A DNA stretch of 33,905 bases from a virus, in the IMG/VR virus record IMGVR_UViG_3300031951_000678, positions 1 through 33,905 of that record. One strand, written 5' to 3'. This document shows, one piece after another, positions 1-33,905 of this stretch (its first letter is position 1; every line of letters starts with the position of its first letter). The translations under genes were made by a program, and so were the position numbers. The notes beneath the pieces are model-generated. The model was not told where the DNA came from, did no database searches, and worked only from the letters and a program-made list of their open reading frames with translations.

Positions 1-182
1 CTTACATCTCGACAAAAAAGTTTGATAAGACTAAGTTATATAACCCAGAGGAAATCTTCTGGGGTTTTATAAACTGGGCTCCGACAAAGGTTGGCGAAGC
101 CAAGCGTTCTGTAAAGGCAGAGGACTTAGATGCTGTTGCCGTTGCACGAGCAAAGAACCGAAAGCTGTTAGGGTTGGACTAA
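1..182 (+). CDS. Partial CDS, C-terminal 59 residues, function unknown
   Basis: An open frame enters from the left edge (first complete codon at 3) and ends with TAA at 180-182. The visible 59 residues are rich in Lys, Glu and Ala and end in LLGLD. No motif is recognised. The stop overlaps the ATG of the helicase-loader gene by one base (TAATG), the coupling style used through the rest of this operon, which supports it as a real gene of the replication cluster. The start lies outside the window. Confidence 0.7.
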   Translation, partial: YISTKKFDKTKLYNPEEIFWGFINWAPTKVGEAKRSVKAEDLDAVAVARAKNRKLLGLD

Positions 183-868
183 TGTACAAAGTAGAAGAGC
201 AAAAAGTTCGTCGTAAGATGTGGATTAAATCTTCCAACATCCCTAAGGCACGCCTTGGTTGGGAACTGGATGACTGCGTTGATACCGACCCAGAAGACAT
301 CGAACAGATACGTGGTTGGATTAGTTTGCTAGACCAAGGTGTTAACGTTAGAGCTTCTGGTAGCAGGCACTGTGGCAAAGGTCTAATGATTGCGGGTAAA
401 CCTGGCCGCGGTAAATCAACGGTGGCTGTTGCAACCATCCAAGATATCATGAGGCTATCACCCCCGTCTGCCTTTGACGTAGAGGACGGCCTAACCCTTA
501 TACGTCCTTGTTACTTTATGACCTTTAATGATGTGCTTTCTTTATCAGGTCGCATGATGGATAGCCCGACAGACTGGGAGGAGGTCCTCTACTATGGTCT
601 CTTAGGTGAAGCGCACGACTCCTACAACATCCGAGTCCTAGTGATTGATGACGTAGGCAAGGAGCACGCTAGCCTAAGTGGGTGGCAGAAGAACGTTTTG
701 CATCATGTACTACGTACACGATTCAATCTTGGACTGCCAACCATAGTAACCACTAACGTCAGTCTTGACGACTGGGGTAGTCTTTACGGCGATGCTACCG
801 AGAGTTTTGCTAAGGAAGCGTTTATGTATTTGCCAATGGTTACTAACAAAGGAGACCTACGAGAATGA
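182..868 (+). CDS. DnaC/IstB-like AAA+ helicase loader
   Basis: 228 residues. Seen: Walker A GKPGRGKST at residues 72-80, Walker B VLVIDDVGKE at 152-161, and a sensor-1-like PTIVTTN at 186-192. Together these match the DnaC/DnaI/IstB family of AAA+ ATPases, which load the replicative helicase on DNA. The N-terminal 60 residues would hold the helicase-contact region and show no zinc motif. The DnaB-like helicase and primase lie three and four genes downstream in one overlapping operon, so helicase loading is the likely role. The ATG overlaps the upstream stop by one base and the end overlaps the next gene by 4 bases. An IS21-type IstB role is unlikely because no transposase is present. Confidence 0.85.
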   Translation: MYKVEEQKVRRKMWIKSSNIPKARLGWELDDCVDTDPEDIEQIRGWISLLDQGVNVRASGSRHCGKGLMIAGKPGRGKSTVAVATIQDIMRLSPPSAFDVEDGLTLIRPCYFMTFNDVLSLSGRMMDSPTDWEEVLYYGLLGEAHDSYNIRVLVIDDVGKEHASLSGWQKNVLHHVLRTRFNLGLPTIVTTNVSLDDWGSLYGDATESFAKEAFMYLPMVTNKGDLRE

Positions 869-1173
869 GCAAGGTAATGGAAACTAAACTAGTACAAGTG
901 TTTCTTAGTCAAACACAGTCACCTGGTCCTGGTATCTATGAAGTATCAGTGGACGATAGTAACAAGCTGTACTGCACCTGCCCTGGTTATCGTGGTCGCA
1001 ATACTTGCAAGCATGTTAAGTTTGTAAGCGCACGCATCAAAGCAAACGGTGGCGATAATTATCCGTTAGAGTTTTCTAGCCGTGCGTCCAAGGACGATAT
1101 CAGTAATGCCCGTTCATCAAAGGAAGCCTTCAGGGAGTTTGTAATAAACTTCGGCAAGATAGAAGTCTTTTAA
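865..1173 (+). CDS. Small SWIM zinc-finger protein
   Basis: 102 residues. Residues 35-52 carry CTC (Cys37, Cys39) followed nine residues on by CKH (Cys48, His50), the CxC-x(n)-CxH signature of the SWIM domain, a zinc-binding module for DNA or protein contacts. No other domain is visible. SWIM domains occur in plant transposase-like proteins, bacterial SNF2 helicases and the Shu2/SWS1 recombination factors. This copy stands alone, between the helicase loader and the replicative helicase, and overlaps the loader by 4 bases. A DNA-binding replication or recombination accessory role is inferred from position only. Confidence 0.75.
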   Translation: MSKVMETKLVQVFLSQTQSPGPGIYEVSVDDSNKLYCTCPGYRGRNTCKHVKFVSARIKANGGDNYPLEFSSRASKDDISNARSSKEAFREFVINFGKIEVF

Positions 1174-1583
1174 TGAAGAAGGGGGATATCAGTAACGAAC
1201 TCCCCAGAAGGATATTAGTTACCACAGACATTATTATGGATGTGGAGATGACAGTAAAGCGTAAGCTTCTTGTCATCCCATCCGTACAAATAAATAAAAA
1301 GTTTAGACGTGATGCTTTGTCCTATTTGTACATTTTTACAACTAGGGCTGGCTTCACGCTTGAGTTAGTATCGTTTGAGCTAGATGATGATGGTTTGTCA
1401 GAGACCATGGATGAGCTTGACAAGAACGGTACTAACCCATTTAGATACTACACGGCGTATGAATCGGACAAACACTTGCTCAGCGAACTTCCCTATCGAC
1501 CTGAAGTAGTTGGTGTAGTTGATGTAGACTCTCGCCTCTTACGTTACGGACACTGGGGAAGGACATTCGCTGACTTACAATGA
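1173..1583 (+). CDS. Hypothetical protein in replication operon
   Basis: 136 residues, family not recognised. The start ATG overlaps the previous stop by one base (TAATG) and its end overlaps the helicase gene by 4 bases, so it is very likely translated. The sequence mixes predicted beta-strand-like stretches with a short acidic run near residue 70 and shows no cysteine cluster, P-loop or membrane segment. Its fixed place between SWIM protein and DnaB-like helicase suggests a replisome accessory role, but nothing in the sequence shows what it does. Confidence 0.7.
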   Translation: MKKGDISNELPRRILVTTDIIMDVEMTVKRKLLVIPSVQINKKFRRDALSYLYIFTTRAGFTLELVSFELDDDGLSETMDELDKNGTNPFRYYTAYESDKHLLSELPYRPEVVGVVDVDSRLLRYGHWGRTFADLQ

Positions 1584-2806
1584 ACAACGAACTACGACTA
1601 TTAAGTAAAGTATTAGAGAGCCGCGACCTCGCCCCATTATTTGACCGTGGTGTTAAAGACGCATGGTTTGTAGACGGTGAAGTAAGACGTGTATGGGTTT
1701 TTGTACGCGACCATTTCTCTAAGTATGCAGAGTGTCCAAGCCTTGAGGTAGTAACACAGAACTTCCCATCATGGAAACAGCATGAGTCTGCTGACGCCTT
1801 AGAGTATTTAATTGACAGCGTTGTTGCTACACGTCGTTCTTCTTCATTCTTAAAGATGTTGGAGTCTGCCGCTGCCACATATGGTTCTACTAAAGACCAC
1901 GAAGAAGGACTACGTATAGTTCAAGCTGGCATCATTGGTTTAGAAGAGGACGGGCTAGGTAAGACTAGCGATGTAAACCTTATTGATGAACCACAGAAGC
2001 GTTGGGACGAATACACCTTCCGTAAAAACAACCCAGGGTTACTTGGAACAGCAACAGGGTTTCCTAGTGTTGACCAAGTTACTGGTGGTCTACAGCCTGG
2101 TCAGTTAATTGTAATTGTTGCTCCACCTAAGACTGGTAAGTCAACTGTTGCTTTGCAGTTTGCACAGAACGTTCACCTACAGGACAAGTCAGTTATGTTC
2201 CAGTCATTTGAAATGAGTAACCACGAACAGCAGACTCGTTACGACGCTATGCGAGCACGCATCTCACACTCACGTCTTATCAATGGTTTGCTAGATAACG
2301 AAGAAGAAGCAAGGTATCAAGCAAAGCTTCGTTCTATGGAGAACATGCGTAAGCCATTCTGGTTAGTTGACTCAGCCAATGGTTCTACAGTCTCTGGTAT
2401 AGCTAGTAAGTTGTCAGTGCTACATCCAGAGATTGTATTTATTGACGGTGTTTATTTAATGATTGACGAACAGACTGGGGAAGCTAACACCCCACAGGCT
2501 ATTACTAACATCACTCGTTCCCTAAAGCGCATGGCTCAGAAGTACAAGGTGCCAGTTGTTATTACAACTCAGGTTCTTAACTGGAAGATGCGTAAAGGTC
2601 AAGTAACTGCCGACTCTATTGGTTACTCATCATCCTTCCACCAAGATGCTGACGTCATCTTTGGTCTACAGCGTGAAGATGAGAACGTAGACGACACTCG
2701 TATCTTGAAGGTGCTAGAAAGCCGTAACTCTGGACGTATGGAGATATCGCTTATCTGGGATTGGAGCACAGGTACCTTTAGAGAGATTGACGTAAATGAC
2801 ATCTAG
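1580..2806 (+). CDS. DnaB-like replicative DNA helicase
   Basis: 408 residues. The N-terminal ~150 residues form a helical region, then a RecA-fold motor domain follows: a GTATGFPSVDQVTGGL entry typical of DnaB, Walker A APPKTGKST at 181-189, a SFEMS motif at 209-213 (the DnaB SLEMS-type segment), and Walker B EIVFIDGVYLM at 284-294. Further motifs are VVITTQVLN at 326-334 and a DADVIFGLQR stretch near 356. Such helicases form hexameric rings that unwind the fork on the 5'-3' tracking strand and partner the primase, which is encoded immediately downstream with an 11-base overlap. The loader upstream fits. Slightly shorter than bacterial DnaB (about 450-470). Confidence 0.93.
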   Translation: MNNELRLLSKVLESRDLAPLFDRGVKDAWFVDGEVRRVWVFVRDHFSKYAECPSLEVVTQNFPSWKQHESADALEYLIDSVVATRRSSSFLKMLESAAATYGSTKDHEEGLRIVQAGIIGLEEDGLGKTSDVNLIDEPQKRWDEYTFRKNNPGLLGTATGFPSVDQVTGGLQPGQLIVIVAPPKTGKSTVALQFAQNVHLQDKSVMFQSFEMSNHEQQTRYDAMRARISHSRLINGLLDNEEEARYQAKLRSMENMRKPFWLVDSANGSTVSGIASKLSVLHPEIVFIDGVYLMIDEQTGEANTPQAITNITRSLKRMAQKYKVPVVITTQVLNWKMRKGQVTADSIGYSSSFHQDADVIFGLQREDENVDDTRILKVLESRNSGRMEISLIWDWSTGTFREIDVNDI

Positions 2807-3707
2807 CATCGAAGACACACTAGAAGTCCTTGGTCTTAAGATTGTTTCTATTAGGAACAGTGAGATACAACTGCACTGCCCCGCTCATAAAGAACGTACA
2901 GGTAAAGAAGATAACAACCCGTCCTTTTGGATTAATGGAGAGAACGGTTTATTTATTTGTTTTTCTTGTGACTGGAAGGGTGGCTTACAAACCTTAGTCA
3001 ACTACTTAGGTGGGACTATCGACGCCACCATAGATGTAGATGTAACAGTGACTAGATTAGCTGCTCGTATAAAGCAGTTAATCGAAGGTGAGAAGCCTAA
3101 GCAAGAAGAGTACGCGCCTATTCATGAGTCGATGCTTCACGCTTTCAGACAGGTACCCGACGATATTTCCCTGAGCAGAGGTTTATTACCTGAGGCAGTA
3201 GCTAAATATGGAGTGAAGTGGAACCATAATCAGAGCAACTGGATTATTCCTATTAGAGACCCGATTACTAATAAACTTTTAGGATGGCAAGAGAAGGGCC
3301 ACAAGACCAGGTTCTTTAGAAACACCACTGGTGTTAAAAAAAGCGAAGCCTTGTTTGGATATGAGCACTACAAAGGTGGGGACATGATTGTTGTTGAGTC
3401 CCCCTTAGATGTTATTCGCTTAGCTTCTTTAGGTATAGAGGGGGCTGTCGCCACTTATGGGTGCGCCGTCTCACATACTCAGTGGAGCATGATTAGGGGA
3501 GCGACTAGACCTATTTTTGCTTTAGACAATGACGACGCTGGCAGGTCTTGCACCGAAGAGTTAAGGTTTAAGGCTATGGATATCGGTCTGTCTTCTTGGT
3601 TCTTTAACTACGCACAGACTGACCAGAAAGATGTCGGCGGGATGTCTCGTAAAGAGATTGAGTGGGGTTTGCAAAACGCAAGACACATACTAGGGTATAT
3701 GCCATGA
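2796..3707 (+). CDS. DNA primase, CHC2 zinc finger plus Toprim
   Basis: 303 residues. A CHC2-type zinc site is visible at Cys28, His31, Cys55 and Cys58. A central RNA-polymerase-like segment follows, and a Toprim domain carries VVESPLD (Glu201) and ALDNDDAG (Asp244, Asp246), the metal-binding acidic residues. It synthesises RNA primers for lagging-strand replication. It ends right after Toprim and lacks the C-terminal DnaB-binding domain of bacterial DnaG (about 600 residues), so contact with the adjacent helicase must use another surface. The gene overlaps the helicase gene by 11 bases and the next start by 4. Confidence 0.92.
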   Translation: MTSSIEDTLEVLGLKIVSIRNSEIQLHCPAHKERTGKEDNNPSFWINGENGLFICFSCDWKGGLQTLVNYLGGTIDATIDVDVTVTRLAARIKQLIEGEKPKQEEYAPIHESMLHAFRQVPDDISLSRGLLPEAVAKYGVKWNHNQSNWIIPIRDPITNKLLGWQEKGHKTRFFRNTTGVKKSEALFGYEHYKGGDMIVVESPLDVIRLASLGIEGAVATYGCAVSHTQWSMIRGATRPIFALDNDDAGRSCTEELRFKAMDIGLSSWFFNYAQTDQKDVGGMSRKEIEWGLQNARHILGYMP

Positions 3708-3898
3708 GCAGCAGCGCTAAGTGGATGGACGCGGGCCCTCTGCGCGATTACCTAGAGAAGGTATCAGCAGAGAACAAGGAACGTGCTAAGTATTGTTCTT
3801 TCTGTGATAAGCCTACTGCAGACCATTGGGAAGCGCTAAGGGGTTCAGCCACTTTAATAAGAGCATGTAAAGAGTGTTGTCCAGAGGAGCATGAATGA
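3704..3898 (+). CDS. Small zinc-ribbon protein
   Basis: 64 residues from the ATG at 3704, which overlaps the primase stop (ATGA). An in-frame ATG at 3662 lies deep inside the primase gene and is less likely. The chain has CSFC at about residues 31-34 and CKECC near the C terminus. This two-knuckle zinc arrangement recalls the ClpX N-terminal zinc-binding domain (YCSFCDK...), but no ATPase follows. Function unknown; adaptor or nucleic-acid binding are both possible. Confidence 0.7.
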   Translation: MSSSAKWMDAGPLRDYLEKVSAENKERAKYCSFCDKPTADHWEALRGSATLIRACKECCPEEHE

Positions 3899-4431
3899 TT
3901 ATCGGATTAACAGGCTACGCACAGTCAGGTAAAGACACATTGGCTGAGATACTAGTTCAAAAGTATGGTTACACACGCGTTGCGTTTGCTGACCCTATCC
4001 GCGAACTGCTTTACGAGATGAACCCTGCAGTCAAAGACGGGGGCTACAGACTTCAAGGTGTTGTAGATGGCTATGGCTGGGATGTGGCAAAGACTGCGTT
4101 TCCAGAGGTTCGCAACCTTCTACAGAACTTAGGTGTAGGCGCTCGCAAAACATTCGGTGAGACCTTCTGGATACAGCAAGCATTACGTAAGGTTCACTTT
4201 GAAGGTAACTTTGTTATTACTGATGTGCGTTTTCCTAATGAAGCTGCCGCTATCCGTAAGTACGACAACTCCCAGATATGGCGTATCAAGCGCCCTGGAG
4301 TAGGTGCCGTTAACCCTCACGTATCAGAGACAGCCATGGACGGAGAGCGGGTTGACCAGATATTTGTTAACAGTGGTACGCTTGAAGACCTAGAGGTCTT
4401 AATTGCTACAAGGATGAGAGCATACGTATGA
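3895..4431 (+). CDS. Deoxynucleoside monophosphate kinase
   Basis: 178 residues. The N terminus MIIGLTGYAQSGKDTLAEIL holds the P-loop GYAQSGKD (7-14), followed by helical lid-like sequence, a VITDVRFPNEA segment near 100 (the DVR motif of phage dNMP kinases) and a C-terminal INDGTLEDL-like stretch (here VNSGTLEDL). These match the phage T4 gene 1 type dNMP kinase family, which phosphorylates dNMPs to dNDPs and feeds dNTP synthesis. It fits the ribonucleotide reductase at 25172. The start overlaps the upstream stop as ATGA, and the next gene overlaps by 4 bases. Confidence 0.88.
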   Translation: MIIGLTGYAQSGKDTLAEILVQKYGYTRVAFADPIRELLYEMNPAVKDGGYRLQGVVDGYGWDVAKTAFPEVRNLLQNLGVGARKTFGETFWIQQALRKVHFEGNFVITDVRFPNEAAAIRKYDNSQIWRIKRPGVGAVNPHVSETAMDGERVDQIFVNSGTLEDLEVLIATRMRAYV

Positions 4432-4652
4432 TTGACTATCAGTATTGGTCTTGGTTACTAGCCGCTATTGGCGTAACTGGTATCTTTTTCGTAGGTAGAA
4501 AAACTATTTGGGGATGGTTAATCCTATGTCTCAATGAGTGTCTTTGGATTGTCTACGCTTTAATAACAAACCAGTATGGGTTTATTGTTGCTGCTGTTGC
4601 CTACGGGATTGTTTACATTCGCTCTTATCTTCACTGGAGGAGAGACGCTTGA
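4428..4652 (+). CDS. Small integral membrane protein
   Basis: 74 residues, mostly hydrophobic. Segments at about 8-24, 28-46 and 50-66 could span the membrane, and the C terminus RRDA is positively charged. Spacing of tryptophans and a WIVYALITNQYGF stretch faintly recall PnuC-type nicotinamide riboside transporters, but the protein is far too short for a complete one. Overlaps the kinase gene by 4 bases and the helicase gene by 4. Function unknown; membrane location is the safe statement. Confidence 0.7.
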   Translation: MIDYQYWSWLLAAIGVTGIFFVGRKTIWGWLILCLNECLWIVYALITNQYGFIVAAVAYGIVYIRSYLHWRRDA

Positions 4653-6241
4653 CCTTTACAGGCACCCTTCTACCCTACCAACCAGAAGCCGTCGATAAGA
4701 TGTGCGAGCGCGGTAGGGTTTTAGTTGCCTACGACTTGGGACTAGGCAAGACTGTCTTAACCATCGCCGCTATAGAAAGACTGATGGATACCAAGAAAGT
4801 AAAGGAGCCTGGTCTTATAATTTGTCTATCCTCATTGAAGTATCAGTGGGCTGGACAGATTGAGAAATTTACAGGTGGAACTTCAAAAGCTTTGGTTATT
4901 GATGGAACGCCGAAGAAGCGTGCAGAACAATACGCCGAAGCAATGGACTGGCGGAATACAGGGATTGATTACATTATCCTTAACTATGAGCAAGTTGTTA
5001 ACGACTGGGATTTCATCAAAGACTTACCACGAGGATTCGTTATCCTTGACGAAGCCACAGCCATCAAGTCCTTCAAATCCAAACGTTCCCGAGCAGTAAA
5101 GAAGTTAATCAATGCGCCATATAGATTTGCACTCACTGGTACTCCGATTGAAAATGGTAAGCCTGAAGAGCTGTATAGCATTATGCAGTTCGTTGACGCC
5201 AGCGTACTTGGTCGGTTTGATATCTTTGATGCTGCTTTTATCGTAAGAAACTCTTGGGGAGCACCCCAGTACTACCGCAACCTATCTACCCTTCACACTA
5301 AGATGAAGGAGGCCTCTGTACGTAAAGCGCAGAAAGACCCAGACGTTGCCCCATACTTACCTGACACTATCCACAAAGACCCAGTAAAGATTGTCTTTGA
5401 TAGAGCCTGCTCAAAACTATACACACGTATATCACAAGACTTGTTATCAGACCTTGACGAGGCTCAAGACTTATTTGGTTCTAACTTTAATATCATGGCT
5501 CACTATGGGATGGAGTCCCGTCGCGGTGGCCCTGAGGACGAGATGCGCGGTAAGATTATGTCTAAGATTGGAGCATTAAAGATGCTCTGTTCTCATCCCG
5601 AACTACTACGTAGTAGTGCAGCTAAGTTTAAACAAATGAATGGAGAGGGTTCTGCTTATGTCACTGAACTGGTTGATGGGGGTCTTCTTGATAGTGTTAA
5701 TAACTCGCCTAAGCTTGACTATCTTACTCAGTACGTTAAAGACTTCTTGGAGCAGAATCAAGAAAACAAAGTAGTTATCTTTGCTACCTACGTAGACATG
5801 CTTGACAAGATTGCTGCGGCTTTAGGACCAGAGCAGTGCCGACTATACTCAGGGAAGTTAGATGCTAAAACTAAAGAAGATAACAAGGTTGCTTTTAATA
5901 ACGACCCTAGTGTTCGTGTTCTTATTTCTTCCGATGCTGGTGGTTACGGGGTAGACCTGCCTGCAGCCAACATGTTGGTTAACTATGACCTGCCGTGGTC
6001 ATCGGGCACAGCCACACAGCGTAACGGCCGTATTAAGAGAGCATCCTCAACCTGGCCCTCTATCGTAATTCAAGATATAGTTATCTCAGGGTCCGTTGAG
6101 GAACGTCAATGGGAAGCCCTACAACAGAAGAGTTCTATTGCTAATGCCATCATGGATGGTGAAGGAGTAGATAATGATGAAACTAAGGTGTCAATGTCTG
6201 TAGGGAGCCTTAAGGCTTACCTTCAGTCATCTAACGTCTAA
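4649..6241 (+). CDS. SNF2-type superfamily 2 DNA helicase/translocase
   Basis: 530 residues from a TTG at 4649, preceded by a GGAGG Shine-Dalgarno at 4636-4640 and overlapping the upstream stop by 3 bases. An upstream ATG at 4538 in the same frame would run through the membrane-protein gene and is rejected. Motifs: Q-like LLPYQPEA at 7-14, I DLGLGKT at 29-35, II ILDEATAIKS at 132-141, III ALTGTPIENG at 161-170, and VI QRNGRIKR in the C-terminal RecA lobe. This is a SNF2/Rad54-like single-chain motor, common in actinophage replication modules, probably acting on forks or recombination intermediates. Motif II reads DEAT rather than DEAH. Confidence 0.9.
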   Translation: MTFTGTLLPYQPEAVDKMCERGRVLVAYDLGLGKTVLTIAAIERLMDTKKVKEPGLIICLSSLKYQWAGQIEKFTGGTSKALVIDGTPKKRAEQYAEAMDWRNTGIDYIILNYEQVVNDWDFIKDLPRGFVILDEATAIKSFKSKRSRAVKKLINAPYRFALTGTPIENGKPEELYSIMQFVDASVLGRFDIFDAAFIVRNSWGAPQYYRNLSTLHTKMKEASVRKAQKDPDVAPYLPDTIHKDPVKIVFDRACSKLYTRISQDLLSDLDEAQDLFGSNFNIMAHYGMESRRGGPEDEMRGKIMSKIGALKMLCSHPELLRSSAAKFKQMNGEGSAYVTELVDGGLLDSVNNSPKLDYLTQYVKDFLEQNQENKVVIFATYVDMLDKIAAALGPEQCRLYSGKLDAKTKEDNKVAFNNDPSVRVLISSDAGGYGVDLPAANMLVNYDLPWSSGTATQRNGRIKRASSTWPSIVIQDIVISGSVEERQWEALQQKSSIANAIMDGEGVDNDETKVSMSVGSLKAYLQSSNV

Positions 6242-6314
6242 TGCCCCATAGCTCAGTTGGCAGAGCATCGCACTGTTAATGCGAGTGTCCCTGGTTCGAG
6301 TCCAGGTGGGGCAG
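6242..6314 (+). tRNA. tRNA-Asn (anticodon GTT)
   Basis: The cloverleaf is complete. Acceptor TGCCCCA (6242-6248) pairs with TGGGGCA (6307-6313), with discriminator G at 6314. Anticodon stem TCGCA/TGCGA encloses loop CTGTTAA with GTT at 6275-6277, and T-stem CCTGG pairs with CCAGG around TTCGAGT. The 3' CCA is not encoded, so host CCA-adding enzyme would be needed. It begins one base after the helicase stop. Confidence 0.95.
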
Positions 6315-6318
6315 CGAT

Positions 6319-6394
6319 GCGGTTGTAGCTCAGTTGGTAGAGCGGCACCTTGCCAAGGTGCAGGTCGCGAGTTCGAGCCTCGTCAACCGCTCCA
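6319..6394 (+). tRNA. tRNA-Gly (anticodon GCC)
   Basis: Acceptor GCGGTTG (6319-6325) pairs with CAACCGC (6384-6390). The discriminator is T and CCA is encoded at 6392-6394. The anticodon arm GCACC/GGTGC encloses TTGCCAA, giving GCC. D and T arms are normal. It is the only one of the three tRNAs with an encoded CCA. Confidence 0.95.
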
Positions 6395-6395
6395 A

Positions 6396-6467
6396 TCTCC
6401 CTTCGTCTAATTGGCAAGACTGCGGATTCTGGTTCCGCCTATCGAGGTTCGAGTCCTTGGGGGAGAG
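6396..6467 (+). tRNA. tRNA-Gln (anticodon CTG)
   Basis: Acceptor TCTCCCT (6396-6402) pairs with GGGGAGA (6460-6466) with one T-G wobble; discriminator G at 6467. Anticodon stem GCGGA/TCCGC encloses TTCTGGT, giving CTG. T-stem CGAGG/CCTTG has one wobble. No CCA is encoded. Confidence 0.93.
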
Positions 6468-6474
6468 CTTTACA

Positions 6475-6493
6475 CCCAACGATTATCGTTGGG
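6475..6493 (+). promoter_or_regulatory. Hairpin/palindrome before ribbon-helix-helix gene
   Basis: CCCAACG (6475-6481), loop ATTAT, CGTTGGG (6487-6493), then CATG. It sits between the last tRNA and the start of the ribbon-helix-helix gene. There is no T-run, so a simple terminator is unlikely. It could be a tRNA 3' processing guard, an operator, or a translational control hairpin. Confidence 0.55.
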
Positions 6494-6509
6494 CATGTAC
6501 ACTTATAGG

Positions 6510-6659
6510 ATGCCTAACTCGCCTAAGACCCCTACGCGTACTATCCGCGTATCAGACCAGCTGTGGACAGCGGTCCAGAAGAAAGCTGCAGCTGATAAGG
6601 TTACAGTGACCAGCATTATTATCGAAGCCCTTGAAGATTATATTAAAGTAGATAATTAA
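6510..6659 (+). CDS. Ribbon-helix-helix DNA-binding regulator
   Basis: 49 residues from ATG 6510; the ATG at 6495 would add five residues (MYTYR) and cannot be excluded, since neither has a strong ribosome binding site. The body, TRTIRVSDQLWTAVQKKA followed by a T(V/S)xxIIxxALxxYI helix, is the classic MetJ/Arc/CopG ribbon-helix-helix: one beta strand for the DNA groove and two helices for dimerisation. Likely a dimeric transcriptional regulator. The palindrome immediately upstream could be its own operator. Longer in-frame starts would run into the tRNA-Gln gene and are rejected. Confidence 0.8.
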   Translation: MPNSPKTPTRTIRVSDQLWTAVQKKAAADKVTVTSIIIEALEDYIKVDN

Positions 6660-6803
6660 ATGGGGAAGCATCACGACAAGATTGCTAAAGCTCTAGCTCA
6701 GCGCCAGGCAGCAGCTCCTAACGGAGCTGGCTACAAGAAGCCAGGCTCTATGAACAAGAAGAAGACTGGCTACCGCGGCGTAAAAGCCAATAACGCAAAG
6801 TAA
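6660..6803 (+). CDS. Very small basic protein
   Basis: 47 residues, not recognised. It starts at an ATG directly after the ribbon-helix-helix stop and ends with TAA at 6801-6803. Lys, Arg and His are very frequent (runs such as MNKKKTGYRG), as are Ala and Gly, with no acidic patch. Such a charge suggests nucleic-acid binding or binding to an acidic partner. Codon-by-codon sense and tight packing support it as real. Confidence 0.6.
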   Translation: MGKHHDKIAKALAQRQAAAPNGAGYKKPGSMNKKKTGYRGVKANNAK

Positions 6804-6836
6804 CTTGACAGCCATCTAGTCATCCATTAAGTTTTA

Positions 6837-6856
6837 CCTAACAGCTAAACGTTAGG
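6837..6856 (+). promoter_or_regulatory. Hairpin overlapping ribosome binding site of 6863 gene
   Basis: CCTAAC (6837-6842), loop AGCTAAAC, GTTAGG (6851-6856). The 3' arm contains the AGG of the likely Shine-Dalgarno AGGA, so folding would block translation of the gene at 6863. A TTGACA hexamer at 6805-6810 could be a -35 box, but the matching -10 position (TAAGTT) is poor. Confidence 0.5.
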
Positions 6857-6862
6857 AAACTT

Positions 6863-7270
6863 ATGAACACAGATGCCATCAAAGAAGATATACGCCAGTT
6901 CAAGGCGTTAAAAGATAATGTAGAACTGCTGACAAAACGTCAGACAGAAATTAAAAAAAGACTCACAGAGTGTATCGATGAGTTTGGTACTGAAGACGAG
7001 CGCGGACACATTGTTCTTGCAGTAGAAGATGCAGAACAGATTATGAAACAGAAGCGCGTAATTAAAAACCTAGATATCAATGCAGCAGAGATTATCCTTA
7101 ATAAAAAGGGTATTAAAGACACATGCATTAAGATGGTTCCAACATTAGATGAGTCAGCAATTATGGCTGCATTTTATAACGGACACCTTACTGAAGAAGA
7201 TATCGATACAATGTTCCCACAAAAAGTTTCTTACGCATTTATTGTAGGTAAGAGCAGTGGACGAGATTGA
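6863..7270 (+). CDS. Hypothetical protein with N-terminal coiled coil
   Basis: 135 residues, not recognised. The first ~45 residues are strongly charged and heptad-like (FKALKDNVELLTKRQTEIKK), consistent with a coiled coil, followed by a mixed region ending in a YAFIVGKSSG strand. Start is ATG 6863 after AGGA. The end overlaps the GTG start of the HTH gene by 14 bases. The 6-bp hairpin over its ribosome binding site hints at translational control. Position next to regulators and upstream of polymerase is the only context. Confidence 0.7.
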   Translation: MNTDAIKEDIRQFKALKDNVELLTKRQTEIKKRLTECIDEFGTEDERGHIVLAVEDAEQIMKQKRVIKNLDINAAEIILNKKGIKDTCIKMVPTLDESAIMAAFYNGHLTEEDIDTMFPQKVSYAFIVGKSSGRD

Positions 7271-7721
7271 TAACCTATTCTCTGACTTAGACACTTACTA
7301 TCCAGGTAGTAAGAGAAAACGTAGAGAGACAAAACCAAAAAATAAACGCACAGTAAAAGATGGTTCCGATTGGACATCCACTGTTGTGTTTAGAAAACTC
7401 CCGTCGGGAGAACTACACGAGTTTTATCAGGTAGGTGCTTTGGCACAGGCATTGGGTAGACCTCTTGTAACAATCCGTTACTGGATTAAACAAGAGTACA
7501 TACCTCAGGCTCCATATCGCCTGTCTGATAAAGAAACAAAAAATGGCGAAAAGATGAGAGGGCGTAGGTTATACTCACGTGCTCAAATCGAGGCGATAGT
7601 TGAACTGTTTGGAAAGGCTGGACTCCTAGATAAAACTAGGATACAATGGCCTAACCAGCAATTGACTAACGCAATAGCTGAGGCTTGGGAGAACATAAAG
7701 TCTGCCGAGCTTAACCGATGA
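7257..7721 (+). CDS. MerR-like helix-turn-helix DNA-binding protein
   Basis: 154 residues from GTG 7257. A basic, disordered N terminus (residues 18-33, rich in Lys/Arg) precedes a winged-helix region. The helix-turn-helix lies at about 56-82, with FYQVGALAQALGRPLVTIR then YWIKQEYIP, and the MerR-style wing and following helix are RRLYSRAQIEAIVE at 103-116. This is the arrangement used by MerR/excisionase-type DNA-binding domains. No effector or metal-binding C-terminal domain is seen. Role could be transcription control or replication-site recognition. Confidence 0.78.
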   Translation: MDEIDNLFSDLDTYYPGSKRKRRETKPKNKRTVKDGSDWTSTVVFRKLPSGELHEFYQVGALAQALGRPLVTIRYWIKQEYIPQAPYRLSDKETKNGEKMRGRRLYSRAQIEAIVELFGKAGLLDKTRIQWPNQQLTNAIAEAWENIKSAELNR

Positions 7722-7749
7722 ATCAAACGAAACTAAGGAGAAATGCCAT

Positions 7750-8412
7750 ATGGCAATCGACCGTACCGACGAGTACATGCCAGTAACAGACGCGTTTTCA
7801 ACAACAGCTGTTGATGACCGTCCAGCAACACCAAGCAGCAATGCAGTTCAATCAGGTTGGGCAGCAGCAGAACAGCTGACAACCGCATCAGGTGACTTCC
7901 CAACTGAGTTTAAGTTCAGTGATGGCGAGTTCACCGTTATCAAGTTCATTGACCAAACTGGTCCCTTTGCTATCTACAAGCAACACTTCCTACAACAGAA
8001 GACTGTTGGCAAGAAGTCGTACGTCTCACTTGGACCCAACGACCCACTGTGCACAAAGCTCGGAAGCAAGCCTGAAGATAAGCGTGCTTTCACCATCGCA
8101 GTTATCACCCCGTCAGGCGTAGTACGTCAGATGTTGGTTGCAAGTCCACGTCTATATAAGACCCTACACTCAGCAGAGTTTTCCCCACAGGGACCTTTGA
8201 CTAAGAACTACTGGGCTATTAGCCGTACTGGAAAGATGCAACAGACTGTCTACCATCTACAGGCAATCAAGTCTCGCGACCTTGCAGAAGATTGGGGCAT
8301 TGACCCAGCTTTTGCTGAGGCAGAAGTGGCAAAGATTGAGCCTTACACACGCTCCATTATTAAGGAGCACTCATGGGAAGAGCTAGAAGAAATCGCTAAT
8401 TCCCTTCTTTAA
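7750..8412 (+). CDS. Possible phage single-stranded DNA-binding protein
   Basis: 220 residues from ATG 7750, with a perfect AAGGAG at 7735-7740. The first ~45 residues are Ala/Thr/Ser-rich and look disordered. The middle (about 55-170) is rich in beta-strand-like, aromatic sequence (FKFSDGEFTVIKFIDQTG, a GPNDPLCTKLG loop), reminiscent of oligonucleotide-binding folds in phage ssDNA-binding proteins. The C-terminal ~45 residues are acidic (HSWEELEEI), as is common for such proteins. Assignment rests on this general look and on the position before DNA polymerase; it is not certain. The strong ribosome site suggests high expression. Confidence 0.4.
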   Translation: MAIDRTDEYMPVTDAFSTTAVDDRPATPSSNAVQSGWAAAEQLTTASGDFPTEFKFSDGEFTVIKFIDQTGPFAIYKQHFLQQKTVGKKSYVSLGPNDPLCTKLGSKPEDKRAFTIAVITPSGVVRQMLVASPRLYKTLHSAEFSPQGPLTKNYWAISRTGKMQQTVYHLQAIKSRDLAEDWGIDPAFAEAEVAKIEPYTRSIIKEHSWEELEEIANSLL

Positions 8413-8423
8413 TCAATAGTGTT

Positions 8424-8467
8424 AGGCTGGGGGCAACACGTGCTAAGACCCCCAGCCTTCACTTATT
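8424..8467 (+). terminator. Strong stem-loop, likely terminator or attenuator
   Basis: AGGCTGGGGG (8424-8433) pairs perfectly with CCCCCAGCCT (8449-8458) around a 15-base loop, then a T-rich TTATTTTT. It lies between the possible ssDNA-binding gene and polA. Such a stem probably ends much of the transcription so that the upstream gene is made in excess over polymerase. Confidence 0.75.
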
Positions 8468-8478
8468 TTTAGGATGCG

Positions 8479-10446
8479 ATGAATATAATAACTACTAAAG
8501 AGCAACTCGATGAGATGGTTGCCTATTATCTAAAACAAGATGCCTTTGCTTTTGACTGCGAAACTGTCGGACCCCGTAGAGGTGTGTCCGTTGTTAATGA
8601 GATTATGTGGCTTAGCTTTGCTACATATGGTCGCGGTGATGTTATTCCTTTAGGTCACCCAAACGGTGAACTGTCTGAGGTTATTAAACCTCTTACTGGA
8701 CAGGGAGCTAAGAAGGCTGAAAAAGGCTTAAAACTTAACGACGTAGACTACTCAAAGAATAAGAAGTTACACACTCACGTCTTTACAGAACCTCCTAAAC
8801 AACTACATCCAGCAGAGGTGTTCTCTGCACTACGTCCTTTATTTTTTAGTGACATGCTAAAGGTTGGTCATAACCTAGTGTTTGACCTTTGTTCTATAAC
8901 TAAATATTTTGATGGTCAGGTTCCTAGCGCACCATACTTTGACACGATGGTTGGTTCTTTTATTTACGATAACCGTAATAAAAACCGTTGCGGTCTAGAC
9001 GACTGCTTAAAGCGAGAGCTTGGGTATGAGATGGAGAAGGGTGTAGGCGCTGAGGTAGAGGTTCATCCCTTCAGCGTTGTTGCCAAGTACGCCTACCTAG
9101 ATGCTAAGTACACCTTTATGTTATGGAAGGTTGTTAAAGAGAAGATTGCAAAGGCTGGCGTAGAAAACATCATGGCATTAGAGATGGATGTTCTACGAGT
9201 GCTATGTGATATGAAACTTGCTGGGGCACCTATTGACCAGGATGCTTTGGCTTCACTGCACGTGCAGTTAGAGGCAGACATTGAGAAAGCAAGAGAAGAT
9301 ATCTATAGAACTGCTGGTGTTGTGTTTAATATTAACTCCAACAGAGAGAAGCAGTACCTCTTGTATTCCCCACAGCCTTCAGGTCGTGGGTTAAAACCAA
9401 AGATTTATACAGGTAAAGGCATGAAGAAAGAAGCAGAGGGTAAAGAGTTAACCGTAGAGGATTACTCTGTATCAGCCGAAGCACTTGAACCGTATAGAGA
9501 TAAGGACCCACTTGTTAAGGCGATGCTTGAGTACGCAGACCTTAATAAGTTGTTAACTACATACGTAATCCCATACCTAGGAGGCGAAGTTGTTAGAACT
9601 ACAGGCGGTAAATCAAAGGTCGAGTATAGAGATAGTCTCCTCGTCAACGGTAAAGTACACGGTGACTTCATCCAGCACGGAGCGGAGACAGGAAGATTCT
9701 CGAGTCGTAACCCTAACCTACAGAACGTCCCCAACCCAGCCACCGCGCATGGTAAAGCTATCCGAAACCTCTTCTACGCTCCAGAAGGTTACAAGCTGGT
9801 AGTCGCTGACTACTCACAGATTGAACCTAGAGTGATTGCGTCCATGTCTAATGACCCTATTATGAAGAAGAACTACCTAGAAGGTGGGGATATCTATACA
9901 ACTGTAGGTGACGTGATGGGAGTAAACCGCGCAGCAGGTAAGGTGCTTGTTCTTTCTATGGCGTACGGCGTAGGTCCAGACAAGATTGCTCGTTCTATCG
10001 GGTGCTCTATCACCGAGGCTAGAGGTTTGTTAAGTAACTTCGGTGAGAAGTTTCAGAACGTCAGTGCTTATCGAGCCAAGGTTATTGGAGTTACTAGGAA
10101 GGCTGGATTTGTATCCACCGTCCTAGGTCGTAAGCGTTACCTACCAGAGATAAATAGCAGAAACATAGGTGAGCGTGCTGGTGCTGAGCGTCAGGCGTTC
10201 AATACCCGTATCCAAGGGTCTGCTGCAGACATCATGAAGCTTGCTATGATTAGAGCGCATGACTTAATACCAGAAGGCGCCAGCCTCCTTCTCACTGTTC
10301 ATGATGAGTTGGTGACTATAGCTCCTGATAACTTAGTTGAAGAGACTAGAGAGGCAATTAGAGAAGCTATGGAAGGCATCAATTTATTGGATATCCCGCT
10401 TATCGCGGACATTGCAGTTGTGCAAAGATGGGGAGAGGCTAAATGA
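8479..10446 (+). CDS. polA: Family A DNA polymerase with 3'-5' exonuclease
   Basis: 655 residues. Exonuclease motifs: Exo I FDCETV (Asp26, Glu28), Exo II GHNLVFDL (Asp136) and Exo III YAYLDAKYT (Asp208). Polymerase: T/Q-helix TGRFSSRNPNLQNVP at 404-418, motif A VVADYSQIEPR (Asp444, Glu449), motif B from Arg484 and Lys488 to Tyr496, and motif C TVHDELV (His608, Asp609). It is the replicative or repair polymerase of the phage, without a 5'-3' exonuclease domain. In motif B the residue equivalent to E. coli Phe762 is Leu492, a variant linked in viral PolA surveys to slower, less purely lytic lifestyles. An insertion at about 300-335 is Lys-rich. The stop overlaps the next ATG by 4 bases. Confidence 0.95.
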   Translation: MNIITTKEQLDEMVAYYLKQDAFAFDCETVGPRRGVSVVNEIMWLSFATYGRGDVIPLGHPNGELSEVIKPLTGQGAKKAEKGLKLNDVDYSKNKKLHTHVFTEPPKQLHPAEVFSALRPLFFSDMLKVGHNLVFDLCSITKYFDGQVPSAPYFDTMVGSFIYDNRNKNRCGLDDCLKRELGYEMEKGVGAEVEVHPFSVVAKYAYLDAKYTFMLWKVVKEKIAKAGVENIMALEMDVLRVLCDMKLAGAPIDQDALASLHVQLEADIEKAREDIYRTAGVVFNINSNREKQYLLYSPQPSGRGLKPKIYTGKGMKKEAEGKELTVEDYSVSAEALEPYRDKDPLVKAMLEYADLNKLLTTYVIPYLGGEVVRTTGGKSKVEYRDSLLVNGKVHGDFIQHGAETGRFSSRNPNLQNVPNPATAHGKAIRNLFYAPEGYKLVVADYSQIEPRVIASMSNDPIMKKNYLEGGDIYTTVGDVMGVNRAAGKVLVLSMAYGVGPDKIARSIGCSITEARGLLSNFGEKFQNVSAYRAKVIGVTRKAGFVSTVLGRKRYLPEINSRNIGERAGAERQAFNTRIQGSAADIMKLAMIRAHDLIPEGASLLLTVHDELVTIAPDNLVEETREAIREAMEGINLLDIPLIADIAVVQRWGEAK

Positions 10447-10925
10447 GTTTTCTTGGTAGATGGTTTAATAAACGTGACGAACAGTTTGATGTTGAGTACT
10501 TTAAGAAAGATATACCCCTGAGTACTATCGCTAGGTGGTATGTCTACGACACCGAACTAGGTGAGCCTAATGAGGTTGTGGAGTTCATCGGCCTTAATAA
10601 GGCTAGCGCTGAGGGCGATGAGAAAGAGCGTGAGGATAGCGACCTTCGTTTAGACAACATTGAGTACCTGCTGCCTTACCTACACGCGATTGCTGATGTT
10701 GCAGCAGACGTTATTACTGGGGTGCAAGTTGATGAGATTGTAAAAAAGAACCCCAACGATAAAGAAGAAATTGAACGTGAACTAGATACTATGCGGGTGC
10801 TGTATAAGGTTGTCAGTTTATCCGCTATTATTGGGGCCTTCGCTTCTGCTATGGAGATTGGCTTAATTGAGCCAGGCGAAATACAGGAAGCGGAATGGGA
10901 GAAAAGGATATTAGATGAGCAGTAA
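10443..10925 (+). CDS. Hypothetical protein following DNA polymerase
   Basis: 160 residues, not recognised. It is acidic, with a long helical centre (about 65-130) and a hydrophobic, Ala-rich helix near 125-145 (SLSAIIGAFASAMEIGLI) that is not clearly membrane-spanning because acidic residues interrupt it. The start overlaps the polymerase stop as ATGA and the end overlaps the next gene by 11 bases. Translational coupling to polA suggests a replication accessory role; nothing more can be read. Confidence 0.68.
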   Translation: MSFLGRWFNKRDEQFDVEYFKKDIPLSTIARWYVYDTELGEPNEVVEFIGLNKASAEGDEKEREDSDLRLDNIEYLLPYLHAIADVAADVITGVQVDEIVKKNPNDKEEIERELDTMRVLYKVVSLSAIIGAFASAMEIGLIEPGEIQEAEWEKRILDEQ

Positions 10926-11277
10926 TTGGTGGGCAAACAAGTTAGGTACTCCAGCACCTCAACAGCCACAACGACAAGGTGTTGTACAACCGCAACCAGC
11001 AACGTACGTTCAGTCGCCACAGCCACAGTATCCACCGACGCAACAAGCGACGCCTCAAGCAGAGCGTTGTCCTGGTTGCGGTAGTAATAACTACGGTGGG
11101 GCTACTCCAGAATCTAGAAAACGATGTTACGATTGCGGATACCCAATCGTCCAATCAGGTAGTGGTATGGGTAGAGGCATTGTCTCAGGACAGCAAAGTG
11201 CAGGTGCCCCACAACCAGCTAAACAAGTAAATGCAGGCGGATGGAATCCAACAACAATTATCGGAAAGATTGAATAA
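10915..11277 (+). CDS. Gln/Pro-rich protein with zinc ribbon
   Basis: 120 residues. The N-terminal ~45 residues form a Gln/Pro/Thr-rich low-complexity tract (QQPQRQGVVQPQP-like), followed by a zinc ribbon CPGCG at about 50-54 and CYDCG at about 70-74, then a Gly/Ser/Gln-rich tail. The stop (TAA) shares its last base with the recA-like start. Disordered arm plus ribbon suggests a tethering or nucleic-acid-contact protein in the polymerase/RecA cluster. Not recognised as a known family. Confidence 0.65.
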   Translation: MSSNWWANKLGTPAPQQPQRQGVVQPQPATYVQSPQPQYPPTQQATPQAERCPGCGSNNYGGATPESRKRCYDCGYPIVQSGSGMGRGIVSGQQSAGAPQPAKQVNAGGWNPTTIIGKIE

Positions 11278-12326
11278 TGAAAAATGCAGAACTAATTAAA
11301 ACTATTGCAAACATTAATAAAAAGTATGGAGATGGAACTGTTGTATTAGGTTCAGACATTATTGAACAGCCGCCTCGTTTTACCTCAGGCTCTTTAGCTT
11401 TAGACGTATCTCTTGGCGGTGGGTGGCCCGCTAACCAGTGGCACGAGTTAATTGGCGAAGCCAGTAATGGCAAGACCGCTATTGCATTAAAGACTGTAGC
11501 AGCAAACCAAAAAGCAAACCCAGACTTTACTACTGTATGGGTAGCAGCTGAGCAGTGGGTAGATAGTTACGCAACTATGTGTGGCGTAGATACTTCACGA
11601 GTCTACGTAGTATCAACTAATATTATGGAGGAAGCTTATGAAGCCGTTATCCAACTTACAGAAAGTAGAGCGGTCGATTGTATTGTTCTTGATTCGCTAC
11701 CTGCCTTGGTCCCTACAGCAGAAGACGATAAAGAGATGGAGGAATCTACTGTAGGTCGCGGAGCCCTCCTTACTAACAAGTTCTTCCGTAAGGTAGGCAA
11801 AGCCTCTAAGCGCTCCCTAGTAGAGGAAGAGCGCCCATTTATTGGCATCATTATTAACCAGTGGCGTTCAAAGATTGGCGTCATGTACGGCGACCCTCGC
11901 ACCACCCCAGGCGGTCTAGGCAAGGACTACGCCTTCTTTACCCGCTGTGAGGTGCGTAGAGATGAGTGGATTGAGGCTGGTACAGGGCAAGAAAAGCGTC
12001 GTATTGGCCAGTCAATTAAGGTCCGCGTATTAAAAAACAAGTCTGCAGCCCCTTCACAGGTATCTGTTTTTGACTTCTATTTTGCTGACGGTGGCCACAT
12101 CCCAGCAGGTGAGATTGATTTTGCCAAAGAGATTATGGCTATGGGTATCCTTAATAAGGTCATCAAGCGCACTGGCGCCTACTACAACTATGGGGATAGA
12201 AAATGGATGGGACAAGATGCTATGCTTAGCGCTATACGGGAAGAGATTGACCTTAAGGAACTGCTTGAGCGCGACGTACTAGATGCCCTACGGGCAGGTT
12301 CTAAGTTCGTAGCCGATGAGGAGTAA
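11277..12326 (+). CDS. recA: RecA-like recombinase
   Basis: 349 residues. Walker A GEASNGKT at 60-67, Walker B VDCIVLDS at 133-140, and the Gln-containing switch NQWRSKIG at 194-201 leading to a Gly/Pro-rich loop 2 (PRTTPGG, 207-213) mark the RecA/UvsX core. The N terminus has the RecA-type approach FTSGSLALDVSLGGGWP. It would form filaments on single-stranded DNA and drive strand exchange. It sits among a resolvase-like nuclease, a Cas4-like nuclease and a RuvC-like resolvase, forming a recombination module. The end overlaps the next gene by 11 bases. Confidence 0.9.
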   Translation: MKNAELIKTIANINKKYGDGTVVLGSDIIEQPPRFTSGSLALDVSLGGGWPANQWHELIGEASNGKTAIALKTVAANQKANPDFTTVWVAAEQWVDSYATMCGVDTSRVYVVSTNIMEEAYEAVIQLTESRAVDCIVLDSLPALVPTAEDDKEMEESTVGRGALLTNKFFRKVGKASKRSLVEEERPFIGIIINQWRSKIGVMYGDPRTTPGGLGKDYAFFTRCEVRRDEWIEAGTGQEKRRIGQSIKVRVLKNKSAAPSQVSVFDFYFADGGHIPAGEIDFAKEIMAMGILNKVIKRTGAYYNYGDRKWMGQDAMLSAIREEIDLKELLERDVLDALRAGSKFVADEE

Positions 12327-12657
12327 GGGCCAAAAGGAATCTAAGAAGCACGAGGAGCGATTGGCAAAGCTTGTTGGTGGTCAGCGTAGTGCTGCCAGTG
12401 GCGCGTTTTGGAGTCGCAAGGGTGATGTTAGGTCTAAGGACTTGTTAATAGAACACAAGTGGACTGGCAAAACTCAGGTAACTGTCAAGGCAGCAGTACT
12501 AGAAAAGATTGTTAACGAAGCCATCGTTGACAGTCGGACTCCCGTCCTCGGTTTCAGTTTAAACAATAATAATTACGTATTGCTTACTGAAGATGACTTT
12601 CTGGAAATGCGCCAGAATATTCAGGAGCATAATTGTTCAACGACGCAGGGCACGTAG
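12316..12657 (+). CDS. PD-(D/E)XK Holliday-junction-resolvase-like nuclease
   Basis: 113 residues. The core GQRSAASGAFWSRKGDVRS (residues 22-40) then LLIEHKWT supplies the PD-(D/E)XK catalytic set Asp37, Glu46 and Lys48, with the following helix QVTVKAAVLEKIVNEA. The same layout is found in small phage and archaeal-type junction resolvases and related VRR-like endonucleases. The likely role is cutting branched DNA during recombination or packaging. It overlaps the recA-like gene by 11 bases. A second, unrelated resolvase type lies at 14287. Confidence 0.72.
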   Translation: MRSKGQKESKKHEERLAKLVGGQRSAASGAFWSRKGDVRSKDLLIEHKWTGKTQVTVKAAVLEKIVNEAIVDSRTPVLGFSLNNNNYVLLTEDDFLEMRQNIQEHNCSTTQGT

Positions 12658-12950
12658 AGGGCTGGCGACACAACGCTAAGTGTCGTGGTTTGGATACGGA
12701 ACTTTGGTTCCCCCCACGTGACAAAACTAAATATAGAAAAATAGCAGAAGTATCTAAAGGCGTATGCTTTGGTAAAGATGGTTTACCAGAGTGCCCTGTA
12801 CGCAGGGAGTGCCTACTTTACTCTGACCAGATGGATGAACAGCACGGTATCTGGGGTGGCCTTAGCCACCGCGAACGTAACGCACTAAAACGTAAACTAA
12901 AAAAAGATGGAACAACTTTAAAGGAACACCTATTTGATGATAAGGTCTAG
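12633..12950 (+). CDS. whiB: WhiB-family iron-sulfur transcription regulator
   Basis: 105 residues from TTG 12633, with CAGGAG at 12621-12626. Four cysteines, Cys17, Cys45, Cys54 and Cys60, would bind a 4Fe-4S cluster. The GIWGG turn is at 72-76, followed by a Lys/Arg-rich helix (RKLKKDG), both WhiB hallmarks. These proteins bind the primary sigma factor and redirect host transcription. The Cys2-Cys3 spacing is eight residues (CFGKDGLPEC) rather than the two of most bacterial WhiB proteins. The family is essentially confined to Actinobacteria and their phages, so it is the best host marker here. It overlaps the nuclease gene by 25 bases. Confidence 0.92.
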   Translation: MFNDAGHVEGWRHNAKCRGLDTELWFPPRDKTKYRKIAEVSKGVCFGKDGLPECPVRRECLLYSDQMDEQHGIWGGLSHRERNALKRKLKKDGTTLKEHLFDDKV

Positions 12951-12952
12951 GG

Positions 12953-13810
12953 ATGAAAGCATCGAAACCACAAGAAGTAACAGGGGCACTAAAGGCGTTT
13001 GTCAACGTGTCTAGAAAAAAAACACGCGTACTAGGTTCCTTGGAAAGACATTTAATATCAAGGCCTAAAGACCAAAGCCGTCGTACCGACGTGCTTCATC
13101 CCTCTGACATGGTTAAAAAAGAGTGGTGCCACAGAGCTTCTTACTACCATTTAATGGGTAAGGCACCAGTATCTAATCGCACTATGACTTTGCGTACAGC
13201 ATCTATCTTTGCCGAAGGTCATGCTATCCACGCTAAGTGGCAGAAGTGGTTCCAGGAAATGGGAACGCTGTACGGTAAGTGGTACTGCATTGAGTGTGGA
13301 GAGATGTTCTGGGGCGGTTCAGATTGCCACGAGGGCCCATTAGATTATCGAGAAGTCCCACTGTTTTATGAGCCGTTGAGAATCTATGGTCACTCAGATG
13401 GCCTACTCGTAAACTTGGGCGAGCCATTGATGCTAGAGATTAAGTCTATTGGTGCTGGAACTATCCGTTGGGAAGACCCGTCGTTGTTCATGGAACACAA
13501 CGGGGACCTAGACAAGATGTTTGCAGCAATTAAGGCTCCGTTTGAGTCTCACATTAATCAGGTGCAGATATACATGAAGCTTGCAGAATTACTTAACCTA
13601 GAGTATGTTCCGCAAGAGGCCGTAATCATCTACGAGAATAAGGCATCACAAGAACCTAAAGAGTTCGTGATACCAAAGAGTGATTTCTCGATTGCACCGT
13701 TGTTTGAGGCAGCTGCTAAGATTGTAGAAGCAGTGAAGAACCAAACACCACCAGCGTGCAATATTGATGGTTGGGGTAATTGCGAGCGATGCGGAGGATA
13801 CAATGACTGA
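12953..13810 (+). CDS. Cas4/RecB-like PD-(D/E)XK exonuclease with cysteine clusters
   Basis: 285 residues. Catalytic residues line up with the RecB/Cas4 nuclease motifs: His90 (EGHAIH), Asp149 (GHSDGLL), Glu162 and Lys164 (LEIKS), and Gln203/Tyr207 (QVQIYM). One cysteine before the domain (Cys59) and three after it (Cys269, Cys277, Cys280) match the 1+3 pattern of Cas4-type 4Fe-4S clusters. A further CIECG...C set (Cys112, Cys115, Cys125) suggests an inserted zinc knuckle. No CRISPR or Cas gene is near, so a recombination or end-processing role beside RecA is more likely. The start is ATG 12953; the end overlaps the next start by 8 bases. Confidence 0.85.
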   Translation: MKASKPQEVTGALKAFVNVSRKKTRVLGSLERHLISRPKDQSRRTDVLHPSDMVKKEWCHRASYYHLMGKAPVSNRTMTLRTASIFAEGHAIHAKWQKWFQEMGTLYGKWYCIECGEMFWGGSDCHEGPLDYREVPLFYEPLRIYGHSDGLLVNLGEPLMLEIKSIGAGTIRWEDPSLFMEHNGDLDKMFAAIKAPFESHINQVQIYMKLAELLNLEYVPQEAVIIYENKASQEPKEFVIPKSDFSIAPLFEAAAKIVEAVKNQTPPACNIDGWGNCERCGGYND

Positions 13811-14297
13811 ACTATCAGCTACAGGTATAAGCGAACAGGTATTAAAACAACTAGAAGAGCAGGGCTTACCTTTTAAGCGCTCGCTTAAACTAGAGTTGCC
13901 AGACTTCCCCAGTGATATCACATTAGTAGATGACACCGAGCTTATGGGTATGGCAAGCAAGTATATTGAGAACATGAACTTCCTTCGTACTCAGGCTGCT
14001 TGCGCTGAGTTGGCTGAGATGGAGGCCGAGGCTTTCTATAGCGAGTCTGTAAATGCTGGATTGCTATCCAAGACCTCAGGTAAAGCCTCAGAAAAAGCCA
14101 CGCTACTTAGAGCTCAGGTAGAAGCAGAGCCAGAGGTCAAGGCACTTTCAGATGCTTACTCTTATGCCCGCGCCTATCACAAGATGGTTCGCACCTACCT
14201 AGATAACATTGAGCGGTACTACTCACTGACTAGCCGTGAACTAACACGTAGAACATCTAGCGGCCGTGTCACTGGGTTTAACAGGTATGCCCCTTAA
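13803..14297 (+). CDS. Hypothetical helical protein in recombination module
   Basis: 164 residues from ATG 13803, chosen because GGAGGA lies at 13793-13798; an ATG at 13764 lies far inside the upstream gene. The C-terminal two thirds is mostly helical, Ala/Glu-rich and charged, with coiled-coil-like stretches (AACAELAEMEAEAFYSE, about 75-91), and the tail is Arg/Ser-rich. Lying between the Cas4-like nuclease and RuvC-like resolvase, it could be a recombination mediator or annealing accessory, but no family signature is seen. Confidence 0.65.
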   Translation: MTELSATGISEQVLKQLEEQGLPFKRSLKLELPDFPSDITLVDDTELMGMASKYIENMNFLRTQAACAELAEMEAEAFYSESVNAGLLSKTSGKASEKATLLRAQVEAEPEVKALSDAYSYARAYHKMVRTYLDNIERYYSLTSRELTRRTSSGRVTGFNRYAP

Positions 14298-14832
14298 AAA
14301 AATTGAAGGAGGACTGGACCTCACCGACAGTAGCCCAGTTTACTTAGGTATAGACCAGTCCTTTACAGGATTTGCCATGTGTGCGTATAAAGACAATACG
14401 TATTACGCAGAGGTATACAAGTCAACTAATAAAGGAATGCCACGTATGTTAGATATACGTGCGTTTATTCGTGATTGGATATCTAGGGTAGAAATCCTTG
14501 ATGTAGCCATGGAGGGCTACGCAATGGGAGCCAAGGGCAAGGTATTTCATCTAGGAGAGCTTGGTGGCCTAGTTAAGATGGAGTTGGCAGATATTGACAA
14601 GTACCCACTAATAATCCCACCAACCACGCTTAAGAAGTACGTAACTGGCGCTGGTTCAGGTCAGAAGAACCAGATGATTTTGCATACCTACAAAAAGTGG
14701 GGCCAGACGTTTACCGACGACAACGCCTGTGATGCGTATGGGCTTGCGCGGCTATGCTCAGGGGATGGTACGCTTGCGTATGAAAAGGCTGTTTACCAAC
14801 AAGTACAGAGCCCAGACTATCGGGAGATTTAA
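14287..14832 (+). CDS. RuvC-like Holliday junction resolvase
   Basis: 181 residues from ATG 14287; a GTG at 14266 is an alternative. The RNase H-fold acidic set is visible: Asp23 in YLGIDQSFTG, Glu76 in VAMEGYA, and Asp145/Asp149 in DNACDAYGLA. The LKKYVTGAGSGQK segment before the last motif is the usual RuvC-type Lys/Gly loop. It would cut four-way junctions left by RecA-driven exchange or replication before packaging. It overlaps the upstream gene by 11 bases and shares its last base with nothing; the next ATG follows the stop directly. Confidence 0.88.
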   Translation: MPLKKIEGGLDLTDSSPVYLGIDQSFTGFAMCAYKDNTYYAEVYKSTNKGMPRMLDIRAFIRDWISRVEILDVAMEGYAMGAKGKVFHLGELGGLVKMELADIDKYPLIIPPTTLKKYVTGAGSGQKNQMILHTYKKWGQTFTDDNACDAYGLARLCSGDGTLAYEKAVYQQVQSPDYREI

Positions 14833-15000
14833 ATGCCAAAATACGATTTTACATGTATGAAGTGCGACCGCACTGTAGAAATGCATTTTGCATTTGATGC
14901 TACACAACGTCCTACCTGCGATGGCTGCGGTGAATTTATGATTAAGTCGTATACACCACCATCTGTGCAGTTTAAAGGCGGAGGGTGGGGTGGCCAATGA
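14833..15000 (+). CDS. FmdB-like small zinc-ribbon protein
   Basis: 55 residues. It starts directly after the resolvase stop. The pattern MPKYDFTCMKCDRTVE with Cys8, Cys11, then TCDGCG with Cys29, Cys32, is the FmdB/CxxC-CxxC small regulatory ribbon family, whose members often read MPxYxYxCxxC. A Gly-rich tail (GGGWGG) follows. The next gene starts within its stop (ATGA at 14997). Role unknown; the family is loosely called regulatory. Confidence 0.8.
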   Translation: MPKYDFTCMKCDRTVEMHFAFDATQRPTCDGCGEFMIKSYTPPSVQFKGGGWGGQ

Positions 15001-15182
15001 CCAAACTTATGTTTCCAGGTATGTATAACATTGGAACTGATTTACCAGTATTAGTAGCTGATGATGACTTTATTGAGCATCTTCACGAAGAGGGTTTTGA
15101 CCATACTATAGATATTAACGACCTTATATTTGAGTGGATTGACTGGGCTAAGGAGAACATCGATGAGCAAAACACAAGATAA
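14997..15182 (+). CDS. Small acidic hypothetical protein
   Basis: 61 residues from ATG 14997, which overlaps the FmdB-like stop as ATGA; a GTG at 14985 is possible but less likely. It is very acidic (VADDDFIEHLHEEGFDH, DINDLIFEWIDW) with several aromatics and no cysteines. It overlaps the next gene by 20 bases. Family not recognised. Acidity and size recall DNA-mimic or anti-restriction proteins, but that is only a possibility. Confidence 0.6.
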   Translation: MTKLMFPGMYNIGTDLPVLVADDDFIEHLHEEGFDHTIDINDLIFEWIDWAKENIDEQNTR

Positions 15183-15411
15183 AAGAGCACAGCGTAAAGC
15201 AGAAGCAGCAGCTTTTGTTAAACAGCGTCGACTACAGGAACTCCAGGTCCTAGAAGCTCAGTTTGCTTATGGTTTAAAACTATATGAAGAAGGTAAAGAT
15301 AAACTATCTGCAGAAGAGATTGAGCAGATGGAAGAGTCAAAAAACAAGTTTACGGAAACCCTATTCCGATTTAAAAAGGAGCACGGCCTTGCCGAAAACA
15401 CACAAGGATAA
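15163..15411 (+). CDS. Small helical, charged hypothetical protein
   Basis: 82 residues from ATG 15163, preceded by TAAGGAG at 15149-15155. A longer frame start at 15130 is rejected because it lacks a ribosome site. The sequence is almost wholly helical with Lys/Arg first (DKRAQRKAEAAAFVKQRR) and Glu-rich later, so a coiled coil or helical hairpin is likely. No known family. Confidence 0.65.
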   Translation: MSKTQDKRAQRKAEAAAFVKQRRLQELQVLEAQFAYGLKLYEEGKDKLSAEEIEQMEESKNKFTETLFRFKKEHGLAENTQG

Positions 15412-15616
15412 AGACCTTATCGAAGATGGTTGGATGACCATCGATGAATTTATGGCAAGGCTGACCCCAGGACTTACAGAGTATTTAAAGTCTAACTGGG
15501 GCATGGGCGGGGAAACCGCCCTTCATCACCCTACAGATTTGTTTACAACGGCTTCAATTTATATGGATATAGCCTATCGAGTATCTAACGACTTCCTAGA
15601 CTGCAAACATGACTAA
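15389..15616 (+). CDS. Small hypothetical protein with TTG start
   Basis: 75 residues from TTG 15389, chosen because AAAGGAG ends 7 bases upstream (15375-15381); an in-frame ATG at 15284 lies mid-way in the previous gene and an internal ATG lies at 15434. The chain has DGWMTIDEFMARL near the N terminus and a helical, aromatic C terminus ending CKHD. It overlaps the neighbours by 23 and 8 bases. Family not recognised. Confidence 0.6.
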   Translation: MPKTHKDKDLIEDGWMTIDEFMARLTPGLTEYLKSNWGMGGETALHHPTDLFTTASIYMDIAYRVSNDFLDCKHD

Positions 15617-15830
15617 AAGTATTAGAGAGCTAAAGCCCGATTTTAGTGGGTCTATGGCCTATGAAAACCAGGTTTTACATGAGTGCCCTGTCTGTGACTC
15701 GGGTCTTTGGAACATAAAAGCCAGCTTTCAAGACTATGAGATATCCCAATATTTACTGGATATGGAGTGCTCCATCTGTGGGACTTACGCCAAGGCCCCT
15801 ACCCCTTTAGACAGACCAAATTTAATTTAG
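15609..15830 (+). CDS. Small zinc-ribbon protein
   Basis: 73 residues. CPVCDSGLW at about 26-34 and CSICGTYA at about 54-61 form a two-CxxC zinc ribbon with a 24-residue insert. It overlaps the preceding gene by 8 bases. This is the last gene before an intergenic regulatory region. Function unknown; the ribbon alone suggests nucleic-acid or protein binding. Confidence 0.68.
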   Translation: MTKSIRELKPDFSGSMAYENQVLHECPVCDSGLWNIKASFQDYEISQYLLDMECSICGTYAKAPTPLDRPNLI

Positions 15831-15839
15831 AATAGATAA

Positions 15840-15879
15840 TTAATACTCCGATAACAAGTACCACTAATAGGAGTATTAA
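15840..15879 (+). promoter_or_regulatory. 10-bp inverted repeat masking the spoVS ribosome binding site
   Basis: TTAATACTCC (15840-15849) pairs perfectly with GGAGTATTAA (15870-15879), loop 20 bases, and the ATG follows at 15880. The 3' arm holds the AGGAG Shine-Dalgarno. A folded mRNA would block initiation; as DNA it could be an operator. Possible promoter pieces upstream are TAGACA at 15808 and TAGATA at 15833 with 19 bases between. Confidence 0.7.
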
Positions 15880-16161
15880 ATGTCAGAAGAACAAAAAGAC
15901 GACCAGGTTCTACGCGTAAGCGCGGGGTCTAACCCACAAGCCGTAGCATCAGCCATTGCTCATAGTATCTATGAGACCCGTGCCTGCAAGATTCGTGCGG
16001 TAGGAGCTGGGGCTATCAACCAGGCCGTGAAGGCCATCGCCATTGCACGTGGGTACACAGCCCCTAGAGGCATGGATTTAATCTGTATTCCAGGATTTAC
16101 GAGCATTGAAAGCCATGACGGCCAGATATCAGCCATTATCTTCGATGTCAGTGCACGTTAA
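15880..16161 (+). CDS. spoVS: SpoVS-family (Alba-like) protein
   Basis: 93 residues. The core matches stage V sporulation protein S closely: VLRVSAGSNPQAVASAIAHS at 10-29, AVGAGAINQAVKAIAIARGY at 40-59, and DLICIPGFTSIES at 66-78. SpoVS is a small Alba-fold protein, thought to bind nucleic acids, that affects septation and sporulation timing in Bacillus. The bacterial protein is about 86 residues, so this one is full length with a short acidic N-terminal extension. The 10-bp inverted repeat covering its ribosome site suggests tight control. In a phage it might shape DNA or host cell-cycle events; that is inference. Confidence 0.9.
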   Translation: MSEEQKDDQVLRVSAGSNPQAVASAIAHSIYETRACKIRAVGAGAINQAVKAIAIARGYTAPRGMDLICIPGFTSIESHDGQISAIIFDVSAR

Positions 16162-16220
16162 CCCTGTATTTCCCAAGTAAATACTTTACCCTTTTTATAC
16201 CTTCGGCCAAAGGATTGTAA

Positions 16221-16562
16221 ATGACAAAAGATACATCAAAGAACTCGGCGCCCCTAGCTCCGACTTCATCCTCCGCATCTAATGCGACGGGCGCAAAGCC
16301 AGCTAAAGTAGCTAAAGCCTTGAAAGGCACATTAGTTAAGAAGACTGGTAACGCCAAGGGAGCAACAGACCCATACAAGCAAGCAAAGCCTTCTCGCAGC
16401 TTCGTAACTGCGACTGGTGGAGCTCGCTACGGTATTAAGGTCAACTTCCAGAAGACAACTGCACCAGAAGCGACATCCACCCAGGCAAATGGGCGTATCA
16501 TTGCTCCTGCTGTGAATCGTGTAAAGCCAAACTTCTCTGATGGTACGGCTGACCACAACTAA
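16221..16562 (+). CDS. Low-complexity basic protein
   Basis: 113 residues, family not recognised. The N-terminal half is Ala/Ser/Thr/Lys-rich (KNSAPLAPTSSSASNATGAK, then KVAKALKGTLVKKTG), resembling histone-like or disordered tails. A region at about 60-80 (RSFVTATGGARYGIKVNF) may fold. Strong net positive charge, no cysteines. It has its own upstream gap and is closed by a strong terminator, so it may be a separate unit with spoVS. A nucleoid-associated or virion DNA-binding role is a guess. Confidence 0.62.
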   Translation: MTKDTSKNSAPLAPTSSSASNATGAKPAKVAKALKGTLVKKTGNAKGATDPYKQAKPSRSFVTATGGARYGIKVNFQKTTAPEATSTQANGRIIAPAVNRVKPNFSDGTADHN

Positions 16563-16574
16563 AACTGAATAGCG

Positions 16575-16607
16575 CAAAAGCCCCCTGGCACGTACAGGGG
16601 GCTTTTG
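16575..16607 (+). terminator. Strong rho-independent terminator
   Basis: CAAAAGCCCCCTG (16575-16587) pairs perfectly with CAGGGGGCTTTTG (16595-16607) around a 7-base loop. The A-tract and T-tract in the arms make it work in either direction. It ends the spoVS unit before hsp20. Confidence 0.88.
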
Positions 16608-16681
16608 GCATTTATGGGAATAATCTAATTTAGATTGCGTTACAATAGTGTTGACCGCTCACTCGGAGGGTCACAAAAAGT

Positions 16682-16702
16682 TATATCGTCTAAGGAGATA
16701 TA
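16682..16702 (+). promoter_or_regulatory. Small inverted repeat around the hsp20 ribosome binding site
   Basis: TATATC (16682-16687) and GATATA (16697-16702) flank a loop that carries most of the AAGGAG sequence; the ATG is at 16705. The weak AT stem could melt on warming, as RNA thermometers of small heat-shock genes do. This is suggested by sequence only. A second palindrome, AATCTA/TAGATT, lies at 16622-16636, and TACAAT at 16641 could be a -10 box. Confidence 0.4.
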
Positions 16703-16704
16703 TT

Positions 16705-17226
16705 ATGGCTTCAGGCTACATCAATGGCGGCTATCCAAAAGGTTCACCTCACGAACCATGGGATAAGCCTAAAACAGTTCAGCAATTCCAAACACTAAAA
16801 CCAACCATCCAAGACCCCTTTTCAGCGTTGCAAAATATGCTGTCGCCGTGGACTTTTGGGTTTGACCGTCAACTAGATATGTTTAAAGAGCTAGAAGACG
16901 CACGTATTAAAAGCACTTATCCACCCTACAATATTAAGCATCTGCCCGATGATAAGGCGCAGATTGAGCTTGCTATTGCGGGGTTCAAGAAGGATGATGT
17001 TAAGATTACGTACAAAGAGAACATCATCACCGTTGAGGGCAACCGCGGAGAGGACGACGCTGACTACGCATACAAGGGTATTGCAGCACGTAACTTCGTA
17101 CAGAAGTTTGCCATTGCGGATGACGTTATCGTAGGAGATGCAAAGCTTGAGGATGGTTTCCTAACCATTTCCCTAGAGCGTATCATCCCCGAAGAGAAGA
17201 AAGAAAAAGTAGTTAAAATTAAGTAG
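16705..17226 (+). CDS. Hsp20/alpha-crystallin small heat-shock protein
   Basis: 173 residues from ATG 16705, after TAAGGAGATA; a GTG at 16648 is in frame but poorly placed. The alpha-crystallin domain spans about 72-170 and is close to bacterial IbpA/IbpB: TYPPYNIKHL at 71-80, the GIAARNFVQKF segment at 125-135, and AKLEDGFLTISLER at 146-159 with the usual LxI-type strand. The N terminus (1-70) is Gly/Pro-rich and phage-specific. It is an ATP-independent holdase that keeps unfolding proteins soluble and may help folding during virion production or heat stress. Marine and freshwater phages often carry hsp20. Confidence 0.93.
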   Translation: MASGYINGGYPKGSPHEPWDKPKTVQQFQTLKPTIQDPFSALQNMLSPWTFGFDRQLDMFKELEDARIKSTYPPYNIKHLPDDKAQIELAIAGFKKDDVKITYKENIITVEGNRGEDDADYAYKGIAARNFVQKFAIADDVIVGDAKLEDGFLTISLERIIPEEKKEKVVKIK

Positions 17227-17227
17227 G

Positions 17228-17247
17228 ACTATAACCCAGGTTATAGT
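17228..17247 (+). other. Palindrome right after hsp20
   Basis: ACTATAACC (17228-17236), two-base centre CA, GGTTATAGT (17239-17247). A perfect 9-bp inverted repeat two bases after the stop, without a T-run. It may be an operator or an mRNA-end stabiliser. Confidence 0.6.
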
Positions 17248-17252
17248 GCGAC

Positions 17253-17277
17253 TCCACTGACGTCCACTGACGTCCAC
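17253..17277 (+). repeat. 10-bp tandem repeat, 2.5 copies
   Basis: TCCACTGACG occurs at 17253-17262 and 17263-17272 with half a copy following (TCCAC, 17273-17277). Each repeat junction contains GACGTC-like sequence. It lies between the palindrome at 17228 and the terminator at 17301, so it could be a protein-binding array. Confidence 0.7.
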
Positions 17278-17300
17278 CTTGCAATCACGATAACAAGGTC

Positions 17301-17334
17301 AAACACCCACGATAAAAATCGTGGGTGTTTTGCT
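17301..17334 (+). terminator. Strong rho-independent terminator after hsp20
   Basis: AAACACCCACGAT (17301-17313), loop AAAA, ATCGTGGGTGTTT (17318-17330), then TGCT. A perfect 13-bp stem with A-tract and T-tract, able to act in both directions. It separates hsp20 from the next operon. Confidence 0.9.
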
Positions 17335-17398
17335 ATACAAACACCTTATGTGTGATAGGCTATTGGACGGAATCATCCTTTAATCAGAGAGAGGTCGT

Positions 17399-17656
17399 AT
17401 GCCAAAGGATACAGTAGGGTCTATATTAGATGGGTTTATTGCTGATGCAAAACTTCCAAAAAAATGTAAGACACAGAAGTGGGTAATTACATTATCTAAA
17501 GATGACCAAGAAAAATTTAATAGCCTAAAAAATGAAAATAGAAGCGTAGATATTAAGAACCTATTTGAAGCGTTGCAAGAAGCTGGCGTCAATTTACCTA
17601 TGGGACTTACTGCCTTTCGCTCACACTTTAAGGAGTATTGCACATGCCAGAAGTAA
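17399..17656 (+). CDS. Small hypothetical protein upstream of phosphoesterase
   Basis: 85 residues from ATG 17399, with GAGAGAGG at 17387-17394. The sequence is mostly helical with mixed charge (DQEKFNSLKNENRSVDIKNL) and ends near a CTC cysteine pair. Its arrangement (two helices, then SVDIKNLFEALQEAG, then LTAFRSHFKEY) recalls small helix-turn-helix-like phage DNA-binding proteins, but this is weak. It overlaps the phosphoesterase gene by 13 bases. Confidence 0.65.
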   Translation: MPKDTVGSILDGFIADAKLPKKCKTQKWVITLSKDDQEKFNSLKNENRSVDIKNLFEALQEAGVNLPMGLTAFRSHFKEYCTCQK

Positions 17657-18663
17657 ATGAAACGTTATCATCCATATTTGATAGGGTTGCTATTAAGTCT
17701 AAAACTGATTGGTCCTGGCCACCAATTCAACCAGCAAAACCTACAGTAATTAAGCCTGCTACTTATAAAGAGCGCAAAGGTAAAAAAGATGGACGACTAA
17801 TTATGTTCGTCCCAGACCCACAGATTGGGTACCGTAAATACGAAGATGGAACAATGGACCCATTCCATGATGAAGCGGCAATTGAGGTTCATTTTCAACT
17901 ACTAGCGTACTTGGAAGAGAAGTACGGTGTAGATGAGATTATTCACTTAGGTGATTATCTAGACCTACCAACAATGGGTAAGTACGCACAAGAAGAAATG
18001 TTTGCACACACTGTGCAGCCAGCACTTGACTACGGTCATCAGCTATTGGCTAAGCAACGCGCTACCTGTCCAGATGCAAAGATTACTTTGCTAGAAGGAA
18101 ACCACGACTGTCGTATGCAGCGTTATGTAGTAATGAACGCCATGGCATCAAAAGGTATTAAACGAGCTAACGCCACCCCAGATGAGTGGCCTGTAATGTC
18201 TATTCAATACCTACTCCGTCTTGAAGAACTTAATGTTAACTACGTGGGTGCCTACCCAGCGGGCGAGTACTGGATTACTCCACACCTTCGCGCTATCCAC
18301 GGAACCACCGTCCGTTCCAATGGTTCAACAGCTTCAGCGTATGTAAACAAGAATCCACACGTTTCCACAGTATTTGGTCACGCACACCGTCAGGAACTTC
18401 AGTACAAGACTGTGGCTAATGGCGACGGCCCTATCCGCTCAGTATCAGGTTCCCCAGGTTGCCTATGCCGTGTAGATGGCGCAGTTCCTTCCTATGGTTC
18501 TGGGTTAAACGACAACGGTCGTCCAGTAAAGCACTGGGAAGACTGGCAACAGGGCGTTATGATTGGCTGGGTAAGACCAGACGATTCCTTTACTTTGCAG
18601 CCAATTCACATTATGGATGGCTGGACCCTTTACGAAGGCCACGAGTTTAAGGCGTCCAACTAA
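17644..18663 (+). CDS. Calcineurin-like metallophosphoesterase
   Basis: 339 residues from ATG 17644, chosen because AAGGAG ends 8 bases upstream (17630-17635); a TTG at 17638 is too close. Metal-site motifs in order: FVPDPQIG (Asp58, with Gln60 where most have His), HLGDYLD (Asp104), EGNHD (Asn153, His154), IHG (His219) and GHAHRQE (His246, His248). Substrate is not evident: nucleic-acid ends, cyclic nucleotides or phosphoproteins are all possible. The first ~50 residues are Pro/Lys-rich and phage-specific. It heads a run of small structural-looking genes. Confidence 0.88.
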   Translation: MPEVNETLSSIFDRVAIKSKTDWSWPPIQPAKPTVIKPATYKERKGKKDGRLIMFVPDPQIGYRKYEDGTMDPFHDEAAIEVHFQLLAYLEEKYGVDEIIHLGDYLDLPTMGKYAQEEMFAHTVQPALDYGHQLLAKQRATCPDAKITLLEGNHDCRMQRYVVMNAMASKGIKRANATPDEWPVMSIQYLLRLEELNVNYVGAYPAGEYWITPHLRAIHGTTVRSNGSTASAYVNKNPHVSTVFGHAHRQELQYKTVANGDGPIRSVSGSPGCLCRVDGAVPSYGSGLNDNGRPVKHWEDWQQGVMIGWVRPDDSFTLQPIHIMDGWTLYEGHEFKASN

Positions 18664-18686
18664 CCTACTAGGCGTATCATTTAGGT

Positions 18687-19226
18687 ATGTCTAACCCACA
18701 TCAAAATACACAGAACCTAGGCGCCAGTGGTTTATACGGTACGTATACAAACTACGGTGGCGGTGGTGTTCCTGTTGCTCGTAATGAGCTTGATGAACTT
18801 CGGTTAGGCGTAGGTCGAGCACCACAAGCAGAATATCCAGATGGATACTTAGGCACTATCCGCACACGTCGTGATGACCGCGGTCGCCCTAACGGAGCGT
18901 CTGAAAATGTGCTCGACTCACTTAAAGTTAGAATAGGACAGCGTTCATATCAACGTGGCGTTCACAAAGGTGAGCGCATTGACCAACAGGGTTACTACTA
19001 CCCAGCTGGTCTTGAACCACATTCTGGCATTATGCGTCAAATGAATGCCGTTAAAGATGGAAACCTTTACAGAAGTCCTCGCCACGTATTTATGGCAGAC
19101 ATTGCACCAGCACCGCATCTACCTAATGATGGTAAGGCTGGCCCAACTGTAAAGAGCGATTCACCAATGTATGTAAACAATGCACGCCAAGACCAAATGG
19201 CACGCATGCGACCACAGTGGAAGTAA
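18687..19226 (+). CDS. Hypothetical Gly/Tyr/Arg-rich protein
   Basis: 179 residues, not recognised. The N terminus is Gly/Tyr/Asn-rich (GASGLYGTYTNYGGGG), with Arg-rich stretches at about 55-70 (TIRTRRDDRGRP), few hydrophobic core segments and no cysteines. Largely disordered by composition. First of seven consecutive small polar proteins (18687-21286) read in one direction with tiny gaps. A virion-associated or nucleic-acid-binding role is possible. Confidence 0.65.
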   Translation: MSNPHQNTQNLGASGLYGTYTNYGGGGVPVARNELDELRLGVGRAPQAEYPDGYLGTIRTRRDDRGRPNGASENVLDSLKVRIGQRSYQRGVHKGERIDQQGYYYPAGLEPHSGIMRQMNAVKDGNLYRSPRHVFMADIAPAPHLPNDGKAGPTVKSDSPMYVNNARQDQMARMRPQWK

Positions 19227-19229
19227 AAA

Positions 19230-19607
19230 ATGCCAGGTAAATATTCAGATGGTACCTACGGTCGTAGACCGTGGACTAATGATGGGCGCAAGCCTTATCA
19301 CACACCAGAAGAGGCTGCGTTTCCCCCACAGGAATACCTTGGACCTTTTCAGTCTAACCAAGACCGTTTACTTAATCAGGCGCTCGCTACTTGGACTATG
19401 AGTGGCGCAGAACTACAGGAATACGTACGACCAAACTTGCCGCAGATTAATCTATTTCCAGACCGATACGGGTATACTGATGTAGAGTTAGGTCTAGAAG
19501 ATATTGTTCGTATGCCAAGAGGCAAAGAGCAGCGTGTAGAGTCTGACTTTAGCCAGACCCCTAATACTACCCAGTCTACGAGCCGCAACACGTTAGGAAA
19601 CGTATGA
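19230..19607 (+). CDS. Hypothetical small protein
   Basis: 125 residues, not recognised. It starts three bases after the previous stop and overlaps the next start by 4. N terminus GKYSDGTYGRRPWTNDG is polar and aromatic; the middle (about 40-90) may be a folded domain; the C terminus is Thr/Ser/Asn-rich and disordered. Composition links it to its neighbours. Confidence 0.65.
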   Translation: MPGKYSDGTYGRRPWTNDGRKPYHTPEEAAFPPQEYLGPFQSNQDRLLNQALATWTMSGAELQEYVRPNLPQINLFPDRYGYTDVELGLEDIVRMPRGKEQRVESDFSQTPNTTQSTSRNTLGNV

Positions 19608-19816
19608 GCAAAGACCCAGGATTATTCACTGATAGCACAGGCGAAGGCATGGCTGGGGCTACAGATGTACGCCTTGAGACCATTTATAACGGTACTAAGG
19701 CCTGTAAAGCCTGTGGTTCTCACATGAATCCAGTAGAATCGTTACGAGACCAGGACGTCTGCCCTAAGTGCAACCGTATCAAGGCCTCAAGACTAGTAAA
19801 AGGACGGATGGCATAA
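19604..19816 (+). CDS. Small zinc-ribbon protein
   Basis: 70 residues. CKACG at about 32-36 and CPKCN near 54-58 form a treble-clef-like or ribbon zinc site, followed by a basic tail (IKASRLVKGRMA). The ATG overlaps the upstream stop (ATGA) and its own stop shares one base with the next ATG. Likely nucleic-acid contact; unknown role. Confidence 0.72.
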   Translation: MSKDPGLFTDSTGEGMAGATDVRLETIYNGTKACKACGSHMNPVESLRDQDVCPKCNRIKASRLVKGRMA

Positions 19817-20025
19817 TGGCAACTAATCAATCACGTTCCCTCAATGGCGACATGACAGAGGGCGCAACAGACGGCAAGTACCGCAAGCGTCGTCCAAACA
19901 CAACCGTACAACCAGGCATGGGAGACCAGACCGTTGCTGCTAACCGCGCAGGTCTACACCCATACATGAACTACGGCTTTATTAACTCAGAAGAGACAAA
20001 CAAAGTAAACCCAGCGGGTAACTAA
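19816..20025 (+). CDS. Small polar hypothetical protein
   Basis: 69 residues from ATG 19816, which shares one base with the upstream stop; an ATG at 19768 lies inside the zinc-ribbon gene. It is Asn/Gly/Thr/Arg-rich (KYRKRRPNTTVQPGMG), without cysteines or hydrophobic core. Not recognised; its stop again shares one base with the next start. Confidence 0.6.
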   Translation: MATNQSRSLNGDMTEGATDGKYRKRRPNTTVQPGMGDQTVAANRAGLHPYMNYGFINSEETNKVNPAGN

Positions 20026-20381
20026 TGTCTGCGCCACGTAGAGAGTACGACCCAGCGCGTCGTCCAAATATCTTTTATAAAAACGACCCTGCAAGTAACG
20101 AAGAGCTAAGCAACCGTGCACATGCACGTGGACAAGCTTATTCTTCAAACAACAGCATTAGTGACGCGGTATCCGACAGACTTGGCTACGACATGGCGAC
20201 TGGGGATAACGACGGTCCAACCATTTCTAAAAAGGGTACGCATTTAAAAAACGTTAGCCTGATTGAAGGCGGCAAAAAACTTAAGGATGCGGCTATGGTT
20301 TCAGGTGCCACCATGTCCAATGTTTCAATAAGTGGTACTGTTTTGGGTAAAACAAAGGGAATTATGCAGGGTAAAGGATAA
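20025..20381 (+). CDS. Small basic protein with APRRE N terminus
   Basis: 118 residues, not recognised. The N terminus MSAPRREYDPARRP resembles that of the next protein (MPAPRRERDTNR), and the matching 12 bases CCACGTAGAGAG are identical at 20034-20045 and 20390-20401. The C-terminal half is Gly/Ser/Thr-rich with repeated ValSer turns (MVSGATMSNVSISGTVLG), suggesting beta-structure such as a short solenoid. Part of the small-protein run. Confidence 0.65.
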   Translation: MSAPRREYDPARRPNIFYKNDPASNEELSNRAHARGQAYSSNNSISDAVSDRLGYDMATGDNDGPTISKKGTHLKNVSLIEGGKKLKDAAMVSGATMSNVSISGTVLGKTKGIMQGKG

Positions 20382-20788
20382 TGCCAGCACCACGTAGAGA
20401 GCGCGATACTAATAGGGTTTATCAAACCCCTAAAAGTAATGTAAACGTTTTAAGAAACCTTTCAGCCAACGGTACAATTACATCCCCTGATTTTAAAGGT
20501 AGTCAGTTTTCCCTAACCCCTTCCTTAGGTAGCGGCCGTGCGTCACTAAACAAGTGGCTCAATGAGGGTAAGCCTGAAGTTACCGCCCATATGGGACGTT
20601 CAGTTAAGAAAGCAACTGGAGAGACAACCTCAGAGGCTCGTCAAAAAGCTTACAACGCTGCATCTACAGAGCACACTGAAAACCTTAAGAGTGGAAAGTA
20701 TGCACAGCAAGAGATGAATTCCACATTTGTAGGAACGAATAAGCAGCCTGCAATTAAGATTAATACAGACCCAGCAAAGGGCAAGTAA
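20381..20788 (+). CDS. Small basic protein with APRRE N terminus (second copy)
   Basis: 135 residues, not recognised. It shares its first ten residues in pattern with the preceding gene, suggesting N-terminal duplication or a common targeting tag. The rest is Ser/Thr/Lys-rich and polar, with helical Ala-rich sequence near 90-105. The start shares one base with the previous stop, and the next ATG follows its stop directly. Confidence 0.65.
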   Translation: MPAPRRERDTNRVYQTPKSNVNVLRNLSANGTITSPDFKGSQFSLTPSLGSGRASLNKWLNEGKPEVTAHMGRSVKKATGETTSEARQKAYNAASTEHTENLKSGKYAQQEMNSTFVGTNKQPAIKINTDPAKGK

Positions 20789-21286
20789 ATGGCTAAAGAA
20801 TACGAGCTTTCCTTAGACCCTAACAAAAAGCAACCAAAAATTGATACTAAAAAGGCTGCTAAAAAGTCTGCGGATAATGAGGCTAAGCGTCTACAGGAAA
20901 TGCGTGACAACCCTAGAGACACCAGCAAAGATTTTAGATTTAGGTACGATAGCAACAACCAAGACCACAAGGCCCTTTTAGGTCACCTTATGAACAACGG
21001 TTTGGCTGACGATATCGTTATCCACCCAAATGGTGACGCGTCCTTCCCACGTCGTACTTTTATTCAACAAGATAACAAGGAAGTCCTGCAGCCAATTATG
21101 CAGAAGATGGTGGCAGCTAATCTAGCCAAGCGTCCGTCAAATAAGACTGCCCCAATTGGAACACGTCCAACCGCTCCTGGTATGCGACCACCTGCCCCAC
21201 TTCCACCACGTGGCGCGGCTAAAAAAGAGAGCAACCCACTGATTGAAGACAAAGCCGAGGTAATGCGTAACCTGTTCGGCAAATAG
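20789..21286 (+). CDS. Hypothetical protein with Lys-rich N terminus and Pro-rich linker
   Basis: 165 residues, not recognised. Lys/Ala-rich N terminus (KIDTKKAAKKSADNEAKR), a probable folded core at about 45-110 (FRFRYDSNNQDHKALLGHL), then a Pro-rich linker near 125-150 (APLPPRG) and a short C-terminal helix (EVMRNLFGK). Such a C-terminal peptide on a flexible linker often binds a partner. Closes the small-protein run. Confidence 0.65.
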   Translation: MAKEYELSLDPNKKQPKIDTKKAAKKSADNEAKRLQEMRDNPRDTSKDFRFRYDSNNQDHKALLGHLMNNGLADDIVIHPNGDASFPRRTFIQQDNKEVLQPIMQKMVAANLAKRPSNKTAPIGTRPTAPGMRPPAPLPPRGAAKKESNPLIEDKAEVMRNLFGK

Positions 21287-21303
21287 TGTGCTAGTCTTAT
21301 CTA

Positions 21304-21867
21304 ATGGTACTAGACCTTTCTAAATTAAATCCAAAAGAAGACCCAAAAGACCGTCCTAAGGTACTTTTATTAGCTTGCTATGACTGCAAAAGCGTAGACG
21401 AGATTCCGTATGATGACCGCTTCCCGTTTGATGGCAAGCCTGGTCACGACCAAAACCAAAACCCTTTCCTACACCAGATGGTAGAGCGTCACCCTAACCA
21501 CAGAGGTATGCTTGCAGATGCTGACCTACTAGTTTGGCAACATCCAGACGGTAAGAAACAGATTGTTGACCAGTTCCAAAAGGGCGGTTCGCCTGGATTA
21601 GACGTATTTGGTACTAATTTTTACGAGACTAAGGCTAACTTTTCAGCCGATGCTATGACGTGCTACGCCCAACACAACCGTCCACAGGGACAATGCAGCG
21701 ATTACAAGACCGATAAGAAGATATTAACGGCAGGTACATCTGCAGAACGTAAGCAGGCTGGTCTAGATTCTAGCAAGGCGCCAAAGATGCACCTCTGCGA
21801 CTTCTGCCCAGTCAAGTCCTACAACATGATGAGGCATAACAAGGCCAAGGGTCTGTACACCAAATAG
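21304..21867 (+). CDS. Hypothetical protein with two CxxC pairs
   Basis: 187 residues, not recognised. CYDC at about 26-29 and CDFC near 163-166 could form one zinc ribbon with a long insert, and two more cysteines lie near 120 and 131. His/Asn-rich stretches (HPNHRGMLADADLLVWQHP) lie between. The start is ATG 21304. It may be a metal-dependent enzyme or a structural zinc protein. Confidence 0.65.
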   Translation: MVLDLSKLNPKEDPKDRPKVLLLACYDCKSVDEIPYDDRFPFDGKPGHDQNQNPFLHQMVERHPNHRGMLADADLLVWQHPDGKKQIVDQFQKGGSPGLDVFGTNFYETKANFSADAMTCYAQHNRPQGQCSDYKTDKKILTAGTSAERKQAGLDSSKAPKMHLCDFCPVKSYNMMRHNKAKGLYTK

Positions 21868-21908
21868 GCTTATTAGCTCAAAATAGCCAAAAACCCACCC
21901 GCATACAC

Positions 21909-21939
21909 TAGACATTAGCCCGTACAGCAGCGGTATACT
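21909..21939 (+). promoter_or_regulatory. Candidate sigma-70-type promoter
   Basis: TAGACA (21909-21914) and TATACT (21934-21939) each match the -35 and -10 consensus in five of six positions, with a 19-base spacer, slightly long. It lies in a 94-base gap after the gene ending at 21867 and before the GTG at 21962, where a new transcription unit is expected. Confidence 0.5.
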
Positions 21940-21961
21940 GTATGTACAAAACTAGGGATAG

Positions 21962-22198
21962 GTGGCGGTCGTGGCTTTCATCGAAATGACATGCAAGTGT
22001 GAGTGTAGTTTCCAGGCTGATGTTGCAGAAGTTGGAAATGAAACACTAGTCATTATGTGGGCAACCCAATTTGTTAATTCACATGCCGCTTGTGGCTTTA
22101 TGAACACAGTAAAGACTGATGTACCAGAGACCCATCGCATAATTGAGTGGGATAGCGACGTTAAGTACAAAGAAAGTCACAAAAAAGATATAGACTAG
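21962..22198 (+). CDS. Small cysteine-containing hypothetical protein
   Basis: 78 residues from GTG 21962, preceded by AGGGAT; a second GTG at 21971 is equally plausible. The sequence has TCKCECSF near 10-17 and HAACGF near 44-49, a possible metal site. Similar small CxC...C proteins are common in actinophages, without a known role. It follows the candidate promoter at 21909. Confidence 0.6.
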   Translation: MAVVAFIEMTCKCECSFQADVAEVGNETLVIMWATQFVNSHAACGFMNTVKTDVPETHRIIEWDSDVKYKESHKKDID

Positions 22199-22202
22199 GA
22201 AC

Positions 22203-23132
22203 ATGGATTACTACAAGGCACTGGTTGAGAAGGCTAAGCCAGTATCGGTAGAGCCCTCAGAGACATCCTACTTCGCAGCTCCGTCAGCTGGTTTAGACCC
22301 TAGACTGTTTAGAAATGGGAAGATTATCCCATCTACCAGGGCATCTATATTAAGAATCCTACTTACGCATTTAAAAACACAATTTAAGAACCCAGAGGCC
22401 TACTGCCACGTCTGGCTAGCTGGTTCAGCTGTGAGCTACCAATGGACTGCAGCTCGCAAACCAGCTGACCTAGACTGTTTAATTGGGGTTAATTATTTAA
22501 TATTTAGGCAATCTAATCCAGAGTACAGAGGGCTTAGCGATAAAGAAATCGCCAAAACCTTCAACGACCTCCTGCGAGAGATTCACCCAAGCACTGCAAA
22601 CTTCCTTGACATATTTGAGTTGACGTTCTATGTTAACGCTCAGTCAGATATACGGTCAATCAAACCGTATGCTGCCTACTCGTTAACCGCAGATGACTGG
22701 ACAGTACAACCAGAAGTTCGCGGCGTACCAACTAACAAAATGTGGGAACGAAAGGTTGCACAAGATACGTCAATGGCTACAGAAATTTTAAGTAGGTATG
22801 CGGATGCATTAACTAAGATAGGTGCAGCAACAACAGACGTTGCACGTAGAAATGCAGAAGCAGCATTAAAATTAGCAGTAGAACAAGGCGCATCATTATT
22901 TGAAGATATACACCAAGGTAGAAAGTATGCGTTTAGTGCAAGCGGGCAAGGCTATGCAGATGTGCATAACTACCGCTGGCAATCTGGCAAGGCCAGTGGT
23001 ATTGTCCAGGCACTAAAGCAGATGAAAGAAATTGCCGCAGATTCTAAAGCAGAATTTGAAAAGCAAACCTATGGTATGGAACTACCAACAACGGATGTAT
23101 TAATTAGGCGGGCCTTAATTAACAAAAAGTAG
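22203..23132 (+). CDS. Nucleotidyltransferase-fold protein
   Basis: 309 residues. The signature WLAGSAVSYQWTA (71-83) followed by ADLDCLIGV (88-96) gives the GS...DxD (Asp89, Asp91) active site of the pol-beta-like nucleotidyltransferase superfamily. A third acidic residue could come from the strand DIFELTFYV near 140. These enzymes transfer NMP groups to nucleic acids, proteins or small molecules; the acceptor is unknown. The C-terminal half is helical. Start ATG 22203 after AGGA. It lies just before the HAD-like and TGT-like genes. Confidence 0.7.
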   Translation: MDYYKALVEKAKPVSVEPSETSYFAAPSAGLDPRLFRNGKIIPSTRASILRILLTHLKTQFKNPEAYCHVWLAGSAVSYQWTAARKPADLDCLIGVNYLIFRQSNPEYRGLSDKEIAKTFNDLLREIHPSTANFLDIFELTFYVNAQSDIRSIKPYAAYSLTADDWTVQPEVRGVPTNKMWERKVAQDTSMATEILSRYADALTKIGAATTDVARRNAEAALKLAVEQGASLFEDIHQGRKYAFSASGQGYADVHNYRWQSGKASGIVQALKQMKEIAADSKAEFEKQTYGMELPTTDVLIRRALINKK

Positions 23133-23147
23133 TAGGAGAACTAAGAC

Positions 23148-23618
23148 GTGGCAATACTTGTATTTATGGATGAGGTTCTGCGTAACCACAAAAAGCATCC
23201 AATAGTTGAGGGCCTTAAGTTTTATCGAACACTAAAAGAAAAACACAGAGTTTTAATTTTATGTGAAGATAGAGAAAAGTCAGACCACTGGCTTCGCCAG
23301 CAACGCATCAATAACTTTGACGACCTCGTACCTTTGGAAGATGTGCCGTTTCCAGGCGATGACCCAAAACTAAGACACATAGAGTGGGTTCGTTCACAGG
23401 GGCCAGTCGAGTATGTAGTTACCTCAGACCCAGATTTGGCAGTTAAACTGCTAGTGCGTGGCATAACAACGATTATGTTTATGCACCCAATCTATACTAA
23501 TGAGAACTTCAGACCAGATAGCCTAAAGCGTGGATTTAAGTCCTGGGCAGATATCGAGGCCGAACTAGTTAGACAACAGGACGAATACGACAACGACTCC
23601 CGTAGAGACCGTCTGTAA
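23148..23618 (+). CDS. HAD-like protein, probably degenerate
   Basis: 156 residues from GTG 23148 with TAGGAG upstream. The layout follows HAD phosphatases: strand ILVFMDEV (Asp8, with Val10 where the second Asp is expected), VLILCEDR in the motif II place with Cys for Ser/Thr, and EYVVTSDPDLAVKLLVRG like motif IV. The missing second aspartate suggests lost or altered catalysis. The stop shares one base with the next start (TAATG). Confidence in the fold is moderate only. Confidence 0.45.
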   Translation: MAILVFMDEVLRNHKKHPIVEGLKFYRTLKEKHRVLILCEDREKSDHWLRQQRINNFDDLVPLEDVPFPGDDPKLRHIEWVRSQGPVEYVVTSDPDLAVKLLVRGITTIMFMHPIYTNENFRPDSLKRGFKSWADIEAELVRQQDEYDNDSRRDRL

Positions 23619-25063
23619 TGCGTATTGTCTATATGGGATGTGAAGTCCCTAGCAATCGAACCCTTCTGGAAACCACTACGGCTAACCACCTGGGCATCAG
23701 TTTCCACGGTTTGGTGCGTCGAGGCCTGCCCAAGACCAAGCCCTATTTAATAGATAACTACTTCCCAAAAGACTCCTATGTATATTTATATACAGGAATC
23801 CCTATGTCTGCCAAGATGGGACGTCTTGAGCTGGAGGAGTTCGCCGCAGCTTACGAGCAGTTTGTAGCCATGAACATCGATAGATTAACTTTATTTGCCG
23901 AACTTAATTATGGATTTGTAGACCCAGCCTTCGTTGAGGAACAGCGCCGCACAGCTTGGGCCCAGGTGCCGCCAGGTAAGTTCTTACCCGTCTGGAACCC
24001 CGACTTAGGTTTAGATAACCTCAACAGGCTCATAAATAACTATTTAGATATCGGCATACCAGGGGCAGCCATTGAGTCAGAGACCAGGTTGGCCTCCACC
24101 ACCAGAACCGCCACCAAGCGTCAGGGAACTAGGTTTCATGCGCTAGGATGTGCCAAGCCAGACAACCTTCGCTCAATCCAAGCCGAGACTGCCCATACCC
24201 TTTCGTGGCTATCGCCCATGACTCATGGGGAGACAATCGTGTGGGATGGCACTAGGCTTATGCGCTACCCCAAGCGTATGAAAGAGCAATCCCGTTCAAG
24301 GTATAACCATGTTTATACCAAGGCTGGAATCGACGCCGACCTTATTGCCGAGGACGACAACAAAGAGGTTTGCCGCTTAGCGGTGTGGTCTTACGAACGT
24401 TTCGAAGAGAGGATAAACAAAGTGGGAGAGTCTTATTATCAGGATGAGGCGGGTACGCCAAACACCGAAATCACCCCTACAGATGCTGATAATAAGGGGG
24501 TAGATATGCGGAAACTTATGCCACGTAACCCCGATGAAATCATCAATTTACCAGTGTTCGGATACGAGGTTAAGACCGATGTAGATGGCGATGGCGTCAT
24601 CACCGACAACGTGCATGTTACCTCGCAATCAGGTACGTTGCGCCAGTGCGATACCTGTTTCGTAGCCGCTAACTGCCCCGCTTTTAAGCCTCAATCTATG
24701 TGTGCTTTCAAGTTACCAGTCGAGGTAAAGAGCAAAGACCAACTCAAGAGCCTCATCAATGCCATCATCGAAATGCAGGGCCAAAGGGTTGCTTTTATGC
24801 GTTTTAGCGAAGAAATGAACGGTGGATACGCTGACCCGAACGTTTCCCAAGAGATAGATAGACTGTTTAAATTAATAAAGACGGTCAAGGAATTGGACGA
24901 CTCAAGGGAGTTTATTCGCATGACTGTCGAGCGACAAGGCTCGTCTGGAGTCCTATCTTCTATCTTCGGAGACAAGGCTCAAGTGCTAAAAGAACTACCT
25001 AACAACGGTCTAAATGAGGCCGAAACTACCAAGGTTATTAAAGATTTAACTGAGGATAAGTAG
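23618..25063 (+). CDS. TIM-barrel protein resembling TGT/DpdA transglycosylase
   Basis: 481 residues. The N-terminal ~260 residues follow the order of tRNA-guanine transglycosylase-like barrels. There is a KFLPVWNPDLGLDNLNRL strand-helix (121-138), IGIPGAAIESE (145-155), then RFHALGCAKPDNLRSI (172-187) and HTLSWLSPMTHGE (193-205), like the xHGxG and SxSWx...G segments of the TGT and DpdA families. DpdA inserts 7-deazaguanines into DNA. A C-terminal domain has Cys344, Cys347, Cys353 and Cys362 (CxxC-x5-C-x8-C), a probable zinc site, plus a helical tail. No preQ0 synthesis gene is in the window. The assignment is a pattern judgement and could be wrong. Confidence 0.45.
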   Translation: MRIVYMGCEVPSNRTLLETTTANHLGISFHGLVRRGLPKTKPYLIDNYFPKDSYVYLYTGIPMSAKMGRLELEEFAAAYEQFVAMNIDRLTLFAELNYGFVDPAFVEEQRRTAWAQVPPGKFLPVWNPDLGLDNLNRLINNYLDIGIPGAAIESETRLASTTRTATKRQGTRFHALGCAKPDNLRSIQAETAHTLSWLSPMTHGETIVWDGTRLMRYPKRMKEQSRSRYNHVYTKAGIDADLIAEDDNKEVCRLAVWSYERFEERINKVGESYYQDEAGTPNTEITPTDADNKGVDMRKLMPRNPDEIINLPVFGYEVKTDVDGDGVITDNVHVTSQSGTLRQCDTCFVAANCPAFKPQSMCAFKLPVEVKSKDQLKSLINAIIEMQGQRVAFMRFSEEMNGGYADPNVSQEIDRLFKLIKTVKELDDSREFIRMTVERQGSSGVLSSIFGDKAQVLKELPNNGLNEAETTKVIKDLTEDK

Positions 25064-25076
25064 TTTTACTTATCCT
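25053..25076 (+). terminator. Perfect stem-loop at the end of the TGT-like gene
   Basis: AGGATAAGTA (25053-25062), loop GTTT, TACTTATCCT (25067-25076). The stop codon TAG lies in the stem and loop. No T-run follows, so termination would be weak; it may instead protect the mRNA end. Confidence 0.5.
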
Positions 25077-25171
25077 GATAATAGCGCTACCACACAACTA
25101 AATATACACAGTCTGAAATAGGCTGTAACTCATCACTAGACTAACACCCCCCGCCGATAAAGGAGAATCAA

Positions 25172-27199
25172 ATGCCCCTATCTTTCAGACTAACCGAGGA
25201 CTTCCTAAAGGAGTATCGAAACAAGAAAGTACCTTGGGGTTATAAAGATGCGGGCGGTAATTCGGTTGGTGAAATCACTTTCCTTCGCACCTACTCTAGA
25301 TTAAAAGAGGATGGAACTAAGGAGACTTGGGTAGATGTTTGCCAGCGCGTAATCGAGGGCATGTACTCCTTACAAAAAGACCACTGCAAAACCAGTCGAC
25401 TACCTTGGAACGATACCAGGGCCCAGGCTTCTGCTAAAGAGGCATTTGACCGCCTGTTTAATTTAAAGTGGACCCCACCAGGCCGAGGTCTGTGGGTTAT
25501 GGGTACCCCACTTGTCAATGAGCTCAAGAACTCGGCAGCACTGCAGAACTGTGCTTTCGTATCTACTTCTAGCATGTCTAAATTAGACCCCGCCAAGCCG
25601 TTTGCTTTTCTAATGGAAGCATCAATGTTGGGCGTAGGCGTTGGCTTTGACGACAAGGGCGCAGACAAGGACTTTACAATCTACGACCCTTCCCGCGATG
25701 AATCTAATGTTCAGACTTGGGAAATCCCAGATACCCGCGAAGGATGGGTGGACTCAGTGAGTATGCTCATCAACTCCTACTTAAAACCAGACCAACCTAG
25801 ATGGGTATTTGATTACACACTTATTCGCCCAGCGGGTGCGCCTATCAAAACGTTCGGCGGCACGTCTGCTGGCCCAGAGCCACTAGCCAAACTACACGAC
25901 TATATCTATAACCTATTTGAAGGTCGGGCTACTCAAAAGTTAACTCGCAAGGATGTTGCCGATATCGGTAATTTAATAGGCGTCTGTGTGGTCAGTGGCA
26001 ATGTGCGCCGCTCTGCTGAGCTGCTCATGGGCAGACTAGACGACAAGGACTTCTTAAATTTAAAGAACCCTGCCGTATATCCTGAGCGCAACTCCTACGA
26101 TGCTGCAGCACCTGGTTGGGCCTGGATGTCTAACAACTCTGTTGAGGTATCAGTGGGTTCTAATTTAGACCATATCGTTGAGGGTATTGCTCTCAATGGT
26201 GAGCCTGGAGTTATCTGGATGGATGTTACTCGTAAATACGGACGTCTTATCGACCCACCTAATAATAAAGACCACCGAGCCGCTGGTTACAACCCTTGCG
26301 CTGAGCAATCACTTGAATCCTTCGAGTGCTGTACTTTGGTTGAAACTTACCTCAACCGCCACGACTCTAAAGAAGATTACATACGTACTCTAAAGTTTGC
26401 GTACCTGTATGCAAAAACTGTGACATTACTGCCTACCCACTGGGAAGAAACAAATGCGATTATGCAACGTAATCGTCGTATTGGAACTTCAATGTCTGGT
26501 GTGGCGAACTTCGCAGACCGCGTAGGTATGCCTATCCTTCGTGAGTGGATGGACGCTGGTTACAAGGTTATCCAAGACTACGACCACACATACTCAGAGT
26601 GGCTAGGTATCCGCGAATCTATTAAGACTACTACTGTGAAGCCAAGCGGAACTGTATCTATCCTTGCTGGAGAATCTCCTGGGGTTCACTGGACACCTGG
26701 GGGACAGTACTTCCTTCGTGCAATTCGCTTCTCTAATGAAGACCCAATGCTACCTTTGTTTAAAGCGTCGGGTTATAAAATAGAAAAGGCTTCCGAGTCT
26801 CCAAAAACTACTAGCGTAGTGTTCTTCCCAATCCAGAGTCAGGCTCTCCGCTCAGAGAAAGATGTTTCTATCTTTGAAAAGATGTCGCTTGCCTCTACTG
26901 CCCAACGCCACTGGTCTGATAACTCTGTATCTGTGACCGTCTCCTTCAATGCCGAAACTGAAAAGGACGCCGTAGGAACTGTGCTTCACATGTTTGACGG
27001 ACAACTCAAAACCGTTTCCTTCCTACCAATGGGGAACGCGACTTATCCGCAAATGCCATATACGCAAATAACTAAAGATGAATATGATAAATATACATTT
27101 AAATTGCTTCCTATTGACTTCACAGACGTCTATGCAGGAATGGCAGCGGATGCTATCGGTGAGAAATACTGCTCTAACGACAACTGTTTAATACCGTAA
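25172..27199 (+). CDS. nrdJ: Adenosylcobalamin-dependent (class II) ribonucleoside-triphosphate reductase
   Basis: 675 residues, AAAGGAG at 25159-25165. It matches the monomeric Lactobacillus leichmannii-type enzyme (739 residues): redox Cys127 (QNCAF) and Cys387 (ECC), thiyl Cys376 in NPCAEQS with Asn374 and Glu378, and the C-terminal shuttle pair Cys667/Cys672 (YCSNDNC). Residues TVKPSGTVSILAG near 492-504 form the phosphate-binding turn. It converts NTPs to dNTPs using the B12 coenzyme and needs no oxygen or second subunit. B12 must come from host or environment; no cobalamin riboswitch was seen in the 108-base leader. A strong terminator follows. Confidence 0.95.
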   Translation: MPLSFRLTEDFLKEYRNKKVPWGYKDAGGNSVGEITFLRTYSRLKEDGTKETWVDVCQRVIEGMYSLQKDHCKTSRLPWNDTRAQASAKEAFDRLFNLKWTPPGRGLWVMGTPLVNELKNSAALQNCAFVSTSSMSKLDPAKPFAFLMEASMLGVGVGFDDKGADKDFTIYDPSRDESNVQTWEIPDTREGWVDSVSMLINSYLKPDQPRWVFDYTLIRPAGAPIKTFGGTSAGPEPLAKLHDYIYNLFEGRATQKLTRKDVADIGNLIGVCVVSGNVRRSAELLMGRLDDKDFLNLKNPAVYPERNSYDAAAPGWAWMSNNSVEVSVGSNLDHIVEGIALNGEPGVIWMDVTRKYGRLIDPPNNKDHRAAGYNPCAEQSLESFECCTLVETYLNRHDSKEDYIRTLKFAYLYAKTVTLLPTHWEETNAIMQRNRRIGTSMSGVANFADRVGMPILREWMDAGYKVIQDYDHTYSEWLGIRESIKTTTVKPSGTVSILAGESPGVHWTPGGQYFLRAIRFSNEDPMLPLFKASGYKIEKASESPKTTSVVFFPIQSQALRSEKDVSIFEKMSLASTAQRHWSDNSVSVTVSFNAETEKDAVGTVLHMFDGQLKTVSFLPMGNATYPQMPYTQITKDEYDKYTFKLLPIDFTDVYAGMAADAIGEKYCSNDNCLIP

Positions 27200-27215
27200 T
27201 CGCTACTTAAATAGT

Positions 27216-27251
27216 GAAGCCCCCTAGCCAAGTCTAGGGGGCTTCTTTATT
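27216..27251 (+). terminator. Strong terminator after ribonucleotide reductase
   Basis: GAAGCCCCCTAG (27216-27227), six-base loop, CTAGGGGGCTTC (27234-27245), then TTTATT. It ends the + strand block and stands between the two converging operons. Confidence 0.92.
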
Positions 27252-27349
27252 TAGTAAGGCGCAGGTCTATCTCAGCCGAAGGGGTTGGCTTCATGGATAG
27301 CCTTAGCGGGAGAGTGAACCAATAACCGCTTTGACGCCTGTATTAAGTT

Positions 27350-27499
27350 TTAGCATGAGGAACACTTGGTATCTACTCTTATGTTTCTCTTATCTACGAT
27401 AAAAGGACGACCGCAGTGATGGCAATTAATTAGTTTGATACGGCTATTACGCTTATAAAGTTTAACTAGGGTATCTAAGTTTAGTTTATTCGTCGTCAT
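27350..27499 (-). CDS. Very small zinc-binding protein
   Basis: 49 residues from ATG 27499. A longer frame from 27580 is rejected because it runs through the acidic-peptide gene. CHHCGRPF near residue 26 and CSSC at the C terminus form a zinc ribbon; the N-terminal half is basic (TLVKLYKRNSRIKL). The start overlaps the end of the acidic gene. It is the last gene of the - strand operon; the 98 bases beyond it to the terminator hold no convincing gene. Confidence 0.65.
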   Translation of the reverse strand: MTTNKLNLDTLVKLYKRNSRIKLINCHHCGRPFIVDKRNIRVDTKCSSC

Positions 27500-27590
27500 C
27501 GTCGTCGTCGTCGTAAATCTCTTCATCTGGGATGTGCGGGCTAGGGCGCCCCCACTCTGGGTCTGGAACGATAGGGTCAATGAAACTCAT
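27486..27590 (-). CDS. 34-residue acidic protein with poly-Asp tail
   Basis: From ATG 27590, with AGGAG eight bases upstream, to TAA at 27486-27488. After a Pro-rich first half (FIDPIVPDPEWGRP) it ends in seven aspartates plus Glu, written in GAC/GAT repeats. It overlaps the next start by 14 bases. It may mimic DNA charge or be a protein tail-like peptide. Not recognised; real by its ribosome site and packing. Confidence 0.6.
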   Translation of the reverse strand: MSFIDPIVPDPEWGRPSPHIPDEEIYDDDDDDDE

Positions 27591-27592
27591 AT

Positions 27593-27898
27593 TTAAATCT
27601 CCTGCTTATAAATTAGAGTGCCCGAAATCTTAATAGGTTTGCCGTTTTCGTCCTCTGACGTAACTTCGAGCTTCACGCTCTTTCGTGGTGTGAGGCTTTG
27701 GACTCTCTCCTTAATCCAACGCTTACCTGCACTAGCGTTAGACCACGCGGTTGTAATGTTATCAATTTCTACGTCGTCATAACTACCTAGACCGTTCTGT
27801 CGGAGTTCAGTAATTGTGTAAGTAACCTTCCACGCGCCACCCTTTTCCATGTTCTTGATAAGGGTCGCCTTGAAGGTGCGCTCTGCTTTTTTAGCCAT
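27593..27898 (-). CDS. Small hypothetical beta-rich protein
   Basis: 101 residues from ATG 27898, preceded by AAAGGAG; a longer start at 27943 lies inside the upstream gene. Alternating charged and hydrophobic residues (TFKATLIKNM, WKVTYTITEL, ISGTLIYKQ) suggest a small beta-barrel such as an OB or SH3 fold. No cysteines. It overlaps the glycosylase-like gene by 8 bases. Function unknown. Confidence 0.68.
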   Translation of the reverse strand: MAKKAERTFKATLIKNMEKGGAWKVTYTITELRQNGLGSYDDVEIDNITTAWSNASAGKRWIKERVQSLTPRKSVKLEVTSEDENGKPIKISGTLIYKQEI

Positions 27899-28319
27899 GT
27901 AAGTTCTCCTTTGTAATAGGCCAATGATAGGGCATAGTTTCATCTACTGTGGGAAAGTGTATCCTATAGTGTTCAGGTAACTTTCGCACTAGGTTTGCTT
28001 GGTGCGATATATGTATCCGCTCGTCGCCTAGCCACGCTGGCATGTCGGGCGCGGGTTTGTGCTGGAAGTGGGTAATAAGGTTATCGTTATACCCACGACG
28101 TATCCACTCTAGGCATATCTCTCTCCCGTAGGACTTGAGTGCGTCGAGGTTATCTCTCCACATGAGAACGGCAGGGTGGTTATGCCATGCGTTGCTCTGT
28201 TGAGTTCCGTCTAACACTCTTACTATTTGATAAGCCTCGACTCTCTGCTTGCCTAGTCGTCGGTAATCTAATACGAGTGCAGTTTCTTTGAAGTCTGCAT
28301 AGGGCAGGAAGGTTTGCAC
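27891..28319 (-). CDS. MSMEG_6728-type pyrimidine dimer DNA glycosylase-like protein
   Basis: 142 residues from GTG 28319, whose start shares one base with the upstream TAG. The sequence MQTFLPYADFKETALVLDYR, RLGKQRVEAYQIVRVL, NHPAVLMWR, then PAWLGDERIHISHQANLVRK and a YHWP ending is the MSMEG_6728/Pyr_excise family typical of actinobacteria and their phages. T4 endonuclease V-like members cut DNA at pyrimidine dimers; actual activity of this subfamily is little studied. A UV-repair role would suit a phage of sunlit water, which is inference. Confidence 0.85.
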   Translation of the reverse strand: MQTFLPYADFKETALVLDYRRLGKQRVEAYQIVRVLDGTQQSNAWHNHPAVLMWRDNLDALKSYGREICLEWIRRGYNDNLITHFQHKPAPDMPAWLGDERIHISHQANLVRKLPEHYRIHFPTVDETMPYHWPITKENLHG

Positions 28320-28429
28320 TAACTAACGCCGTCCATTTCAGATACGACTTTCTTTTCTATCTGTATGCCGTCCTTCTTACCACAACCGCAACTACCGCAA
28401 CCGCAGGTAGGCTCTGTTGTTTCGTCCAT
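28319..28429 (-). CDS. 36-residue cysteine-rich peptide
   Basis: From ATG 28429, preceded by AGGAG, to TAG at 28319-28321. Residues 9-17 read CGCGSCGCG, four cysteines in seven to nine residues, then Lys-rich and acidic sequence. It resembles a metal-binding (metallothionein-like) knot or a tiny iron-sulfur peptide. The stop overlaps the next GTG by one base. Not recognised as a known family. Confidence 0.65.
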   Translation of the reverse strand: MDETTEPTCGCGSCGCGKKDGIQIEKKVVSEMDGVS

Positions 28430-28438
28430 AACTCTCTC

Positions 28439-28585
28439 CTAAACTTGGGCAGGGTTCCCTGCTGGTGGCACGCACATCACGCAGAATCCTAGACCTATCT
28501 CGCTGGCTTCGTCAAGGGCACTCTCGTCGATAGGGGCGATTACCTCTCCGTTATCGTATTCAATAAAACACTTGGCACACTTCAT
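28439..28585 (-). CDS. 48-residue zinc-ribbon protein
   Basis: From ATG 28585 with AGGAGAGA upstream. CAKC at residues 3-6 and CVMC near 36-39 form a zinc ribbon with an acidic insert between (PIDESALDEASEIG). Ends in a Pro/Gly tail. It is packed 9 bases from its neighbours. Role unknown. Confidence 0.68.
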   Translation of the reverse strand: MKCAKCFIEYDNGEVIAPIDESALDEASEIGLGFCVMCVPPAGNPAQV

Positions 28586-28594
28586 GGTTCTCTC

Positions 28595-28705
28595 CTATTT
28601 CTCTATTCCATATTTATCAAGGCACTCATCACACATTTTGCCTCTGCACCTACACACGATTTCTTCGCTGCGGGGTTCTTCAGGGTTGCTGTTGCTCGTC
28701 GTCAT
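28595..28705 (-). CDS. 36-residue cysteine-containing peptide
   Basis: From ATG 28705, inside the last 26 bases of the upstream gene, to TAG at 28595-28597. CRC and CDEC (near 18-28) could bind one metal ion; the N terminus is Ser/Asn/Glu-rich. Ribosome site is weak (GAGAGA), so translation may depend on coupling with the upstream gene. Confidence 0.55.
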   Translation of the reverse strand: MTTSNSNPEEPRSEEIVCRCRGKMCDECLDKYGIEK

Positions 28706-29117
28706 TTCTCTCTACTTCTGTATTTACTTCTGTATTTGTTTCTGTTTCTAACTTTAACTCTGTGCCATAACCTTGATATATAACTACGCCCTCAGCGTCC
28801 TTAATCGTGACGACTTCGCGCTCGCTGGTAATAAACTGGTGCAGGTGGTGGCTCTCCACGATAGTTTCAACGCTGGCGGTATTTGCGCCTTTGTATGAAG
28901 TTCCTTCGGGGAGTGTAATAATCGTATTAAAGTCGCCGTCGTTGGCGTATTCGATAGCCCTAATACAGGTATCGACCATGCTTACTGGGATAGGTGGATT
29001 ATGGTTACTCTGTAAGTGGAAGGCGATTAGTTTCCAATAATCGCTAGGTTCATCAAACACTTCGTCGTAACTCTCGCTAATAATCTCCGCGTCGTAGATT
29101 TCCTCATTGTTGTCCAT
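28680..29117 (-). CDS. Acidic hypothetical protein
   Basis: 145 residues from ATG 29117 with AAGGA upstream. Strongly acidic at both ends (NNEEIYDAEIISESYDE; repeated TEVNTEVE then DDEQQQP). A middle section (about 27-115) with mixed hydrophobics and several His may fold. No cysteine cluster. It overlaps both neighbours. Family not recognised. Confidence 0.68.
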   Translation of the reverse strand: MDNNEEIYDAEIISESYDEVFDEPSDYWKLIAFHLQSNHNPPIPVSMVDTCIRAIEYANDGDFNTIITLPEGTSYKGANTASVETIVESHHLHQFITSEREVVTIKDAEGVVIYQGYGTELKLETETNTEVNTEVERNDDEQQQP

Positions 29118-29244
29118 TTAAGTCCTTATCTCTATGTTTAACTTTCCTAGTGTATCGCTTTTTATTGCGAATAGGAACGGAAGCATTACTCCGCCGTAGT
29201 TCTAATATACGGCGGAGTTGCTCTCTCGTCTTTGATAGTTTCAT
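29104..29244 (-). CDS. 46-residue very basic protein
   Basis: From ATG 29244 to TGA at 29104-29106, overlapping the next start by 14 bases. It is rich in Arg/Lys (QLRRILELRRSN, IRNKKRYTRKVKHRDK), like a nucleic-acid-binding peptide. A perfect 11-bp inverted repeat at 29188-29218 lies inside it and spells the LRR...LRR part. Only AGG precedes the start. Kept because it fills the only gap in a packed operon. Confidence 0.5.
   Translation of the reverse strand: MKLSKTREQLRRILELRRSNASVPIRNKKRYTRKVKHRDKDLNGQQ
29188..29218 (-). other. Perfect 11-bp stem-loop in small basic gene
   Basis: ACTCCGCCGTA (29188-29198) and TACGGCGGAGT (29208-29218) with a 9-base loop. No T-run on either side. It may be an mRNA structure or DNA site overlapping the coding sequence, or a chance result of repeated Leu-Arg-Arg codons on both arms. 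Confidence 0.6.
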
Positions 29245-29253
29245 AAGCCTATC

Positions 29254-29556
29254 TTACTCTGCGTAGCCGTTCTCTAAGTCACGCTCATCTAACTCGTCCA
29301 TAAGTGGCGCTCTTAGACCTAAGGCTTCCATGCGTGGCTCGATACTGTCTATGGCTTCATCTATCTCACCACGCACTTCGTGGTAGTCAAGGTATTCCTC
29401 TACACGCTCGTCCTTGTGGCTTCGTATGAAGCATAGGTCAAGGCTTGCACCGATAGCGCTATCTAATAGTGCTATTGCGTCGGGGTCGCCATTTATATAT
29501 TTAAGTGCGAGGTCGTTGTATTGTCCTGTCTTGGGTAGGAAGTTTGTGCTGGTCAT
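29254..29556 (-). CDS. Acidic hypothetical protein
   Basis: 100 residues from ATG 29556, overlapping the preceding stop (ATGA). Mostly helical, acidic (DERVEEYLDYHEVRGEIDEA; LMDELDERDLENG), no cluster of cysteines. Not recognised. Its place just downstream of the AAA+/VWA pair suggests part of the same module. Confidence 0.65.
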   Translation of the reverse strand: MTSTNFLPKTGQYNDLALKYINGDPDAIALLDSAIGASLDLCFIRSHKDERVEEYLDYHEVRGEIDEAIDSIEPRMEALGLRAPLMDELDERDLENGYAE

Positions 29557-29708
29557 TTGCTGGTGTCCTCTAGGTAGAATAGATAGTCGGTGGCGGTATC
29601 TAGTAGGTTTATTAGATACTCGTTGGTTGAGTTGTGTGCTTCTACATGACCCTTCGCTTCTGCGAGTAGGGCGCGTAGCCGTTCTTTGTAGTCTAGTGCT
29701 TGTTCCAT
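29553..29708 (-). CDS. 51-residue helical protein
   Basis: From ATG 29708, chosen because AGAGGAA precedes it by six bases; a GTG at 29777 would run through a stem-loop. Sequence MEQALDYKERLRALLAEAKG continues as a probable two-helix coiled coil ending YLFYLEDTSK. Not recognised. Overlaps the next gene by 4 bases. Confidence 0.6.
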   Translation of the reverse strand: MEQALDYKERLRALLAEAKGHVEAHNSTNEYLINLLDTATDYLFYLEDTSK

Positions 29709-29742
29709 ATTTAGTTCCTCTACTTCCGTATTTAAGTCGGTC

Positions 29743-29767
29743 GCCCTGCCCTTGTATCGGGCAGGGC
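29743..29767 (-). terminator. GC-rich stem-loop after the VWA gene
   Basis: GCCCTGCCC (29743-29751), 7-base loop, GGGCAGGGC (29759-29767). On the - strand it follows the VWA stop by 30 bases, without a clear T-run. It may reduce read-through or protect the upstream mRNA. A smaller CGAAC/GTTCG stem lies at 29771-29784. Confidence 0.55.
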
Positions 29768-29796
29768 TTCCGAACACTTGTTCGTAGGTTGTTCAG

Positions 29797-31668
29797 TTAG
29801 TGACGGGCACTCATGGTCGCTTTGACGATATCTTTAGCGACTAGCACCATTTGATTAGGTTCCTCGACCTCGCGGAAGTGCTTAGCACCATGACGATAGC
29901 GCTCGCAACGGTTCTCGTATTCCTCTCGGTCAAACTCGCCCCAACCCTTGAGGCTACCTAGATAGACTACCGAAGTCTGCACTCCGTCCTTAGTAAGGTC
30001 TGCAATAACCTTATTATTTTCCTCGGACATATCCCACTCGCCGTCGGTCACGATAAATAGCATACGCACTCCACGCTTGCTATTCATTAGGTGGCGACGT
30101 GCTTCTAATAGGGCTTTGTAAGGGTTAGTGCCACCGCTACTATTGACGTAGCGATACTCGGTTGGTTGAGCCTTATCAGTTGCAGAGTAGATAAGCCTAC
30201 TATCGTGGTTAAACTTATAGACGGATACTCGACCGTTGATACGCTCGATACCGCGCTTGATTACCCACGCACTTTCCATAGTGCGTTGAATCTGCCACGA
30301 CATACTGCCCGAAGTATCTACTAGGACTATCGCGTCGATATCATTGTTGGAGTTACCTTCACTCCAACGGTCAAACACTTTGTCCATATCGTTGATATCG
30401 GCTCTCATGGCACGTCCTATATTTAAGCGACCCATAGGTTGCTCTAACTCCCACGCAGGGTCGTTATCGATACGGACACGCTCTAGGGCTACGCCGAAGG
30501 CTCGAGCGCTCGCAGATACCTGTGCAGATACCTGTTGGTTGGAGTAAGCGCCCTGCTTAATAGCACTACGACGTTCATTGTTATCGTTGATAGCCTTACG
30601 CACTTCCTTAGTAGTGCGTTGCACTTCGTCGTTCTTGCTAAGGTTATCTAGTCGTTCTTGGATATCTTTGCGTAGCACGTTGTCGTCGGCTTCGTCCTTG
30701 CCCTTGCTACCGAAACTGGTGCTACTGCGGTCGTTATCGGTATTTGTGTCGGCAGGGTCGTCTAGTCGCTCGTTACCTGCGCCGTCGCCTGACTCGTTAT
30801 TGGTAGCCTTATCTTGTTGGGCTTTCTGTTCTTTATCGCCCTTCATGCGACCCTTATCCTGCACTTCGCGGTCGGTATGACCGCCGTTACCGTTAGGGAT
30901 AATAGGCTTACCATTAACTTCGTTGGTGTTCTCATGCCCGATAATATCGGCGAAGGCACGCAGTAAATCTAGCCCTCTGTTGAAGTCGCGTGGATAGACT
31001 AGGGTGCGATACTCATGCACGATAGTCGCAATAGCAACGGCTAAATCTACGCCGAAGTCTTTAATAAACCTATCTGCAATTTCCTGTCGCAATTCTATAT
31101 CTAAATACTTACGACCCGTAAATAGTGGGAAGTAACTACCAAACTCGGCAGAGTCACCCTTGAGTAGATACTCTAGGCATGACGCTTCCATGAACGGTGC
31201 GACCGACGGATACTTTGCGATTAGTAAGCGTTCTATACGAGCGTCCTCTAGGACGTTGAAGGCTTTGCCTAACTGCTCGCGCTTAACTGTCTTACCAAAC
31301 TCGCTACCGCCTCTAGGGGTATAAAGGATATGACCGACCTCATGGTAGTTGAATCCATTGAGGGAGATAATAGTCTTATCATCTATGTCCTCGATAAGGT
31401 GAGCATTGAATACGATATTCTTGCCGTCGTTATAGGCGGTCGTATCCATTTCTTTATTGTCCTCGACCCTGACCTCTACTGGCTCGGCGGTGAGGATACG
31501 GTCGGTGCGACCATAGACCGCACCGACGCTCTGTAACTTATTGATATGTTCCTCTAGGCGCTCGGCTTCGAGTTCCTTGTCGTATTCAATATCGTCACGC
31601 CAATTAGCCTCGCGTGTCTGTGCAATAAGCCTATCGAGTAGGTCGTCGTGTCCGTCGAAGCGACCCAT
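29797..31668 (-). CDS. VWA-domain protein with metallopeptidase-like domain (CobT/DUF2201-like)
   Basis: 623 residues. N-terminal domain: FNYHEVGHILYTP with HExxH at 109-113 and NVLEDARIERLL (138-149; Glu141/Asp142) as third ligand region, the zincin-like layout of CobT and DUF2201 proteins. Residues 265-370 are a Lys/Asp/Asn-rich flexible linker. C-terminal VWA domain: MIDAS DTSGS at 451-455, Thr514 in GGTNP, and TDGEWD at 541-546. Such proteins pair with MoxR-type ATPases, here the gene one base upstream, and act as chaperone or insertion machines. Cobaltochelatase is unlikely because no CobN or corrin genes are here. Confidence 0.85.
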   Translation of the reverse strand: MGRFDGHDDLLDRLIAQTREANWRDDIEYDKELEAERLEEHINKLQSVGAVYGRTDRILTAEPVEVRVEDNKEMDTTAYNDGKNIVFNAHLIEDIDDKTIISLNGFNYHEVGHILYTPRGGSEFGKTVKREQLGKAFNVLEDARIERLLIAKYPSVAPFMEASCLEYLLKGDSAEFGSYFPLFTGRKYLDIELRQEIADRFIKDFGVDLAVAIATIVHEYRTLVYPRDFNRGLDLLRAFADIIGHENTNEVNGKPIIPNGNGGHTDREVQDKGRMKGDKEQKAQQDKATNNESGDGAGNERLDDPADTNTDNDRSSTSFGSKGKDEADDNVLRKDIQERLDNLSKNDEVQRTTKEVRKAINDNNERRSAIKQGAYSNQQVSAQVSASARAFGVALERVRIDNDPAWELEQPMGRLNIGRAMRADINDMDKVFDRWSEGNSNNDIDAIVLVDTSGSMSWQIQRTMESAWVIKRGIERINGRVSVYKFNHDSRLIYSATDKAQPTEYRYVNSSGGTNPYKALLEARRHLMNSKRGVRMLFIVTDGEWDMSEENNKVIADLTKDGVQTSVVYLGSLKGWGEFDREEYENRCERYRHGAKHFREVEEPNQMVLVAKDIVKATMSARH

Positions 31669-31669
31669 G

Positions 31670-33184
31670 TTAGTTATCGCCCTTGAGGATATCGACTAGC
31701 GTGTTAAACGCCTTCTGTGTGTCGTTGAGGTCGGGGGTCGCAAACTCTGTTGCTACTTCCATGCCGTCAATTTGAGCGCCTACTTCTGTATTTAATAGGG
31801 CTTGTTCGGTATTTGAATTGCCGAAGGTAGCCTTATTAGTAAGTGTAGGTAGTCCGAAGTCACTAGCGATATTGTCGCGGTGCGTGGTGAGTAATAGTCT
31901 TACTGCACTACGTTCCTCATCTCCCTCGAAGGAGTTGATATAGCAATAGGTGGCAAACTCCATACCGAGCGCCTTAGCGTTATCTGCGAAGGCTACTAGA
32001 TTACGGGTAGAGATAGGGGTGGATATAGTGCCCTTATCAAACTCTGTGCGGAGTTGGTTCGCCATATCTAATAGGGCTTTGCTACCGAGTAACTTCTGTT
32101 CAATAGCATTATCGTATGGGAATACTAGGCGCTCGGGGAATCGGTCGGCTAGTGCTTGGTTGAGTGGGCGTGTGCCTCGGTAGTCAGGGTTCATGTCTGC
32201 CACGATAAGTAGGTCAGGGTGAGCCTTGATAACCTCGCCACCATTTTCCATGAGTTGAATCTCACGACGGTAATCTAATAGGCTAAAGATAAAGGTGAGA
32301 AAACGCTCAGGTGCGAAGTTAATCTCGTTGAATAGTAGGACTCCACCATTACGGACTATCTCTGTAACTGCGCCGTCCTGCCAACGGAAGTGTCCGTCAG
32401 GGGTTGGAATCCAACGACCGATTAGGTGCGAAGCCTCTAATCCAATATGGCAAGCGACGTTAAAATACCGAAATCCGCGTGCGGAAGCGTAGGCTTGCAC
32501 CATAGCCGTCTTACCCGACCCTGCGTGCCCCTCGATAAGGACGTTCTTATTAGACTTCATAGCGAAGTCCATAATCTCGAAGTCGGTCAGACCGCCTACG
32601 ACCTTGCGGTTGATATAAGCCTTACTAAACGCCTTATCAGGCACGCTCACCATAGCATTGACGAGTGAGTCGCTTATGTTACGAGCCTCGATAGTAATAG
32701 GCTTGTTAGGCACGACGGGCGCGTTCGCGGTCGCCGAAATTGGTAATACACCCTTGTTAATAGGGTTGATAAACACTCCATTGGTGCGACGCTTATCTGC
32801 GATAAACTCGGCAAGGGTGGAGTCGCCTTCCTCGAGTCGCGTAATAAGACTATCTACTGCCTCATTGTGTGCGAGAGTCGCGGAAGCCGTTGGTGCGGTT
32901 TCTAGGGCATAGAGAGCCTTGATACCGACATTGGTAATCTGACCTAATTGAAGCATTACTAGGTCGCGGTCAGATAGGACTACTGCGACGGGTGAGTGTG
33001 AGATAGGGCTAGTAGGTAGGTCGGTCATGGGTTGCCATGCCTGTCCTCGACCCTTAGCGCCATTTGATACGCGGTGATACCCTAAGACCTCGGTATCGCT
33101 TCCAATAAGGAGAGTCTGCGCTTGGGCAGGAATCCCCTCTAGTTCGGTGTTACTCACTACGAGTAACGCAAGGTTGGTAGTCAT
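31670..33184 (-). CDS. MoxR/CobS-like AAA+ ATPase
   Basis: 504 residues. A ~190-residue N-terminal region of unknown fold (with a VAVVLSDRDLVML stretch near 66-78) precedes the AAA+ module: Walker A GHAGSGKT at 219-226, Walker B VLLFNEIN at 282-289 (Asn-Glu instead of Asp-Glu), sensor 1 VADMNPDY at 328-335 and Arg finger region LADRFPERL at 345-353. This is the dynein-related/MoxR/CobS group. It should form hexamers that remodel targets chosen by the adjacent VWA protein. Start ATG 33184 after GAAGGGG overlaps the upstream small gene by 4 bases. Phage cobS annotations usually refer to this family. Confidence 0.87.
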   Translation of the reverse strand: MTTNLALLVVSNTELEGIPAQAQTLLIGSDTEVLGYHRVSNGAKGRGQAWQPMTDLPTSPISHSPVAVVLSDRDLVMLQLGQITNVGIKALYALETAPTASATLAHNEAVDSLITRLEEGDSTLAEFIADKRRTNGVFINPINKGVLPISATANAPVVPNKPITIEARNISDSLVNAMVSVPDKAFSKAYINRKVVGGLTDFEIMDFAMKSNKNVLIEGHAGSGKTAMVQAYASARGFRYFNVACHIGLEASHLIGRWIPTPDGHFRWQDGAVTEIVRNGGVLLFNEINFAPERFLTFIFSLLDYRREIQLMENGGEVIKAHPDLLIVADMNPDYRGTRPLNQALADRFPERLVFPYDNAIEQKLLGSKALLDMANQLRTEFDKGTISTPISTRNLVAFADNAKALGMEFATYCYINSFEGDEERSAVRLLLTTHRDNIASDFGLPTLTNKATFGNSNTEQALLNTEVGAQIDGMEVATEFATPDLNDTQKAFNTLVDILKGDN

Positions 33185-33342
33185 AAGACCCCTTCAATAA
33201 GTGGGTGGCGTTGTTGCCACTCCCCTAAGCGTAGTGACTCTCTATCTATATTAAAGACGACACGCCGATACCCCCTAAAACTCACAGAGTTACTAGCGAG
33301 TAACTTCTCTGCCTCTCTCTCCAATAAGCCTATTATCCGCAT
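33181..33342 (-). CDS. 53-residue hypothetical protein upstream of the ATPase
   Basis: From ATG 33342 to TGA at 33181-33183, overlapping the ATPase start as ATGA. Residues are Arg/Glu/Leu-rich (MRIIGLLEREAEKLLASN; RRVVFNIDRESLRLGEWQ). Ribosome site GTGGGG is modest. It contains the perfect inverted repeat AGTTACT/AGTAACT at 33288-33305. Not recognised; possible small regulator of the module. The overlap is the main support. Confidence 0.55.
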   Translation of the reverse strand: MRIIGLLEREAEKLLASNSVSFRGYRRVVFNIDRESLRLGEWQQRHPLIEGVL

Positions 33343-33505
33343 ACCCCACGCAGATAGGGCTATTAAATCTGGCTGTGAGCGCGGTCACACTCTCGGCTAG
33401 GGTGGCAGTAGCCGAAACGGCAAATCTCTCAGCCTATTCTCTCTCTGCCTCTCTCTCAAGCCGACACGCCGTATTCACAGGAAACTCTTTTGTGATATGC
33501 GCCAC
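33343..33505. other. Gene-free leader region with purine-rich repeat
   Basis: No convincing gene on either strand. It carries TCTCTGCCTCTCTCTC at 33442-33457, an exact 16-base copy of 33306-33321 in the small gene next door, and CGACACGCCG at 33462-33471 repeated from 33258-33267. A short GTG frame on the - strand (about 30 codons) is not supported. Probably the untranslated leader of the ATPase operon. Confidence 0.5.
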
Positions 33506-33648
33506 AGTTTGTGTTGGGCTATATGGCTAAAGCCAATAGCCCAATGGGCAGAATGACCTTTTTTATATTAAAAAAGGTCATAAAGGGTGGGTTAGCGAAT
33601 AATGTATAATTGAATACATTATGAGCGATGGGTGGGCCAACACAAACT
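33506..33648. other. Nested multi-hairpin element (cloverleaf-like)
   Basis: An outer perfect 12-bp inverted repeat, AGTTTGTGTTGG (33506-33517) and CCAACACAAACT (33637-33648), encloses three stem-loops. Arm 1 is GGGCTAT and TGGCT paired with AGCCA and ATAGCCC (33516-33542, one bulged A). Arm 2 is ATGACCTTTTTTA/TAAAAAAGGTCAT (33553-33581, 3-base loop). Arm 3 is ATAATGTAT/ATACATTAT (33599-33622). The interior is AT-rich. It could be a replication origin, a structured RNA or a regulatory site. A possible - strand promoter overlaps it (CATAAT at 33623-33618 and TTGTGT at 33645-33640, 16-base spacer). Confidence 0.75.
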
Positions 33649-33674
33649 CTGCTGCCGCCGCCAGGTAGAATGAG

Positions 33675-33708
33675 ATAAGGCTAGCAAGCGGGTGCTTGCT
33701 AGCCTTAT
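33675..33708. terminator. Perfect 15-bp stem-loop, probable bidirectional terminator
   Basis: ATAAGGCTAGCAAGC (33675-33689), loop GGGT, GCTTGCTAGCCTTAT (33694-33708), then TTT on the + strand. It lies 27 bases beyond the stop of the partial - strand gene, separating it from the hairpin element and the ATPase operon. Confidence 0.75.
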
Positions 33709-33735
33709 TTGGTGGATTAGTTGAAGGGGGTAACC

Positions 33736-33905
33736 CTAGCAGATACTGAATCCACCACTTTCTGCTAGGAACTCTGCAAACTCACGGACGTTCTCTTGGG
33801 AGAATGGATAGTTTGTAGCCCAATTAGGCTTCCACCCCATACCATCACACCCATTACACCACCCCGTTTCCCTTCCTAACACTATAACCTTATCATCTGA
33901 TAGGG
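33736..33905 (-). CDS. Partial CDS, C-terminal 55 residues, CxxC protein
   Basis: An open frame enters from the right edge and ends with TAG at 33736-33738. It includes KVIVLGRETGW, then CNGC near the middle of the visible part, WKPNWATNYPFSQENVREF and a GGFSIC end. One CxxC pair is seen; a partner pair may lie further upstream. Function not recognised. The coherent, aromatic-rich protein sequence and the terminator-like stem after it support a real gene. Confidence 0.6.
   Translation of the reverse strand, partial: LSDDKVIVLGRETGWCNGCDGMGWKPNWATNYPFSQENVREFAEFLAESGGFSIC

Follow-up and report, generated by a model that had tools for sequence, protein, structure and literature searches.

Introduction

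PeSL (promoter early stem-loop) elements are recognised by an early promoter joined with a stem-loop in repeated intergenic units, and in the human c-MYC CT element a CCCACCCTCCCC-type strand upstream of the promoter is proposed to form non-B DNA. The early promoters of the N4 virion RNA polymerase (vRNAP) are described as DNA hairpins extruded by supercoiling, whose non-conserved stem bases vary freely (PMC4496689). In cluster K mycobacteriophages, the ESAS sequences are outlined as imperfect repeats of 17 bp, in most cases with 4-13 bp of spacer, located beside start-associated repeats (PMC3203893). The consensus site of the regulator GlxR is given as TGTGANNTANNTCACA (PMC4254451). For plasmids, PMC5716088 describes G-quadruplex formation as not driven by negative supercoiling alone.

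This study concerns a viral record of 33,905 bases (the window), which is shorter than most of its long relatives and therefore probably a fragment. It carries a nested set of hairpins upstream of an operon for an ATPase and a VWA protein, for which the original prediction offered three roles: a replication origin, a structured noncoding RNA or a control site for the operon. The hairpins belong to a family of elements that all start with one box, TGTTTGTGTTGR. We know of no description of this box family, and none was recognised by title or abstract in a mostly open-access literature with few subscription papers.

Results

A folded element upstream of the ATPase-VWA operon

The element is placed between a 15-bp hairpin and the minus-strand ATPase-VWA operon. 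The parts of the locus are as follows.

29797-31668, minus strand: VWA (CoxE-type) protein, gene 2 of the operon (Pfam VWA_CoxE, 2.2e-7)
31670-33184, minus strand: AAA_5/MoxR-type ATPase, gene 1 of the operon (Pfam AAA_5, 3.6e-23)
33506-33517, unstranded: left outer arm, the reverse complement of the family box, invariant over 9 counted pairs in 8 homologues
33516-33542, unstranded: arm 1, a hairpin with one bulged A (folding; compensated changes in the alignment)
33553-33581, unstranded: arm 2, a perfect hairpin of 13 bp (folding; compensated changes in the alignment)
33585-33591, minus strand: second CCCACCC word (GGGTGGG on the plus strand), invariant in 8 homologues
33599-33622, unstranded: arm 3, a perfect hairpin of 9 bp (folding; compensated changes in the alignment)
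33630-33636, minus strand: first CCCACCC word (GGGTGGG on the plus strand), adjoining the box and invariant in 8 homologues
33637-33648, minus strand: right outer arm, which is the family box GTTTGTGTTGG and the 5' end of the element on the operon strand (from the sequence)
33675-33708, unstranded: 15-bp hairpin upstream of the element and behind the upstream gene, terminator-like in relatives (from the sequence)

The outer inverted repeat (AGTTTGTGTTGG at 33506-33517 and CCAACACAAACT at 33637-33648) is perfect over 12 bp, its arms are 119 bases apart, and it encloses three hairpins exactly where they had been predicted. Arm 1 (33516-33542) comprises 7+4 pairs, a count that rises if the bases common to the outer stem are included; the bases for which arm 1 and the outer stem would compete in the suggested switch, TTG..CAA, are present in 8 of 8 aligned homologues. 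That nearly every base lies in a helix was an overstatement, as 41 bases between the arms (33543-33552, 33582-33598 and 33623-33636) are outside the named helices. Both conserved GGGTGGG words, CCCACCC in the operon sense, fall within these 41 bases. Compared with shuffled controls, the folding energy of the element has z-scores of -8.38 (plus strand) and -9.24 (minus strand) as RNA and of -8.17 and -7.33, respectively, as DNA, with 0 of 200 shuffles as good in any of the four comparisons. The folded structure of the element is real.

Two statements about the flanks held in part. The region is gene-free to the extent that no listed ORF longer than 53 aa lies in 33185-33905, but a 51-aa plus-strand frame (33375-33530) enters the element. 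The 15-bp hairpin, described as a strong terminator, is strong as a hairpin, but its T-tract on the operon strand is weak and the terminator scan made no call there. Inside the element no intrinsic terminator (hairpin plus T-run) was called.

Elsewhere in the window are three neighbouring tRNA genes for Asn, Gly and Gln (6242-6468, plus strand), an HSP20-family protein (16648-17226, plus strand), a B12-dependent (class II) ribonucleotide reductase (25172-27199, plus strand) and a pyrimidine dimer DNA glycosylase (27891-28319, minus strand). In other records the ATPase-VWA pair carries an annotation of porphyrin or cobalamin biosynthesis. A WhiB-family transcription factor is encoded at 12633-12950 (plus strand; Pfam, 3.5e-16), and this family is typical of actinobacteria and their phages. 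The presence of the WhiB-family gene and the actinophage relatives of the ATPase suggest that the host is an actinobacterium; the WhiB-family protein is also a possible regulator of the predicted promoters described below.

Homologues and compensated base changes

With the ATPase as query, 20 loci were recovered from IMG/VR, several of which carry upstream of the ATPase the order GTTTGTGTTGG, CCCACCC, hairpin, CCCACCC, hairpin, hairpin and CCAACACAAAC. In an alignment of 8 homologues, two-sided changes are found in 11 of 41 pairs (23 cells), a level reached by 0 of 500 shuffles and by no slid version of the structure; related phages thus bear out the predicted fold by compensatory change. In the same alignment 91.3% of cells are paired for the true structure versus 39-47% when it is slid by 1-3 columns. 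The outer repeat is invariant in the 8 homologues and therefore contributes no covariation in that set. In a sister group (L015, L018, L020 and L023) the box reads TTTGGGTTG and the partner arm has changed along with it. The fold is conserved with compensated changes, as though it mattered in itself.

Loci L008 and L009 are 99.9% identical over 9.2 kb, and L008 has a blunt absence of 114 nt that starts exactly at the box and corresponds to about positions 3520-3633 of L009. This may reflect a real deletion of an element dispensable in L008, or a loss during assembly at the hairpin.

A dispersed family of boxed elements

The family box is intergenic and mostly points toward the next gene. Simpler members are found ahead of many other small genes in these uncultured phages. 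A scan for the box followed by a C-rich word, GTTTGTGTTGRCCCACCC, returned 64 stretches with up to 4 copies per contig, on 54 viral contigs by a hand count of the 64 scan rows, in which 10 contigs appear twice. The family members have three layouts. Class A is that of the window, with three arms inside inverted ends; in class B the box is followed by a long near-perfect palindrome closed by the reverse-complement box; in class C it is followed by a C-rich word, either in a small hairpin loop or ahead of a CCC/GGG hairpin. Because of overlap between loci and of relatedness among the phages, the family-wide counts below are of sequences and not of independent events.

Most C-rich elements (123/131) are outside ORFs of at least 110 aa. 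A next ORF was called for 94, of which 86 point at it; the other 37 of the 131 have no such call. Under stricter gene calls, which left 40 elements that could not be placed, 86 of 90 point at the next gene: 85 are between two genes of the same direction, 4 are against both neighbours, 1 is between divergent genes and none is between convergent genes. A strong hairpin is found at most 80 nt upstream of the box in 122 of 153 cases (median distance 19.5 nt), and for 90 of those 122 the end of the hairpin is less than 30 nt from the box. In ten contigs of 90-98 kb, which were hand-chosen and leave out others of similar length such as the 93-kb contig of L045, copies of the bare 9-nt box cluster in a single region. 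In contigs with the ATPase this region surrounds the gene. Isolated copies occur at other places, some of them intragenic.

In genome contigs of 84,980 species the box pattern had 2 matches, in apparently bacterial contexts, which were taken as chance. DNA similarity in named phages was confined to the ATPase gene of 11 Gordonia phage records, and the element itself gave E values of 0.7 or worse among the matches listed. The Gordonia phages Gray and FlyingTortilla (L100 and L101) have a different word, CATGTTTCACCAA, located after hairpins and before start codons, with one copy in L100 and two in L101; maybe it is an analogous element in these phages. Gray also carries one GTTTGTGTTG inside a 1.1-kb gap.

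The three-arm type accompanies the ATPase gene

C-rich elements closed by an inverted end stand before the ATPase in 20 of 25 cases, compared with 2 of 106 for those without the inverted end. The five unassigned cases are L031, where the next gene is the ATPase by other searches, L063, which has the ATPase in its locus, L032 and L080, which are too close to the locus end, and L028:4962, which is an exception. A covariance model of class A matched with E <= 0.001 in 6 of the 10 long contigs; the ATPase gene is encoded in the same 6 and was not found in the other 4, which do carry the box. In G004, which is among the 6, the model matches a second time about 1.2 kb upstream. Since the identity of the ATPase to that of the window goes down to about 46% among element-bearing contigs, the association looks old.

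The box is 371-691 nt from the estimated ATPase start in the 22 cases measured. There is no exact box within 900 nt in 14 of the 54 loci that have the ATPase and 700 nt before it. These are L008, the sister group (L015, L018, L019, L020 and L023), the cultured or distant L065, L101, L109, L110 and L111, and L031, L092 and L063, in which the start was misplaced owing to a partial protein match. In regions of 18-41 kb around the ATPase of five cultured relatives (Gordonia phages Gray, FlyingTortilla and GMA6, Brevibacterium phage Cantare and Actinomycetia phage DSL-LC01), the class A model had no match at E up to 1, and no box with the C-rich word was found.

A promoter-like pattern and regulator-like sites follow the element

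A consensus promoter scan of 33100-33905 found none, and a first scan of the whole set had no enrichment (mean best score of 7.36 versus 7.26 for shuffled sequence). Promoter-like and regulator-like signals emerged only once the elements were aligned on their 3' ends. In the window they are as follows.

33374-33389, unstranded: second CRP/GlxR-like palindrome, TGTGACCGCGCTCACA, an exact TGTGA-N6-TCACA
33431-33436, minus strand: predicted -10 hexamer TAGGCT, with a 17-nt spacer (pattern search on the alignment of element 3' ends)
33454-33459, minus strand: predicted -35 hexamer TTGAGA; hexamers and spacing are identical in L004 and L005
33491-33506, unstranded: CRP/GlxR-like palindrome, TGTGGCGCATATCACA, directly adjoining the element and differing from TGTGA-N6-TCACA at one position

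The sigma-70-type pattern, which was devised after viewing the sequences and required TTG and at least 5 of 6 matches at -35 and TA at -10, follows 21 of 24 class A elements, compared with a mononucleotide-shuffle mean of 1.6 and with 5 on the reverse strand. Elements with less than 150 nt behind them were excluded and identical flanks were counted once. In 18 of these 21 cases the predicted -35 comes 24-58 nt behind the element. Neither class B (5/34, the elements kept on restriction to gene-oriented neighbours; shuffles 3.1, reverse strand 4) nor class C (15/102; shuffles 8.3, reverse strand 17) has an enrichment. If the promoter call is right, the element is upstream of the transcription start. 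As to the polymerase, sigma region 2 was found in 1 of the 10 long contigs; a T7-type RNA polymerase was found in none of the 10, where the control also matched nowhere, so that this result is no evidence.

Within 40 nt of the 55 elements with inverted ends, the DnaA-box form TGTGGATAA is found in 24, the palindrome TGTGR-N6-YCACA in 11 and neither in 20; for class A, a CRP-like site is right behind the element in 10 of 22 and a DnaA-like site in 5 of 22. For the 106 C-rich elements without the inverted end, the interval from +40 to +260 has the palindrome in 42 and the DnaA form in 6. The palindrome, whose columns partly resemble the GlxR consensus, is 50-75 nt after the box start in 37 of 74 sites. 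From its centre to the predicted -10 the distance is 52 (five cases), 62 (three), 43, 56 or 116 (n=11); 52 and 62 differ by one helical turn, and the three at 62 are one close group. The window has just two instances of the CRP-like form, at 33491-33506 and 33374-33389. Among the 256 half-site words of the same shape, with a mean of 0.17 per window, the CRP-like form alone hits 33185-33505; over the whole window it is not beyond chance, as at least five other words of that shape also occur twice.

Locus L052 has several TGTGA-N6-TCACA palindromes in a row, about 30-120 nt behind its boxes. The words GGCGTGTCG, GGCTACTGCC and AATCGTTAT, along with GA-rich runs, recur in 33185-33505 of the window and in the matching regions of relatives, and in elements of class A, the window type, the GA-rich run is the spacer of the predicted promoter.

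Wobble pairs in the arms and in neighbouring hairpins

Wobble at the level seen in the hairpins upstream of the boxes, 80 G.T and 3 A.C of 974 pairs on the gene strand, is expected of RNA hairpins. The class A arms have 2 G.T and 2 A.C of 316 pairs (Fisher 3e-8 versus the upstream hairpins). Similarly, the class B stems beyond the box have 1 G.T and 0 A.C of 276 pairs, versus 51 and 3 of 762 upstream under the same scoring (Fisher 2.5e-6). When the class B outer stems were scored more loosely, 427 pairs included 20 G.T, 10 A.C and 28 other mismatches, higher counts because the extension overran the stems. On both strands the stems are close to perfect. The class C' hairpins (171 pairs, no wobble and 2 other mismatches) were pre-selected as near-perfect short stems and are not the main argument. 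As the arms, unlike the upstream hairpins, are nearly without G.T wobble, they can be argued to fold as DNA, and the lack of wobble together with the downstream promoter pattern may be read as selection on folded DNA.

Other observations bear on RNA. Loops of TTCG or TACG, which favour RNA, are present in some of the class C hairpins, and the C-rich word mostly occupies the strand reading toward the gene, which RNA would account for too. In Rfam only the three tRNAs of the window reach the gathering cut-off and the element has no match; under relaxed settings the best match in the element region scored 26.6 bits versus a cut-off of 70.

Discussion

We lean, though not strongly, toward the element being a DNA module that regulates the ATPase-VWA operon from upstream, a specialised family member in one tailed-phage group. 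Of the roles originally offered, that of a control site for the operon fared best and is well supported, as class A goes with the ATPase gene and is directly upstream of a promoter-like pattern. Because this pattern follows the element, often with a CRP/GlxR- or DnaA-like site between them, the element is most likely upstream regulatory DNA and not a transcript. How it folds we infer. Outside the mRNA, where the element would be located, negative supercoiling, for example behind polymerases leaving the promoter, would fold the arms out as DNA hairpins. The extruded arms would leave the box and the C-rich and G-rich words unpaired or open to binding, a factor would read the box, and operon firing would be set by the folded state jointly with a CRP-type regulator located between the element and the promoter. 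The plasmid result in PMC5716088 speaks against this mechanism. The genes served are presumably early genes because of their small size and place. More broadly, multi-hairpin DNA driven by torsion, with its G-rich and C-rich words split, may conceivably form tension-sensitive switches upstream of early-gene promoters, most elaborate at the ATPase operon, a proposal we hold only tentatively.

The structured noncoding RNA that was also proposed is not favoured, though a transcribed element deserves some weight: we think it possible, if rather unlikely, that the element is a structured 5' leader or an antitermination signal with the box as its 5' part, for which put and nut sites are precedents. 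The strong RNA fold on both strands, the match of element orientation to the gene and the UNCG-type loops of some class C members would all suit such a leader. However, the promoter-like pattern is downstream of the class A element in 21 of 24 cases, there is scant promoter room before the box (an upstream hairpin is less than 30 nt away in 90/122), the arms are almost without wobble and without strand bias, and Rfam has no match. It is more doubtful still that the element is a feature of the upstream gene's 3' end, an extended terminator or mRNA end, and of all the readings we consider this the least probable. A hairpin with at least 4 T in 8 nt does precede the box shortly in 69 of 122 cases, but the element type tracks the downstream ATPase, the box is at least 20 nt from the hairpin in 61 of 122 and elements occur at 1 divergent and 0 convergent gene pairs.

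It is improbable that host DnaA opens the element as a replication origin or a site of single-strand initiation, even with the DnaA-box-like TGTGGATAA within 40 nt after 24 of 55 inverted-end elements and with 9 of 10 exact DnaA boxes of contig G002 inside the element region. The window has no exact DnaA box, TTATCCACA or TTGTCCACA, on either strand, exact boxes are absent from 2 of the 10 long contigs, and several family members per genome are ahead of different genes. In contig G001 no sharp skew turn is seen around the same element in 5-kb steps; the strand-skew profile of the window stops at 33499, short of the element. We give equally little credence to a mobile or recombination cassette of the kind proposed for the PeSL elements of T4-type phages. 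The conserved ends, the repeats within one genome region and the precise 114-nt absence in L008 versus L009 are what a cassette might leave, but in 35 chosen loci homology ends fall within 30 nt of a box in 4.6% of 345 cases, compared with 5.2% for random points, and matching flanks come with the element in 313 comparisons and without it in 2, both involving L008.

When genomes conserve secondary structure, RNA is the usual interpretation, and here dozens of related phages have apparent selection on folded DNA. If the regulatory DNA reading is true, these phages provide a natural, well-replicated system for the control of promoters by supercoiling and DNA hairpins, and they caution that covariation by itself does not identify a noncoding RNA. 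Comparing wobble in the element arms with that in adjacent terminator-like hairpins is an inexpensive test that can be reused.

Comparison with known systems

The proposed element resembles the N4 vRNAP hairpin promoters in that DNA hairpins would be extruded by supercoiling. Unlike N4, no giant RNA polymerase is found in G001, the only contig read through (as five pieces), in which the longest ORF has 1221 aa, and a sigma-70-type pattern is present instead. The placement of a TGTGA-N6-TCACA palindrome upstream of a sigma-70-type pattern is like that of actinobacterial promoters activated by CRP or GlxR. Palindromes at 52 or 62 from the predicted -10 in 8 of 11 cases are consistent with that layout. 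We know of no counterpart at such promoters of a folded element further upstream. With the c-MYC CT element the likeness is one of how it would work, with no homology to the phage element.

The PeSL units of T4-type phages are described as repeated intergenic units of hairpin and promoter in a region of small genes (PMC4503421), which the present family may resemble. Here a promoter-like pattern follows 21 of 24 class A elements, without enrichment for classes B and C. Unlike PeSL, there are several hairpins, the inverted ends are conserved, the element is upstream of the promoter-like pattern and there is no sign of shuffling at the elements (4.6% of 345 homology ends versus 5.2% at random). 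As with the ESAS and start-associated sequences (SAS) of cluster K mycobacteriophages, inverted repeats stand before a subset of genes in an actinophage, with function unproven. In contrast to ESAS, the box of the present family is 371-691 nt before the estimated ATPase start (22 cases), and inner arms are located within the element.
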